Shown piece by piece: positions 1 through 64,000 of a DNA stretch of 64,000 nt. The notes beneath the pieces are model-generated. The model saw only the letters and a program-made list of their open reading frames with translations. It had not been told where the DNA came from and ran no database searches. Numbering within the stretch: the stretch's first letter is position 1; every line of letters starts with the position of its first letter. A program made the translations under genes and the position numbers. Origin of the DNA: Candidatus Binataceae bacterium (lineage in GTDB: Bacteria; Desulfobacterota; Binatia; Binatales; Binataceae). The stretch lies in the NCBI GenBank assembly GCA_035650475.1, contig DASRHP010000009.1, forward strand, positions 672,545 to 736,544, given 5' to 3'.

Positions 1-402
1 CGCCTGGCGCGGCCGACGCCGGTCAACGGGATCGAGCCGCAGGCGCTGGAGGCGATGCGCCGCTACAGTTGGCCGGGCAACGTGCGTGAACTGTCCAACG
101 CGATCGAATCAGCTTTCACCTTCGGCACGTCGGACACGATCCGGCTCGCCGATTTGCCGGCCGCCGTCTCCGGCGCCGCCGCGGCTGCCGACGCGGCGCC
201 TGCAAACCCGGTTCCGCGTCCGGCCGCCGGCGAGCGCGACGGCGGCGGCAGCAGCAGCAGCCTGAGCTTCGCCGACACCGAGCGCGACCTCATCCATCGC
301 GCGCTCGCCGCCACCGGCGGCAACAAATATCGCGCGGCGAAGCTGCTCGGAATTTCGCGCAAGCGGCTGTACGCGCGTCTGCGCCGCTACGACATCGCCT
401 AG
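1..402 (+). CDS. sigma-54-dependent transcriptional regulator, C-terminal part (5' end outside window)
   Basis: The frame is open from base 1, so this is the C-terminal end of a longer protein. The visible part has the end of an AAA+ sigma-54 activator domain, shown by YSWPGNVRELSNAIESA, which matches the family's WPGNVREL signature. An Ala/Pro/Gly-rich linker follows, then a Fis-type helix-turn-helix (GGNKYRAAKLLGISRKRLYA) that would bind enhancer DNA. Such proteins use ATP to open promoters held by sigma-54 RNA polymerase. The sensor or receiver domain lies upstream of the window, so the signal and target genes cannot be inferred. Confidence 0.9.
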   Translation, partial: RLARPTPVNGIEPQALEAMRRYSWPGNVRELSNAIESAFTFGTSDTIRLADLPAAVSGAAAAADAAPANPVPRPAAGERDGGGSSSSLSFADTERDLIHRALAATGGNKYRAAKLLGISRKRLYARLRRYDIA

Positions 403-511
403 AATCCTCCGGCTTGGGCCGGGCAAGGCCCTGGCGCTGCGTCCGCCGCATCTGCGTGTTTGGCTGCGCCGGTTGGAGGAACCGCAGGCATCTTGCTAGC
501 GTCGATCGCGG

Positions 512-1148
512 ATGGACGAGCAACGCTGCGCGCAAACTCCGCCGGCGGAGCCCGCCTCGGGAGCGGCGCACAAAAGTTTCGCAGGCAGGATCGCGGATTG
601 GCGCGACGCCGCGGCGGCGCGGGCGTGCCGGCTGGAGACGATGCTGCTGCACCGGCTTTTGCGGGCTCGGGGTGCTCGTGATGGTCGGGCTGTTTGTGTC
701 GAATTACTCGAGCGGAGGCGCGCGCCACTATTGGCTCGCGATGTTTCCGCTGTTCGGCCTGACCTGCGTTGCGCACGAGCTGGCCGCCGGCCGCGCCGGC
801 GAAGTCGCGCTGTGGCGGATTCTGCTGCGCCAGATGCTGCACTGGCTGGGTCCGATAATCGCGGTCAAGATTCTCTTCCTGCAACAGGCGCGGGGGCAGA
901 TGTCCACCGACGCTGTCGCGCTCACGATTCTCCTGGTGCTCGCTGTCACCTGCTTTCCGGCCGGTGTCCATTTCGACCGCAGCTTCTACTGGGTGAGCGC
1001 CTTGCTCGCGCTCGCCGCGATGATCGGCACCGAAATCGAGACCTACCTCTGGTTCGTCGCGGTGGTCGCGCTGGTCGTGATCGCGCTGGCCGCGCTGTCG
1101 GCGATCCTGCTGCGGCGCGGCGTGGGGTCTGCATCCTCGTCGGGTTGA
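512..1148 (+). CDS. multi-pass membrane protein of unknown function, apparently frameshifted near 650-670
   Basis: Two frames look like parts of one protein. The frame starting at ATG 512 gives a soluble-looking N-terminus ending RLETMLLHRLL near base 660. The hydrophobic part continues in the next frame from about base 660 (GLGVLVMVGLFVSNYSSGG) to the stop at 1148, with about five membrane segments. Removing one base near the TTTT run at 657-660 joins them. If there is no error, the intact product could start at GTG 672, GTG 678 or ATG 681, giving about 155 residues without the N-terminal part. I do not recognise the family. Whether this is a real mutation or a sequence error cannot be decided from one sequence. 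Confidence 0.55.
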
Positions 1149-1175
1149 GCGGACCGCCAGCGTGGCGGAGTCGCG

Positions 1176-1850
1176 CTAGCGGCGCGGGGTGGGGGCGACC
1201 TCGACGTCGTCGCGGTAGAGCTTGTACGCTTCGCTGTACTCCATCACGCGCGCGACCTCGGCGACGAACTTTTCGTCGTAGCCGGCCCGGCGCAGGAGAT
1301 GGAATCCCATCTCCATTCCCGACGCGATTCCGCCCGCGGTGATTATCCGCCCGGCGTCGACCACGCGCTTGCGGCTGATCCGGCACGCCGGCGCGATATC
1401 GGCCAGGCGATCGATCGGAACCTTGCCCGAAGTCGCTTCGGCGCGGTCGGGCTCCTTGCGATTAGTCGCGGGAATTCCGTCGAGCAGGCCCATCGTGCCG
1501 TACACCCACGACCCGGTGCATACGCTGACCAGCAGGCATGAGGGCGGCTGCGCGCGGATGAATTCCTTGAGCCGCTCGTTATGCATCTCCTGGCGCGTAC
1601 CGAAGCCGCCCGGGATGAGGAACGCGTTCATCGCGGGGCGGTCGGTGAAGCAGTAATTGGGGAGCACGGTGAAGCCGGCCTGCACCTGCACCGGACGCAT
1701 CGCGTCGGCGACCAGGAAAGTGTCGAGTTCGGGATCGAAGCGGCGCGCGACCGAAAACACGCCGTAGGGCGCGGCGAAGTCAACGATCTCGGCGTCCTTG
1801 AAGACGTAAACGCCAAGCCGGAAGCCGGCAATTTTCGCATTCGTTGCCAT
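1176..1850 (-). CDS. DJ-1/PfpI family protein (class I glutamine amidotransferase-like)
   Basis: The protein has 224 residues and the alpha/beta fold pattern of the DJ-1/PfpI superfamily. FLIPGGFGTR is followed by the nucleophile elbow VSVCTGSW, whose cysteine is the expected active-site residue, and later ITAGGIASGMEM, typical of the ThiJ/isonitrile-hydratase-like branch. Family members include chaperones, glyoxalases, isonitrile hydratases and amidase-like regulators, so the reaction cannot be assigned. No AraC-type DNA-binding domain is attached. It lies 30 bases downstream of a luciferase-like monooxygenase on the same strand, so the two are probably cotranscribed. Confidence 0.85.
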   Translation of the reverse strand: MATNAKIAGFRLGVYVFKDAEIVDFAAPYGVFSVARRFDPELDTFLVADAMRPVQVQAGFTVLPNYCFTDRPAMNAFLIPGGFGTRQEMHNERLKEFIRAQPPSCLLVSVCTGSWVYGTMGLLDGIPATNRKEPDRAEATSGKVPIDRLADIAPACRISRKRVVDAGRIITAGGIASGMEMGFHLLRRAGYDEKFVAEVARVMEYSEAYKLYRDDVEVAPTPRR

Positions 1851-1880
1851 CGTCAGTATCGGCGGCGAATCGGCCGCCGC

Positions 1881-2801
1881 CTAGACAAATGCCGGCATCA
1901 CCTCGCGCGCGAACAGCTCGACCGTCTGCGGCGGCGCCATGTCGGCGAACATCATGGTGAACATCGTGATGCCCCACGAGACGCGCTCGCGCAGTTGCGC
2001 GATTACTTCGTCGGGCGTGCCCTTGATCGCGGTGAACGAGAACGGCCGGCGCCCCTTGGCCATCTCCCACTTCTGCTCGACCTCGGCCTTGTTGGCACCG
2101 ATGCAGACCATCACCTGTTCGGAGATGGTCAGCGTGGCGGGGTCGCGGTTAACCGCACGGCAATGCTCGTGCAGGACGCCGAGCGTGCGCCTGAAGTCGC
2201 GGTAGCCCGCCGGGCAGTTCCAGCGGTCGGCGTACTTGGCGACCAGACGCAGCATTACCTTCTCGCCCGCGCCGCCGATGAGGATCGGTGGATGGGGCTT
2301 CTGCACCGGTTTGGGATTGTTGGGGGCATCGGTCACCGTGTAGTAGCGCCCTTTGAAGGTGGTGCGGTTCTCGGTGAACATCGACTTGAGAATCTGCAAC
2401 GACTCTTCGAGCTGGCGCAGCCGTGTGCCCACCGGCGGAAATTCGTACCCGTAGGCCCGGTACTCCTGCTCCATCCAGCCCGCGCCGATTCCGATTTCGA
2501 GACGTCCGTTGGAGATCTGATCGATGGTCGAGAGCGACTTGGCGAGCAGCGCCGGGTTGCGGAACGAGTTGCAAATGACCAACGTACCGATGCGCACGCG
2601 TTCGGTGCGCGCCGCGAGCGCGCTCATCATCGGAATGCATTCGAGCAGGTCGAGGTCGGTCAGGCCGAGCGTCCAGAAGTGGTCCACCAGCCACAACGAG
2701 TGATAGCCCAAGCGCTCGGCCATCGCGGCGCGGTCGAGCAGGGTCCTGACCGTCGCGCCGGCCTGCGGCGACCAGAACGCGAATTGCACTTTTCCACCCA
2801 T
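1881..2801 (-). CDS. luciferase-like monooxygenase (LLM class, probably F420-dependent oxidoreductase)
   Basis: At 306 residues this is the normal length for the bacterial luciferase-like TIM-barrel family. Supporting signatures are AERLGYHSLWLVDHF near the N-terminus, RVRIGTLVICNSFRNPALLA, the flavin/F420-site segment SNGRLEIGIGAGWMEQEY, and HPPILIGGAGEKVMLRLVAKYAD. Family members use F420 or reduced FMN to oxidise or reduce small organic substrates in the cytoplasm; cofactor and substrate are not readable here. The GRLEIGIGAGW pattern is common in F420-type members. It is the first gene of a probable two-gene minus-strand unit with the DJ-1/PfpI gene and is divergent from the exported hydrolase. 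Confidence 0.88.
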   Translation of the reverse strand: MGGKVQFAFWSPQAGATVRTLLDRAAMAERLGYHSLWLVDHFWTLGLTDLDLLECIPMMSALAARTERVRIGTLVICNSFRNPALLAKSLSTIDQISNGRLEIGIGAGWMEQEYRAYGYEFPPVGTRLRQLEESLQILKSMFTENRTTFKGRYYTVTDAPNNPKPVQKPHPPILIGGAGEKVMLRLVAKYADRWNCPAGYRDFRRTLGVLHEHCRAVNRDPATLTISEQVMVCIGANKAEVEQKWEMAKGRRPFSFTAIKGTPDEVIAQLRERVSWGITMFTMMFADMAPPQTVELFAREVMPAFV

Positions 2802-2934
2802 CGGCTGCTCCTTGGCCGGCCGCCTCGCGGCCGCATATCACGTGCGGTAGATCAGATGACTGTTTCGCATGGCCGGGCGCGAAGCGTCAACCGGCCGGAC
2901 CGGAGCGGCGATGGAAATCGGAGCGGACAGCGCG

Positions 2935-4182
2935 ATGAGGCGGGGGCGAACGCAAAAGCGCGGCGCGAGGCGCGGAATTGCGCTGCTTGCGGCGGCGTTC
3001 ACGCTGGCTGCGGAAGCCGGGCTCGCCGCATTCGCGCGCCCTTCGGACCCGGCAGTGGCGCGCGCCGCCGATGGAACGGCCCGCGCATCGATCGAGGCCG
3101 CGCCCGCGCCCGACGCCCACACCGGGTTCGTCTCGACGGGATCGTCCCGTGCGCTCAAAGGCGCGCCGGGGATTTACGAGTGGCGTTACGTCGCCCGCTG
3201 CGGGCCGTCGCCGTTCGACCGTATCGGGCTCCATCGCGTCGCATTCGGGCCCAAGCTCCCGGCGCATCCGAAGGCTGTGATGCTCTATCTTCCGGGGACC
3301 AACATGAACGGCGAGATCGTTCCCGACGATTCGCGCTTCTCGCTGCCGCTTTACCTGGCCGCGCACGGCGTTGACGTATGGACGTTCGATTATCGAACGC
3401 ACTTCGTGCCGCCCGACGCGCAGCCCTCGGCGCTTTCCGAGATGGCGGGATGGAGTTACCGCCTCTTCGACGGCGACATCGAGGCGGCGGCGCGCTTCGT
3501 CAGCGCCGAGACGGGCCGCCCGAAGCTTTTCGTGGCCGGATTCAGCCGCGGTGCGAGCTTCGCCTACCTGTTCGCCGCACTCCATCCCGAGCGCGTTGCG
3601 GGTCTCGTGATCCTCGACGGGTTCATTTCTCGCCGCCCCTCGCTGGCGCTGCCGCCCGGACGAATCGCCGACGATATCGGTGGACGCCATCTCACCTACG
3701 ACAAGCGCAAGGCGCTGATGGAGGCGGTGATTCGCGATCCGGCCGGGACCGCGCCGCTGCCGAAGTACAAGAACGCCGCCGACAATCTCGCCCACGTGGT
3801 TTACGGGGCGGGCGGCGTGTTCGGCGGGCACGGAGGGCTCGCCAATCCGCTGGGCGGATTCGCGGAGCCGGCGGTACTGGCGGCGGTGCTGTTGAGTTAC
3901 GACCGATGGTGGCCGGCGGTACAGGACTACGAAAATCCGTTCGACGCTCGGGTTATGGCGCGGCTCGCGGCTTCGAAGCTTCCGGTGCTCGCGTTCAGCA
4001 GCACGAACATCTCATCCGGATGGCCCGGCGAAGTCAGGCGCGCGGCGGCGGCCACCGGCAGCGCCGACGTGGGCTTCAAGCGGCTCGACGGATGGGGCCA
4101 TCTGGACGTGATCTGCGGCACGCACGCCGAAAGGGAAGTGTACGCGCCGGTGCTCGCCTGGCTCAGGCGGCATCAGAAGTAG
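2935..4182 (+). CDS. exported alpha/beta hydrolase
   Basis: From ATG 2935 the product has an Arg/Lys-rich N-terminus, then a hydrophobic stretch (GIALLAAAFTLAAEAGLAAF) that reads as a signal peptide or anchor. ATG 2911 and ATG 2869 are in-frame alternatives; 2935 gives the most typical signal-peptide n-region. The hydrolase part shows an oxyanion-type YLPGTNMNG, the nucleophile elbow VAGFSRGASF (GFSRG, Ser), ILDGF after it, and a late GWGHLDVICG that probably carries the catalytic His. The substrate is unknown. Its end overlaps the convergent small membrane protein gene by 20 bases. Confidence 0.82.
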   Translation: MRRGRTQKRGARRGIALLAAAFTLAAEAGLAAFARPSDPAVARAADGTARASIEAAPAPDAHTGFVSTGSSRALKGAPGIYEWRYVARCGPSPFDRIGLHRVAFGPKLPAHPKAVMLYLPGTNMNGEIVPDDSRFSLPLYLAAHGVDVWTFDYRTHFVPPDAQPSALSEMAGWSYRLFDGDIEAAARFVSAETGRPKLFVAGFSRGASFAYLFAALHPERVAGLVILDGFISRRPSLALPPGRIADDIGGRHLTYDKRKALMEAVIRDPAGTAPLPKYKNAADNLAHVVYGAGGVFGGHGGLANPLGGFAEPAVLAAVLLSYDRWWPAVQDYENPFDARVMARLAASKLPVLAFSSTNISSGWPGEVRRAAAATGSADVGFKRLDGWGHLDVICGTHAEREVYAPVLAWLRRHQK

Positions 4183-4450
4183 GCGGCGGCGGAGCCGTGG
4201 GCCGCGGCGCTCCGCCGGCCCGCGGCGGACGCATCAGCAGCGCCGCCGCCAGCGCCCACATTCCCAGCGCGAAGCCGAGGGGCGCCCACACCCACGGCGA
4301 GCGGCCGCGGCGTGACGCGATCGTCGCGGTCAGCGGCGCCAGCGCCGCGTCGATCAGCAAAGAAGTGGCGATCATTTCGGCCGGACCGCCGCGGTACCGC
4401 ATCAGGGCGAAGCCCGAGGTCAGGCTGAGGACAGCGGCGAGGGTTTCCAT
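4163..4450 (-). CDS. small membrane protein of unknown function
   Basis: A 95-residue product with about three hydrophobic segments (near residues 3-17, 25-43 and 50-72) and a Pro-rich soluble tail. I do not recognise the family. The alternating hydrophobic segments and charged loop RRGRSP are protein-like rather than random, but the gene is short, overlaps the preceding hydrolase gene tail to tail by 20 bases and has no other support. It lies between two plus-strand genes and seems to be transcribed alone. Confidence 0.5.
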   Translation of the reverse strand: METLAAVLSLTSGFALMRYRGGPAEMIATSLLIDAALAPLTATIASRRGRSPWVWAPLGFALGMWALAAALLMRPPRAGGAPRPTAPPPPTSDAA

Positions 4451-4499
4451 CGGATTGCGCGCTTTGCGCCCGGCTCAGGCGAGACTATAGTAACCAGTG

Positions 4500-4907
4500 A
4501 TGGCACGTCGCGAAGCCGAAAGCATCATCTCCAAGCTGCGCCACATGAGCGAAGAGGGGCTCGGCAGCGTGGTCAACGAGCTGATGTCCAACGAGAAGCT
4601 GCGCAAGCGCCTGGGACGGGCGGGCGAGCGGCTGATGGCCAATAAGCATATCTTCGACCGCAACGTCGAGACCGTGCTGGATTTCGTCAACATCCCCTCC
4701 AAGCGCGACGTGCGCGAGCTCAAGGCGCGCCTCGACACCCTCTCGAGCCAGTTCGTGAACCTTAGCATGAAGGTTGACCGGATGCTGGCGGCGGCGGGTC
4801 GCAGCGGCGTTGAGAGCGCAACCGCGCCGGGCGGCGGCGAGCGCCCTGCGCCGGTCCGCCGGATAACCCCGCGCAGGGCTGCGCCGCGCCCCAAGTCGTC
4901 AGACTGA
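4500..4907 (+). CDS. small helical protein, probably coiled coil (function unknown)
   Basis: A 135-residue protein of mostly charged, amphipathic helix (residues ~5-95), including AESIISKLRHMSEEGLGSV and a heptad-like stretch around RELKARLDTLSSQFVNLSMK. It ends in a Pro/Arg-rich basic tail that looks disordered. It resembles small phasin-like or scaffold-type proteins but carries no diagnostic motif I can name. A GTG three bases upstream (4497) is an alternative start. It converges on the two ArsA-like ATPase genes with a gap of 41 bases, so it is a neighbour but not in their operon. Confidence 0.72.
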   Translation: MARREAESIISKLRHMSEEGLGSVVNELMSNEKLRKRLGRAGERLMANKHIFDRNVETVLDFVNIPSKRDVRELKARLDTLSSQFVNLSMKVDRMLAAAGRSGVESATAPGGGERPAPVRRITPRRAAPRPKSSD

Positions 4908-4948
4908 GGCGAACCGCGCGGGGCGGCTTCTTCCGTCGACTCCGCAGG

Positions 4949-6085
4949 CTAGAGCTCGGCGATATTGTGGCCGAGCCGGGCGAGGTCGCCGAGCGACGCC
5001 GGCTCAGTGCCGAGGTCAGGCGCGGCAAACAGACGCATCTCGGCCGGCACGCCCGCGCGCAGCGATACGAGCGCCGCCGTCTCGCGTTCCTTGAGCGCGG
5101 CAAACTCGTGCGCCGCGCGCGCCAGCTTGCGCCGCAGCGCCGGGCCGACCGCGGCGCGGGCAATCTCCTCGGCGACGGGCATCGCAGGCAGCGTGCGATT
5201 GACGATCACGGCCCGAGTCGCGATACCGGCGGCGCTGAGCGCGGCGATGAACTCGTGGGCCTGGTCGATACGCTCGGGCTCGGCGGTGGTGACCACGACC
5301 ACCGCAGTGTCGGCCGCGACCAGCAGCATCTGCGCGCGAGCGGCGCGTTCGGCGAAGCCGGCATACATCCCGTCGAAGCTGCGCACGAAGGTCTGGACGT
5401 CGCCCAGCAGGTGAAGGCCGGTGATCCGATCAAAGGCGGCGAGCACCGCGCGCGCGGCCAAATCGACCACGCCGAGCCCGCGGCGCATCCCGCCGCCGAG
5501 CAGACTGACGGCGCGCGAGTTTAAGAGCTCGAGCAGGCGGCGGGGCGCATCGAGAAAATCGAGCGCCTCGCGCGCAGGCGGGGTGTCGAGCACCACCAGG
5601 TCGGTCGAAGGCTGGTCGCTGAGCTCGAGCAGCCGCTCCATCGCCATGTAGTCGCCGACGCCGGCAAGCGCCTGAGAGAGATTGCCGTAGATGCGGTTGT
5701 GAAGGATCGCCTGCGCGGCGGCGGGCGAGGGGGCGTGGCGGGTGACCAGCGCGTCGAAGGTGTGCTTGGGGTCGAGGCGGAGCGCGCGCAGGCGGCCGGC
5801 GCGCCGCGCCGGCCGCCTGCGCGCGCTCCGGGCTGCGGCGCCCGCCTCCGCCCTGGCCTCTTCCAGCGCAACCTCGCGCGGCTCGGCGGCGTGGCGCGGA
5901 TCGACGCCGAGTGCGTCGAGCAGCCGCGGCGCCGGATCGACGGTCATCACGTCCACCCGCCGGCCGCCGAGCGCGGCGCGCAGCGCAAGCGTAGCGCTCA
6001 TTGTCGTCTTGCCCACGCCGCCCGGGCCGAGGCAAACCAGCAGGCGCGCGGCGAGCAGGTCGGAAACCGAGCCGGCGGTGCTCAT
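4949..6085 (-). CDS. ArsA-like (GET3/MinD-related) ATPase, paralogue 1
   Basis: The deviant P-loop LGPGGVGKTTMSATLAL lies near the N-terminus, followed by VMTVDPAPRLLDALG, the switch segment LVVLDTPPAREALDFL, and VVVTTAEPERIDQAHEFIAAL with VIVNRTLP. These are landmarks of the ArsA/GET3 anion-pump-like ATPase family. Members dimerise and couple ATP hydrolysis to metalloid export or to protein targeting and partitioning; no arsenite-binding cysteine cluster is visible, so arsenic transport is not supported. ATG 6085 was chosen because it shares one base with the upstream gene's TGA and because sequence beyond it is not family-like. Residues ~87-103 lie in a 47-base palindrome (5781-5827). Confidence 0.88.
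   Translation of the reverse strand: MSTAGSVSDLLAARLLVCLGPGGVGKTTMSATLALRAALGGRRVDVMTVDPAPRLLDALGVDPRHAAEPREVALEEARAEAGAAARSARRRPARRAGRLRALRLDPKHTFDALVTRHAPSPAAAQAILHNRIYGNLSQALAGVGDYMAMERLLELSDQPSTDLVVLDTPPAREALDFLDAPRRLLELLNSRAVSLLGGGMRRGLGVVDLAARAVLAAFDRITGLHLLGDVQTFVRSFDGMYAGFAERAARAQMLLVAADTAVVVVTTAEPERIDQAHEFIAALSAAGIATRAVIVNRTLPAMPVAEEIARAAVGPALRRKLARAAHEFAALKERETAALVSLRAGVPAEMRLFAAPDLGTEPASLGDLARLGHNIAEL
5781..5827. repeat. 47-base GC palindrome inside the ArsA-like gene
   Basis: Bases 5781-5803 are the exact reverse complement of 5805-5827, with one base (5804) between them. Each arm is 23 bases and almost pure G and C, beginning AGCGCGCGCAGG. Because of the symmetry, both strands encode nearly the same Arg/Ala-rich peptide (SARRRPARRAGRLRALR). 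It falls just before the conserved LDPKHTFDALVTRH segment of the ATPase and keeps the frame open. It could be a natural hairpin, a small palindromic insertion or an assembly artefact. Confidence 0.85.
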
Positions 6086-6972
6086 CAATCGTTGAGCTGC
6101 GCGCCGAGCGCGCGGCTCAACTCCTCCACCTCGGCCCGGCCCATCGCCGGACTGAAGAGCATCGGCAGTTCGATCACACGCAGATGCGCGCGGGCGGCCG
6201 CGCGGCGCGCCCGCGCCGCGGGGCCGCCCGCGCCGCCGCGCCATGCGGCGAGCCTGCGGCACGCCGGATGCGCGTCGAGGGTGCGCAACTCCGCCGCGCT
6301 GAACAGCGGTTGCGGTACTGCGTTCACGACCGCCGCCGCGAGGCTGACCCCCAGGCGGTCGCGCAGGATGCCGGCCGCCTCCAGCGCCTCGCGCAGCGCC
6401 AACTCTTGCGCGCTGAGCGTCAGCACGACCGCGAAACGGGCGGGGTCGGCGAGGAAATCCTCGACGCCCGCGGCGAGCCGGTTGAGCGTGCCCAGCGGCG
6501 CTATACGCTTGACGCCGCCTGCGACCGAGAGCAGCTCCAGCGTGCTGCCGGTGGCGGGCGCGTCAACCACGGCGTAGCGGTCCTCCAGCGCGGCCTGTCC
6601 GGCGATGAGTCGCAGCCGCTCCAGCATCAGGAACGCCTCCAAACCGGGCAATGCGGCGCTGACGTAGCCGAACGTGCGGCTGTTGAGCATCCGGCGCGCG
6701 ATCGTCTTGAGCGGCACGATTCGCTCGATGAAGGCTTCGAGCTCGCTGCGCGCGCTGAGCGACATCGTTTCGAGATCGGGAATTGCGCCCGCCGCGGAAC
6801 CGCCGTTGCCGCCGGGCGCGATTCCGAGCATCCGCGCCGCCCACATCCGCTGGTCAAGATCGACCAGCACCGTGGGCCGGCGGCGCGTAAGGGCGAGCGC
6901 AAGCGATGCGGCCACCGCGCTTTTGCCGGTGCCGCCCTTACCGGTGACCAGGATTAGCCGGGCAAGCGCCAT
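6085..6972 (-). CDS. ArsA-like (GET3/MinD-related) ATPase, paralogue 2
   Basis: A 295-residue P-loop ATPase starting MALARLILVTGKGGTGKSAVAASLAL, the deviant Walker A of the ArsA/MinD class. It continues with TVLVDLDQRMWAARMLG, YAVVDAPATGSTLELLSV and a central FAVVLTLSAQELALREAL segment with a following VVNAVPQPLF. It is shorter than the neighbouring paralogue and differs in sequence, so the pair may form a heterodimer. Its TGA overlaps the ATG of the downstream paralogue by one base, which implies translational coupling. Substrate or cargo is unknown; there is no arsR, arsB or arsenite-binding cysteine motif nearby. Confidence 0.87.
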   Translation of the reverse strand: MALARLILVTGKGGTGKSAVAASLALALTRRRPTVLVDLDQRMWAARMLGIAPGGNGGSAAGAIPDLETMSLSARSELEAFIERIVPLKTIARRMLNSRTFGYVSAALPGLEAFLMLERLRLIAGQAALEDRYAVVDAPATGSTLELLSVAGGVKRIAPLGTLNRLAAGVEDFLADPARFAVVLTLSAQELALREALEAAGILRDRLGVSLAAAVVNAVPQPLFSAAELRTLDAHPACRRLAAWRGGAGGPAARARRAAARAHLRVIELPMLFSPAMGRAEVEELSRALGAQLND

Positions 6973-7056
6973 CGGCTAGAATCTAGAGCGCGCGGCCCTT
7001 GCGATCCACCAAGCCGCCGCCGATGGGGGCAAACGAGGCTCTTGACGCGCGTCACC

Positions 7057-7290
7057 ATGAAAGCGGACTTGTGCCCATCGTTTCACAGCATAGTGCTGGC
7101 GATCGCACCGGCCGAGATCGCGCGCTTCAAGGCGGTGATAGAGTCCTACGACAACCTCGCCACCCTGCGCACCGAGGACCCGCGTCATCACTATCTGCGG
7201 CTGTACTTCAGCGCCGAGGCGGCCTCTGAGGTCGACGCACTGCTGGCCGCGCTGGGCGCGACATTTTCGATCCGGCGTATCGCTTCTTGA
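7057..7290 (+). CDS. DUF4911-like small protein
   Basis: From ATG 7057 the product has 77 residues (a TTG at 7042 would add five). The pattern SIVLAIAPAEIARFKAVIES followed by YDNLATLRTEDPRHHYLRL and an acidic helix near the end resembles the DUF4911 family: a hydrophobic start, a helix, then a 'LATLRT.DP' turn. The function of that family is not known to me. It is divergent from the ArsA-like pair (gap 84 bases) and convergent with the GH15 gene (gap 16 bases). Confidence 0.6.
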   Translation: MKADLCPSFHSIVLAIAPAEIARFKAVIESYDNLATLRTEDPRHHYLRLYFSAEAASEVDALLAALGATFSIRRIAS

Positions 7291-7306
7291 GCACGGCGCC
7301 TCGGCG

Positions 7307-9715
7307 CTAGGCCGGCGCGTCGCATAGCTCGACGGCGTAGTCGCGCCCCTCCCATTGTCGGCGCTTGGGCCAGTAGAACGTGAAGCGCACCGGCGCGCGG
7401 TCGGTCGGCGTGACCTCGATATCAGCGAAGCCGATCCCGACCGCGGTGTGCGCGGAACGGGTGTCGTGCACGTGATGCCATTCGTCCTTGGTCCAGTGCA
7501 GGACGAAGGGCTCGGGCGCCTGGATGCGCAGCTTGCATCCAGCCGGCACGCTTGTGATGCGCCGGTTGTGCTTCCACACCTCGATCGGCGGGCGCGGCGG
7601 GCCTTCGCGATAGCGCTCGGCGACTTCGGGAATCAGGTCGAAAATCACGCCGTCGGCGATCGAGCGCAGAAGCTTGAGGTATTCAGCGTGCGCCCACATC
7701 AGCGGCATCGCGGCGCCGGTCGGTTTGCCGTAGCGCATCAGCGCAGCCGGGATATCTGGCAGATCCCAGATCTGCTCGGGCAAAAGCCGCGTCGCGGTCG
7801 CGAAGTTCTCCATCGCGCGCAGGTACGGCAGCGGATCGCGGCCGGCGGCGAGTTCGTAATGGCCGCGCTCGCCGCTGAGCAGCGGCCACGGCCGCCCGAC
7901 GCCCCATCCGGTGAATGGCCCGCCGTCGTCCTTCTGCCCGTAGCCGTCGTGGGTGTAGCGCTTCCAGCACGGCCCGGCGGGAAAGTCGTGCCTGAGCACC
8001 GCGTCGATCACGCGCAGCGAGTCCTCGATCAGTGGATCGCCGGGGCGGCGGATTCCGTAGCGCACGAGCTCGAGAAAGCCGGGGTCCACGATCTCGGCCG
8101 CGGGGAAGAGGTAGGGCGCATTCGGCGGGCGGTTATGGATAAGCACCATGCCCTCGTCGGGATCCTCGCTGGGCGTCTCACATCCGGGCCGCTCGGGATT
8201 GATGCGGACGTAGTGGCGGGCGATGCCGCGGACGAGGAAGCCACGGCGGGTCACCGTCCATCGCTCGATGTGGGTTTCCAGGAAGTCGGCATACTCGCGC
8301 AGGAACTCGGCGGTCGCGGCGTCGCCGCGCTCGTGAGCAAGACAGGCGGCGCAGATCAGCGCCGCGATGTTGCTCGCCAGCGTCGAAGGCGAGTAGCCAC
8401 AGTTCTCCTCCCATCGCTCCTGCGGTGTCACCGGGCCTTCGCGGATTAGATAATGTGCCGCGGCCATCACCATCGCGTAGGGGTCGAACGCGCCCATCGC
8501 CGCCCCCGCGCGCACCAGCCGCCACGCCAGCACGATCGGGAAGGCGACCTCGTCGAGCTGGATGCCGCTCCAGTAGGGGCGGCCGTCGATCCAGAAGTTC
8601 TGGGGAAAGCCGCCGTCCTCGCGCTGGGTGCAGGCGAGATAGATGAGCGCGCGCACGGGCGTGGCGAGGTCGCCGGCGGCGAGCAGGCCGGTCGCGCTGT
8701 TGATCATGTCGCGCGTCCATACCAGATGATAGCCGCCGAGGTCCTCGTCGCCCTTGATTTCGCCCCACGGGATGCTCATCGAGGCGATGATCGCGCCGGG
8801 AAAGCGCTTGTCCTCGTGGGCGAGCAGGAGCTCGCGGCTCTTGCGCGCGAGCGTGCCGCCGTCGCCGGCCCATCGGTCGAGCGGATAGAAGTGCTTGCAT
8901 GCGCGTTCCCATTGCTCGGCGAAGCGCGCGGCGTGCGCGGCAAACGGCACCCCCAGCGACTGATACAGGCCGGTCACGGCGCGATGGAGGCTGTTGCCGA
9001 AAGCGAGCCCGAGGGTGAAGTGGTAGTCGTCGGGCAGCGCGATCTCGCCGGTCAGCGCGACGTTGCCGTCGGGGGCGGCGGCGAACTGGTGGTCAAGGCG
9101 GAAATTCTGATTGAGGTCCTGCCAGCCGTCGGTCCGGCCGACATAGCCGCACGAGCGACGCACGAAGGGGACCGTCGCGCCGAGCGCCAGCCACGTGTTG
9201 CGCTTGTGCGCGGTAAGGAACTCGTAGCCCGCGATGCGTGCGACGTTGGCCGTGTTGCCCCATCCGCCGACCTCCAGATGCGGCGCGAGCAGGACGTAGA
9301 GATGGAGACGGCTGAGCAGCTCCGGGTCGCCCTCCAGCCGCGTATCGATAAGAACGCACGGCTGGTGGGGGTCCGTGATGATCTCCATCACGACCCGGTA
9401 GCGGCCTTCGCGGTCAGAGTTGGTGATGCGAACGCCGAGCCCGCGCTCGGCGAGATATTCGGTGACGCTGTCCTGATGGCGATGGACGTCGTGGAAGAAG
9501 GTTTCGCCATCGCTGACCAGGAACTGGAGGTCGCGAATCTGCGGGCGATCGATCGTCGGGTAGTAGATTTCGCTGAGCACGCCGCCCGAGGCTGTGAACC
9601 AGATATGGCTGGCGGTAGAGTAGGCAGTGCCCACGACGTCCTTGGCGCTGTGGGTCCAGCGCGGCTCGATCCCGGGCGCGCCGCAGGCGCGCGGGGAGTC
9701 CTCGATGACGGCCAT
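7307..9715 (-). CDS. GH15 glucoamylase/glucodextranase-type glycoside hydrolase
   Basis: The 802-residue protein has the layout of bacterial GH15 enzymes. An N-terminal beta domain (residues ~1-270) contains TASHIWFTASGGVLSEIYYP. An (alpha/alpha)6-barrel follows with GGYHLVWTRDMINSATGLLA, the general-acid region QERWEENCGYSPSTLASN, and PLMWAHAEYLKLLRS, whose Glu is the expected general base. A C-terminal beta domain (~690-802) closes the protein. The family releases glucose from the ends of alpha-glucans or isomalto-oligosaccharides. No signal peptide is visible, so it is probably cytoplasmic and may act on storage glucan; exact linkage specificity cannot be read. It lies 33 bases downstream of tatC on the same strand. 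Confidence 0.9.
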   Translation of the reverse strand: MAVIEDSPRACGAPGIEPRWTHSAKDVVGTAYSTASHIWFTASGGVLSEIYYPTIDRPQIRDLQFLVSDGETFFHDVHRHQDSVTEYLAERGLGVRITNSDREGRYRVVMEIITDPHQPCVLIDTRLEGDPELLSRLHLYVLLAPHLEVGGWGNTANVARIAGYEFLTAHKRNTWLALGATVPFVRRSCGYVGRTDGWQDLNQNFRLDHQFAAAPDGNVALTGEIALPDDYHFTLGLAFGNSLHRAVTGLYQSLGVPFAAHAARFAEQWERACKHFYPLDRWAGDGGTLARKSRELLLAHEDKRFPGAIIASMSIPWGEIKGDEDLGGYHLVWTRDMINSATGLLAAGDLATPVRALIYLACTQREDGGFPQNFWIDGRPYWSGIQLDEVAFPIVLAWRLVRAGAAMGAFDPYAMVMAAAHYLIREGPVTPQERWEENCGYSPSTLASNIAALICAACLAHERGDAATAEFLREYADFLETHIERWTVTRRGFLVRGIARHYVRINPERPGCETPSEDPDEGMVLIHNRPPNAPYLFPAAEIVDPGFLELVRYGIRRPGDPLIEDSLRVIDAVLRHDFPAGPCWKRYTHDGYGQKDDGGPFTGWGVGRPWPLLSGERGHYELAAGRDPLPYLRAMENFATATRLLPEQIWDLPDIPAALMRYGKPTGAAMPLMWAHAEYLKLLRSIADGVIFDLIPEVAERYREGPPRPPIEVWKHNRRITSVPAGCKLRIQAPEPFVLHWTKDEWHHVHDTRSAHTAVGIGFADIEVTPTDRAPVRFTFYWPKRRQWEGRDYAVELCDAPA

Positions 9716-9748
9716 CGGGCCCTTCCTTTCTGCCGACCCGGCGGGTAG

Positions 9749-10549
9749 TTAAGCGCTCGGCGGCGGCGCCGCGACCGGCTCGGGCGCGGCGGGTGCGGCG
9801 CGGAACATGTACGAGACGCCAACGCTCATCGCATAGAGCGCCAGCAGCGGAATCGCCAGCAGGAACATTGAGATCATGTCGGGCGGCGTCAGCGCCGCCG
9901 AGACCACAAAGATCCCGAGCACTGCGTAGCGGAAGTAGCGCAGCATCAGCCGATGGTCCACCATCCCCAGCCGGGTCAGGAACAGCGCGAAGATCGGCAT
10001 CTCGAAGGTCAGCCCGAAGGCCAGCATCAGCTTGGCCGAGAACGCGAGATACTCGCTTATCCGGATCGTCGGGGTGACGCCGATGGTGCCGTACTCGCTG
10101 ATGAAAAAGGCGTAGCCTATCTTGAACACCACCGCCCAGCAGAAGTAGCCGCCGAGCACGAAGAACATGCTGGCGAAGACCACGAACGGCAGCGCCATCC
10201 GCTTTTCCGAGTCGTACAGCCCCGGCGCGATGAACTTCCAGACCTCATAGAACACCGCCGGGCTGGCGACGAATACGCCCGCGATCAGCGCCACCTTGAT
10301 CTTGGTGTAGAACGCCTCGCCGACGCCGGTGCCGATCAGCAGCAGCTTGCCATGGGCGACCTCGCGCAGCGGCAGCGTCAGCCAGGCGAAGAGTTGATCG
10401 GCAAAGACGTACGCCAGTGCGCATCCGACCGCGATCGCAAGCGCGGCGCGCACGAGCCGTATGCGTAGCTCGCGCAGATGCTCGAGCAACGGCATCCGGG
10501 TCTCGTCGATGCTGCCGGCTGGGCGGGCGGGCGGCTCGTGGCTGGCCAC
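9749..10549 (-). CDS. tatC: Sec-independent (twin-arginine) protein translocase subunit TatC
   Basis: 266 residues with six hydrophobic segments and the TatC signatures EHLRELRIRLVRA at the N-terminus, GVGEAFYTKIKVALIAGVF, YEVWKFIAPGLYDSEKRM and FEMPIFALFLTRLGMV. TatC recognises twin-arginine signal peptides and, with TatA/TatB, moves folded proteins across the inner membrane. It starts 15 bases after the end of the TatA/B-type gene, so the two form an operon. The Pro/Ala-rich C-terminal tail is longer than needed and probably disordered. Confidence 0.95.
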   Translation of the reverse strand: MASHEPPARPAGSIDETRMPLLEHLRELRIRLVRAALAIAVGCALAYVFADQLFAWLTLPLREVAHGKLLLIGTGVGEAFYTKIKVALIAGVFVASPAVFYEVWKFIAPGLYDSEKRMALPFVVFASMFFVLGGYFCWAVVFKIGYAFFISEYGTIGVTPTIRISEYLAFSAKLMLAFGLTFEMPIFALFLTRLGMVDHRLMLRYFRYAVLGIFVVSAALTPPDMISMFLLAIPLLALYAMSVGVSYMFRAAPAAPEPVAAPPPSA

Positions 10550-10564
10550 GGGGAACGGCGCGGG

Positions 10565-10993
10565 CTATGGTTTAGTAGCGGCCGCGTGCGTGGACGGTTC
10601 GGCAGACGCCGCATGCGGCTGCGCGGAGACGTTTGCCGCGGGCACGGAGTTGGACGCAATGGCGTCCGGCTCCGGCGAGGTTACGATTGAATCGGACGTC
10701 GGCACCTGGGGCGCGGCAGTGTGCGACGAGGCGGGCGCCAGATCGATGGCCGACGCGGGAGAGCCGGCCGGGCTCGGCGGAGCCGGCGGGATCTCGTCGT
10801 CAAAGCGCGGCGGCAAGAGGTTAAAGGGCTGTTCATCGCCGATGGCGCTCGACAGCTCGCGCATCACAGTGTTGCTGGCAAGGCGCAGCTCGCGCATCAC
10901 CCTGCCCGCGGCACGCAGCACCTGCGGCAGATCGTCGGGTGGAATCACGATCAGGGCGATTGCGAGGAGCAGCAGTATTTCGAAAATGCCCAA
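10565..10993 (-). CDS. tatB: TatA/TatB-type twin-arginine translocase subunit
   Basis: The product starts with a single hydrophobic helix, LGIFEILLLLAIALIVIPPDDLP, then an amphipathic helix (QVLRAAGRVMRELRLASNTV) and a long Pro/Ala-rich acidic tail; that is the TatA/B plan. The longer tail and the E in the first helix fit TatB better than TatA. I chose TTG 10993 because the helix should begin the protein; ATG 11053 would add 20 Arg-rich residues not typical of the family. No second TatA gene is adjacent, so it may serve both roles or tatA may lie elsewhere. Confidence 0.8.
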   Translation of the reverse strand: MGIFEILLLLAIALIVIPPDDLPQVLRAAGRVMRELRLASNTVMRELSSAIGDEQPFNLLPPRFDDEIPPAPPSPAGSPASAIDLAPASSHTAAPQVPTSDSIVTSPEPDAIASNSVPAANVSAQPHAASAEPSTHAAATKP

Positions 10994-11074
10994 GGATTCC
11001 CGGTCCGCTGAATCGATTCGGATGGCGCGTGCACGATGGGGGCGCCAGTCCAATGATGGTTATCCAAGTTCGGG

Positions 11075-12115
11075 GTGTCAACGATGCTCAGGACCGCGCT
11101 GGTAAGCGACCGCCGCTATCTCAGGCATTTCGCCGGCCGCAGCCATCCCGAGCGCCCGCAGCGCGTCGAGGCGATGATCGAAATGATCGAGCATCTCGGC
11201 CGCTCCGCGCTGCTGTCGCTTGCCCCGCGCGAAGCAACTCCTGAGGAGCTCGCACTCTGTCACGACCCCGCCTACATCGCCGCCGTCGAGCGCACCGCGG
11301 CGGTCGCGCGCTACGACTTCGACCCCGACACCCATACCTGTCCCGATTCCTACCGCACCGCCGTGCTCGCCGCAGGCGGCGTTTTGACCGCGGTCGAGGC
11401 GGTGATGGACGGTGCGGCGGATAACGCCTTCGCGATTGTGCGTCCGCCGGGCCATCACGCGCTCGCCCGGCGCGCGATGGGCTTTTGCCTGTTCAACAAC
11501 GTCGCGATCGCGGCACGCTGGCTCCTCCAGCGACGCGGTCTTGGGCGCGTGGCCGTGGTCGATTGGGACGTCCATCACGGCAACGGCATCCAGGACATTT
11601 TCTACGATTCGCGAGCGGTCCTCTATTTCTCGACCCATCAATTTCCCTTCTATCCGGGCACCGGGTCGCTCGACGAGGTAGGCGTGGGCGAAGGGGCAGG
11701 CTTCACGGTCAACGTGCCGATGCCCGCGACGTTTGGCGACGAAGAATACCTGCGCATCTTTGATGCGGTACTCGCGCCGATCCTGCGCCAGTACCGCCCC
11801 GAGTTCATCCTGATCTCATCGGGCTTCGATGCGCACCATCGCGATCCGCTGGGCGGGATGCGGGTGACGGAGGCGGGGTTTGCCGCGATGGCGCGACGGG
11901 TCAAACGCTTGGCGGCCGAGTGCTGTAAGGGCCGGATGGTCGCGGCGCTGGAGGGCGGCTACGATCTCCAGGCGCTCGCGGATTCGGGACGCATGGTGAT
12001 CGAGGAGCTGGGCCGTGAAGCCGACGAGCCAGACAAGCCCACAGCCGACGGCGAGCGCGTGATCCCGATAGTCGAACGCTCGCACTATTTCCTGGCGCCG
12101 TACTGGAAGTTCTGA
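11075..12115 (+). CDS. histone deacetylase/acetylpolyamine amidohydrolase family protein
   Basis: 346 residues covering the arginase/deacetylase fold. Visible landmarks are SHPERPQRV, AIVRPPGHHALARRAMGFC with the tandem catalytic histidines, VAVVDWDVHHGNGIQDIFY and LISSGFDAHHRDPLGG with the Asp/His zinc ligands, and ALEGGYDLQALADS. Bacterial members remove acetyl groups from polyamines, other small molecules or proteins; the substrate cannot be told here. GTG 11075 is the outer start and ATG 11084 a good alternative. It is divergent from the tat genes. Confidence 0.9.
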   Translation: MSTMLRTALVSDRRYLRHFAGRSHPERPQRVEAMIEMIEHLGRSALLSLAPREATPEELALCHDPAYIAAVERTAAVARYDFDPDTHTCPDSYRTAVLAAGGVLTAVEAVMDGAADNAFAIVRPPGHHALARRAMGFCLFNNVAIAARWLLQRRGLGRVAVVDWDVHHGNGIQDIFYDSRAVLYFSTHQFPFYPGTGSLDEVGVGEGAGFTVNVPMPATFGDEEYLRIFDAVLAPILRQYRPEFILISSGFDAHHRDPLGGMRVTEAGFAAMARRVKRLAAECCKGRMVAALEGGYDLQALADSGRMVIEELGREADEPDKPTADGERVIPIVERSHYFLAPYWKF

Positions 12116-12179
12116 CCGGCGCTTCCGGTCGCATAGGGTCGCTTGTCGCAATCTCGCGGGAGGGGCAAAACTCACCAGC

Positions 12180-13709
12180 GTGTCGGGTGGGAATTCCGAG
12201 GAGTCAAGTAGCGGGCTGCGCCTGGTCGCGCTGGGCGTGTCCAAACCGCAGGCATTTGCGCTGCGTGCGCGGCGAATCGCGATCGGCACCGCGCCGGAGA
12301 ACGACCTGCGGCCCGACGATGCCACAGTGTCGCGCCGCCACGCCGTGCTGAAGCGCCGATGGGGCCGATGGCGCGTCGTCGATCTTGGCTCAAGCAACGG
12401 AACCTGGATCAACGGACGGCGCACCGATGCGTCGTCGCCGACGCCTGTAAAGCGCGGCGACGAGCTGCGCTTTGGCAACGCGCGCTTCGGGTTTGTCGCG
12501 GCAGGCGACGACCCGGCAAAGGTGGGCGTAAGCGCAGGGCGGCGCGCCGCGGCGCCCCCGCGCCGGCCGTCGCGGCGAGCGATCGCTGTCGGCGTAGTGA
12601 TGCTGTTTGCCACCGGCTTTGGCGTAACCCAGTACCTTGTGAACTTCGACCGCCTCGAGCAGGCGGCTGGGGTGGGCGCGCCGGGCTCGCCCGTCGCGCC
12701 CGCCGCACCTACCAGTGCGCGCGCGACTCCGGCGGTGGCCGCCGCCGGCCCCGCGCTGGGCCCAGCGGCTGGCGACGGACGAGCCACGGGGGCGGCACAC
12801 GGCCGCGCAACGCCTGCGCCGACCAGCGGCGCGCACAGCGCGCCCGCAGCCGCCGCGGACGGCGTCGAAGGTGCGGGCCTCGCATGGCTTGCGCGCATCA
12901 ACCAGTACCGCGCGATGGTGAAGCTCGGCCCGGTCCGCGACGATCCCGCGCTCAGCGAGGGCGAACGCAACCATACGCGCTACCTGGTCGAGAATTACGG
13001 CGCGCTTATCCGAAAGGGTGTCGGCATGGGCGCCGCGATGCATAGCGAGGATGCCTTCAAGCCTGGCTATACGCCTGTGGGGATGCGTGCCGCGCAGGAC
13101 AGCGATATCGACGAATGGGCGGGACCGCAGCCGCCGCCCTCGACGTACTGGGCGATCGACGATTGGATGACCGGTGCATTTCACCGCCTGAACATCCTCA
13201 ACCCCAGGCTGCGCCAAGTGGCCTACGGCCAGTCATGCGAAGGCGGTACGTGTGCGGCCGCGCTCAATGTCATCAGCGGCGCGGAGATGCCGACCCTTGC
13301 AGGCCTGCCGCTGGCGACGCCGATCATGTTTCCGCCGCCCCACTCGACGGTCGGTCTCGGCCCGTTATGGGGCGAATGGCCCGACCCGAAGGGTCCGTGC
13401 AGCGGCTACCGAGCGCCCGTCGGGTTGCCGATAACCCTTTCCCTGGGACTGATGGTCGATGCGCATCTGACCGAGTACAAACTCACCCGCGCGGGCGAGG
13501 CCCCAATCGACCTCGAAGCGTGCGGCTTCGATGCAGCTAGCTACGCGAATTCCGATCCATCGGCTCAGGAGCGCGGGCGCGGTGTGCTGCACGATTTCGG
13601 CGCCGTCGCCGTCATTCCGCGCGTGCCGCTAGAGAAGCGCTCCAGCTACACGGTTTCTATGACAGTCAACGGACGCAATTACACCTGGACGTTCTCAACC
13701 GCGCCCTAA
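12180..13709 (+). CDS. FHA domain - transmembrane segment - CAP/SCP-like domain fusion protein
   Basis: An N-terminal FHA domain (residues ~10-110) shows RRIAIGTAPENDLRPDD, TVSRRHAVL and VDLGSSNGTWING, the phosphothreonine-binding loops. One membrane helix follows (~133-155, AIAVGVVMLFATGFGVTQYL), then a long Ala/Pro/Gly-rich linker. An extracytoplasmic part starts at WLARINQYRAMVKLGPVRDD and HTRYLVENYG, matching the CAP/SCP/PR-1 fold start, with MHSEDAF and DDWMTGAFHRLNIL. A beta-rich tail ends the protein. The topology implies a cytoplasmic phosphopeptide reader joined to an outer CAP domain. No Ser/Thr kinase is in the window. GTG 12180 is the start, with an AGGGG sequence upstream. Confidence 0.82.
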   Translation: MSGGNSEESSSGLRLVALGVSKPQAFALRARRIAIGTAPENDLRPDDATVSRRHAVLKRRWGRWRVVDLGSSNGTWINGRRTDASSPTPVKRGDELRFGNARFGFVAAGDDPAKVGVSAGRRAAAPPRRPSRRAIAVGVVMLFATGFGVTQYLVNFDRLEQAAGVGAPGSPVAPAAPTSARATPAVAAAGPALGPAAGDGRATGAAHGRATPAPTSGAHSAPAAAADGVEGAGLAWLARINQYRAMVKLGPVRDDPALSEGERNHTRYLVENYGALIRKGVGMGAAMHSEDAFKPGYTPVGMRAAQDSDIDEWAGPQPPPSTYWAIDDWMTGAFHRLNILNPRLRQVAYGQSCEGGTCAAALNVISGAEMPTLAGLPLATPIMFPPPHSTVGLGPLWGEWPDPKGPCSGYRAPVGLPITLSLGLMVDAHLTEYKLTRAGEAPIDLEACGFDAASYANSDPSAQERGRGVLHDFGAVAVIPRVPLEKRSSYTVSMTVNGRNYTWTFSTAP

Positions 13710-13957
13710 CGACGCCGTTCAAGACGGCTGACGGCACGCCGCGTTGATAAAACCGTCGGCAGACGACGCGCTCGTGTCCGCAAGGGGCGGACAGGGCTTC
13801 AGCCGGCTTGCCTTGCCAACCCCAAGCGACTAAAGGAAGGCGACGCCGGCGCGGTTGCGTCCGGCGCATAGACCAACTAGAAGTCAGGATGCAGGCTAAC
13901 GGCGGAGAGCCACGGGGAGACTTCGGCGTTCCCGCCGCCCAAGGAGGCCAACATTAG
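13710..13957 (+). other. 248-base non-coding leader with hairpins before a monooxygenase gene
   Basis: No gene fits here. Short stems are visible: 13714-13718 with 13724-13728, 13776-13781 with 13787-13792, and a GC-rich CGCCGG/CCGGCG pairing around 13842-13865. Near 13880 the stretch AAGTCAGGATGCAGGCT resembles the B12-box of cobalamin riboswitches at about 12 of 16 positions, and AAAGGAAGGC precedes it. The rest of the cobalamin consensus is not convincing, so I call it only a possible structured leader. It ends in a strong ribosome binding site (AAGGAGG) for the gene at 13958. Confidence 0.3.
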
Positions 13958-15235
13958 ATGAAGATCTCGATGTTCCACCTGATGCCGTATCGCGATCTGC
14001 CGGCGGATTTCGAGAAGCGCTATCACTCGGTCTGGGTTGACCCTCCGTACTCCGAGCTCGCCGACACCGAGAAGATCGCGCGCTACTACAACTGGACTCT
14101 CGACGAGCTGATCCACGGCGCGAAGGTCGGGATGGACGGTATCTGCGTCAACGAACACCATCAGAACGCCTACGGCTTCATGCCGTCGCCCAACCTGATG
14201 GGCTCGGCGCTGGCTCGCGCGACCAACGGGATGAACGTTGCGGTGGTGCAGATGGGTGCGACGCTGCCGACCACGATTCCGCCGATTCGAGTGGCCGAGG
14301 AGTACGGCATGCTCGACTGTATCAGCGGTGGCAGACTGGTCGCCGGGATGCCGCTGGGCACCCCGATGGACGCCAACCTCTGCTACGGCATCACCCCGGT
14401 CGAGCATCGCGAGCGCTACTATGAGGCTCACGACCTGATCATGAAGGCGTGGCAGTCCAAGGAGATCTTCGCCTGGAACGGCAAGTATTTCAAATTGCCG
14501 ATGGTCAACCTGTGGCCGCGTCCGCTCCAGAAACCGTATCCGCCGGTGTGGATCCCGGGCAGCGGGAGCCTCAGCACCTGGGACTTCACTGCCAAGCACA
14601 ACCACTGCTACTGCTTCCTGAGCTACTTCGGCAACAAGCTCGGCAAGAAGGTGATGGATGGCTTTTGGGAGTTCGTCGGCAAGACCGGGCTCGACGCCAA
14701 TCCATACCGTGCCGGTTTCCTTCAGTTGGTCGTGGTTTCCGAGACCGATGCCAAGGCGGAGCAGGAGTATTACCAGCACATCCGTTATTTCTACGACAAA
14801 TGCTTGCACATCCTGTGGGAGTATCAGCTCATCCCGGGCAACCAGGACTACCGCAGCCTCGCCAACAGCGTCAGGAACCTCAATCCGCTGCAGCTAGAGT
14901 TGATGGCGCAGGTGCCGAACTGGAAATACAAAGACTTCCTCGACAACGGCTTCGTGATCGGGGGCAGCCCCAAGACGGTTGCTGACCAGTTGCGCGAGGC
15001 GGTCAAGAAGCTGCGCGTGGGCAACCTGATGGTGCTGCTCCACATCGGCTCGATGCCGCATGAGCTGACCCTGAAAAACATCGAGATGTTCGCGCGCGAG
15101 GTCAAGCCGCACCTGAGCGATATGTGGGATGACCAGTGGGAGAACCACTGGTGGCCGGAGCGGCTGAAGGAAAAGGAACCGGCGGGCGCGCGCCGCGGCG
15201 TCGCGCAGCCGGTGATGGAACGGGCGGCCAAGTAG
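13958..15235 (+). CDS. luciferase-like monooxygenase (LLM class flavin-dependent oxidoreductase)
   Basis: 425 residues, longer than the plain F420-type members, with the two-step barrel of flavin monooxygenases. Visible are MKISMFHLMPYRDLPADFE, GMDGICVNEHHQNAYGFMPS (the EHH region typical of this branch), EYGMLDCISGGRLVAGMPLG, and QKPYPPVWIPGSGS. FVIGGSPKTVADQLREAV near the C-terminus is the standard family ending. The ribosome binding site AAGGAGG lies 13 bases before the ATG. It probably oxidises a small organic compound with reduced flavin; the following alpha/beta hydrolase could process the product. No flavin reductase is adjacent. Confidence 0.9.
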   Translation: MKISMFHLMPYRDLPADFEKRYHSVWVDPPYSELADTEKIARYYNWTLDELIHGAKVGMDGICVNEHHQNAYGFMPSPNLMGSALARATNGMNVAVVQMGATLPTTIPPIRVAEEYGMLDCISGGRLVAGMPLGTPMDANLCYGITPVEHRERYYEAHDLIMKAWQSKEIFAWNGKYFKLPMVNLWPRPLQKPYPPVWIPGSGSLSTWDFTAKHNHCYCFLSYFGNKLGKKVMDGFWEFVGKTGLDANPYRAGFLQLVVVSETDAKAEQEYYQHIRYFYDKCLHILWEYQLIPGNQDYRSLANSVRNLNPLQLELMAQVPNWKYKDFLDNGFVIGGSPKTVADQLREAVKKLRVGNLMVLLHIGSMPHELTLKNIEMFAREVKPHLSDMWDDQWENHWWPERLKEKEPAGARRGVAQPVMERAAK

Positions 15236-15268
15236 CCCCGCGCCACGGTCACAGTTCGCATCCCAAGC

Positions 15269-15304
15269 CCGGCGTCGGCCGCAAGGTCGGCGCCGGACTT
15301 TAAA
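15269..15304 (+). terminator. hairpin with GCAA loop after the monooxygenase gene
   Basis: Bases 15269-15280 pair with 15285-15296 as a 12-bp stem (two G-U pairs) closed by a GCAA tetraloop. The sequence after the stem is ACTTTAAATT, a weak U-rich tail. It may terminate or attenuate transcription before the hydrolase gene that starts 39 bases further on, or stabilise the upstream mRNA end. Confidence 0.45.
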
Positions 15305-15334
15305 TTGCACCCAAGAGAGGGCAGACGCACGAAA

Positions 15335-16120
15335 ATGGCTGCAGTTCAGGAACGTACCGTCAACGTCTGGGACGACAAGATAAAAGTGCGGGTCAAGGTT
15401 GCCGGCTCCGGCCCCGCGCTCGTCTTCTTCCATAGCGGCTACGGCCTGCAATGGGGCGAGTTTCTCGACGCGCTGGCGCGCGAGTTCACGGTCTACGCCC
15501 CCGAGCATCCGGGAACCAGCGAGGGCGACCCCGAAGCGCATCGCGCGCTCGAGGAGCTCTGGGACCTCGTGCTCTGCTACGACGAGCTGTTCGATAAGCT
15601 CGGACTGTCCGCGCCGGCCGTGGTCGGCCATTCCTTCGGCGGAATGATCGCGGGCGAGCTCGCGGCCAATTTCCCGAAGCGGCCAGGCAAGCTGGTTCTG
15701 ATCGATTCCCTGGGGCTGTGGCGCGACGACACGCCGGTGCGCAACTACATGGTCACCCCGGCGGCCGAGTTGCTCCCGTTGTACTTCGCCAATCCGAGCC
15801 ACCCGGCGGTCGCGAGTCTCGTGCCTGACCCCACCGACGCCGACGCGTTGATTCGGGTCACGTGGGCACTCGGATGTACGGGCAAATTCTGCTGGCCGTT
15901 GCCCGACAAGGGCCTCAAAAAGCGCATCCATCGGATCGCTGCGCCGACGCTCATTGTGTGGGGCAAGCAGGACGGGCTGACTCCGCCAGTTTACGCGCAG
16001 GAGTTCGCCAAGCTCATCAAGGGCGCGAAGGTTGAACTGGTCGATAACGCGGCGCATATGCTGCCGGTCGAGCAGCCGCAGACGGCGGCGAAACTGATCG
16101 CTGATTTCGTCAAGCGCTGA
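15335..16120 (+). CDS. alpha/beta hydrolase
   Basis: 261 residues from ATG 15335, chosen because a GAGAGG sequence precedes it and earlier codons are not family-like. The hydrolase fold is clear: PALVFFHSGYGLQWGEFLDAL (oxyanion region), FTVYAPEHPGTS, nucleophile elbow VVGHSFGGMIAGELA (GHSFG, Ser), LIVWGKQDGLTPPVYAQEF with the acid, and NAAHMLPVEQPQTAAKLIADF with the catalytic His. No signal peptide, so cytoplasmic. Such enzymes cleave esters, lactones or C-C bonds; placement 99 bases after the monooxygenase suggests they act in sequence on an oxidised intermediate, but this is inference. Confidence 0.88.
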   Translation: MAAVQERTVNVWDDKIKVRVKVAGSGPALVFFHSGYGLQWGEFLDALAREFTVYAPEHPGTSEGDPEAHRALEELWDLVLCYDELFDKLGLSAPAVVGHSFGGMIAGELAANFPKRPGKLVLIDSLGLWRDDTPVRNYMVTPAAELLPLYFANPSHPAVASLVPDPTDADALIRVTWALGCTGKFCWPLPDKGLKKRIHRIAAPTLIVWGKQDGLTPPVYAQEFAKLIKGAKVELVDNAAHMLPVEQPQTAAKLIADFVKR

Positions 16121-16191
16121 GGCTGGGCGCGCTCGCCGAAGCGCGGCGCGCTCGTCAAGCGACTTGCAGCAACGGTGAGGCGAGGGGCGGG

Positions 16192-16755
16192 ATGGCAGGA
16201 CGGCTGATTAAATCAACGGGCCTCGTGCTCGCGGCGGTGCTTGTGGCCGGCGCGACATGCCTGGCTGCAAAACTGGACGGAGTACCCGTGCGCAACACTG
16301 GCCACTACGCGATCCTCGATACCGACCGCGGAAACATCGTGATCGAGCTCTATCCCGCCGTCGCGCCCAAGACGGTGGAGAATTTCGAAACGCTGATCAG
16401 GAAGGGCTTTTACAACGGCTTGACCTTCCATCGGGTGGTCCCCGACTTCGTCGTCCAGGGCGGCGATCCCAAGGGCAACGGCAGCGGCGGTCCGGGCTAC
16501 GACCTGCCGGCCGAAATCAGCCCGGTCGAGAAGCATCTACGCGGCACGGTCGCGACGGCGCGGCTGGGCGACGAGGTCAATCCGCAGCGCAAATCGAGCG
16601 GCAGCCAGTTCTACATCTGCCTTGAGCCGCAGCCGTTCCTCGACGGCCAGTACACCATCTTCGGCGGCGTGGTCGAGGGGATGGACGTGGTGGACAAGAT
16701 CCAGAAGGGCGACCACATCAAGAAAGCCACGCTCGCCGCGGAGCCGCCAAAATAG
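16192..16755 (+). CDS. exported cyclophilin-type peptidyl-prolyl cis-trans isomerase
   Basis: 187 residues. The first ~25 form a signal peptide (LIKSTGLVLAAVLVAGATCLA), so the enzyme is probably periplasmic. The cyclophilin domain shows YAILDTDRGNIVIELYPAVA, the active-site segment GLTFHRVVPDFVVQGGDP with the catalytic Arg, SSGSQFYICLEPQPFLDG and IFGGVVEGMDVVDKI. It speeds proline isomerisation in folding envelope proteins. The PHP gene follows after four bases, so they are likely cotranscribed. Confidence 0.93.
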   Translation: MAGRLIKSTGLVLAAVLVAGATCLAAKLDGVPVRNTGHYAILDTDRGNIVIELYPAVAPKTVENFETLIRKGFYNGLTFHRVVPDFVVQGGDPKGNGSGGPGYDLPAEISPVEKHLRGTVATARLGDEVNPQRKSSGSQFYICLEPQPFLDGQYTIFGGVVEGMDVVDKIQKGDHIKKATLAAEPPK

Positions 16756-16759
16756 GTTC

Positions 16760-17518
16760 ATGAGCGCGGGCGCAAGCGGGCACCCCGGCGGGCCCTACTT
16801 CACCGTCGATATCCATCTCCATACCAACCGCGGCAGCGCCGATTCCAACCTTGCGCCGCGCGACCTGATCGAGCGCGCCCGCGCCATCGGGATCGGTGCC
16901 GTCTGTATCACAGAGCACGACACGATGTGGGATCTTGCCGAGGTGGGCGAGATGGCGCGGGCGGCGGGCGTGCTATGCCTGCGCGGAATGGAAGTGACGA
17001 CCGATATGGGGCACATCGGCGTCTTCGGCTTCGACGGCTACCAGGGTGGAATCTACAAGTTGAGCGAGCTGCGCCGGGTGGCCGACGAAAAGGGCGCCAT
17101 CCTGATTGCCAACCATCCCTTTCGCTACAAGCTCGACGCGCGTTTTTCCTTCATCAACAACGACCATGAGCCGATCGACCCGGCCCATCCCGACCGCGCC
17201 GCCAGACTCGGTTTGTTCAAGATGGTTGACGCGATCGAGGCGCTCAACGGCGCCTGCTCGGAAGAGGAAAACCTGTTTGCGCTCGAGGTCGCCGAGCTGC
17301 TGGGCCTGGCGGTGGTGGCCGGCAGCGACTCCCACTCCGCAAGCTCGGTCGGATGCGTGACCACGCTGCTGCCGGCGCCGGTCCGCAGCGAGCGCGAGCT
17401 TATCGAGGCGATTCGCGCGCGGCGCACCCGCGCCGGCCGCGGGCTGCTCAAGCACGCGGTCGAGCCGTTCGAGTTGCGCGGGCAGCACTCACGGGCGCCG
17501 CATCCTCAACCCCGCTAA
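16760..17518 (+). CDS. PHP-domain metal-dependent phosphoesterase
   Basis: 252 residues from ATG 16760. PHP metal-binding motifs occur in order: VDIHLHTNRGSAD (HxH), CITEHDTMWD (EHD), ANHPFRYKLDA and VVAGSDSHSASSVG. The fold is shared with histidinol phosphatases, DNA polymerase PHP domains and small nucleotide or tRNA-processing phosphoesterases; a stand-alone protein of this size is often a 5'-3' nucleotide phosphoesterase, but the substrate is not provable here. It sits between cyclophilin (4-base gap) and ptsP (119-base gap, with its own promoter candidate). Confidence 0.87.
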   Translation: MSAGASGHPGGPYFTVDIHLHTNRGSADSNLAPRDLIERARAIGIGAVCITEHDTMWDLAEVGEMARAAGVLCLRGMEVTTDMGHIGVFGFDGYQGGIYKLSELRRVADEKGAILIANHPFRYKLDARFSFINNDHEPIDPAHPDRAARLGLFKMVDAIEALNGACSEEENLFALEVAELLGLAVVAGSDSHSASSVGCVTTLLPAPVRSERELIEAIRARRTRAGRGLLKHAVEPFELRGQHSRAPHPQPR

Positions 17519-17588
17519 TCCCCGGGCAACGCGCCCCTACCCTCGGATCCAACATCGCCGCGGCGCGCGCCGCCTTCACCCACGGTGG

Positions 17589-17618
17589 TTGTGGATCAAA
17601 CGGGCCGTGGGATAAAAT
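17589..17618 (+). promoter_or_regulatory. candidate sigma-70-type promoter for ptsP
   Basis: TTGTGG at 17589-17594 and TAAAAT at 17613-17618 are separated by 18 bases. The -10 matches TATAAT at five of six positions, and the A/T-rich stretch stands out in GC-rich surroundings. A start near 17625 would leave a very short leader before ATG 17638. Confidence 0.4.
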
Positions 17619-17637
17619 TTTTACGCTTCCCATTATC

Positions 17638-20013
17638 ATGGCAGTTAATCGCGACCGTCTCGCGCTCATCGAGCACATCTCCGCCATCGGCGGCGAGCCC
17701 GCAGGCAGCTTGCGCGAGACCCTCGACCGGATCGTCGGCACCATCGCTGCCGGCATGGAAGTCGAGGTCTGCTCGCTCTACCTCTTCGACCCGCAGCGCG
17801 AGCGGCTGGTGTTGCGCGCGACCGTGGGCCTGGAGCCGGAGTCGGTGGGCAAGGTCTCGATGCGGGTCAACGAGGGATTGGTTGGGCTCGTAGTCGAAAG
17901 CGGCCAGCCGGTGACGGTGGCCGACGCGATCAGCCATCCGCGCTACAAGTACTTTCCCGAAACCGGCGAGGAGCGCTACCACGCCTTTCTGGGCGTGCCG
18001 GTGCAGGAGGGGCGGCAGAAGCCGATCGGCGTGATGGTGGTGCAGACCCTGCGCAGCCGCAAGTTCGGTCCGGGCGAGGTGCGCCTGCTGCGCACGGCCG
18101 CCAACCAGGTCGCGCAGATCCTCAGCCATTTTCGCCTGCGCGAGACGCTTGCGACCAAGGAGAAGGAGCGCGACGAATACCGCCGGCGGATGATCGAGGC
18201 CAACCGCCAGCTCAAGGGCTACGAAAAGGTCGGCGGCGAGACCCGCGTGGCGTCCCCGGTCAAAATGCGCCGCCCGCGGCTGGTCGGGCTGGCGGCCGCC
18301 CCGGGCTTCGCCCACGGCGTCGCCCACGTGGTCGGCACCTTTCTGAGCACAATCGACCGCAACCTGCGCGCGCGCGACACCCGCGCCGAACTCAAGCGGC
18401 TGGAAGAGGCGCTCACCCGCTCGCGCGCCGAGCTCGACGCCGTGCGCCATCGGATGGCGCCGCTGATGCCGGAGGCCGACCTCCAGATCTTTGATGCGCA
18501 CAAAATGATCCTGGAGGACGACGAGTTCGTCGGTCGCATCCGCGACACCATCGTCGCCGGCTACGCTGCCGAGAGCGCGCTGTTCCGCGTGATCGACGAG
18601 CTGTGCGCGCAGATGCTGGCGGTCGCCGATGGCTACCTGCGCGAGCGCGCCACCGACTTCCGCGACGTCGGGCATCGTCTGCTCCGCCATCTGCGCCAGG
18701 ACGACCGCCACGCGCACTTCCCCAAGTCCACCATCCTGGTCGCCGAGGAGCTGACGCTGTCACAGCTCGCCGTGGTCTCTCACGACAACCTGGCGGGCAT
18801 CGCGTTGGAGTCGGGCGGCGTGACCTCGCACGCTGCGATCCTCGCGCGCGCCTTCGAAATCCCCACCGTGGTCGGCGTCGAGCACCTGATGGAGTCGGTG
18901 GTGGAGGGCGATAACCTGGTCCTCGACGGTAACTCGGGTATCGTGTACGTCAATCCAGCGCCCGAGGTCGAGCGCGAATACCAGGTCCTGCTGCGGCGCT
19001 ACGACGCCTTCAGGCGCGAGCTGCTGTCGGACGACGGCAAGCCCGCCGCCACCCACGATGGCAACCGGGTCGAGCTCCTGGCCAACATCGCGCTCTACCA
19101 CGACATCCCGCTTGCGCTGAAATACGGCGCCGAGGGGATCGGGCTGCTGCGCTCGGAATTTTCGTTTCTGACCTACGAGGATTTCCCCGACGAGAACCAG
19201 CAGATTGCGCTGTACACGCGGATGCTGGAGGCGGTCGGGCGCCGCCCGGTGACCATCCGCACCCTGGACATCGGTGCCGACAAGTATCCGCCCTATTTGC
19301 GGGTGCCGCGCGAGGACAACCCGTTTCTGGGCTGGCGCTCGATCCGGATTTCGCTTGAGATGGCGGGGCTGTTCAAGGTCCAGCTGCGGGCGATCCTGCG
19401 AGCGGCCGCGCGCCACGACCTCAAGCTGCTCTTCCCGATGATCTCGAGCCTCGAGGAGCTGCGCCGCGCGCGCGAGCTACTCGCCGAAGCGCAGGCCGAG
19501 CTTTATCGCGAGGGACTCGAACATAATCCCAACATCAAGGTCGGGATCATGGTCGAGGTTCCGTCGGCGGTGTGGCTGGGGCCGCGGCTGGTGCGCGAGG
19601 TGGACTTCTTTTCCATCGGAACCAACGACCTCATCCAGTACCTGCTCGCCGCCGACCGCAACAATCCCAAGGTCGCCCACCTGTACGAGCCGCTCCATCC
19701 GGCGGTGCTCTCGGCGATCTCCGAGGTCGTCAACGTGGCGCGCGCGGCGGGCAAGGAGGTCTGCATCTGCGGCGAGATGGCTTCCGACCCGCTGGCGACG
19801 CTGCTGCTGGTCGGGATGGGGTTGGATCAGCTAAGCTTGAGTCCGTTGTTCATCCCGGTCATTCGCAAGATCGTGCGACAGACCGACTATCGTACCGCCC
19901 GGCTCATCGCCCACGACACCCTTGAGATGGCCAGCGTGCAGGAGATAAAGGGCTACCTCATCGAGCGCTACCGAGATTTGGGATTGATCAAGCTGGTTGA
20001 AATGTTCCGTTAA
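17638..20013 (+). CDS. ptsP: phosphoenolpyruvate-protein phosphotransferase PtsP (GAF + enzyme I)
   Basis: 791 residues. An N-terminal GAF domain (~1-165) begins MAVNRDRLALIEHISAIGG and includes EVEVCSLYLFDPQ and VGLVVESGQPVTVADA. The enzyme I part follows: a helical HPr-docking section (~215-350), the swivelling domain GGVTSHAAILARAFEIPTV with the phosphorylated His at residue 398, and the PEP-binding TIM barrel with GADKYPPYLRVPREDNPFLG, GTNDLIQYLLAADRNNP and the cysteine loop ICGEMASDP. PtsP starts the nitrogen-related phosphotransfer chain to NPr and EIIA-Ntr, a regulatory rather than sugar-import route. Neither partner is in the window. ATG 17638 fits the GAF start and promoter; upstream codons overlap the PHP gene. 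Confidence 0.93.
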   Translation: MAVNRDRLALIEHISAIGGEPAGSLRETLDRIVGTIAAGMEVEVCSLYLFDPQRERLVLRATVGLEPESVGKVSMRVNEGLVGLVVESGQPVTVADAISHPRYKYFPETGEERYHAFLGVPVQEGRQKPIGVMVVQTLRSRKFGPGEVRLLRTAANQVAQILSHFRLRETLATKEKERDEYRRRMIEANRQLKGYEKVGGETRVASPVKMRRPRLVGLAAAPGFAHGVAHVVGTFLSTIDRNLRARDTRAELKRLEEALTRSRAELDAVRHRMAPLMPEADLQIFDAHKMILEDDEFVGRIRDTIVAGYAAESALFRVIDELCAQMLAVADGYLRERATDFRDVGHRLLRHLRQDDRHAHFPKSTILVAEELTLSQLAVVSHDNLAGIALESGGVTSHAAILARAFEIPTVVGVEHLMESVVEGDNLVLDGNSGIVYVNPAPEVEREYQVLLRRYDAFRRELLSDDGKPAATHDGNRVELLANIALYHDIPLALKYGAEGIGLLRSEFSFLTYEDFPDENQQIALYTRMLEAVGRRPVTIRTLDIGADKYPPYLRVPREDNPFLGWRSIRISLEMAGLFKVQLRAILRAAARHDLKLLFPMISSLEELRRARELLAEAQAELYREGLEHNPNIKVGIMVEVPSAVWLGPRLVREVDFFSIGTNDLIQYLLAADRNNPKVAHLYEPLHPAVLSAISEVVNVARAAGKEVCICGEMASDPLATLLLVGMGLDQLSLSPLFIPVIRKIVRQTDYRTARLIAHDTLEMASVQEIKGYLIERYRDLGLIKLVEMFR

Positions 20014-20047
20014 AGGGCGCGGTTGTGGAGAGGCGGCGCGGTTAATG

Positions 20048-20076
20048 TTGACTTTACCGGTCGGGATTAGTTTACT
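20048..20076 (+). promoter_or_regulatory. candidate promoter before the radical SAM gene
   Basis: TTGACT at 20048-20053 and TTTACT at 20071-20076 with a 17-base spacer resemble a sigma-70-type promoter, inside an unusually A/T-containing 137-base gap after ptsP. Confidence 0.35.
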
Positions 20077-20150
20077 CTGACCGTTCGGTTAGAGCTTTTG
20101 ACCCGACTGCCTCGGACCAGACTTCGGGTGCGGGAAGAGGATTTTTGACG

Positions 20151-22022
20151 ATGGTGCTATTGGTCTGCCTGGCGTGCGTCGTCCTGGTCGGCGCCATTAG
20201 CGGCTACCTCGTGATTGGACGCAACCGTTACGGGGACAAGGGGGCTGGCCGCCCGCTGGAAATTGGCGCTTCGCAAAGCGCCCTTCAGCAAGGTGCGATG
20301 CGGCCCGAGCCGTGCCGCACTGTCCGTGTCTATTTCATCAAGCCGTCGCGCTACGACGAGGACGGCTACGTGCAGTTTTTCCGCTACGGTGTGCAGCCCA
20401 ACAACACTCTCACCGTGCTCGCCGCTCTGAACGAGGCCTTCAACAGGCGCTATTCGGCCGAGCGCAACGTCTATCTCCAGACCATTATCTGGGACGAGAT
20501 CTGCGACGGCGTGATCTCGCTCGAAGTGATCAAGGCGATCAAAGAGAAGGCGCGCGAGGACGGAGTCGAACTGCTCATCGGCATTGCCGGAGTGCAGTCC
20601 AACCAGTACCCGCGCGGGCGCGACCTTGCGCTGCAATTCGTCGCCCAGGGGCTGCCCACGATGATGGGTGGCTTCCATGTCAGCGGCTACCCCGAATCGT
20701 GCAAGTTTCTCAACGAATGCGGCGTTGCCACGGTGGTCGGCGAGGCCGAGAACCTGTGGGGCGAAATTATCGAAGACTTCCTGCGCGGCGAGCTCAAGCT
20801 CAACTACTCGGTGCGCCAGGGGATCCGGGCCAAGACCGGCCGCGACGATATCCTCGTTCCGATCATCACCGAGGCCCAGCTGCCGGTGATCGACGACCGC
20901 TACCTGACACGCTTCTTTAACGAGGCGATGACCACGCTGGACACCTCGCGCGGCTGTCCCTTCACCTGCTCGTATTGCAGCGTGAAGAATGTGATGGGGC
21001 GCACGATGCGCTCGCGCGAGCCCGATGCGGTGGTCCAGTGGGTGCGAGACGCCATCCGTTTTCACGGCATTCGGTCTCTCTTCCTGGTGGACGACGACTT
21101 CTTCCGCAGCCCGCGATGGGAGGAAATCCTCACCGGCCTGGTCGAGGTCAAAAAGGAGTTTCCCGCGCTCAGCTTCATGATGCAGGTGGACGTTGACGCC
21201 TCGTGCTACGCCAACGTCGCGCCGGGTGAAACCGAGGGCGCCAAGCATCGCCGCAGCCGGCGGTTCGTCGAGCTGGCCGCGCGCGCCGGATGTTATCAGG
21301 CCTTCGTCGGCATCGAGTCGCTCAACCCTGACAATCTCAATTTCGCCACCAAGTACCAGAACACCGACGACCGCCAGCATCGGCTCAACCTCGATCAGGC
21401 CCGGGCGCGCGTGCTCGAGAAGTACCGGCGGGTGGTTGATAACTGGCACCGCGTGGGCGTGGCCGTGCACGCGGGCTACATGCTCGGCTTCCCCTTCGAC
21501 GGCCCCGACTGCGGGCGGATCGCGGCCCAGACCCTGCGCAAGCTCGGCTTCGACATCGTGTCGTTCTTTATCATGACTCCGCTGCCCGGCACCGAGGATC
21601 AGGTGCGCTACGCCAAGGAAGGGCAGATCATCGATTGGGATTTCAACAACCTCGACTCGCAGCACGTCACGCTCAAGCACGAGCGGCTGGACCGCGACTC
21701 CTGGATGCGTGCCTATCGCGACGCCTTCACGCGCTTCTATTCGCTGCCGCGCCTGCTCGGCATGATTTTCACCGTGGTCGGCGGCCGCGGCCTAAGCGCC
21801 GAGGCGCGCCGCTCCACTTTGGTCCAGTTTCTCTACTACTTTTTCAGCTACCGCCAAGGGCGCCATCCGATGGTCGGCGGAGTATGGCCGATCCGCCGAC
21901 GCGACGTGCGCCGGGCGGCGGTCACCGATGAAGAGGCGCGCCGCCACTACCTGGGCGGGATGCGCTTCGACGCCATCCTGCGCGGCGACGGCGGTGACTT
22001 TGCCGCGGCGGCTACGGCCTGA
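20151..22022 (+). CDS. membrane-anchored radical SAM protein (B12-binding-like N-terminal region)
   Basis: About 623 residues. The N-terminus is a single hydrophobic helix (MVLLVCLACVVLVGAISGYLVIG), an anchor not usual for soluble radical SAM enzymes. Residues ~60-230 (VYFIKPSRYDEDGYVQFFRY, LLIGIAGVQSNQYPRGRDLA, PTMMGGFHVSGYPE, VGEAENLWGEI) resemble the cobalamin-binding-like domain before such enzymes. The radical SAM motif is TLDTSRGCPFTCSYCSVKN (CxxxCxxC); GIESLNPDNLNF and GYMLGFPFDGPD follow, as in hopanoid or lipid-modifying B12 radical SAM families. The reaction is unknown. TTG 20145 is an alternative start. It stands alone after ptsP. Confidence 0.85.
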   Translation: MVLLVCLACVVLVGAISGYLVIGRNRYGDKGAGRPLEIGASQSALQQGAMRPEPCRTVRVYFIKPSRYDEDGYVQFFRYGVQPNNTLTVLAALNEAFNRRYSAERNVYLQTIIWDEICDGVISLEVIKAIKEKAREDGVELLIGIAGVQSNQYPRGRDLALQFVAQGLPTMMGGFHVSGYPESCKFLNECGVATVVGEAENLWGEIIEDFLRGELKLNYSVRQGIRAKTGRDDILVPIITEAQLPVIDDRYLTRFFNEAMTTLDTSRGCPFTCSYCSVKNVMGRTMRSREPDAVVQWVRDAIRFHGIRSLFLVDDDFFRSPRWEEILTGLVEVKKEFPALSFMMQVDVDASCYANVAPGETEGAKHRRSRRFVELAARAGCYQAFVGIESLNPDNLNFATKYQNTDDRQHRLNLDQARARVLEKYRRVVDNWHRVGVAVHAGYMLGFPFDGPDCGRIAAQTLRKLGFDIVSFFIMTPLPGTEDQVRYAKEGQIIDWDFNNLDSQHVTLKHERLDRDSWMRAYRDAFTRFYSLPRLLGMIFTVVGGRGLSAEARRSTLVQFLYYFFSYRQGRHPMVGGVWPIRRRDVRRAAVTDEEARRHYLGGMRFDAILRGDGGDFAAAATA

Positions 22023-22187
22023 GGCTGACCGCGCCCGCATCACACTGATTTCTCCGGGCTGCGCGGAACCCTCGCGCGCGCTATAGTTAAGCGCCGCGGC
22101 CGGCGGCTGCGTCGGCACGCGGCGTCATTTGCATGCGCCGGCGAACGACGTGGGGCGCCGTGCGCACAAGGGGGAAGTCCTCCCGGG

Positions 22188-23039
22188 ATGGATGCGGAAG
22201 TAAACCAGATCCTGGCTCATCCTCAGCGCGCGGTAGAAATCGCTATCCTTGCCATCGTGGCCGCCGTTTTCGCCGCGGTATTCATGCGGCGCGCGCTGCG
22301 CATTTTCTGCGGTATCGCGATCTTCGCGCTGTCGTTCGCCGTCATCATCGGCGGCGTCGCGATCCTGATGAACGACGTTTCGCTCTCCGGGCCGCCGGGC
22401 CCCCTGATGCGTCTGCACCGGTTTCTCACCGCCGATTGGGCGGCGACCAGCGATCGCGGAGATGGCGCCGCGCCCTGCGAAGACGTAAGCCGATTGCTGG
22501 CGCGCGCGCCTGAGGCTGAGCCGCGACGCGAGGCGCGCCGCGTCAGACACGCCGCCGAGCACAGTGCGGCCGAGCCAAGGCCGGGACCGTCGGCGGTTCC
22601 GGGTGCCGGTGCCGCGGCCAACGCGGGTGCAAATAACGAATATCCCGAACTGATCCGGCGCTCGTACCCGGGGATCCCGCCCGAGCGCCTGTTCCAGGTC
22701 GCGGCCTCCACCGTCGCCGGACTTCCCGGATGGCAGGTAGTCAGGAGCGACCCCAAGACCTTTACGCTCGACGCGGTTTACAGCACGCGTGTGTTCGGCT
22801 TCATCGACGACGTGCGGATCGTGGTGACGCCGCGCGACGAGATTGACGTCTGTGCGCGCTCGCGGGTGGGTGAGCCCGGCGACCATTTGCCGCTGGGGTT
22901 CTTCCGCGGCGACTTCGGCGCCAACATCGGCCATGTCAAGGAGGTCTACGCCGCGATGGGGCCGGCGACGGACGAGGCCTACCGCCAGGTGGAGCTCGAA
23001 CGCGCGGCCAAAGCGCATGGCGTCCGTGTTCGCCCCTGA
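22188..23039 (+). CDS. DUF1499 domain membrane protein
   Basis: 283 residues. Two membrane helices lie near the N-terminus (~14-32 and ~38-60, separated by RRALR), then an Ala/Arg-rich linker of about 80 residues. The C-terminal ~120 residues carry the DUF1499 pattern: FTLDAVYSTRVFGFIDDVRI, IDVCARSRVGEPG and DFGANIGHVKEVYAAM. The family's function is unknown to me. The linker is unusually long and low in complexity. The gene lies alone between the radical SAM and acyl-CoA dehydrogenase genes. Confidence 0.8.
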   Translation: MDAEVNQILAHPQRAVEIAILAIVAAVFAAVFMRRALRIFCGIAIFALSFAVIIGGVAILMNDVSLSGPPGPLMRLHRFLTADWAATSDRGDGAAPCEDVSRLLARAPEAEPRREARRVRHAAEHSAAEPRPGPSAVPGAGAAANAGANNEYPELIRRSYPGIPPERLFQVAASTVAGLPGWQVVRSDPKTFTLDAVYSTRVFGFIDDVRIVVTPRDEIDVCARSRVGEPGDHLPLGFFRGDFGANIGHVKEVYAAMGPATDEAYRQVELERAAKAHGVRVRP

Positions 23040-23149
23040 CGCGCCGCGGCGCATCGTCTCCTTGTCAGGCAAGCATTTCTTGGCGAAGCGTTGTGGGCGC
23101 GGCCAGTTGCGCCGCGCCCGTCACGCAATCACGCCAACCGGGGCAATCG

Positions 23150-24310
23150 ATGGATTTCGAATTTTCAAACGGCCAAAGAGAAATTCGCGACGCGGTCGCA
23201 AGCCTGTGCGCCCGCTTCGGCGACGAGTACTGGCGTCAGTGCGATGAGCGCGGCGCCTACCCCGAGGAGTTCGTAAGGGCGCTGGCCGAGGCCGGATGGC
23301 TCGCCGCGCTTATCCCGCAGCAATATGGGGGCGCCGGGCTGTCGTTGCTCGAAGGCTCGATAATCCTCGAAGAGATAAACCATTCCGGCGGCAACGCCGC
23401 CGCCTGCCATGCCCAGATGTACACGATGGCCGCCCTGCTCAAGCACGGCAGCGAGGAGCACAAGCGCCGCTATCTTCCGCGGATCGCCTCGGGCGAGCTG
23501 CGGCTGCAGGCCTTCGGCGTGACTGAGCCCGACGCCGGCTCCGAGACGCCCAGGATCAAGACCTTCGCCCGGCGCTCGGGCGACCGCTACGTTATCAACG
23601 GCGGCAAGATCTTCACCTCGCGCTACCAGCACTCCGACATGTTGCTGCTGCTCACGCGCACCACCCCATTTGACGAGGTGAAGAAGAAGACCGACGGGAT
23701 GAGCCTGTTCCTGGTGGACCTGCGCGAGCACGGCGAGGCGATCCGCGCGGTCCCGATCCCGACCATGATCAACCACGGCACCAACCAGCTCTTCATCGAC
23801 AACCTCATCGTGCCGCGCGAAGCGCTGGTGGGCGAGGAAGGCAAGGGCTTCTACTATCTGCTGAGCTCGCTTAACGCCGAGCGGATCCTGGTCGCGAGCG
23901 AATCGATCGGCGACGGCCGCTGGTTCGTCGAGCATGCCGTGCGCTACGCCAACGAGCGGCGCGTTTTCGATCGCGCGATCGGGATGAACCAGGGCGTGCA
24001 ATTCCCTATCGCCAGGGCGCATATGGCGGTCGAGGCGGCCTCGCTGATGCGGCTCAAGGCGGCGGCGCTGTTCGACGCCGGCCGGCCATGCGGTGGCGAA
24101 GCCAACATGGCAAAGTACCTGGCGACCGAAGCCGCATGGGAAGCCGGCGAGGCGGCGATGAGCACGCTGGGCGGCTACGGCTTCACCAAGGAGTATCACG
24201 TCGAGCGCAAGTGGCGGGAGGCGCGGCTTTACCGAACCGCGCCGATTTCCAACAATCTCGTCCTGAGCTACGTTGCCGAGCACCTCCTCGGATTGCCCCG
24301 GTCATATTGA
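23150..24310 (+). CDS. acyl-CoA dehydrogenase family protein
   Basis: 386 residues from ATG 23150. The family start is clear (MDFEFSNGQREIRDAVAS), with LAALIPQQYGGAGLSLLEG, the FAD segment AFGVTEPDAGSETPRIKT, VINGGKIFTSRYQHSDM and STLGGYGFTKEYHVERKWREARLYR. Short and medium-chain enzymes carry a catalytic Glu in a YEGTSEI motif; here it is replaced by RTAPISNNL. A Glu at about residue 244, in LNAERILVASESIG, matches the alternative base position of isovaleryl-CoA and long-chain enzymes. It probably oxidises an acyl-CoA thioester in fatty or branched acid breakdown; no other beta-oxidation gene is near. Confidence 0.92.
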   Translation: MDFEFSNGQREIRDAVASLCARFGDEYWRQCDERGAYPEEFVRALAEAGWLAALIPQQYGGAGLSLLEGSIILEEINHSGGNAAACHAQMYTMAALLKHGSEEHKRRYLPRIASGELRLQAFGVTEPDAGSETPRIKTFARRSGDRYVINGGKIFTSRYQHSDMLLLLTRTTPFDEVKKKTDGMSLFLVDLREHGEAIRAVPIPTMINHGTNQLFIDNLIVPREALVGEEGKGFYYLLSSLNAERILVASESIGDGRWFVEHAVRYANERRVFDRAIGMNQGVQFPIARAHMAVEAASLMRLKAAALFDAGRPCGGEANMAKYLATEAAWEAGEAAMSTLGGYGFTKEYHVERKWREARLYRTAPISNNLVLSYVAEHLLGLPRSY

Positions 24311-24375
24311 GCGCCGGGGCTTGACCCGCAACCTGCGCCTGCCGGAACATCACGATCGAGGACGGCCGATCCACG

Positions 24376-24648
24376 ATGCTGAGCGACGCTCAGATTGACT
24401 CCCTGGCGACCCATCTTGTGAACGGGCTGATCGCGCGCGGCGCGATCAAGCCGCGCGCTGACGTGAAGGACCTAGTCGCCTGCGCGGTCGAACTGCTTTC
24501 GGAGAACTTCGAGACTGAGGCTAGGATCGACGACGAAGCCGACCGGATGGCTGAGCAGCAGGCGCGGCTCAACCCAGCCGTTGACGTGACCCGCCTGCGC
24601 GCAATGATCCGCCAGCGCCTGGCCGCCAAGCAGGGGTTTATCCTCTAG
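24376..24648 (+). CDS. DUF507 family protein, copy 1
   Basis: 90 residues, mostly helical and acidic (MLSDAQIDSLATHLVNGLI, RIDDEADRMAEQQARLNP). It fits the small DUF507 family found in Desulfobacterota-like and other lineages, usually as adjacent pairs; function unknown. It is 27 bases upstream of a second, related gene and both are in the same orientation as groES-groEL further on, although CIRCE and a new promoter separate them. Confidence 0.82.
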   Translation: MLSDAQIDSLATHLVNGLIARGAIKPRADVKDLVACAVELLSENFETEARIDDEADRMAEQQARLNPAVDVTRLRAMIRQRLAAKQGFIL

Positions 24649-24675
24649 ACGCGCGCGTGCGGACACGGAGCTGCG

Positions 24676-24954
24676 ATGAGGCTCAGCGAGGAAAGGGTGC
24701 TCTACTTGGCGCGCGAGACGCTGGTGCGCCTGCGCGACGAGAAGCTGGCGGAGATTCCCAACTTCAGCCTCGCGCTGCGCCAAGCTCGCGACCTAATCGC
24801 CGAATGGGAGGAGCGCGGCGAGGGCGCGGTGGACGCCGCGGTCAGGCGCAAGATCGCCTCGCTCAGGCGCGGGGTGGTCGAAGGCAGCCCCGAATGGAAC
24901 ATTCTCTATCGCCGCTACCGCGACGAGGAGCTGCGCAAAAAGGGTCCGCGCTAA
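24676..24954 (+). CDS. DUF507 family protein, copy 2
   Basis: 92 residues ([20 protein letters not shown] at the start, [21 protein letters not shown] at the end). It shares the size and helical layout of the preceding gene: an acidic or amphipathic helix, a basic helix, and a C-terminal YR-rich tail. The tandem pair may form a heterodimer, as inferred only from adjacency. Function unknown. 150 bases then lead to the CIRCE operator of groES; I see no gene there. Confidence 0.8.
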
Positions 24955-25105
24955 GTCTCCTCCAGGCCCTTATCTGTTAACCATTTGATTTTAATTAGCT
25001 TTTTCGGCTCCGAGCTGCTGCGCCTGCCTTCCTGACGGCCACGCCGCGCGGCTTCGGCCGACCTTCGGCTTTGCTTTACGCTTGGTCCTTGGCTAGAGTG
25101 ATGCG

Positions 25106-25132
25106 TTGGCACTCGCGGCCCGCGAGTGCCAA
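25106..25132 (+). promoter_or_regulatory. CIRCE operator (HrcA site) of groESL
   Basis: TTGGCACTC at 25106-25114 and GAGTGCCAA at 25124-25132 are exact inverted repeats with a nine-base spacer. The standard CIRCE is TTAGCACTC-N9-GAGTGCTAA, so this is a perfect-symmetry variant with G/C at the third position. HrcA binds CIRCE and represses heat-shock genes. The site directly abuts a TTGACA -35 box; no hrcA lies in the window. Confidence 0.92.
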
Positions 25133-25159
25133 TTGACAAGCTACGATCCGTGATTAACT
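25133..25159 (+). promoter_or_regulatory. groESL promoter (perfect -35, weak -10)
   Basis: TTGACA at 25133-25138 is a consensus -35 and lies directly after the CIRCE operator. The -10 is not clear: TTAACT at 25154-25159, preceded by TG (extended -10 style), or TAACTT one base later. HrcA on CIRCE would overlap polymerase binding here. Confidence 0.6.
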
Positions 25160-25224
25160 TGGGGCACGGAAAATCTTTTCCGTAAACCCGGAAAACAGCT
25201 GAGGTAAGGAGGCGTCTGAGGCCC

Positions 25225-25512
25225 ATGAAAATCAGACCGTTGGGCGATCGGATTCTGGTCAAGCGTATCAAGGAGGAAGAGAAGACCAAGGGCGGGATCA
25301 TCATCCCGGATACCGCCAAGGAGAAGCCCCAGGAGGGCAAGGTGGTCGCCGTCGGCAAGGGCAAGGTGACCGAGGAGGGCAAACTCATCGCACCCGACGT
25401 CAAGGTCGGCGACAAGATCCTCTTCGGCAAGTACTCCGGCAGCGAGGTCAAGCTCGATGGCGAGGAGCACCTCATCCTTCGCGAGGACGATATCCTGGGC
25501 GTGCTCGAGTAG
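25225..25512 (+). CDS. groES: co-chaperonin GroES
   Basis: 95 residues, the standard length. [20 protein letters not shown] is the family start; the mobile loop [17 protein letters not shown] that contacts GroEL and the ending [13 protein letters not shown] are intact. GroES caps the GroEL barrel. Its ATG follows an AAGGAGG ribosome binding site, and groEL starts 84 bases after its stop, so they form the CIRCE-controlled heat-shock operon. Confidence 0.98.
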
Positions 25513-27216
<1,704 letters not shown>

Positions 27217-27250
27217 GCCGCGCGCGCAAGGCGCGAGCAGAGTGAAACGA

Positions 27251-27290
27251 GAGGGCGGCGCTCCCCGCGGGGACGCCGCCCTCGTCGTTT
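27251..27290 (+). terminator. intrinsic terminator after groEL
   Basis: A GC-rich stem pairs GAGGGCGGCG (27251-27260) with CGCCGCCCTC (27274-27283), with a further TCCCC/GGGGA inner stem. It is followed by GTCGTTT, a modest U tract. Position between convergent groEL and the AddA-like gene fits a terminator that may work in both directions. Confidence 0.7.
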
Positions 27291-27330
27291 GTGCGCCGCA
27301 GCCAGCCGTGCCGCGGCTCGCCGCGGACTC

Positions 27331-30300
27331 CTACGCCCGCGCCGCGTGCCGCGCGCGCTCCAGGCGCCAGCAGCGCGCGACGTACCCGCAGCCCAGCGCA
27401 TGGCAGGCGGCCGGCGCCGCCGGACCCATCGGATAGGCGGCCGGCACGCCGGCCGCTGCCGCCGCGGCCATCCGGCGGCCGAGCGCGAGCAGATGCTCGC
27501 GCATCGCCGCCGCGGGCTCGAGCTCCAGCATCCGCCGCTCAGCCCGCTCACGCAGGTAGATTATCTCGGCCTCCACTTTCCGCTCCGGGTACGCCTCCCG
27601 TGCGGCCAGCGCGTAGCACTCCATCTGTACGCGATAGTCATGCTCGCCCGCGCGCGCGTATTTGTAGTCGCCGACCACGATTCGCGCGCCGTCGTCGGCG
27701 AGCAAGTCGATCCGGCCGCGCACAAACAGCGTGAAGCCGCCATCTTCGAGCCGCAGGAAAAAGGGCGCCTCGCGCCGCGCTCCTGGCGCGCCGGCGCGCT
27801 GCACGAATTCGGCGCTCGCTACGTAGCGAGACAGGTCGCGCACCAAAGCGCGCCGCTCGCCCGCTCCTACCCCGCTGCCGGCCGAGTGGAGATCGACGAG
27901 GCGTGCAATCTCTGCTTCGCGCTCGCGCGACGTAACCCGCGCCGGGAATTGCTCCAGGACGGCGTGCGCGATCGTGCCAAGCGCACTCGCGTTGCCGCCA
28001 TCGCCCGTCGCGCCGGCCAGGTCCCCCTCCGGCAGCGCCAGCTCGTGGCGCAGGAAATACTGGCGGGGACAGCGTTCGAAATCCTCCAGCGCGCTCGGGC
28101 TGGTCACCAGCTCACGCGCGGCCGGCGCGGCGAATCCCAGGCGCGCGCGCGCCGAGGCGGCGAGCTCTTCGATCGACACCCGAGGCGCCGCCTGCTCAAC
28201 CCCGGCAACCGGCGCTTTCGCCAGCACGTCCGCCCGCCGCAACGTCACTTTGCCCGCGGGTGTTTCGACCACACGCTCCGCTTCCTGCCCGCCCTCAAAG
28301 TCGGCGATCGCCGCCTCGCCGACCACGGCGCGGATCTGCGTTTGCCAGTCGGCGCCCCGGGGCCCTTCGCTCAGGATCAGCCGGTCGCGGGCGCGGGTTA
28401 TCGCAACGTACAGAATTCGTGCGGCCTCCGCCTGCTCCTGGTCTTTGGACACCTCGCGCCACTGCGCGAGCAACGGGTTGGGGAGCGCCTCGTCGCCTGC
28501 GCCCACGGTGTCGCATGCGAGCAGGCCGTATTCCGGCGACATCACCACGTTTTCGCTATTGGATCGCGGCCTGCGGCCGAGGTCGGCGAGGATCACCACC
28601 GGGAACTCGAGGCCCTTGGCCTGATGGATCGTCATCAGGCGCACGACGTCCTCGCTTTCGGCGGCGGTCGGCGCCTGCGGTTCGAGCGGCTGCTCGTCGA
28701 CCAGGCGGCGCAGATGGCGTGCGAAGTCGGCGAAGCCGAAGAAGCGATGGGATTCGAAGTCGCGCGCGAGCTCGGCCAGCTTGCGCGCGTTGGCGGCGCG
28801 CCGGCGGCCGTTTTCGAGCCCCAGCATCACGGCCTCGAAGCGCGTCAGTTCGAGCGCGCGCTCGACGATCACGCTGAGCCGCTCCCGCTCGCGCATCGCA
28901 CGCAATTCGGCGAGCACGTTGCGCGCCCGGCGCGCCGCCTCGACGTCGCGGCGATCGCCGAGCCATGCGAAGTCCTCGTGCGGCTCGTCGAATAGCTTCC
29001 AGAACGGACGTCGCGGTCCGTCCGCCGCGCGCTGCTCCTCCAGATGGAGCGCCATCTCGAGCAGGCACTGGTCGGAGATGCCGAACAGCGGCGAGCGCAG
29101 CGCGGCGGCAAGCTCGACCGAGCTGCGCGGGTCGTCGATCGCACCGAGCAGCGCGGCGAGGTCGCGCACCTCCTTGCATTCGAAGAAGCCGCGCCCCTTG
29201 ACCGTGTAGTAGGGAACGCGTGCGCGCGCGAAACCGGCCTCGTATACGGCGACGTCGGTGAACGAGCGCATCAGCACGGCGATATCGGAGAAGCGCACCG
29301 GTCTCCATTTTTCGGTCGACCGGTCGAAAACCTCTACCTTCTCCGCCACCATCTGCGCGCAGCGGCGCGCGATCGCGTCGGCTTCGACGCGGCGCCCCTC
29401 GCGAGAGCCGGCGCCGTTGCCCCCGCCCGGCTTGACGATAAGCTCGACGGCGGCAGCGCCGAGCGCCGGGCGCACCGCGATCAGACGATGCGCGTCGCGC
29501 CATTCGACACGATACGGCGGTTTACCGTCGGCTCTGGGCGCCATCACGCTCGCGCCGACCGCGTTGACGAATTCGACGATCTCCGGCAGCGAGCGGCGGT
29601 TCTCGCGCAGCGGCAGCTCGGCGGGCGCAACGAGCGCGCGCGGGCGATTGAAGACCGTCACATCGGCGCCGCGAAAGCGATAGATCGATTGTTTCTCGTC
29701 GCCGACGATGAACAGTTCGGGCGCGGGCGCGCCGCCCTCGGTGAGCAGGCGCACGACGGCGTCCTGTACCGGGTCGGTATCCTGGTACTCGTCCACCAGC
29801 AGCGCGGCGATCGTGCGCCGGTAGTGCGTGGCGACCTCGGGATGCCTTTCGAGAAGGCGGCGGGCGAGCGTCAGGAGGTCGTCGAAGGTCACGACGCGCT
29901 CGCCGCGTTTGCGTGCAACGAGCCTGTCCCCCGCCTCCGCGACAAAGCCCGCGATCTCCTTGATCGCCGTCGCTGCCCGGCACGCGCCGTAAGCCTCGTC
30001 TATTTCCTGGATTATCCGGCGAATCTCGCGGACGCCGTCCCTCAGCGTTGTGTTGCGCGCGTCGGGGATGCTGCCGTGGAGTTCGACGAGCACGTCGAGC
30101 TGCGGAGGGTCCGAATCGGCGCTCAGCGCTGCGATCTCGGCTCGCAGGCGCGGCCACTCGCCGCGCGCCTGGTCCAGCTTTTTCCGTGCGGTGCCGTCGA
30201 TTCCCTTGATGCGGAGCAGCTTCTCGACCTGGGCCACCAGCTCGGCGCGCAGCTCGACCAGCCGCAGCGCCCGCGAGCGCAGCTCCTGTGCGGTCGCGGC

Positions 30301-30912
30301 GGCTCTCTCGATTATCCATGACGGCTGCTTGCCCATCCGCGCTGCGTCGCCCGTCAGACGCAGCAGCAGATCGATCGCGCCCGCGCGATGCTTGGTGCCG
30401 TGCAGGCCGCGCGCGCCCGCCAGGCGTATTGCGCCGCGGTCACGGCGGCGCACCGCGTCGGCAAGCAGCTCGCGGCACACCCGTTGCAGAAAAGTGGCGC
30501 TCTGGTATTCGTCGAGCACGTCGAAGCCGGGATCGACACCGGCCTCCAGCGGGTGCTCGCGGAGCAGGTGCGCGCAGAAGGCGTGAATCGTGGAGATGCG
30601 GGCGAGGCCGAGCGCGCGGCGCGCGCGCGCGAGCATCCGGCGGCGTTCTTCGGCCGGCTCCTGCGCGATTCGCTCGTCGAGCACCTCGGCAATCCGCCCA
30701 CGCATGTCAGCGGTCGCCTTTTCGGTGAACGTGATCGCCGCTATCTGCTGGGGCACAAGCGGCGCGCGCCCCTCGATATCGCCGGCCACCAGCGCGACAA
30801 AGCGCCGGGCGAGCACCTCGGTCTTGCCCGAGCCGGCGCCGGCGCGCACCAGCACGCCGCCCGCGGCGTAGATCGCTGCGCGCTGCTCGCCGGTTAGCTC
30901 GACCCGGGCCAT
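27331..30912 (-). CDS. addA: AddA-like UvrD-family helicase with Cas4/RecB-type nuclease domain
   Basis: 1193 residues. The helicase core starts with ELTGEQRAAIYAAGGVLVRA and Walker A GAGSGKT (~24-30), followed by ITFTEKATADMRGRI, RISTIHAFCAHLL, VDEYQDTDPVQDAVV (DExx), VGDEKQSIYRFRGADV and VRLMTIHQAKGLEFPVVILA. The C-terminal third is a PD-(D/E)XK nuclease: FERCPRQYFLRHEL, GRIDLLADDG, IVVGDYKYARA. Cys ~947 plus Cys1170, Cys1175 and Cys1181 suggest a [4Fe-4S] staple as in AddB and Cas4 nucleases. It would unwind and cut DNA ends for recombination repair with the AddB-like gene, seven bases upstream. Confidence 0.9.
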   Translation of the reverse strand: MARVELTGEQRAAIYAAGGVLVRAGAGSGKTEVLARRFVALVAGDIEGRAPLVPQQIAAITFTEKATADMRGRIAEVLDERIAQEPAEERRRMLARARRALGLARISTIHAFCAHLLREHPLEAGVDPGFDVLDEYQSATFLQRVCRELLADAVRRRDRGAIRLAGARGLHGTKHRAGAIDLLLRLTGDAARMGKQPSWIIERAAATAQELRSRALRLVELRAELVAQVEKLLRIKGIDGTARKKLDQARGEWPRLRAEIAALSADSDPPQLDVLVELHGSIPDARNTTLRDGVREIRRIIQEIDEAYGACRAATAIKEIAGFVAEAGDRLVARKRGERVVTFDDLLTLARRLLERHPEVATHYRRTIAALLVDEYQDTDPVQDAVVRLLTEGGAPAPELFIVGDEKQSIYRFRGADVTVFNRPRALVAPAELPLRENRRSLPEIVEFVNAVGASVMAPRADGKPPYRVEWRDAHRLIAVRPALGAAAVELIVKPGGGNGAGSREGRRVEADAIARRCAQMVAEKVEVFDRSTEKWRPVRFSDIAVLMRSFTDVAVYEAGFARARVPYYTVKGRGFFECKEVRDLAALLGAIDDPRSSVELAAALRSPLFGISDQCLLEMALHLEEQRAADGPRRPFWKLFDEPHEDFAWLGDRRDVEAARRARNVLAELRAMRERERLSVIVERALELTRFEAVMLGLENGRRRAANARKLAELARDFESHRFFGFADFARHLRRLVDEQPLEPQAPTAAESEDVVRLMTIHQAKGLEFPVVILADLGRRPRSNSENVVMSPEYGLLACDTVGAGDEALPNPLLAQWREVSKDQEQAEAARILYVAITRARDRLILSEGPRGADWQTQIRAVVGEAAIADFEGGQEAERVVETPAGKVTLRRADVLAKAPVAGVEQAAPRVSIEELAASARARLGFAAPAARELVTSPSALEDFERCPRQYFLRHELALPEGDLAGATGDGGNASALGTIAHAVLEQFPARVTSREREAEIARLVDLHSAGSGVGAGERRALVRDLSRYVASAEFVQRAGAPGARREAPFFLRLEDGGFTLFVRGRIDLLADDGARIVVGDYKYARAGEHDYRVQMECYALAAREAYPERKVEAEIIYLRERAERRMLELEPAAAMREHLLALGRRMAAAAAAGVPAAYPMGPAAPAACHALGCGYVARCWRLERARHAARA

Positions 30913-30919
30913 CGGACCG

Positions 30920-33900
30920 CTAGCCTCCCTGCTCGGTCCCCTTGTGGTAGCGGCAGACCGAGCGGTAGCGACACCAGTCGTCGCATCGGCGCGGATCGAC
31001 GTCGAAGCGCCCGCCGAGGGCGTCGTCGATCAGCCTCCAAATGCGCTCGGCGACCGGAACGGTGCCCGCGGCGAGCGCCTGCGCGCGCCGAAACGGATCA
31101 AGCTCGACGAGATCGCGCTCGACCTGACGCGCCTGAAGCTTTTTGTCGGCGCGCAGGACGACGTATCCTGCGGTGAGCGTCGTTTCCGACGCGAGCCGTT
31201 CGTTAAACGCCTTCCGCGCACCCATGAGGTAGAGCGGCAACTGGAACGCGGTCCAGCCAAATTCCGCCCCTTCGGGGTCCGCCATCTTGCGATAAGTGTC
31301 GGCGCGGCGGGCATTTTTATAGTCGAGCACGCACAGTCCGCTTAGCCGACCGCGCGCCGGATGGAGCTCGAGGCGATCGATGCGACCCTCCAACTGGAGC
31401 GGCGCGCGCGCGCCGTCGCGCGAATCGGCGAGCGCGAAGCTGATCTCATATTCGGTTTCGACCCCGAAGTCGGGATGCGCCGCGCTGTACCTGGCCTGGA
31501 ACGCGATGAACTCCTCGACCGTGCGTTCGACCGACTCCCATCGCAGGTCGAAGAACCCCGGATCGCGGGCGAGCGGCCGGCGTTCGGCGCGCACCGCGTC
31601 GAGCACGCGCGCGGCCTGAGTGCGCGCGCGCGCGGCGTCGGCGAAATCGACCTTAGCCTCGACCAGCCGGCGCAGCACGTCGTGGATCAGGTCGCCAGTT
31701 TCCATCGCGCTGAGCTCGTAGTCCGGTTCGTCCTCCTCGCGCAGGATGAGGATGCGGCCGGCAAAAAATTTGAAGCCGCACGCCGCCAGTTCATCGAGCC
31801 TGCTCGCGCTCCACGCCCGCGGCGCATCGGCGGTTCCAACCAGCATCTGCGCAAGCCGCGCATGCGGTGCGACGCGTCCGTCGAACGGCCCGGCGGCGTC
31901 TGACTTGTCCTTATCCGCCGCATAGCGCATCCCGGCTTCGTCGGGCTCGGGGTTTTCCTCGCGCGTAGGCAGCGCAAGATATTTTTCGCGGGCGCGCTCG
32001 ATTGCGGCGCGCTGGGCGATCGAGTCGAGTTCGACACGCGGCGCAATGACCTCGGCCGCCGCCGCGTCCAGCGTGTGGTCGGCGGCCGCGCGCGCAAGGA
32101 ACTCCTCTGCCGAGAAACAATCCTCCGCCGCCGGAGGAATACTGGCCGCCGGGATGCGTCTTGCGATCGACGAGCCCGACGGATCGCCGAGCAGGCGCAG
32201 GACCTCGTCGATAAACGGCGAGCGGACCAGCGGGTTCCCGCCGGCGTCGGCCGCCGCGTAGCTCAGCACCACGCGCCGCGACGGCATCGAGAGCGCCAGA
32301 TGGAAGAGCAGGAAGTCCTCGCCGTTGCGGTCGTAGCGCGTGCGCAAAATGCGGCCGGCATGGCTCGGCGCGTCGGCGCCGAAACGGCGGCGCAGCGCAT
32401 CGCCGAGCGGGCGATTGAGCGCGAGCTTCAAATCGTCGGGAAGCAGCGGGTCGTCGGGACGGTAGATCGGGAAGAGGCCGTCATTGAGACCAACGACGAA
32501 GACCAGGTCGAAATCGAGACCGCGCGCTTCGAGCACCGGCAGCGCGCGCACCGCATCCGGCGCGCCCGCGCCCGCCTCCGATGCGGCGGCGCCGTCAAAC
32601 GCCGCCTCGACCATCGCGGCAAACTCGGCCGCATCGAGTGCGCGCCCGCTGTCGGCCAGCGCCGCGTAACGCGCCAGACCCGCGAGCGCCCCCTGCACCG
32701 GCCCGCAAGCGCGGACGGCGTCGTCGGCGCGCTCGCCGTCGCCGGCGGGATCGAAGCCGAGCGCGTCAAGCGCGCGCCTCAGGCGGTCGAGATGCTCGGT
32801 AAGCCGGCCCGGCGCGCCCAGCGGCTCCAGTGCTCCGAGAACCCGCTCGAAATGGGCGAGCGCATCTTCAACGCGTCTGACGCGCGTCCGGAGCTTTGTC
32901 CGCTCGCTCTCGTCCGCCGCGCCGGCCAGCGCACCGCGCAGGTCATCCAGATGGCTTTTGACGCACTCCGCGAGCCGCTTCGCACCGCGGTCGATATAGC
33001 CGACCTCGTTGAGCATCGGCGCAAGCTCGGGCGCGGCGGCCCGCAGATGGGGCGAGCGGAGCAACGCGGCGAGCGTCTCGCGCTCGAAATTCTCGCGCGC
33101 GGCGCGCAGGATGGTCTCGACCAGCCGGGCGGGCGCGGTCGCGCGCACGCCGGGTGTCTCGGAGAGATCGAGCGGGATGCGGTAGCGGCGGAAAACCGCC
33201 CGCAGGTCGTCCGCGTACGGAGCAAGGTCGCGTGCGACGACCGCAACTCGCGCCGGTGCAAGCGGCTCCGCCGCCTCCAGCGCGCGGCGGATCGCGCGAC
33301 CGACCTCCTCGATCTCGGCCAGCGGCGTCGGCGCCTCGACGATCTCAAGCGTGGCGTCCGCCGGCGGCGGCGCGGCCGCGGTTTGCGTGAACAGATGTTC
33401 GAGGAGGTAGCCGAGGCGGCCTGGGCGGCCATCGCGGCGGACGAAGTCGGGCAGCACCTTGTCGGCGATCGATTCCTCGGCGACGAAGCGGTTCCAGGTG
33501 AGATTGGCAAAGCGAGTCGCGTCGGTCGGATGTTCGGCGGCCTGGATGGTCAGCCGCGCGTCGCCGGTCGTCCGGATCAGCGCGGTCGCGATCATGAACT
33601 GGAGCAGGCTGAAGTCATAGATCTCGGCGATCTGGAGCTGGCGGATGCCGTCGAGCAGAGCCGGGCGCTCGCCGCGACGCTCAAGCGCGTGCAGCCCTTC
33701 GAGCACGGCGCGCTCGCGGTCGTGCCGATCGCACATTGCGTGGCGCGCGAGCACCTCTTCGTAGCGCTCGAAGAGCGCGGCGAGCTCGTCGAGCCGCGCG
33801 GCGCCCGCGACATCGCCGAGCGCCGAGGCGGCGCGGCGAAGGTCGGCGGGCGCAAGCGCCGCGCTCTTGAACTGGCGAATCAGTCCGAGCACATGTTCGG

Positions 33901-34141
33901 CGCCCGCGCGGCTGGAGCGCATCGCGCCGCCCGCCGCTGCGATCGCTTCGCACACCGCGATCCGTTCGCCGAGATCGTCGAGTAGCGCGCCGCGCGGCCC
34001 GAACTCGCGCCACAGCCGGTCGATCAGTTGCGGAAAGGTCATCACCGAGTGGCCGAGCAGGCATCGCCGGCTCAGACTCTGCCGCCTCAGCCAGTCCTCG
34101 ACCTTTCTCGCGGTGGGATAAAGCGCGAGTACGCCGTCCAT
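30920..34141 (-). CDS. addB: AddB-like helicase-nuclease partner (PD-(D/E)XK nuclease)
   Basis: 1073 residues. The N-terminal region (MDGVLALYPTARKVEDWLRR, VMTFPQLIDRLWREFG) looks like an inactive UvrD-type helicase; no Walker A is visible, whereas the Bacillus AddB keeps one. The centre has LPVLEARGLDFDLVFVVGLNDGLFP, as in AddB/RexB. The C-terminal nuclease shows LAACGFKFFAGRILIL, LCVLDYKNARRADTY and the cysteine end CDDWCRYRSVC (Cys1053, 1057, 1063), which with the earlier AACGF Cys would hold a [4Fe-4S] cluster. Paired with the AddA-like gene it would process double-strand breaks. Its 5' neighbour is an SbcD-like phosphoesterase. Confidence 0.85.
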   Translation of the reverse strand: MDGVLALYPTARKVEDWLRRQSLSRRCLLGHSVMTFPQLIDRLWREFGPRGALLDDLGERIAVCEAIAAAGGAMRSSRAGAEHVLGLIRQFKSAALAPADLRRAASALGDVAGAARLDELAALFERYEEVLARHAMCDRHDRERAVLEGLHALERRGERPALLDGIRQLQIAEIYDFSLLQFMIATALIRTTGDARLTIQAAEHPTDATRFANLTWNRFVAEESIADKVLPDFVRRDGRPGRLGYLLEHLFTQTAAAPPPADATLEIVEAPTPLAEIEEVGRAIRRALEAAEPLAPARVAVVARDLAPYADDLRAVFRRYRIPLDLSETPGVRATAPARLVETILRAARENFERETLAALLRSPHLRAAAPELAPMLNEVGYIDRGAKRLAECVKSHLDDLRGALAGAADESERTKLRTRVRRVEDALAHFERVLGALEPLGAPGRLTEHLDRLRRALDALGFDPAGDGERADDAVRACGPVQGALAGLARYAALADSGRALDAAEFAAMVEAAFDGAAASEAGAGAPDAVRALPVLEARGLDFDLVFVVGLNDGLFPIYRPDDPLLPDDLKLALNRPLGDALRRRFGADAPSHAGRILRTRYDRNGEDFLLFHLALSMPSRRVVLSYAAADAGGNPLVRSPFIDEVLRLLGDPSGSSIARRIPAASIPPAAEDCFSAEEFLARAAADHTLDAAAAEVIAPRVELDSIAQRAAIERAREKYLALPTREENPEPDEAGMRYAADKDKSDAAGPFDGRVAPHARLAQMLVGTADAPRAWSASRLDELAACGFKFFAGRILILREEDEPDYELSAMETGDLIHDVLRRLVEAKVDFADAARARTQAARVLDAVRAERRPLARDPGFFDLRWESVERTVEEFIAFQARYSAAHPDFGVETEYEISFALADSRDGARAPLQLEGRIDRLELHPARGRLSGLCVLDYKNARRADTYRKMADPEGAEFGWTAFQLPLYLMGARKAFNERLASETTLTAGYVVLRADKKLQARQVERDLVELDPFRRAQALAAGTVPVAERIWRLIDDALGGRFDVDPRRCDDWCRYRSVCRYHKGTEQGG

Positions 34142-34306
34142 CGGAGCGCCACAAAAAAATATACTCCGATAACTCGCCGCGCGTCGGCAGCGGACGGCGG
34201 CTCAGGGCGCATTTATGAACAGCGCGCGCAAGACGAACGCACCCGCGCGCGATCGCTGGGCACGGCGGCTCCCTTGCACCGCCTGTTTATCGGCCGGTCG
34301 GGGGAA

Positions 34307-35062
34307 TTAGAACTTGACCGGCAGGCGTTCGAGACGCACCGGCTCGCCCGGGACGCAGCTTATCCAGGCGACCCATCCGGCGTTGTCGCTGGCGTACAGC
34401 GGCGCCGGCGTGCCGCAGTAGGCCGCGCGCGTCGGCCCTTGCGAGACGTCGCCGAAGACGTGGATGTGGCCGAGCGCGATGTAGTCGTAGGCGCTGGCCT
34501 CGATCTCGGCGGGCGTGATCGGCGAGGAGCGCATCCCGTCGGCCTCCTCGGTGAAGAAGCCATGCGCCAGCGCGATATTCCAGCGTCCCGCAGCCGGCGC
34601 CGGCATTCCGCTAAGCGGCCTGTAGTCGGGCGAATGCTCGACCAGCGCGCGGCCCCAGACGCGGGTTTCCAGGTCGGGGAAGTCGAGCACGCGCCCGTCG
34701 GGCTCGAGAATCAGGTGGAGATTGCGGGGCAGCAGGTGGGGCGCGAGGCTCGCATAGATCGACGCCTCGTCGTGCGCGTCGTGATTGCCCGGGATCATCA
34801 CGACCGGCATCAGGGCGCGTCTGATCTCGCCCAGCGCGAAGTCGAGCGCCGCGTCGCTGACCCGCGCCGAGTCGAACAGGTCGCCGACGATCAGCAGCAG
34901 GTCGGCGCGCTGCGCGTTGGCGATATCGATGACCCGGCTGAACGAGCGGCGCACGCGCTCACGCAACATCTCGCCGCTCGGACCGCTGCCGAAGCTGTCG
35001 GTGTCGAGATGGACGTCCGAAGTATGAACGATATTAACCGGTCGCCGCGGTCTGGGGCTCAA
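34307..35062 (-). CDS. SbcD/Mre11-like metallophosphoesterase
   Basis: 251 residues with the calcineurin-like phosphoesterase motifs in order: IVHTSDVHLDTDSFG, LLIVGDLFDSAR, VMIPGNHDAHDE, IALAHGFF and DYIALGHIHVFGD. This set binds two metal ions and fits DNA repair exonuclease SbcD/Mre11-type enzymes, though it is shorter and has no SbcC partner in the window. It lies upstream of the AddAB-like pair on the same strand (gap 165 bases), so it may serve in DNA end processing; that is inference from context. The 34142-34306 gap holds no gene I can support. Confidence 0.85.
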   Translation of the reverse strand: MSPRPRRPVNIVHTSDVHLDTDSFGSGPSGEMLRERVRRSFSRVIDIANAQRADLLLIVGDLFDSARVSDAALDFALGEIRRALMPVVMIPGNHDAHDEASIYASLAPHLLPRNLHLILEPDGRVLDFPDLETRVWGRALVEHSPDYRPLSGMPAPAAGRWNIALAHGFFTEEADGMRSSPITPAEIEASAYDYIALGHIHVFGDVSQGPTRAAYCGTPAPLYASDNAGWVAWISCVPGEPVRLERLPVKF

Positions 35063-35231
35063 GCCCTGCTCTCCGAGCCGGTAGGCGCGCCTGCGGCGTC
35101 GCCCCGGCGCCAGGACCCTGCTTGATGGGTCTATCTTCGCAATACTAGACTCGCAGAGGCGACTTTTTCAACTTTGCCGCCGCCTCATCCGGCGGCGCGC
35201 GGATTCGCCAGTCTTTGCAGGGGCTTGCAGC

Positions 35232-36251
35232 GTGATCGTCGTAATGAAGGCGGGTGCCACCGAGGCCGAGATCGAAAATGTCGTCCGGATGGTCGAAGAG
35301 CTCGACTACCGCGCGCACGTGATCCGCGGCGTCGAGCGCACGGTGGTCGCCTGCGTGGGCGAAGAGCGCGGCGAACAGCATCAGCTCACTCATCTCGAAG
35401 CGGTCGGCGGCGTCGATCGGGTGATGCCGGTGCTGCGCAGCTTCAAGCTCGCCGCGCGCGAGGTCCGTCCCGAGGGCTCGCGAATCAAGGTCGGCGCTCT
35501 CGAGATCGGCGGGCGGCGACTGGCCGTGATGGCGGGGCCGTGCGCGGTCGAGAGCCGCCAGCAGGTCGAGGCGGCGGCCGCCGCGGTCAAGCGCGCGGGC
35601 GCCAATATGCTGCGCGGCGGCGCCTACAAGCCGCGCACCTCGCCCTACGCCTTCCAGGGGATGGAAGACGCCGGGCTGCGGCTGCTCGAAGACGCCGGGC
35701 GCACGCAGGGACTGCCAGTGGTGACCGAGATCATGGACCCGCACGACATCGACCTCGTCGCCCGGCACGCCGACATGCTCCAGGTCGGCGCGCGCAACGC
35801 GCAGAACTTCTCGCTGCTCCGCCGCCTGGGGCGGATCAAGAAGCCCGTGCTGCTCAAGCGCGGGATGTCCACCCGCCTTGAAGAGTTCCTGATGGCGGCC
35901 GAATACATCCTGTCCGAGGGCAATCCCAACGTCGTGCTGTGCGAGCGCGGCATCCGCACCTTCGAGACTGCGACGCGCAATACGCTCGACCTGAACGCGG
36001 TGCCGCTGCTCAAGCAGTGGACGCATCTGCCGGTGATCGTTGATCCCAGCCACGGCACCGGCATCTGGTCGCTGGTCAAGCCGATGGCGCTGGCGGCGAT
36101 TGCGGCAGGCGCCGACGGCCTGATGATCGAGGTCCATCCGCAACCCGAGCACGCGCTCAGCGACGGCCCGCAGCAGCTTCGGCCCGACCGCTTCGCCGAG
36201 TTGATGGCGGCGCTGGCGCCGGTGGCCGAGGCGGTCGGGCGTATGCTGTGA
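35232..36251 (+). CDS. aroF: 3-deoxy-7-phosphoheptulonate synthase (DAHP synthase, AroF type with FDH-like N-domain)
   Basis: 339 residues. Residues ~1-65 ([37 protein letters not shown]) form the regulatory ferredoxin-like domain typical of type I-beta enzymes. The barrel starts with [12 protein letters not shown] and has [38 protein letters not shown] and [16 protein letters not shown]. It condenses PEP and erythrose-4-phosphate, the first step to aromatic amino acids. GTG 35232 follows a weak GCAGC context. It precedes the LD-carboxypeptidase gene by 46 bases. Confidence 0.95.
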
Positions 36252-36297
36252 GGGGGCCGCGCGTGGAGGTGGGGATGAGGTTGAGGGTAAGGGGCGG

Positions 36298-37224
36298 ATG
36301 AAGCGGCAGCGCACAAGGCCGCGCGCGCTTAAGCCGGGCGACACGATCGGCGTGGTCTCGCCGGCCTCGGCGATCGACCGCGAGCATCTCGACCGCGGCG
36401 TCGCGGTGCTCGAAAGTCTCGGCTTTCGGGTCAAGGTCTCGCGCCACGCGCTCGACCGCGCCGGCATCCTCGCCGGCGCCGACGAGGTGCGCGCGCGCGA
36501 GCTTGCCGCCTTCTTCGCCGATCCGGCGGTCGATGCGATCTTCGCCGCGCGCGGCGGCTATGGAAGCGGCCGGCTGCTGCCGCTGCTTGACTTCGACGCG
36601 ATCGCGCGCACGCCCAAGGCGTTCGTGGGCTTCTCCGATGCGACTTTCATTCTCAACGCGCTGGTTGCGCGCGCCTCGATGGTCGCCTTTCACGGCCCGA
36701 TGGTGGCGATGGATTTCGCGCGCGGGCTGACCGGCGCCTCGCTTGGCCATCTGCGCCGCTTGCTCGCCGGCGAGGTGTCGGGCTTCACGCTGGCGGCGCG
36801 CGCGGCGCTGCGCGCGGGCAGTGCCGAGGGCGAAGTAGTCGGTGGATGCCTGTCGATGATCGCGGCGACGATGGGTACGCCGTACGCGCCGCCGCTCGAC
36901 GGTGCGGTCCTGTTTTTGGAAGATACCGGAGAGAAGGCGTATAGGATCGATCGCATGCTGGTGCATCTGGAACAGGCGGGCGTATTCGAGCGGGTGGCGG
37001 CGGTGGTCTTCGGCGCGCTGCGTCCGCCCGCCGGCAGCGAGGCGGAGCATCGGATGATCGAGGAGTGCGTCGCCGAACGGGCCGCGAGGCTCAAGTGCCC
37101 GGTGCTGGCCGGGATCGAGGCCGGGCACGGCAGCGCCAATTTCACGATTCCCTTCGGCGTGCGGGCGCGCGTGGACGCGCGGGCGCGCACGTTGAGTTTT
37201 CTCGAGCCCGCGGTGAACGGGTAG
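36298..37224 (+). CDS. LD-carboxypeptidase (S66 family, murein tetrapeptide carboxypeptidase)
   Basis: 308 residues. The S66 pattern includes [33 protein letters not shown], the nucleophile segment [10 protein letters not shown] with Ser, [35 protein letters not shown] and [15 protein letters not shown], which carries the catalytic Glu/His. It removes the terminal D-Ala from muropeptide tetrapeptides, making tripeptides for recycling by Mpl. Mpl is two genes downstream, which strengthens that role. It is the first gene of a tight plus-strand set. Confidence 0.92.
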
Positions 37225-37235
37225 GGGCGGCCGGC

Positions 37236-38366
37236 GTGGGATGGCGTGAGGTCGAGCAGGCGTTTGCCGAGGCGGTCGAGCGCGGCGTGATTCCCGGCGC
37301 GACGCTGGTCGTGCGCCGCGGCGCCGACGTCGTGTTCGAGGGCGCCTTCGGCCATCGCGCGCTGGTGCCCGAACGCTCGCCGATGCGGCTGGAGACGGTC
37401 TTCGACCTCTCTTCGCTGACCAAGCCCCTGGCGACGACGATCGCGGTGATGCTGCTGGTGTGCGAGAACAAGCTGCGCCTGGGCGACCGGGTGACGCGCT
37501 TCTTCCACAACTTCGGCGTCCACGACAAGGGCCACGTCACCTTCCGCCAGGTGCTCGCGCATTGCTCGGGGCTCGCGCCGTGGCGGCCGTTCTTTCAGCA
37601 GGTTGCGCAGATCGAGAAAAGTGGCAAGGTCAACTTCATGGCCAGCCACGGGGCCAAGGAGTGGGTGTACGAGGAGATCCATCGCGAGAAGCCCGAGGCG
37701 CCGCCGGCGAGCAAAGCGCTCTACTCCGACCTCAACTTCATGCTGCTCGGCGAGACCGTCGAGCGCATCGCCACCGTCGCGCTCAACCGCTTCTGCCGCG
37801 AGCGCATCTACCGCCCGCTCGGCCTGCGCGCGACCGATTTCATCGACATCTCGCTGGTGCGCTCGCGCCGGCTGGAGCCGGTGCCGGAGATGTTCGCGCC
37901 GACCTCGTTCTGCCCCTTCCGCAAGCGGATGCTGGTGGGCGAGGTGGACGATGAGAACGCCTACGCGATGGGGGGCGTGGCGGGGCACGCGGGGCTGTTC
38001 GCGCCGGTCAAGGAGGTCGATCGTATCGCGCAGGAGCTCATCGCCTGCTGGGCCGGACGCTCCGAACTGGTGCCGCAGAAAATCATCCGCGAGTTCTGGA
38101 CCCGCGACACCACTGTCCGCGGCTCGACCTGGGCCCTCGGATGGGACACGCCGTCGCCGCAGTTCTCCAGCTCGGGGCGCCATTTTTCGCCCAACGCGGT
38201 CGGCCACCTGGGCTTCACCGGCACCTCGCTCTGGATCGAGCCCGCGCGCGAGATCGCGGTCTCGTTGCTCACCAATCGGGTCCATCCGCGGCGCGACAAC
38301 CAGGCGATCCGTGATTTCCGCCCGAAGATTCACGACCTCATCATGGAGGCGATCGACGCCGACTAG
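37236..38366 (+). CDS. serine hydrolase (beta-lactamase/D-alanyl-D-alanine peptidase-like)
   Basis: 376 residues from GTG 37236, which is preceded by GGGGCGG and gives the family start GWREVEQAFAEAVERGVIPG. The catalytic SxxK is FDLSSLTKPLAT; the Tyr motif is SKALYSDLNFMLLGETVE and the third motif is GHLGFTGTSLWIEP. This is the class C beta-lactamase/serine hydrolase fold also used by peptidases and esterases. Location between LD-carboxypeptidase and Mpl suggests action on muropeptides, but no export signal is visible, so a cytoplasmic peptidase or esterase is likely. Gap to the preceding gene is 11 bases. Confidence 0.85.
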   Translation: MGWREVEQAFAEAVERGVIPGATLVVRRGADVVFEGAFGHRALVPERSPMRLETVFDLSSLTKPLATTIAVMLLVCENKLRLGDRVTRFFHNFGVHDKGHVTFRQVLAHCSGLAPWRPFFQQVAQIEKSGKVNFMASHGAKEWVYEEIHREKPEAPPASKALYSDLNFMLLGETVERIATVALNRFCRERIYRPLGLRATDFIDISLVRSRRLEPVPEMFAPTSFCPFRKRMLVGEVDDENAYAMGGVAGHAGLFAPVKEVDRIAQELIACWAGRSELVPQKIIREFWTRDTTVRGSTWALGWDTPSPQFSSSGRHFSPNAVGHLGFTGTSLWIEPAREIAVSLLTNRVHPRRDNQAIRDFRPKIHDLIMEAIDAD

Positions 38367-38433
38367 GCCCGCATCCGTTGCGGCTTCGGCCGTGGCGGGC
38401 TTACTGCTAGCGTGACGGGGGAGCGGAGGCGAG

Positions 38434-39942
38434 GTGAGCAGCGGCGTTTCGATGTCCCAGGCGGCGGGCCGCGGTGCATCAGCGACGGTCGCCGCCGAGT
38501 CGGCCGCGCGGCTTGCGCGCGTGCCCGATAACGTCCGCCACGTCCATCTGATCGGCGTGGCGGGGACCGCGATGGCGGCGCTGGCCGGGATGCTGGCCGA
38601 GCGCGGCCTGCGCGTTAGCGGCTCCGACAGCCAAATCTACGAGCCGACCGCCTCGCTGCTCAAGCGCCTGCGCGTGGAGGTGCGCCCGAGCTTCGGCCCG
38701 CACAATCTCGTGCCGCCGCCCGACCTCGTCGTGGTCGGCAATGTGGTCACGCGCGCCAACCCCGAGGCGCAGGCGCTGCTCCAGAGCACGGTCGCGTACC
38801 TCTCGATGCCCGAGGCGCTGTGGCACTTCTTTCTGCGTGAGCGGCGCGTCCTAATGGTGGCCGGGACGCACGGCAAGACGACCTCGACCGCGATGATGGC
38901 GCACGTGCTGAAGGCGGCGGGGCGGGACCCCTCGATGCTGGTGGGCGGGGTGGCCAAGGACTTTGGCTCCAACTACCGCCTCGGCGCCGGCGGCGACTTC
39001 GTAATCGAGGGCGACGAGTACGACACCGCGTTCTTCGACAAGCGGCCGAAGTTTATCCACTACCGGCCGCGCGGCGCGATTATCACCGCAGTCGAATTCG
39101 ACCACGCCGACATCTACCGCGACCTCGCACACGTCAAGTCCGCCTTCCGTGCGCTGGCGGACTCGATGGAGGGCGAGGGCGCACTCGTCGTATGCGCGGA
39201 TTCGCCCGCCGCGCTCGAAGTGACCGCGGGCGTCCGCGCCCGCAGGATCACCTACGGCCTCGGCGCCGGCGAGTTCCGCGCCGCGGACATCAGTGCCGGC
39301 GCCGACGGTGCGCAGTTCTCGATCGTGCGCGAGGGCAGGGCGGTGGCGCGCGATTTGCGACTGCCGATCGGCGGCCGGATGAACGTTGCCAACGCGCTCG
39401 GCGTCGCCACGCTGCTCGCCCACTTCGGCGTGGGTACGGACGAAATCGCGCGCGGACTAGGATCGTTTCGCGGCGTGATGCGCCGCCAGGAGGTGGTCGG
39501 CGAGGCGCGCGGCGTTACCGTGATCGACGACTTCGCGCACCATCCGACCGCGATTCGCGCGACGCTGGCGGCGGTCGCCGAGCGCTTTGCCGGCCGGCGC
39601 ATCCTGGCCGCCTTCGAGCCGCGCTCCAACACCGCGCGGCGCAACGTCTTCCAGCACGACTTCGCCGCCGCCTTCGACGCCGCCGCACGGGTTTACCTTG
39701 CGCCGGTCTATTTCAAGGAGAACGACCCGATTCCGGCCGACGGCCGCCTCTCGGTGGATGCGCTGGCGGCGGCGATTGGCGCGCGCGGCCCCGCGGCTCT
39801 CGCCTGCGCCTCCACCGAGGAGATCGTGGAGCGGATGGCCGCCGATGCACGCGCGGGCGACGTCGCGCTCATCATGTCCAACGGGCCGTTCGACAATCTG
39901 AAGCAGCGGCTGCTCGCCGCGCTCGCCAAGGGCGGACTCTGA
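38434..39942 (+). CDS. mpl: UDP-N-acetylmuramate:L-alanyl-gamma-D-glutamyl-meso-diaminopimelate ligase
   Basis: 502 residues, Mur-ligase layout. The N-terminal NAD-like part HVHLIGVAGTAMAALAGML is followed by ATP-binding VAGTHGKTTSTAMMAHVL, the diagnostic VIEGDEYDTAFFDKRPKF, and VIDDFAHHPTAIRATLAAV with FEPRSNTARRNVF. These DEYDTAFFDKRPKF and AHHP patterns distinguish Mpl from MurC. It joins recycled tripeptide to UDP-MurNAc, saving murein synthesis. GTG 38434 is the outer start and ATG 38452 an alternative; about 30 Ala-rich residues precede the core. Same strand and close to LD-carboxypeptidase. Confidence 0.95.
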   Translation: MSSGVSMSQAAGRGASATVAAESAARLARVPDNVRHVHLIGVAGTAMAALAGMLAERGLRVSGSDSQIYEPTASLLKRLRVEVRPSFGPHNLVPPPDLVVVGNVVTRANPEAQALLQSTVAYLSMPEALWHFFLRERRVLMVAGTHGKTTSTAMMAHVLKAAGRDPSMLVGGVAKDFGSNYRLGAGGDFVIEGDEYDTAFFDKRPKFIHYRPRGAIITAVEFDHADIYRDLAHVKSAFRALADSMEGEGALVVCADSPAALEVTAGVRARRITYGLGAGEFRAADISAGADGAQFSIVREGRAVARDLRLPIGGRMNVANALGVATLLAHFGVGTDEIARGLGSFRGVMRRQEVVGEARGVTVIDDFAHHPTAIRATLAAVAERFAGRRILAAFEPRSNTARRNVFQHDFAAAFDAAARVYLAPVYFKENDPIPADGRLSVDALAAAIGARGPAALACASTEEIVERMAADARAGDVALIMSNGPFDNLKQRLLAALAKGGL

Positions 39943-39987
39943 TTTGCCCGCGACCCGCGCCGCGCGCGAATCATGCGCGGGCGGAGG

Positions 39988-40248
39988 CTAGCTGATTTCG
40001 ACGCGGATGCCGCCGATCCGGCGCGCAGCGAAGTTGTACAGCATGCATCCCAGGCCGATCAGGAAGTAGGTTGCCAGCGCGTAGAAGAAGGGGACGAACA
40101 GCAGCACCGCATAGTCGTGATGTGGGATGTTGACGTGGAAGACGAAGGCCGCCGCGGCCAGCGGGTAGGTCAGGATCAGAAAGCCGATCAGCGACATCAC
40201 CGCGGCCACCTTGGCCGCCTGCTTAACCTCAATCGATTTGACCTGCAT
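39988..40248 (-). CDS. small membrane protein, DUF3566-like
   Basis: From ATG 40248 the product has 86 residues: a short basic start (MQVKSIEVKQAAKVAAVMSL), a helix, a segment FVFHVNIPHHDYAVLLFVPFFYA, a third hydrophobic part and a C-terminal ARRIGGIRVEIS. The last pattern and the two to three membrane segments resemble DUF3566-type proteins. Residues upstream (to 40296) are an Arg-rich artefact-like extension. Function unknown. Converges with mpl. Confidence 0.65.
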   Translation of the reverse strand: MQVKSIEVKQAAKVAAVMSLIGFLILTYPLAAAAFVFHVNIPHHDYAVLLFVPFFYALATYFLIGLGCMLYNFAARRIGGIRVEIS

Positions 40249-40407
40249 CCTTACATCTCTGGGTCTCGATGCTCGCCGCCGCGGACCTGCGCCCAAACCG
40301 GCGGCGGCAATGGCAGTTTATCGACCGGCCCGTGCGATGCAAGGGGCTATGGCCGCTTATTAGTCTCCAAGAGGGGAAAATGTTGCCCAACTCGTGTGGA
40401 CGTGCCG

Positions 40408-41094
40408 CTAGCGCGCCAGGCGGCGCAGGACCGCGTCGAGTTCGATTCCTGCGATCGACGGAAAAACAACGTCGGCTGCCCGGAGGTCGTCCGCGCTGGC
40501 GTCGTGGCATACCGCCAGCACTCGCATCCCCGCGCGATGGGCCGCCTCGACGCCGGCCGGCGTGTCCTCGATCACCAGGCATTCGGCGGCTTCCAGTGGC
40601 GGGCGCAGGCGGAGCAGAAAGCCGAGCCGGCCGCGCGCTTTCTCAAAACATTCCGGCGCCGGCTTGCCGTGCTCGACGTCTTCGGCGGCGACGATGTCGG
40701 CGAACAATTCGCGCACGCCGGCGCACCTAAGGATCGTCTCGGCCTCGACGCGCAGCGTGCCAGTGGCGACGGCGAGCGGAAAGCGCTCGGCGCATCGGCG
40801 CACGAAGTCCACCGCGCCGGGGAAGGTCACGTCGCGCCCGGCGATCATCTCCTGGTAAAGCGCCGCCTTGCGCGCGGCGAGATCGGCTATCGCGGCCTCG
40901 TCCGCCCGCCGGCCGTGGTCTTTGAGCATGACGGCGAAGACGTCGTGGTCGTCGAAGCCGATCAGGCGGTGGAAATAATCGTCGCGGTCGAGTTCGATTC
41001 GTTCGGCGCGCAGGATGCGCGCGAAGGCTTCGTAGTGGAGCGGCTCGGTGTTGGCGAGCGTGCCGTCGAGGTCGAAGATGACTGCGCGGATCAT
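40408..41094 (-). CDS. HAD-superfamily hydrolase (phosphatase-like)
   Basis: 228 residues from ATG 41094. HAD motifs are in place: MIRAVIFDLDGTLANTEPLH (DxDGT nucleophile), LAVATGTLR (motif II), AEDVEHGKPAPECFEKA (Lys and Pro of motif III) and CLVIEDTPAGVEAA (motif IV). The cap helix region after the first motif fits the beta-phosphoglucomutase/phosphoglycolate-phosphatase branch. Substrate is unknown. I chose 41094 because earlier codons are not family-like. Confidence 0.9.
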   Translation of the reverse strand: MIRAVIFDLDGTLANTEPLHYEAFARILRAERIELDRDDYFHRLIGFDDHDVFAVMLKDHGRRADEAAIADLAARKAALYQEMIAGRDVTFPGAVDFVRRCAERFPLAVATGTLRVEAETILRCAGVRELFADIVAAEDVEHGKPAPECFEKARGRLGFLLRLRPPLEAAECLVIEDTPAGVEAAHRAGMRVLAVCHDASADDLRAADVVFPSIAGIELDAVLRRLAR

Positions 41095-41396
41095 TACGTT
41101 CAAAGTTGTGCGGTATCCAGAGTCTGCCGGGTTCGTATCTGGAGCGAGGCGGGGGTCTCGAAGTGAGACGAGCGTTTCGGGGTAGGGCGGGCGTCCCTGG
41201 CCGCCCAAGCGGACGGCTGGCAGACAGGCTCGCCCCACAGCGGAAAAGGGCGGGTTTCCTCGCGCGCGCCGGACACGCGCGGAACAATGACATAAGCAAA
41301 GCCGGCGGCGGCAGTTTCAGCGAGCTTTTTCCGCCCCTTCAACGATCGGTTCCCGCGGTGAACGTATGCAGGAGGGGTGTGCAACGATCAATCCCG
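41095..41396. other. 302-base intergenic region, no gene supported
   Basis: No codon pattern, tRNA or clear promoter was found. A 94-codon open frame on the minus strand (41100-41384) has no family pattern and is rejected. The sequence has several short runs such as GGGTAGGGCGGGCG and a CCTCGCGCGCGCC cluster. It could be a dispersed intergenic repeat, but no second copy is visible in this window. Confidence 0.5.
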
Positions 41397-42596
41397 TCAG
41401 GCGAGCAGCGCGGCGATCTGACGCTGCGCCGGCGCGGCGCTGACCTCGGCGCGGCCGTTCTCGATCGTCATGTTGAGTTCGCTGCGCACGCCGAAGCGGC
41501 CAGGGAGGTAAATTCCCGGCTCGACCGAGAAGCAGGTGCGATCGATCAGCGTGCGATGGTCGCGGGTTTCCAGGGAGTCGAGATTGGCGCCGGCGCCGTG
41601 GACCTCGCGGCCGATCGAATGGCCCGTGCGATGGAGAAAATGGGCGGCGAAGCCGGCGCGCTCGATCACGCCGCGCGCGACCCGGTCGGCCTCCTCGCCG
41701 CGCACCGGCGCGCCCGTGTGCACGCGCTTGCAGATGAAATCGACGGCGGCGTCGCGCGCCTCGGCGACGATCGCAAAGACCCGCGCCTGTTCCTCGGGCA
41801 CGCGCTCGCCCGCATACGCCATCCAGGTCAGGTCGGCGTAGATGCTCTCCTCGCCGGGCTCCTTCGCCCACAGGTCGAGCAGCACGAGGTCGCCGTGGCG
41901 CACCGGCGTGTCGCGCGCCGCCGACGGCGCGAAATGCGGCAGCGCGGCGTTGGCGTTGAGCGCCACGATCGGCGGGTCATCGGCGACCACGCCGAGGGCG
42001 GCGAAGCGCGCGAGCACGAACTGCTGCGCGGTGTATTCGCTTACCGGCTCGGCGCTGCGGAGTCGGCGCGCGATTTCGGCGAAGGTCTCCTCCACCACCC
42101 TGCGCACGACCGCGGCGGCGCGGCGATGGCTCGCAAGCTGCGCCGCGGTCAGCCGCGCCTCGAAGCGCTGGATCAGATCGGCGGCGGAGACGACCTCGAC
42201 GCCCAGCGAGCTGACGAGCTCGACCGTGCCGGCATCGACACGTGCGACGTAGGGGATCGCGCATTGCGGGGAGTAATCCATCGCGACCCGCCGCGCCCCG
42301 GCGAGGATCGCGCCGAGCGCCGCGGCCATCTCGTCGGCCGAACGATAGATGGTCGTCTCCACTCCCAGCGCGGCCAGCCGCTCGGCCTCGACCGCCGACA
42401 CCAACGCGCGCGGCATGCCCGTGGCGGGCACGTAGCAGAACCATCGGCGAGTCGTTATCCCTCCGCTCGGCAGGCCGAGCACGCGGTAGGCGAGCGGGTC
42501 GCTGTGGCGGAAGTCGTAGAACAGCCATCCGTCGAGCGACGCCTCGGCAAGCGCGGCGGCGATTTCGTCGAGCCGTCCCATGGGTTGCTTCGTCAT
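41397..42596 (-). CDS. M24-family Xaa-Pro aminopeptidase-like protein
   Basis: 399 residues from ATG 42596. The creatinase-like N-domain (~1-150) includes WLFYDFRHSDPLAYRVLGL; the pita-bread domain follows. Metal-ligand positions are visible: VLLDLWAKEPGEESIYADLTWM (two Asp), FLHRTGHSIGREVHG (His), FSVEPGIYLPGRFGVRSEL (Glu) and NMTIENG (second Glu). Family members cut N-terminal residues before proline or act on small amides. ATG 42581 is a further alternative start. The gene is on the minus strand with lptFG upstream. Confidence 0.9.
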   Translation of the reverse strand: MTKQPMGRLDEIAAALAEASLDGWLFYDFRHSDPLAYRVLGLPSGGITTRRWFCYVPATGMPRALVSAVEAERLAALGVETTIYRSADEMAAALGAILAGARRVAMDYSPQCAIPYVARVDAGTVELVSSLGVEVVSAADLIQRFEARLTAAQLASHRRAAAVVRRVVEETFAEIARRLRSAEPVSEYTAQQFVLARFAALGVVADDPPIVALNANAALPHFAPSAARDTPVRHGDLVLLDLWAKEPGEESIYADLTWMAYAGERVPEEQARVFAIVAEARDAAVDFICKRVHTGAPVRGEEADRVARGVIERAGFAAHFLHRTGHSIGREVHGAGANLDSLETRDHRTLIDRTCFSVEPGIYLPGRFGVRSELNMTIENGRAEVSAAPAQRQIAALLA

Positions 42597-42657
42597 TGCC
42601 GTGCGCGTGTCAGCCGCGCGCGAGGCATCTGCCGCTTTGGGCTTCGCGGTGAATCGT

Positions 42658-43152
42658 TCATCGGGTTGTCGGCGGGCGGGGCGCCCCGGCAGGCGGCGAC
42701 TTGAAGCGCTCGCCCCAGACGTGAACACGCTCGGGCTCGATTCTCACGACCGGATTGCGTTCGATGCTCAGCGCCATCGCGCGATACTGCGGATACTTGT
42801 CGCGCAGGCTGCGCAGCGCGAGCAGATACTCCTCGGGATCGTCCACCACGCTGGCGCGCCCGTGGACGAGCACGTAGCCGAGGTTGTCCCAGTGCTCCTC
42901 GTAATGGTCGATCACCAGGGCGACACGCGGGTTGGCCGCGATATTGCGCATCCGCCTCAGCCCCAGCCCGCGCTCGCGCTTGGGCTTCTCGTCGATCGCG
43001 AAGTAGAAGTGCGCGCCGTCGAACCAGAAGCAGACCGGGACGTTGTGTGGTGCGCCGCTGGCGTCGGCGGTGGCCAGATGGCCCAGACGGGCGAAGGTGA
43101 GAAACTCGCGCACCGGGCCCGCGTTGAGAGCCTGCGTCGGATCGGCCGCCAT
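42658..43152 (-). CDS. PPOX-class probable F420-dependent enzyme
   Basis: 164 residues from ATG 43152. Split-barrel features of the pyridoxamine-phosphate-oxidase-like superfamily are visible: FLTFARLGHLATADASGAP, FYFAIDEKPKRERGL, MRNIAANPRVALVIDHYEEH and VLVHGRASVVDDPEE. The pattern fits the Rv0121-like F420 subgroup. Its start codon shares one base with the lptG stop, so it is translationally coupled. With the luciferase-like genes it hints at F420 use, although no F420 synthesis gene is in the window. Confidence 0.85.
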   Translation of the reverse strand: MAADPTQALNAGPVREFLTFARLGHLATADASGAPHNVPVCFWFDGAHFYFAIDEKPKRERGLGLRRMRNIAANPRVALVIDHYEEHWDNLGYVLVHGRASVVDDPEEYLLALRSLRDKYPQYRAMALSIERNPVVRIEPERVHVWGERFKSPPAGAPRPPTTR

Positions 43153-44255
43153 CAGCGTTCCTCGCCGAACAGAAAGAGCGACGCCGCCAGTACGGCGAAC
43201 GTCGCGTTGGGAAACCACGCCGCCAGCCACGCCGGTAGCATCCCCGAGCGTCCCAGCGATGACGTAAGCCCGAACATCAGCCAGTAGGCGAAGCCGATTC
43301 CGATCGCGAGGGTGAAGCTGCGGCCGACGCTGAGGTTGCGCGGCAGCGGGTCGAGGCTCAGCGCGAGCCCAAGCGCCGCCATGATCAGGCACGCCAGCGG
43401 CATCGCGTACTTCAGGTCGCGGTCGACGTAGTAGCCGCCGGGGTCGAGCCCCTTGCGCCGCAGCCCTTCGATATAGGCGTTGAGCTGCCACAGACTGAAC
43501 TCGTCGGGGTCCATCCGCAACAGATTGAAGTCGGAAGGCTTGGTGTCGATACGCAAGGGGCCAGGCGCAGTCGGCTCAACCTTGCCGCCCGGCAGCAGTT
43601 TGAAGGCGCTGAGCTCGACCGGCCGCCATTGATCGCCGGTCCATTGCGCGCCCGCCGCGTGCTCGACGCTGTTCAGCGAGTAGTCGTCGTGGCCGACGCG
43701 GTAGAGGGTTACGCCATGGAGCATCTTCTTGTGGCCGTCGTAATAGTCGGCGCTCAGAAAGCCGTCGGGCACACGGACCCAGATGCGGCGGTTGAAGAAG
43801 ATACCGTAGATTTTCCGGTGCTGGAGTTCGACCTGGTAGAGATGCTTGGCCGCGCGGGTCGCGGTCGGCACCACCGTCTCGCTCAGCGCGAAGTTGAACG
43901 CCGAGATGAGTGCCGCCAGCAGCAGCACCGGCGCCGCCATCTCGAGCCGGCTTATCCCGAGCTGTTGGCAGGCGAGCACCTCGCCGGTGCGGTTGAGCAG
44001 CGCGAAGCCGAGCAGCACGCCGGCCAGCGAAGCCACCGGCAGCAGCTGCGAGACGATGAGCGGGAGCTTGAGCGCGAAGTACTCAAGCCCGATAAGCCCC
44101 AAGCCGCCGTAGCGCATCAGGTCGTCGATGCGGTCGAACAGGTCGCCCAGCAGATAGGCGGCGGTGAAGGCGGCCAGGCAGACCACGAAGGGGCCGAGAA
44201 AATGTCCGCCGAGGAAACGATCCATCGTCGGCGACAGCCGCGGGCGCAGTTTCAT
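43152..44255 (-). CDS. lptG: LPS export ABC transporter permease LptG
   Basis: 367 residues, YjgP/YjgQ family. About six membrane helices surround a periplasmic beta domain; MDRFLGGHFLGPFVVCLAAF starts it, SQLLPVASLAGVLLGFALLNRTGEVLACQQLGIS contains the coupling helix and ALALSLDPLPRN is near the last helices. With LptF and LptB it extracts LPS for transport to the outer membrane. It overlaps lptF by four bases and PPOX by one. LptB is not in the window. Confidence 0.93.
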   Translation of the reverse strand: MKLRPRLSPTMDRFLGGHFLGPFVVCLAAFTAAYLLGDLFDRIDDLMRYGGLGLIGLEYFALKLPLIVSQLLPVASLAGVLLGFALLNRTGEVLACQQLGISRLEMAAPVLLLAALISAFNFALSETVVPTATRAAKHLYQVELQHRKIYGIFFNRRIWVRVPDGFLSADYYDGHKKMLHGVTLYRVGHDDYSLNSVEHAAGAQWTGDQWRPVELSAFKLLPGGKVEPTAPGPLRIDTKPSDFNLLRMDPDEFSLWQLNAYIEGLRRKGLDPGGYYVDRDLKYAMPLACLIMAALGLALSLDPLPRNLSVGRSFTLAIGIGFAYWLMFGLTSSLGRSGMLPAWLAAWFPNATFAVLAASLFLFGEER

Positions 44256-45424
44256 GCCGCCTCCCTACGCCCGTAGTGCTCGATCAGATCCCAGATAAGA
44301 TCGCCGGGGCCGCGCCCCTGGTCGGCGCGGTCGGTCGCGCTGCGATAGAACATCCAGACCGCAAGTGCTGCAAACACCACGTCCGGAATCGCCATCGCGG
44401 CCAACGCGTTGAGCGAGCCGCGCTCGGCCAGCGTCCGCCCCATCCGCATCAGCATGTAATACAGAAAGAACAGCGCGATCGCGACGCCGAAGCGCTCGGA
44501 TTGGCCGCCGCGCGCGGGCTTGAGCCCCAGCGGCACGCCGATCATTGCGAACAGCAGCGTCGCCAGCGGCACCGTGTACTTGCCCGCCAGCTCCGCCTCG
44601 GCCTCGTGATCGGGTTTGCCCGCGGCGCGCGCCCTGGCGATCGCCGCGCGCAGCTCCGCGTAGCCCATCTCCTCGGGTTCGCGGTTGTTCATGCCGAAGC
44701 TGTCCTGCGGCTCGATACTGAGATCGTAGATGCGAAAGCTGGTGACGTGGCTGCCGCGCGGCGAGGAGTCCAACCCGAAGATCGAGCCGTCGAACAGGCG
44801 CAGCGTGATGGTGTGCTGCTGGCGGTCGGGCAGGATGATCCCGCGGCGCGCGATGATGGTGTTCTGCTGGTCGCGGTTGCGCGCGTCCGAGATCAGCACG
44901 CCATGCAGGGTGTCGTTGCCCGAGACGTGGTCAACGTAGAGCACCAGCCCCGGAAAGGTGCTGTCGAAGATCTTTTCTTTAAGCCCGGCGGTCGAGCGGG
45001 TGCGGCTGAGGCGGTAGAGCTCGGACTGGAGCTGCGAGTTTGCCCACGGCCGGACCGAGAACGCAAACCAGCTTGCGAGCGCGTACACCGCGACCGCGAC
45101 GACCATCACCGGCACGGCCAACCGATAGAGGCTGATGCCACAGGCGCGCGCGGCGATGAGCTCGCGATCGCCCGACATTCGCCCGAAGCCCAGCAGCACG
45201 CCGAGCAGCACCGCCATTGGGAATGTCAGCTCGAGGAAGGCGGGCATGATGTAGCCGATGAGGCTCAGCACCTGGCCGACCCCGACCCCGTGATTGACCA
45301 CCATCTCGGTGAGCTTGAGCAGCTTGCCGGTGACCAGCGCGAAGGTGAGCAGGAAGACGCCCATCGCGAACGGACCGACGACCTCGCGCGCCACGTAGCG
45401 GTCGATGGTTTGAAATCCGCGCAT
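44252..45424 (-). CDS. lptF: LPS export ABC transporter permease LptF
   Basis: 390 residues, YjgP/YjgQ family. It begins FQTIDRYVAREVVGPFAMGV, the usual start, with MAVLLGVLLGFGRMSGDRELIAARACGIS as coupling helix segment (in two parts) and PLATLLFAMIGVPLGLKPAR toward the C-terminus. It forms the LptF/LptG heterodimer that moves lipopolysaccharide; presence implies an outer membrane. The ATG lies 151 bases from divergent rlmB. Confidence 0.93.
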   Translation of the reverse strand: MRGFQTIDRYVAREVVGPFAMGVFLLTFALVTGKLLKLTEMVVNHGVGVGQVLSLIGYIMPAFLELTFPMAVLLGVLLGFGRMSGDRELIAARACGISLYRLAVPVMVVAVAVYALASWFAFSVRPWANSQLQSELYRLSRTRSTAGLKEKIFDSTFPGLVLYVDHVSGNDTLHGVLISDARNRDQQNTIIARRGIILPDRQQHTITLRLFDGSIFGLDSSPRGSHVTSFRIYDLSIEPQDSFGMNNREPEEMGYAELRAAIARARAAGKPDHEAEAELAGKYTVPLATLLFAMIGVPLGLKPARGGQSERFGVAIALFFLYYMLMRMGRTLAERGSLNALAAMAIPDVVFAALAVWMFYRSATDRADQGRGPGDLIWDLIEHYGRREAA

Positions 45425-45575
45425 CGCTGAGGATGGGCGCGTCGGCCGTCGCGTGCGCGGCGGCCGACGCGCCTGCCGACAAGTCTAGACCGATGAGCCG
45501 CAGGATGAAACGCGCGCCGCCGCCAGCGAGGATCTGTCGGGCGCGCCGCTGTCGCACGGCGGGCCGGGCGGTTAT

Positions 45576-46685
45576 ATGATTGCGCAGATGAGAGGGGGGC
45601 GCGATGGAGATAAGGGCCGCGGCGGGGGCCCGCGCCCACCGGGCGCGGGCCCCCGCCGCGGCAGGCAGACCCGGGGCTGGCCGTACGCGCCGCATGCGCC
45701 GCGCGCCCACGGCGCCGGCGCGGCCGCGTATGGCGGCGCGCCCGGGCAGGGGCGCGGCCGCCGCCGGCATCCGCCGCGGACGCCTGGCCCCGCGACCACG
45801 ACAGGGGCGGCCGGCGGCGCGCCGAGTTCGACGCGCCGCCCGCCGCCTCATCCCGCGCTCGCGGGCCCGCCTGCGGCAAGCGCTGCGCCAATTGCGGGTG
45901 CCTCATCGCGCGAGCTGGTATTCGGCGCGGAGCCCGTCCACGAGCTCGCCGCCGCCGCGCCTGAGGCCGTGCGCGCCCTGTATGTACGCGACGATCTGCG
46001 CGAGCGCTTTGCCGCCGATATCGAGCGTGTCCGAGCGGCGGGCGGACAAATCGTGCCGGCCGCCGCGGCTGCGCTTGCGCGAATGGCGGGCGCCGAGGCG
46101 CGCCATCAGGGCATCGTCGCGCTCATCCGCGAATACAACTACGCCGGCTTCGATGAGGTAGTCGCCGAAAAGCCCGACCCGCTGTTGCTGGTGGACGGAG
46201 TCAGCGATCCGCGCAACCTCGGCGCGCTGCTGCGCTCGGCCGAGTGCGCCGGCGTGCGCGCCGTGGTCCTCGCGCGCGACCGCACGGTGGGACTTACGCC
46301 GGCCGCGATCAAGTCGTCCGCCGGCGCGTGGGTGCATCTGAAGATCGCGCGATGCGGCAACGTCGCGCGCGCGCTGGAAGATCTCAAGGAGGCCGGCTAT
46401 TGGGTCGCGGCGCTCGCACCCGACGGGCCGGTCGAGCTTTACGATCTCGATACCACGCGTCGGCTCGTGCTGGTCGTCGGCTCCGAGGAGCACGGCGTGC
46501 GCGGCATCGTGAGGAAGACCGCGGATTTCGTCGTGCGCATTCCGATGCGCGGGCGGATCGAGTCACTCAACGTGTCGGTGGCGGCGGCAGTGGCGCTGTT
46601 CGAGGTCGCGCGCCGGCGCGCCGCGGCGACGCCACGCGCCGCGGAAGCCGCGGACGTTGCGCAGAGCGGGGAGGGGACATGCTGA
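45576..46685 (+). CDS. rlmB: TrmH/SpoU-family rRNA methyltransferase (RlmB-type)
   Basis: 369 residues. The catalytic SpoU region is clear: VDGVSDPRNLGALLRSAECAG, AIKSSAGAWVHLKIAR, LVVGSEEHGVRGIV and IPMRGRIESLNVSVAAAV (motifs 1-3, knotted fold). A substrate-binding part precedes it (~110-190, starting ELVFGAEPVHEL). RlmB-type enzymes 2'-O-methylate a guanosine of 23S rRNA. Residues ~1-109 are a Gly/Arg/Pro-rich stretch that does not belong to the family; it carries a 45-base palindrome. ATG 45588 is an alternative start. No in-frame ATG, GTG or TTG is seen just before residue 110. Confidence 0.85.
   Translation: MIAQMRGGRDGDKGRGGGPRPPGAGPRRGRQTRGWPYAPHAPRAHGAGAAAYGGAPGQGRGRRRHPPRTPGPATTTGAAGGAPSSTRRPPPHPALAGPPAASAAPIAGASSRELVFGAEPVHELAAAAPEAVRALYVRDDLRERFAADIERVRAAGGQIVPAAAAALARMAGAEARHQGIVALIREYNYAGFDEVVAEKPDPLLLVDGVSDPRNLGALLRSAECAGVRAVVLARDRTVGLTPAAIKSSAGAWVHLKIARCGNVARALEDLKEAGYWVAALAPDGPVELYDLDTTRRLVLVVGSEEHGVRGIVRKTADFVVRIPMRGRIESLNVSVAAAVALFEVARRRAAATPRAAEAADVAQSGEGTC
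45617..45661. repeat. 45-base GC palindrome near the start of rlmB
   Basis: Bases 45617-45637 are the exact reverse complement of 45641-45661; three bases (ACC) form the loop. The 21-base arm begins CCGCGGCGGGGG. The pair sits 41 bases into the rlmB frame, where the RNA could fold into a very stable hairpin that affects translation, transcription or sequencing. Confidence 0.88.
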
Positions 46686-46927
46686 TTCTCAAGCCCGGAT
46701 GCGAGTGCTGCGACCGCGACCTTGCGCCGCAGTCGCTCGACGCCATGATCTGCTCGTTCGAGTGCACGTTTTGCCGCGAGTGCGCGGAAACGAAGCTGAA
46801 TGGCCGCTGTCCGAACTGCGGCGGCGAGCTGGTGCGCCGCCCGGTGCGCCCGGCCGACAAATTGGCGGCGTTTCCAGCTTCCACGCAGCGGGTGTTCAAG
46901 CCGGCCGGATGCGCCAAGGTCGCTTGA
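46679..46927 (+). CDS. DUF1272 zinc-ribbon-like small protein
   Basis: 82 residues starting MLILKPGCECCDRDLAP, then AMICSFECTFCRECAE, RCPNCGGELVRRPVRPAD. The CECC, CSFECTFCxxC and CPNCGG cysteines are diagnostic of DUF1272; they probably bind zinc. Function unknown. Its ATG overlaps the rlmB end by seven bases, with GGGGA before it, so the two are translationally coupled. Confidence 0.9.
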   Translation: MLILKPGCECCDRDLAPQSLDAMICSFECTFCRECAETKLNGRCPNCGGELVRRPVRPADKLAAFPASTQRVFKPAGCAKVA

Positions 46928-47032
46928 GCGGCCGCGCCGGCTTCGACGCGCACACGAAACGGTTGCCGGTGGGCGGTCGCGGGCGTTTGCGCGCCTGCCC
47001 CGAGCGTGCGAGGCTTTGCCGCGGGAGAGGCG

Positions 47033-48481
47033 ATGATGAAGGGCGATCTTGCAAACCTTGACGCGACTGAGCAGGCGCAACTGGTCCGCAAAAAGAAGGT
47101 GTCACCGCTCGAGCTGGTTGACGCCGCCATCGCGCGGATCGAGCGGGTGAACCCCCAGCTAAATGCCGTGATCACGCCGCTGTTCGACAAGGCGCGCGAG
47201 CAGGCCAAAAGCGACGCTCTGCCCCAGGGGCCGTTTCGCGGCGTGCCGTTCCTGCTCAAGGACCTGATCTGCGCCTCGGCCGGTGACCCGTTGTACAACG
47301 GGATGCGCCTGATGCGCGACGCCGGTATCGTCGCGCCCTACGACACCTACCTTGCGGCAAAGTTCAGGGCTGCTGGATTCATCTGCCTGGGCAAGACCAA
47401 CACGCCCGAGCTCGGCCTCAACGCGACGACCGAGCCCGAGGCCTTCGGCCCTTCGCGCAACCCGTGGCATACGGAGCATTCAACCGGCGGCTCCAGCGGC
47501 GGGTCGGCCGCCGCTGTCGCGGCGCGGATGGTCGCAGTTGCACACGCCAATGACGGCGGCGGCTCGATCCGTATCCCCGCCAGCGAATGCGGCCTGGTCG
47601 GACTCAAACCATCGCGCGGGCGTGTCTCGTGGGGCCCCGACATGGGCGACGCGTGGCACGGGCTGGCCATCGAGGGCGTGGTGACACGCTCGGTGCGCGA
47701 TGTCGCCGCCGTGCTCGATGCAATCGCCGGCAACATGCCGGGCGATCCTTATGCCGCGCCGCCGCAACGCCGACCGTTCGCCAAGGAACTCAGCGCCAAG
47801 GTCGGGCGCATGCGTGTGGGCGTGATGAAGCGCACGCCGCTCGGCGGCGGCGAGCTCCATCCTGACTGCCTCGCGGCGGTCGAGGACGCCGCGCGCCTTA
47901 TCGAGTCGCTGGGACACGCGGTCGAGGAGTCCCATCCGGCGGCGCTCGACGAGCCCGACGTCTCCCGATGCTTCAACGACGTCGTCTGCGGCCATGCCGT
48001 GTTCGCGCTGGAGCAGATCGGCGCGCTGCTCGGCAGAAGGCTCAACGCCGAGGACGTCGAGCTGTGGACGTGGTCGGTGGCCGAGCGCGGATTTTCGATG
48101 CCGGTCGGACAGTATCTGGCGGCGATCCAGTGGCTTCAGGTATGGAGCCGGCGGGTGGCGCAATGGTGGAGCGACGGCTTCGACCTGCTGTTGACCCCGA
48201 CCATCGCAGCGCCGCCGCCGCCGCTGGGAACGCTGGTAGCGAAGCCTGAGGATCCGGCGGCTGGGTGGGCGCGGCTGATGGCGCTGATCCAGTTCACACC
48301 CCAGTACAATGCGACGGGCCAGCCTGCGATCTCGCTGCCGCTGAGTTGGAACGCGCAGGGGCTGCCGATAGGAATCCAGTTGGTGGCTGGCTTCGGGCGC
48401 GAAGATCTGCTGATACAGGTCGCGGCGCAGCTTGAGCAGGCGCGGCCGTGGAAGGACCGGCGCCCGCCGATTTGCGCCTGA
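47033..48481 (+). CDS. amidase signature family protein
   Basis: 482 residues from ATG 47033 (ATGATG; GAGAGGCG precedes). The Ser-cisSer-Lys triad is visible: Lys in [13 protein letters not shown], cis-Ser in [18 protein letters not shown], and nucleophile Ser in [24 protein letters not shown]. The protein resembles GatA, AtzF or 6-aminohexanoate amidases; there is no gatB or gatC next to it, so a stand-alone amidase is likelier than the tRNA amidotransferase. Substrate unknown. No signal peptide. Confidence 0.92.
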
Positions 48482-48624
48482 GTGCGACCCGAACCGAGCC
48501 TCGCACGCGCCGGGATATCCGGCGGCCGCGCGACGTAGCGGCGCGATCAACATGTCCATCGCGGCGTTCGACGCGGCAAGCGAGGCTTCGCAGCGTGACG
48601 AGGGGGCTCCAGGTCGTCCCGCGC

Positions 48625-48653
48625 TTGACACTCTTTTGGGGCGGGCATAAAAG
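48625..48653 (+). promoter_or_regulatory. sigma-70-type promoter for the tRNA-rpmG-secE-nusG cluster
   Basis: TTGACA at 48625-48630 matches the -35 consensus; TAAAAG at 48648-48653 is the -10 candidate, with a 17-base spacer. Initiation near 48660 would lie 14 bases before the first tRNA. Confidence 0.6.
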
Positions 48654-48673
48654 CGTTAGTTTACGATCCGTGG

Positions 48674-48745
48674 GCCGATGTAGCTCAACGGTAGAGCAAC
48701 TGACTTGTAATCAGTAGGTTGGCGGTTCGATTCCGCCCATCGGCT
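48674..48745 (+). tRNA. tRNA-Thr (anticodon TGT)
   Basis: GCCGATG (48674-48680) pairs with CATCGGC (48738-48744); discriminator T. The anticodon stem ACTGA/TCAGT frames loop CTTGTAA with anticodon TGT, and the T arm has GGTTCGATTCC. CCA is not encoded. Confidence 0.96.
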
Positions 48746-48769
48746 TTGATTACAAGCGTGCGTTGGAGC

Positions 48770-48855
48770 GGAGAGGTTCCCGAGCGGCCAAAGGGAGCAG
48801 ACTGTAAATCTGCCGGCTTATGCCTTCGGAGGTTCGAATCCTCCCCTCTCCACCA
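48770..48855 (+). tRNA. tRNA-Tyr (anticodon GTA)
   Basis: GGAGAGG (48770-48776) pairs with CCTCTCC (48845-48851), then A and encoded CCA. The loop CTGTAAA gives anticodon GTA; the long variable arm (CCGGCTTATGCCTTCGG) is typical of class II tRNA-Tyr. Confidence 0.97.
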
Positions 48856-48870
48856 ATCAATGTTGCGCGG

Positions 48871-48946
48871 GCGGGAATAGCTCAGTTGGTAGAGCGCGAG
48901 CCTTCCAAGCTCGGGGTCGCGGGTTCGAATCCCGTTTCCCGCTCCA
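48871..48946 (+). tRNA. tRNA-Gly (anticodon TCC)
   Basis: GCGGGAA (48871-48877) pairs with TTCCCGC (48936-48942), followed by T and CCA. The anticodon loop CTTCCAA gives TCC. The D loop TCAGTTGGTAGAG and T loop GGTTCGAATCC are normal. Confidence 0.97.
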
Positions 48947-48989
48947 TGCCTCGCTCACGGCCCGGCGGCGAGACCGGCAATGGACGCGG

Positions 48990-49062
48990 GCCCATGTAGC
49001 TCAGTCGGCAGAGCACTTCCTTGGTAAGGAAGAGGTCACGGGTTCGATTCCCGTCGTGGGCT
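48990..49062 (+). tRNA. tRNA-Thr (anticodon GGT)
   Basis: GCCCATG (48990-48996) pairs with CGTGGGC (49055-49061) with one T-G pair, discriminator T and no encoded CCA. The loop TTGGTAA gives anticodon GGT. It is the fourth tRNA in the cluster, followed directly by rpmG rather than tuf. Confidence 0.96.
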
Positions 49063-49113
49063 TTCAGATTCTGGCGGCCGCAAGGCGCGCCGTAAGGACA
49101 GGTTTAAGGGGCG

Positions 49114-49266
49114 ATGCGAGACTTGATAGGTCTGGCGTGCGATAGCTGCAAAAGGCGCAATTACACGACGACCAAGAATAAGAAGCGACAGACCGAAAAA
49201 TTCGTGATCAAGAAGTTCTGCCCGAGTTGCCGCTCGCATACCGCTCATCGCGAGGTCAAGGTCTGA
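49114..49266 (+). CDS. rpmG: 50S ribosomal protein L33
   Basis: A 50-residue protein in a short open frame: MRDLIGLACDSCKRRNYTTT, continuing KNKKRQTEKFVIKKFCPSCR and ending HREVKV. Four cysteines in two CxxC pairs suggest a zinc-binding (C+) form of L33. It is preceded by AAGG and lies between tRNA-Thr and tRNA-Trp. Confidence 0.96.
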   Translation: MRDLIGLACDSCKRRNYTTTKNKKRQTEKFVIKKFCPSCRSHTAHREVKV

Positions 49267-49350
49267 ACACCGCTGGTTCAACGCGGGCCGCCGGCGCGGC
49301 TATCGCGTCCGGGCGGCGGGCGCTATTATTCTGAGCGGGGCTGTTACGGA

Positions 49351-49428
49351 GGGTCAGTAGCTCTAATTGGATAGAGCATCGGACTCCAAATCCGAGGGTT
49401 GCAGGTTCGAATCCTGCCTGGCCCGCCA
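49351..49428 (+). tRNA. tRNA-Trp (anticodon CCA)
   Basis: GGGTCAG (49351-49357) pairs with CTGGCCC (49418-49424) with a T-G pair, followed by G and encoded CCA. The stem CGGA/TCCG holds loop CTCCAAA with anticodon CCA. It precedes secE, the usual position. Confidence 0.96.
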
Positions 49429-49475
49429 ACCTCCCGCTTGGTCGACCGGCACGAGACTTGAATCCGGCTATCATT

Positions 49476-49679
49476 ATGGATAGGCTGAAAAGTTACCTCG
49501 ATCAGGCGGTCAGCTTTGTCAAGGAAGCGTGGGCGGAACTTCTGAAGGTCCACTTTCCTTCGCCCCGGGAGACGGCACAGGCGACCTTCGTGGTGGTGAT
49601 TCTGACGCTGGTGATGGCGATGTGGCTGGGGCTGGCGGACTTCGCGGCCACCCGCGTGGTGCGCAGCCTTCTGGGCTAG
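49476..49679 (+). CDS. secE: preprotein translocase subunit SecE
   Basis: 67 residues from ATG 49476. The amphipathic start MDRLKSYLDQAVSFVKEAWA contains the conserved ELLKVHFPSPRETAQATFVV junction (in two parts), then one membrane helix VVILTLVMAMWLGLADF. SecE stabilises SecY. The TTG at 49458 would add six residues. It precedes nusG by 92 bases, as in most bacteria. Confidence 0.94.
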   Translation: MDRLKSYLDQAVSFVKEAWAELLKVHFPSPRETAQATFVVVILTLVMAMWLGLADFAATRVVRSLLG

Positions 49680-49771
49680 GCCCGGATCGCGCTGCGGATG
49701 GGATGCTCGGCGCGCGTCGGCGACGCTGATCAACTGACGCGAATCGGGCCGAGGCGGCTCAGCATTGTGAG

Positions 49772-50359
49772 ATGGCAGACGTAGCATCAACCACGGCAGC
49801 GGGCGAAGCCAAGGCGGCCGGCACTGCGGCCAAGAAATGGTACGTGGTGCATACCTACTCGGGCTACGAGCAGAAGGCCAAGGCCGCGCTCGAGGAGCGG
49901 GTGCGCGCACTCAAGTTGGAGGACAAGATCGGCGAGATCCTCGTACCGGTGGAGCGGGTGCAGGAGTTGGGCAAAGGCGGCCAGCGCAAGATCTCAAGCC
50001 GCAAGTTCTTCCCCGGCTACATCTTCGTCAACATGGAGCTGACCGACGAGACCTGGCACGTGGTCAAGAACACGCCCAAGATCACGGGCTTCGTCGGCCA
50101 CTCGACCCAGCCGCCGGAAGTGCCCGAGTCCGAAGTGCGCGAGATCACGCAGCAGATGGAAGAGGGCGCGCTGCGGCCCAAACCCAAGGTGCTGTTCGAG
50201 GTGGGCGAGGCGGTCAAGGTTATCGACGGCCCCTTCCAGGACTTCAACGGGACCGTCGAGGAAGTGCGCCCGGAAAAAGGGAAGGTGCGAGTGCTGATCT
50301 CGATCTTCGGCCGCGCCACGCCGGTCGAGCTCGACTTCGTGCAGGTGGAGAAATCTTAA
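49772..50359 (+). CDS. nusG: transcription termination/antitermination protein NusG
   Basis: 195 residues. The NGN domain shows [20 protein letters not shown] and [20 protein letters not shown]; the KOW domain is [20 protein letters not shown] with [18 protein letters not shown]. NusG links RNA polymerase to Rho or the ribosome. A short Ala-rich N-terminal extension of about 20 residues precedes the core. Confidence 0.97.
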
Positions 50360-50486
50360 GGCTCAAGGCGGCAGGCGCCGCCCCATCCCCCATCGCAGGC
50401 CGACGCGGGGCGTCGGCGGCGGTGCGCGGGTGGGACGATGCGGCCGGGGCCGCGTGGGACGCGGCGGATCGGGAAGCAACGGTCAG

Positions 50487-50912
50487 ATGGCGAAGAAAGT
50501 CGTCGGTCAAATAAAGCTGCAAATTCCGGCGGGGGCGGCCAACCCTTCGCCGCCGGTCGGCCCTGCGCTCGGCCAGCGCGGCGTCAATATCATGGAGTTT
50601 TGCAAGGCCTTCAATGCGCAGACCCAGGCCATGGCGGGACTGGTCATCCCGGTGATCGTCACGGTGTACGCCGACCGTTCGTTTACCTTCGTGACCAAGA
50701 GCCCGCCGGCCTCGATCCTGTTGCTCAAAGCGGCCGGCGTCGAGAAGGGTTCGGCAACTCCCAACAAGAACAAGGTAGGCAAGGTAACCCGCAAGCAGGT
50801 CGAGGAGATCGCGAAGACCAAGTTGAAGGATCTGACCGCCGCTGATCTCGAGGCGGCGGTGCGTACGGTCGCGGGCACCGCGCGCTCGATGGGTATCGAA
50901 GTCGTCGAGTAG
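50487..50912 (+). CDS. rplK: 50S ribosomal protein L11
   Basis: 141 residues from ATG 50487: [20 protein letters not shown], then [33 protein letters not shown] and the C-terminal [20 protein letters not shown]. Conserved GTPase-centre features are present. The upstream codons in the same frame are not L11-like. Gap from nusG is 127 bases. Confidence 0.97.
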
Positions 50913-50972
50913 GACAACCGCGGCGCGCGTTGCCGCGGCGGCAAGGCGGGCAACGCGAAGCGGGCAGGAAAG

Positions 50973-51680
50973 ATGGCAGGCAAGAAATATCGCGAGGCGG
51001 CCAAACAGATCGATCCCGAAAAGCGCTACTCACTGGAGGAGGCGCTGCGGCTGGTCGTCGCCAACAAGGTGGCCAAGTTCGACGAGACGGTCGAGATGGC
51101 GGTGCGGCTCAACGTCGATCCGCGCCAGGCCGACCAGAACGTGCGAGGCACCGTCGTGCTCCCCAACGGCACCGGCAAGGTGGCGCGCGTGCTGGTGCTG
51201 GCCAAGGGCGAGAAGGAGCGCGAGGCGCGCGAGGCCGGCGCAGACTACGTCGGCAGCGACGACCTCATCAAGCGCATCCAGGAGGAAAACTGGCTCGAGT
51301 TCGACCGTGTAATCGCCACGCCCGACGTGATGGGCGCGGTCGGGCGGATCGGCAAGATCCTCGGTCCGCGCGGCCTCATGCCCAATCCACGCGTCGGCAC
51401 CGTGACCTTCGACGTCGCCAAGGCGGTCGCCGAAGTCAAGGCGGGCAAGGTTGACTACCGGGTCGATAAGGCCGGCGTGATCCATGCGCGCATCGGCAAG
51501 GTGAGCTTCGGCGAGGCCAAGCTGGTGCAGAACGCACGCGCGCTGCTCGAGGCGATCGTGCGCTCCAAGCCGTCCACCGCCAAGGGCAATTACGTCAAGA
51601 GCGTGACGGTGAGCTCGACGATGGGGCCCGGCGTGAAGGTTGACACGGGCGAGGCGCGCACGGTGGCCGCGGCGGCCTAG
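50973..51680 (+). CDS. rplA: 50S ribosomal protein L1
   Basis: 235 residues: [78 protein letters not shown] and [14 protein letters not shown]. All are L1 landmarks. In many bacteria L1 also binds its own mRNA; no clear mimic of the 23S site was looked for in detail. Sixty bases after rplK. Confidence 0.97.
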
Positions 51681-51693
51681 GGGGAATCGCAGG

Positions 51694-52230
51694 ATGCGCA
51701 AGGAACAGAAGAGCGCGGTGGTGAGCGAACTGGCCGAGAAGATGGGCCGCGCCAGTATCGCGCTGGTTTCGGAATATCGCGGGATGAGCGCGGGCGAGGC
51801 CACCGAGGTGCGCCGCCGCCTGCGCGCCGTGCGCGGCGAACTGCGCATGGCCAAGAACACGTTGGTGCGCCGCGCGATCAAAGGGACGCCGTTCGCACCG
51901 CTCGAGGACAAGCTGGGCGGCCCGGTCGGAATCATCCTGAGCTACGCCGACCCGATCGAGCTGGCGAAGACCGTCACCGGGATGCGTGAGCTGGGCGATA
52001 AATTCAAGCTGCGCGGCGGGGTGCTCGAGGGCAAGGCGCTCGCGGCCGAGGAGGTCCAGGCGCTGGCCGCGATGCCGCCGCGCGAAGTTATCCTCGCTCA
52101 GCTGCTCGGGCTTATCGCGGCGCCGGCGACCCGCCTGGTGCGCCTGCTCAACGAGCCAGGGTCGGCCCTGGCGCGCCTGATCGACGCGGCAGGCAAGACC
52201 AAGAACGAGGCGACGCCGGCCGAGGCTTAA
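51694..52230 (+). CDS. rplJ: 50S ribosomal protein L10
   Basis: 178 residues from ATG 51694 (GGGGGAA before it): MRKEQKSAVVSELAEKMGRA, IALVSEYRGMSAGEATEVRR, AKNTLVRRAI and LARLIDAAGKTKNE. L10 anchors L7/L12 dimers on the ribosome. It lies only 13 bases after rplA, so there is no room for the usual L10-binding leader between them. Confidence 0.96.
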   Translation: MRKEQKSAVVSELAEKMGRASIALVSEYRGMSAGEATEVRRRLRAVRGELRMAKNTLVRRAIKGTPFAPLEDKLGGPVGIILSYADPIELAKTVTGMRELGDKFKLRGGVLEGKALAAEEVQALAAMPPREVILAQLLGLIAAPATRLVRLLNEPGSALARLIDAAGKTKNEATPAEA

Positions 52231-52375
52231 ACCGCCGGACTCAGCCATCGCACGGAGCGAAAGACTCGGCGCAAGGCGCATCCAAATTATCAGAAATCGA
52301 ACAGGGCTTTCGGGGGCGCTCCCACATACCTTCCCCGGACGCCGGCTGCGATGAAGCAAAGAGAGGAACCCTCAG

Positions 52376-52774
52376 ATGTCGGAAGGAACACAGATCAGCC
52401 GCGATCAGGTCAAGGACTTCCTGAAGAACATGAGCCTGATGGAAGCGGCGGCCTTGGTCAAAGAGCTCGAGCAGGAGCTCGGCGTTTCGGCGGCGGCGCC
52501 CGTGGCGGTGGCGGCGGCGGCACCGGCGGCCGGGGGCGCGGCTGCGGCGCCGGCACCGGAGAAGGATGAATTCACCGTGATGCTGACTGGGGCGGGCGAC
52601 AAGAAGATCCAGGTGATCAAGGTCGTGCGCGAGCTGACCGGCCTGGGACTGAAGGAGGCCAAGGACTTGGTTGACGGCGCGCCCAAGCCGGTCAAGGAAG
52701 GCGTGAGCAAGGCCGAGGCGGAGGAGATTCAGAAGAAGCTGGTGGAGGCGGGAGCGACGGTCGAGCTGAAGTAA
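52376..52774 (+). CDS. rplL: 50S ribosomal protein L7/L12
   Basis: 132 residues: an N-terminal dimerisation helix ([20 protein letters not shown]), an Ala/Pro/Gly hinge and the C-terminal domain [51 protein letters not shown]. It recruits translation GTPases. GAGAGG is its ribosome binding site. The 145-base gap to rplJ is long and might hold its own promoter. Confidence 0.97.
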
Positions 52775-52862
52775 GCAGGGCCGACGGATTCGACACGGAT
52801 TGGACATCGCGGAATCGGGCTGGGCGGCGCGGCGGCAAAGCTGCGCGGCACGGCCCGCTTTT

Positions 52863-52905
52863 GCCGTTTTGACGGCGCATCGCGCGGCGGGCGTACGGCC
52901 CGCCG
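52863..52905 (+). other. two hairpins in the rplL-rpoB gap (possible attenuator/processing site)
   Basis: GCCGT/ACGGC (52863-52876) forms a small stem, and CGGCGGGC (52885-52892) pairs with GCCCGCCG (52898-52905) around a GTACG loop. No U tract follows, so full termination is unlikely. The corresponding E. coli gap carries an attenuator and an RNase III site; similar use here is inference. Confidence 0.4.
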
Positions 52906-52967
52906 CCCGCGCGCCGATGCGACGTTTGGCGTAGGGCGCGCGCGCGGCGGCGTCCAGCGAGGTGGCA

Positions 52968-57080
<4,113 letters not shown>

Positions 57081-57098
57081 CCTAGGGAGCAAACGGGG

Positions 57099-61364
<4,266 letters not shown>

Positions 61365-61399
61365 CTTGACGGCTTCGATACTTTAAATAGTTATGTTCA

Positions 61400-61434
61400 C
61401 CCCAAGGGCCACTCCGCCCTTGGGGGGTTTATTT
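61400..61434 (+). terminator. intrinsic terminator 1 after rpoC
   Basis: CCCCAAGGGC (61400-61409) pairs with GCCCTTGGGG (61416-61425), loop of six, followed by GGTTTATTT. It ends the secE-to-rpoC unit. Confidence 0.8.
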
Positions 61435-61469
61435 GAGCAGACGGTTCCCGCCCGCTGCGGCGGGTTAGG

Positions 61470-61504
61470 CCGGCTCGGAGGGAACGCTCCGGGCCGGGTT
61501 TTTT
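61470..61504 (+). terminator. intrinsic terminator 2 before rpsL
   Basis: An 11-bp stem pairs CCGGCTCGGAG (61470-61480) with CTCCGGGCCGG (61487-61497), one G-U pair, loop GGAACG, followed by GTTTTTT. A smaller CCCGCC/GGCGGG stem lies just upstream. It may act as terminator or as an attenuator for rpsL. Confidence 0.75.
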
Positions 61505-61574
61505 CGACCGGCATTGCCAGCTGCGGCGGAGAGGGACACCGCCCAGCCAAGGACGCAGTCCCGATAGAGACGAC

Positions 61575-61946
61575 GTGCCGACCATCAACCAGCTCATCCG
61601 CCAGGCGCGCATCAAGAAGCGCTACAAGATAAGCGCGCCGGCCCTGCAAGGCTCGCCGCAAAAGCGCGGCGTATGCACGCAGGTCAAAACCACCACGCCC
61701 AAGAAGCCCAACTCGGCATTGCGCAAGGTCGCACGGGTGCGCTTGTCCAATGGCTACGAGGTCAACACCTACATTCCGGGCGTCGGGCACAATCTGCAGG
61801 AGCACTCGGTGGTCCTGATTCGCGGTGGCCGCGTCAAGGACCTGCCCGGGGTGCGCTACCACGTCATTCGCGGCACGCTGGACTCCATCGGCGTGCAGGA
61901 ACGGCGCAAGGGCCGCTCCAAGTACGGCTCCAAGAAGCCCAAGTAA
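61575..61946 (+). CDS. rpsL: 30S ribosomal protein S12
   Basis: 123 residues from GTG 61575: [60 protein letters not shown]. The Lys residues that change in streptomycin resistance (TPKKPNS and GRVKDLP) are wild type. The first gene of the str unit; its leader contains the hairpins above. rpsG follows eight bases after the stop. Confidence 0.98.
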
Positions 61947-61954
61947 GCACTCCC

Positions 61955-62425
<471 letters not shown>

Positions 62426-62493
62426 GTGAGGAATTTTTCTAGGCGGTTGCGTGGTTGAGCAAGCCGACCGACCGGAAGTTGCAGAAGTTGTAG

Positions 62494-64000
<1,507 letters not shown>

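Follow-up and report, generated by a model that had tools for sequence, protein, structure and literature searches.

An FHA domain lacking the hallmark arginine is fused through a predicted membrane helix to a CAP–CopC module in related bacterial genomes

SctD combines an FHA domain, a helix and a periplasmic part, in this order. To our knowledge, work on how Ser/Thr phosphorylation inside diderm bacteria reaches the periplasm has mostly dealt with kinases that have their sensing part outside the cell and their target inside it. As described for MupFHA, five hallmark residues characterize FHA domains, i.e. Gly, Arg, Ser, His and Asn, and the Arg41Ala exchange severely disrupted binding to the kinase (PMC4238996). 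The DgcB FHA–phosphopeptide structure presented in PMC6733907 shows R76 and N97 touching the peptide, with R76 holding two phosphate oxygens. In the type VI pair Fha–TssL, the FHA domain docks on a phosphorylated Thr of a protein in the inner membrane, and for Agrobacterium Fha it is reported in the same paper that Arg30Ala lowered secretion and that Arg30Ala together with Ser46Ala abolished it (PMC3953482). Judging from the MupFHA and Agrobacterium mutants, loss of the hallmark Arg weakens recognition and need not end it.

The gene analysed here lies in a stretch of 64 000 nucleotides (the window) and occupies positions 12180–13709 of the + strand as a single ORF of 509 aa with a GTG start. 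The N-terminus resembles the VSGS start of the ortholog L063 from a genome of the same genus (G002), and a purine-rich stretch 14 bases upstream of the putative start (12158–12165, +) is, by its sequence, a possible ribosome-binding site. The product, an FHA–helix–CAP–CopC-like protein (FHA-CAP in the following), comprises an FHA domain (residues 12–108; 12213–12503; Pfam, model and GarA match), a predicted membrane helix (residues 132–162 with a hydrophobic core at 135–153; 12573–12665; model, hydropathy and charge), an Ala/Pro/Thr-rich disordered linker (residues 165–230; 12672–12869; pLDDT <50 for 165–232), a CAP domain (residues 231–368; 12870–13283; Pfam and fold) and a CopC/Ig-like β-sandwich (residues 376–507; 13305–13700; fold), all on the + strand. 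Both motifs by which the initial annotation had recognized an N-terminal FHA domain, SRRHA and LGSSNGTW, are present in the ORF, and the Pfam models for FHA (PF00498, residues 34–99, 65 bits, cut-off 20.7, E 8.2e-18) and CAP (PF00188, residues 237–355, 25.4 bits, cut-off 21.1, E 2.8e-5) both score above their cut-offs; in the relative P0002, the CAP model reaches 39 bits. In a full-length AlphaFold2 model built with 24 relatives, the FHA, CAP and C-terminal blocks mostly have pLDDT >85 and the helix 132–162 about 69–78, while the periplasmic part modelled by itself gives a mean pLDDT of 95.1. The initial annotation had named a non-CAP fold of residues 235–360 as evidence against its own reading, and the predicted fold of this stretch is CAP. 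It had, however, overlooked that only residues 231–368 are the CAP domain and that residues ~376–507 form a separate CopC/Ig-like sandwich. A search of genome contigs with P0001 only gave no confirmed match.

Several features indicate how the protein is probably arranged in the membrane. The 15 residues preceding the helix core carry a net charge of +6 and the 15 following it of −1, and all four cysteines of the protein (353, 358, 407 and 448) lie C-terminal of the helix; the presence of LptF/LptG genes in the window further points to a diderm. Based on this charge bias, the cysteine placement and the diderm envelope, the expected layout is an FHA domain in the cytoplasm and a CAP–CopC module in the periplasm, connected through the inner membrane. 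The original proposal of an FHA domain joined through one membrane helix to an extracytoplasmic CAP domain is therefore borne out as a predicted topology. For the relatives, the hydropathy scan chose wrong segments in L072 and L169.

Of the 24 family genomes, including the window's own, 19 carry FHA and CAP in a single ORF, so this layout is not due to chance, and the domain order recurs in related genomes. As regards the other five, no CAP match was found in G001, the contig of G002 ends after the FHA domain, G004 has a CAP domain without FHA, and G006 and G020, which belong to one genus, have kept helix–CAP and lack FHA. The named full-length relatives, among the matches listed in a pattern-based comparison, are metagenome-assembled genomes (MAGs) labelled Candidatus Binataceae, Proteobacteria and Acidobacteriaceae; by these names, the family is probably Binataceae (Binatota). 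The genomes examined are largely MAGs.

Outside the family the architecture is rare in phylum-scale searches, whose absences are soft, in agreement with the initial view that it is uncommon. When at most four first-look candidates were scored per genome, which makes absences soft, 12 of 395 genomes of the phylum matched at E 1e-15, of which eight belong to this family, while in the remaining four the match is confined to CAP–CopC. With at most five first-look candidates scored per genome and equally soft absences, 58 of 301 Chloroflexota genomes matched at E 1e-10, with no row spanning FHA and CAP among the matches listed, and the full protein was found in only one of 297 Acidobacteriota genomes, a MAG (G421) in which it forms a pair with a redoxin gene. 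This single Acidobacteriota MAG (one of 100 relatives) may owe the FHA-CAP/redoxin pair to transfer or to mis-binning, two origins that cannot be distinguished; base composition is indecisive (0.557 for the G421 stretch vs 0.579–0.674 for the measured Binataceae stretches). The parts are of known kinds. No report of an FHA–CAP or FHA–redoxin fusion was found in the literature searched (open-licence PMC papers).

The FHA fold is GarA-like (6i2q_B; Z 15.6, rmsd 1.6 over 96 residues), and the site is altered at one place. Among the 27 FHA-CAP rows, which include the contig-end-cut L063 and three near-copies from one genus (L168, L170 and L175) and are otherwise about 40–45 % identical as proteins, Gly36 and His54 are found in all 27, and Ser51, Arg52 (12330–12335, +) and Asn73 (12396–12398, +; all three placed by the row alignment) in 26 each. 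The place of the hallmark Arg is residue 37, i.e. the second residue of Gly36-Thr37 (12285–12290, +) according to the row alignment and the alignment to GarA. Here, Arg occurs in none of the 27 rows, the residue being Ser in 22, Ala in three and Thr in two, one of them the window protein itself. The hallmark Arg is present in 11 of the 13 other FHA rows, nearly all of which come from the same genomes as FHA-CAP. FHA-CAP thus retains four of the five residues of the canonical phosphothreonine-FHA set, the Arg being gone, and its Arg52 and Asn73 correspond, by spacing, to DgcB R76 and N97.

Since the hallmark Arg is missing, canonical phosphothreonine binding cannot be assumed for FHA-CAP; the domain may nevertheless still work like a canonical phosphothreonine-binding FHA. 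The initial annotation had regarded it as a phosphothreonine reader and had named a loss of the phosphothreonine-binding residues as evidence against its reading. Such a loss is seen in part: Ser51, Arg52 and Asn73 are nearly invariant, and the phosphate-contact Arg is replaced by Ser, Ala or Thr in 27/27 rows, leaving phosphothreonine reading as a possibility. Given the four kept hallmark residues and Arg52, phosphothreonine is the likeliest ligand, and given the missing Arg, a retuned or phosphate-independent ligand is nearly as likely.

Natural variants provide additional evidence on this site. In an FHA-CAP paralog clade of six rows (one a fragment), Ser51, Arg52 and Asn73 have been lost together (0/6 each), and Gly36, His54, Asn78 and Asp94 are retained (6/6 each). 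The FHA tree, which omits L164 and L195, groups five of these rows together (100/100), and the CAP tree does so for the four that are part of alignment A3 (100/100); these four also lack the Cys353/Cys358 pair. The joint loss indicates that the three residues are a unit under its own selection. This bears on an alternative that we consider only slightly less likely than the docking proposed below, namely that the FHA domain has been retuned to an unphosphorylated partner or to itself and would organize a membrane complex around CAP–CopC as a phosphate-independent scaffold, comparable to secretion-system FHA domains without a phosphothreonine site. Such a scaffold is consistent with the hallmark Arg being gone in all FHA-CAP rows as well as in the FHA-redoxin rows described below, and with the score of PF16697, which models the cytoplasmic domain of SctD (53.8 bits vs a cut-off of 33.2); EssC offers a precedent, since it is described as lacking the phosphothreonine residues yet needing its FHA part for a stable, functional protein (PMC4925161). 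However, four of the five hallmark residues and Arg52 are nearly invariant, a conservation that would be superfluous in a pure scaffold, and in the paralog clade the site decays as a whole.

We tentatively favour, at clearly less than even chances, a docking of the FHA domain inside the cell, probably on phosphothreonine, which would place the periplasmic CAP–CopC module. The FHA domain would bind a partner at the inner membrane, and Ser51, Arg52 and Asn73 would be its main grip on this partner, for which a phosphothreonine peptide from a Ser/Thr kinase or a kinase substrate is the likeliest candidate. Once docked, it would place the CAP–CopC module at the docking site, or keep it ready there, and in some relatives a sister protein with the same FHA–helix unit might position a TlpA-like redoxin there as well. 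The domains and folds, the sequence pattern and conservation of the site and the adjoining redoxin gene are observed, whereas topology, binding, dependence on phosphate and the role of CAP–CopC are inferred. Docking is supported by the joint ORF in 19 of 24 genomes, the GarA-like fold, the kept site residues, the peptide contacts made by the DgcB equivalents of Arg52 and Asn73, the joint loss in the paralog clade, the redoxin that the same unit bears in the sister protein and the Ser/Thr kinases encoded in all 24 family genomes; against it stand the missing hallmark Arg (0/27 FHA-CAP and 0/5 FHA-redoxin rows), whose exchange disrupted kinase binding in MupFHA, the lack of a linked kinase and the CAP genes without FHA in G006 and G020.

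As to the kinase, the initial annotation had advised looking for a linked one, and a search for Pkinase PF00069 in the 24 family genomes found none near FHA-CAP. The two share a contig in two of the 24 genomes, many of whose contigs are short, i.e. 67 kb apart in G015 and 339 kb apart in the window's genome.

Other FHA genes of these genomes show different arrangements. In G006, whose CAP gene has no FHA, a Ser/Thr kinase gene adjoins two genes whose products combine FHA, a hydrophobic helix and a C-terminal part that no Pfam model matches (L157:1498–6995, contig C22), and in the window's genome a kinase gene adjoins a protein bearing two FHA domains (L165:547–4070, contig C12). The latter genome also encodes a protein of reversed order, in which a vWA-type domain towards the N-terminus precedes an FHA domain at the C-terminus that has the usual Gly-Arg (L159:1674–3314, contig C1); L183, L193 and L194 contain FHA rows resembling it.

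Among solved structures, the CAP fold matches a Bacillus SCP protein (4ifa; Z 11.8, rmsd 2.7 over 108 residues), GAPR-1 (4aiw; Z 11.0) and yeast Pry1 (5ete; Z 10.7); a PDB sequence search with the periplasmic alignment profile gave two weak matches (E 0.29 and 0.41) and no CAP chain. The classical CAP cavity contains two His and two Glu, as summarized in PMC7340583. Both site histidines are present, His288 in 36/41 and His335 in 38/41 rows. The site was located by motif and by a MAFFT alignment with the other CAP protein of this genome, in which His288 is shifted by a few columns. The Glu place of the GEN(I/V) motif is occupied by Ser, Gly or Ala in 40/41 rows (Ser308 in the window protein) and followed by Asp309 in 30/41, and near Trp329, where the second site Glu was sought in the sequences, the 41-row alignment has no invariant Glu. 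Glu290, two residues past His288, and His265 are invariant (41/41). Therefore, the domain has a CAP fold, and its site, as read from the alignment, is rearranged. Not included in alignment A3 are L177, L176 and L178, which are long, L081, which is longer, and the short L071, L073, L075, L074 and L195, and the comparison of relatives omits four loci with an internal stop (L041, L064, L069 and L074). In the window's genome, the sole other CAP match (L001:1501–1863, contig C8) shows the classical motifs GEN and SPGHR and, at its N-terminus, a hydrophobic segment.

The C-terminal sandwich matches CopC/PcoC (1ix2_B; Z 9.9, rmsd 2.4 over 90 residues), a broad fold class, as LdtMt2 Ig-type domains also reach Z 8.5. 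Cys407 (13398–13400, +) and Cys448 (13521–13523, +) are each invariant in 41/41 rows, and Cys353 and Cys358, located on a β-hairpin (13236–13253, +), are kept in 24/25 and 25/25 FHA-CAP rows, respectively. The invariant Cys407 and Cys448, together with the sterol binding described for some CAP proteins (PMC7340583), the predicted topology and the fact that the FHA–helix unit bears differing periplasmic modules (CAP and redoxin), would fit an inward sensor, in which CAP–CopC binds an envelope ligand or reports a redox or lipid state and the FHA domain relays this to a cytoplasmic partner. We nonetheless consider such a sensor improbable, as the disordered linker that separates CAP from the helix by ~65 residues is ill suited to rigid transmission, and the FHA domain would be the sole possible output domain, with no linked regulator.

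How far the CAP–CopC module depends on FHA can be judged from the genomes in which the two are separated. In the CAP tree, the helix–CAP proteins of G006 and G020 are surrounded by rows that carry FHA, at a support of 93/93, which is below the starred level; this suggests that FHA was lost in these two genomes, and genes of this kind show that the CAP part can do without it. Such genes, the wide occurrence of CAP–CopC without FHA among the matches listed and the paralog clade with its decayed FHA site all lend something to the idea that an FHA–helix gene and the gene of a secreted CAP–CopC protein became joined, with FHA serving mainly as a membrane anchor and hardly in signalling. We rate this as very unlikely, because the helix alone would suffice as an anchor and yet the FHA site is nearly invariant over 27 rows that are only about 40–45 % identical.

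A second kind of protein with the same order bears a redoxin instead of CAP–CopC. Four FHA–helix–redoxin proteins were found (L041, L043, L070 and L079), each with an AhpC-TSA/Redoxin domain containing CxxC, and L071 (G018, 613–1587) is a fifth by its FHA domain alone, the redoxin being replaced by a transposase domain (PF01527), so that this gene looks broken by an insertion sequence. The redoxin-sister gene starts seven (L043) and 36 bases (L079) past the FHA-CAP stop, in L041 it lies downstream of an FHA-CAP copy bearing a premature stop, L071 lies downstream of an FHA-CAP gene cut by the contig end, and L070 is solitary. The sister thus adjoins FHA-CAP in three genomes, or four if the copy with the insertion sequence is counted. 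All five FHA-redoxin rows have Ser at the place of residue 37, and their FHA domains form one clade (96/88). The FHA tree lends support neither for nor against a nesting of FHA-redoxin within FHA-CAP.

Considering that FHA-CAP and FHA-redoxin have in common the altered site, a helix that is similar by eye and often the neighbourhood, it is tempting to speculate, although we regard this as rather unlikely, that they represent a Binataceae adaptor family, i.e. one FHA–helix unit with a site retuned from Arg to Ser and swapped periplasmic modules (CAP–CopC or a TlpA-like redoxin), through which one cytoplasmic mark or partner would place several periplasmic activities together. If true, an event inside the cell would address enzymes outside. 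The conserved FHA–helix–periplasmic adaptor offers a testable system for the direction opposite to that of outside-sensing kinases, since FHA is intact, decayed or absent in its natural variants and a redoxin sister is at hand, and the Arg-to-Ser change common to both adaptor kinds is a clean case for asking which ligand an FHA domain binds when the phosphate-contact Arg is gone.

A histone-deacetylase-family gene (11075–12115, +; Pfam) lies directly upstream of FHA-CAP, separated by 64 bases, and is a frequent neighbour, FHA-CAP following it directly at eight of nine examined loci with a deacetylase gene. Since other FHA-CAP copies sit away from a deacetylase, this adjacency is probably an inherited location and not a pathway. 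Downstream follow genes for a luciferase-like monooxygenase, an alpha/beta hydrolase and a cyclophilin and a PtsP-like gene. As for anti-phage defence, PADLOC returned no match for P0001 or P0003. Elsewhere in the window, two neighbouring ArsA-type ATPase genes (4949–6262 and 6085–6972, −) have overlapping called ORFs, the downstream gene probably beginning at a later codon than the one called.

Compared with the described systems, FHA-CAP resembles each of them in part. With GarA, OdhI and DgcB it has in common the FHA fold (Z 15.6 for GarA, 15.5 for DgcB 6hbz_A) and the kept SRxH and NG loops, but those proteins are soluble or have FHA attached to different modules, the residue following Gly is Thr in the window protein and Arg in GarA, and the NCBIfam GarA-type models score far below their cut-offs (57.7 of 200 and 54.5 of 125 bits). 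Assignment to the named equivalogs GarA, FhaB, TagH, GltG or SctD was rejected, as every NCBIfam model remained under its cut-off. The likeness to SctD lies in the FHA–helix–periplasmic order and the PF16697 match, whereas TIGR02500 gives 17.2 bits vs 86, below SctD membership, and the periplasmic part of SctD is ring-building where that of the window protein is CAP–CopC; no secretion-apparatus component was found among the scanned window proteins.

The secreted CAP–CopC proteins of Chloroflexota are 33–37 % identical to the window protein over ~270 residues (L080 and L081), and L080, the single Chloroflexota row in A3, also has Cys407, Cys448, His265 and Glu290. In contrast to FHA-CAP, these proteins have no FHA domain and, by eye, a signal-peptide-like N-terminus, and the Cys353–Cys358 pair is missing in L080. 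The FHA–helix–redoxin proteins are similar in the Arg-to-Ser change (5/5), the GF(G/A)xxQY helix motif (by eye) and their neighbouring genes, and differ in the periplasmic AhpC-TSA/Redoxin domain with CxxC and in the separate FHA clade. With type VI Fha the likeness is limited to the FHA domain (TIGR03354, 29.4 of 120.25 bits). Still, Fha–TssL represents the kind of docking that we propose for FHA-CAP, with the difference that there an FHA protein is brought to a secretion apparatus, whereas in FHA-CAP the FHA domain is fused to a periplasmic module.
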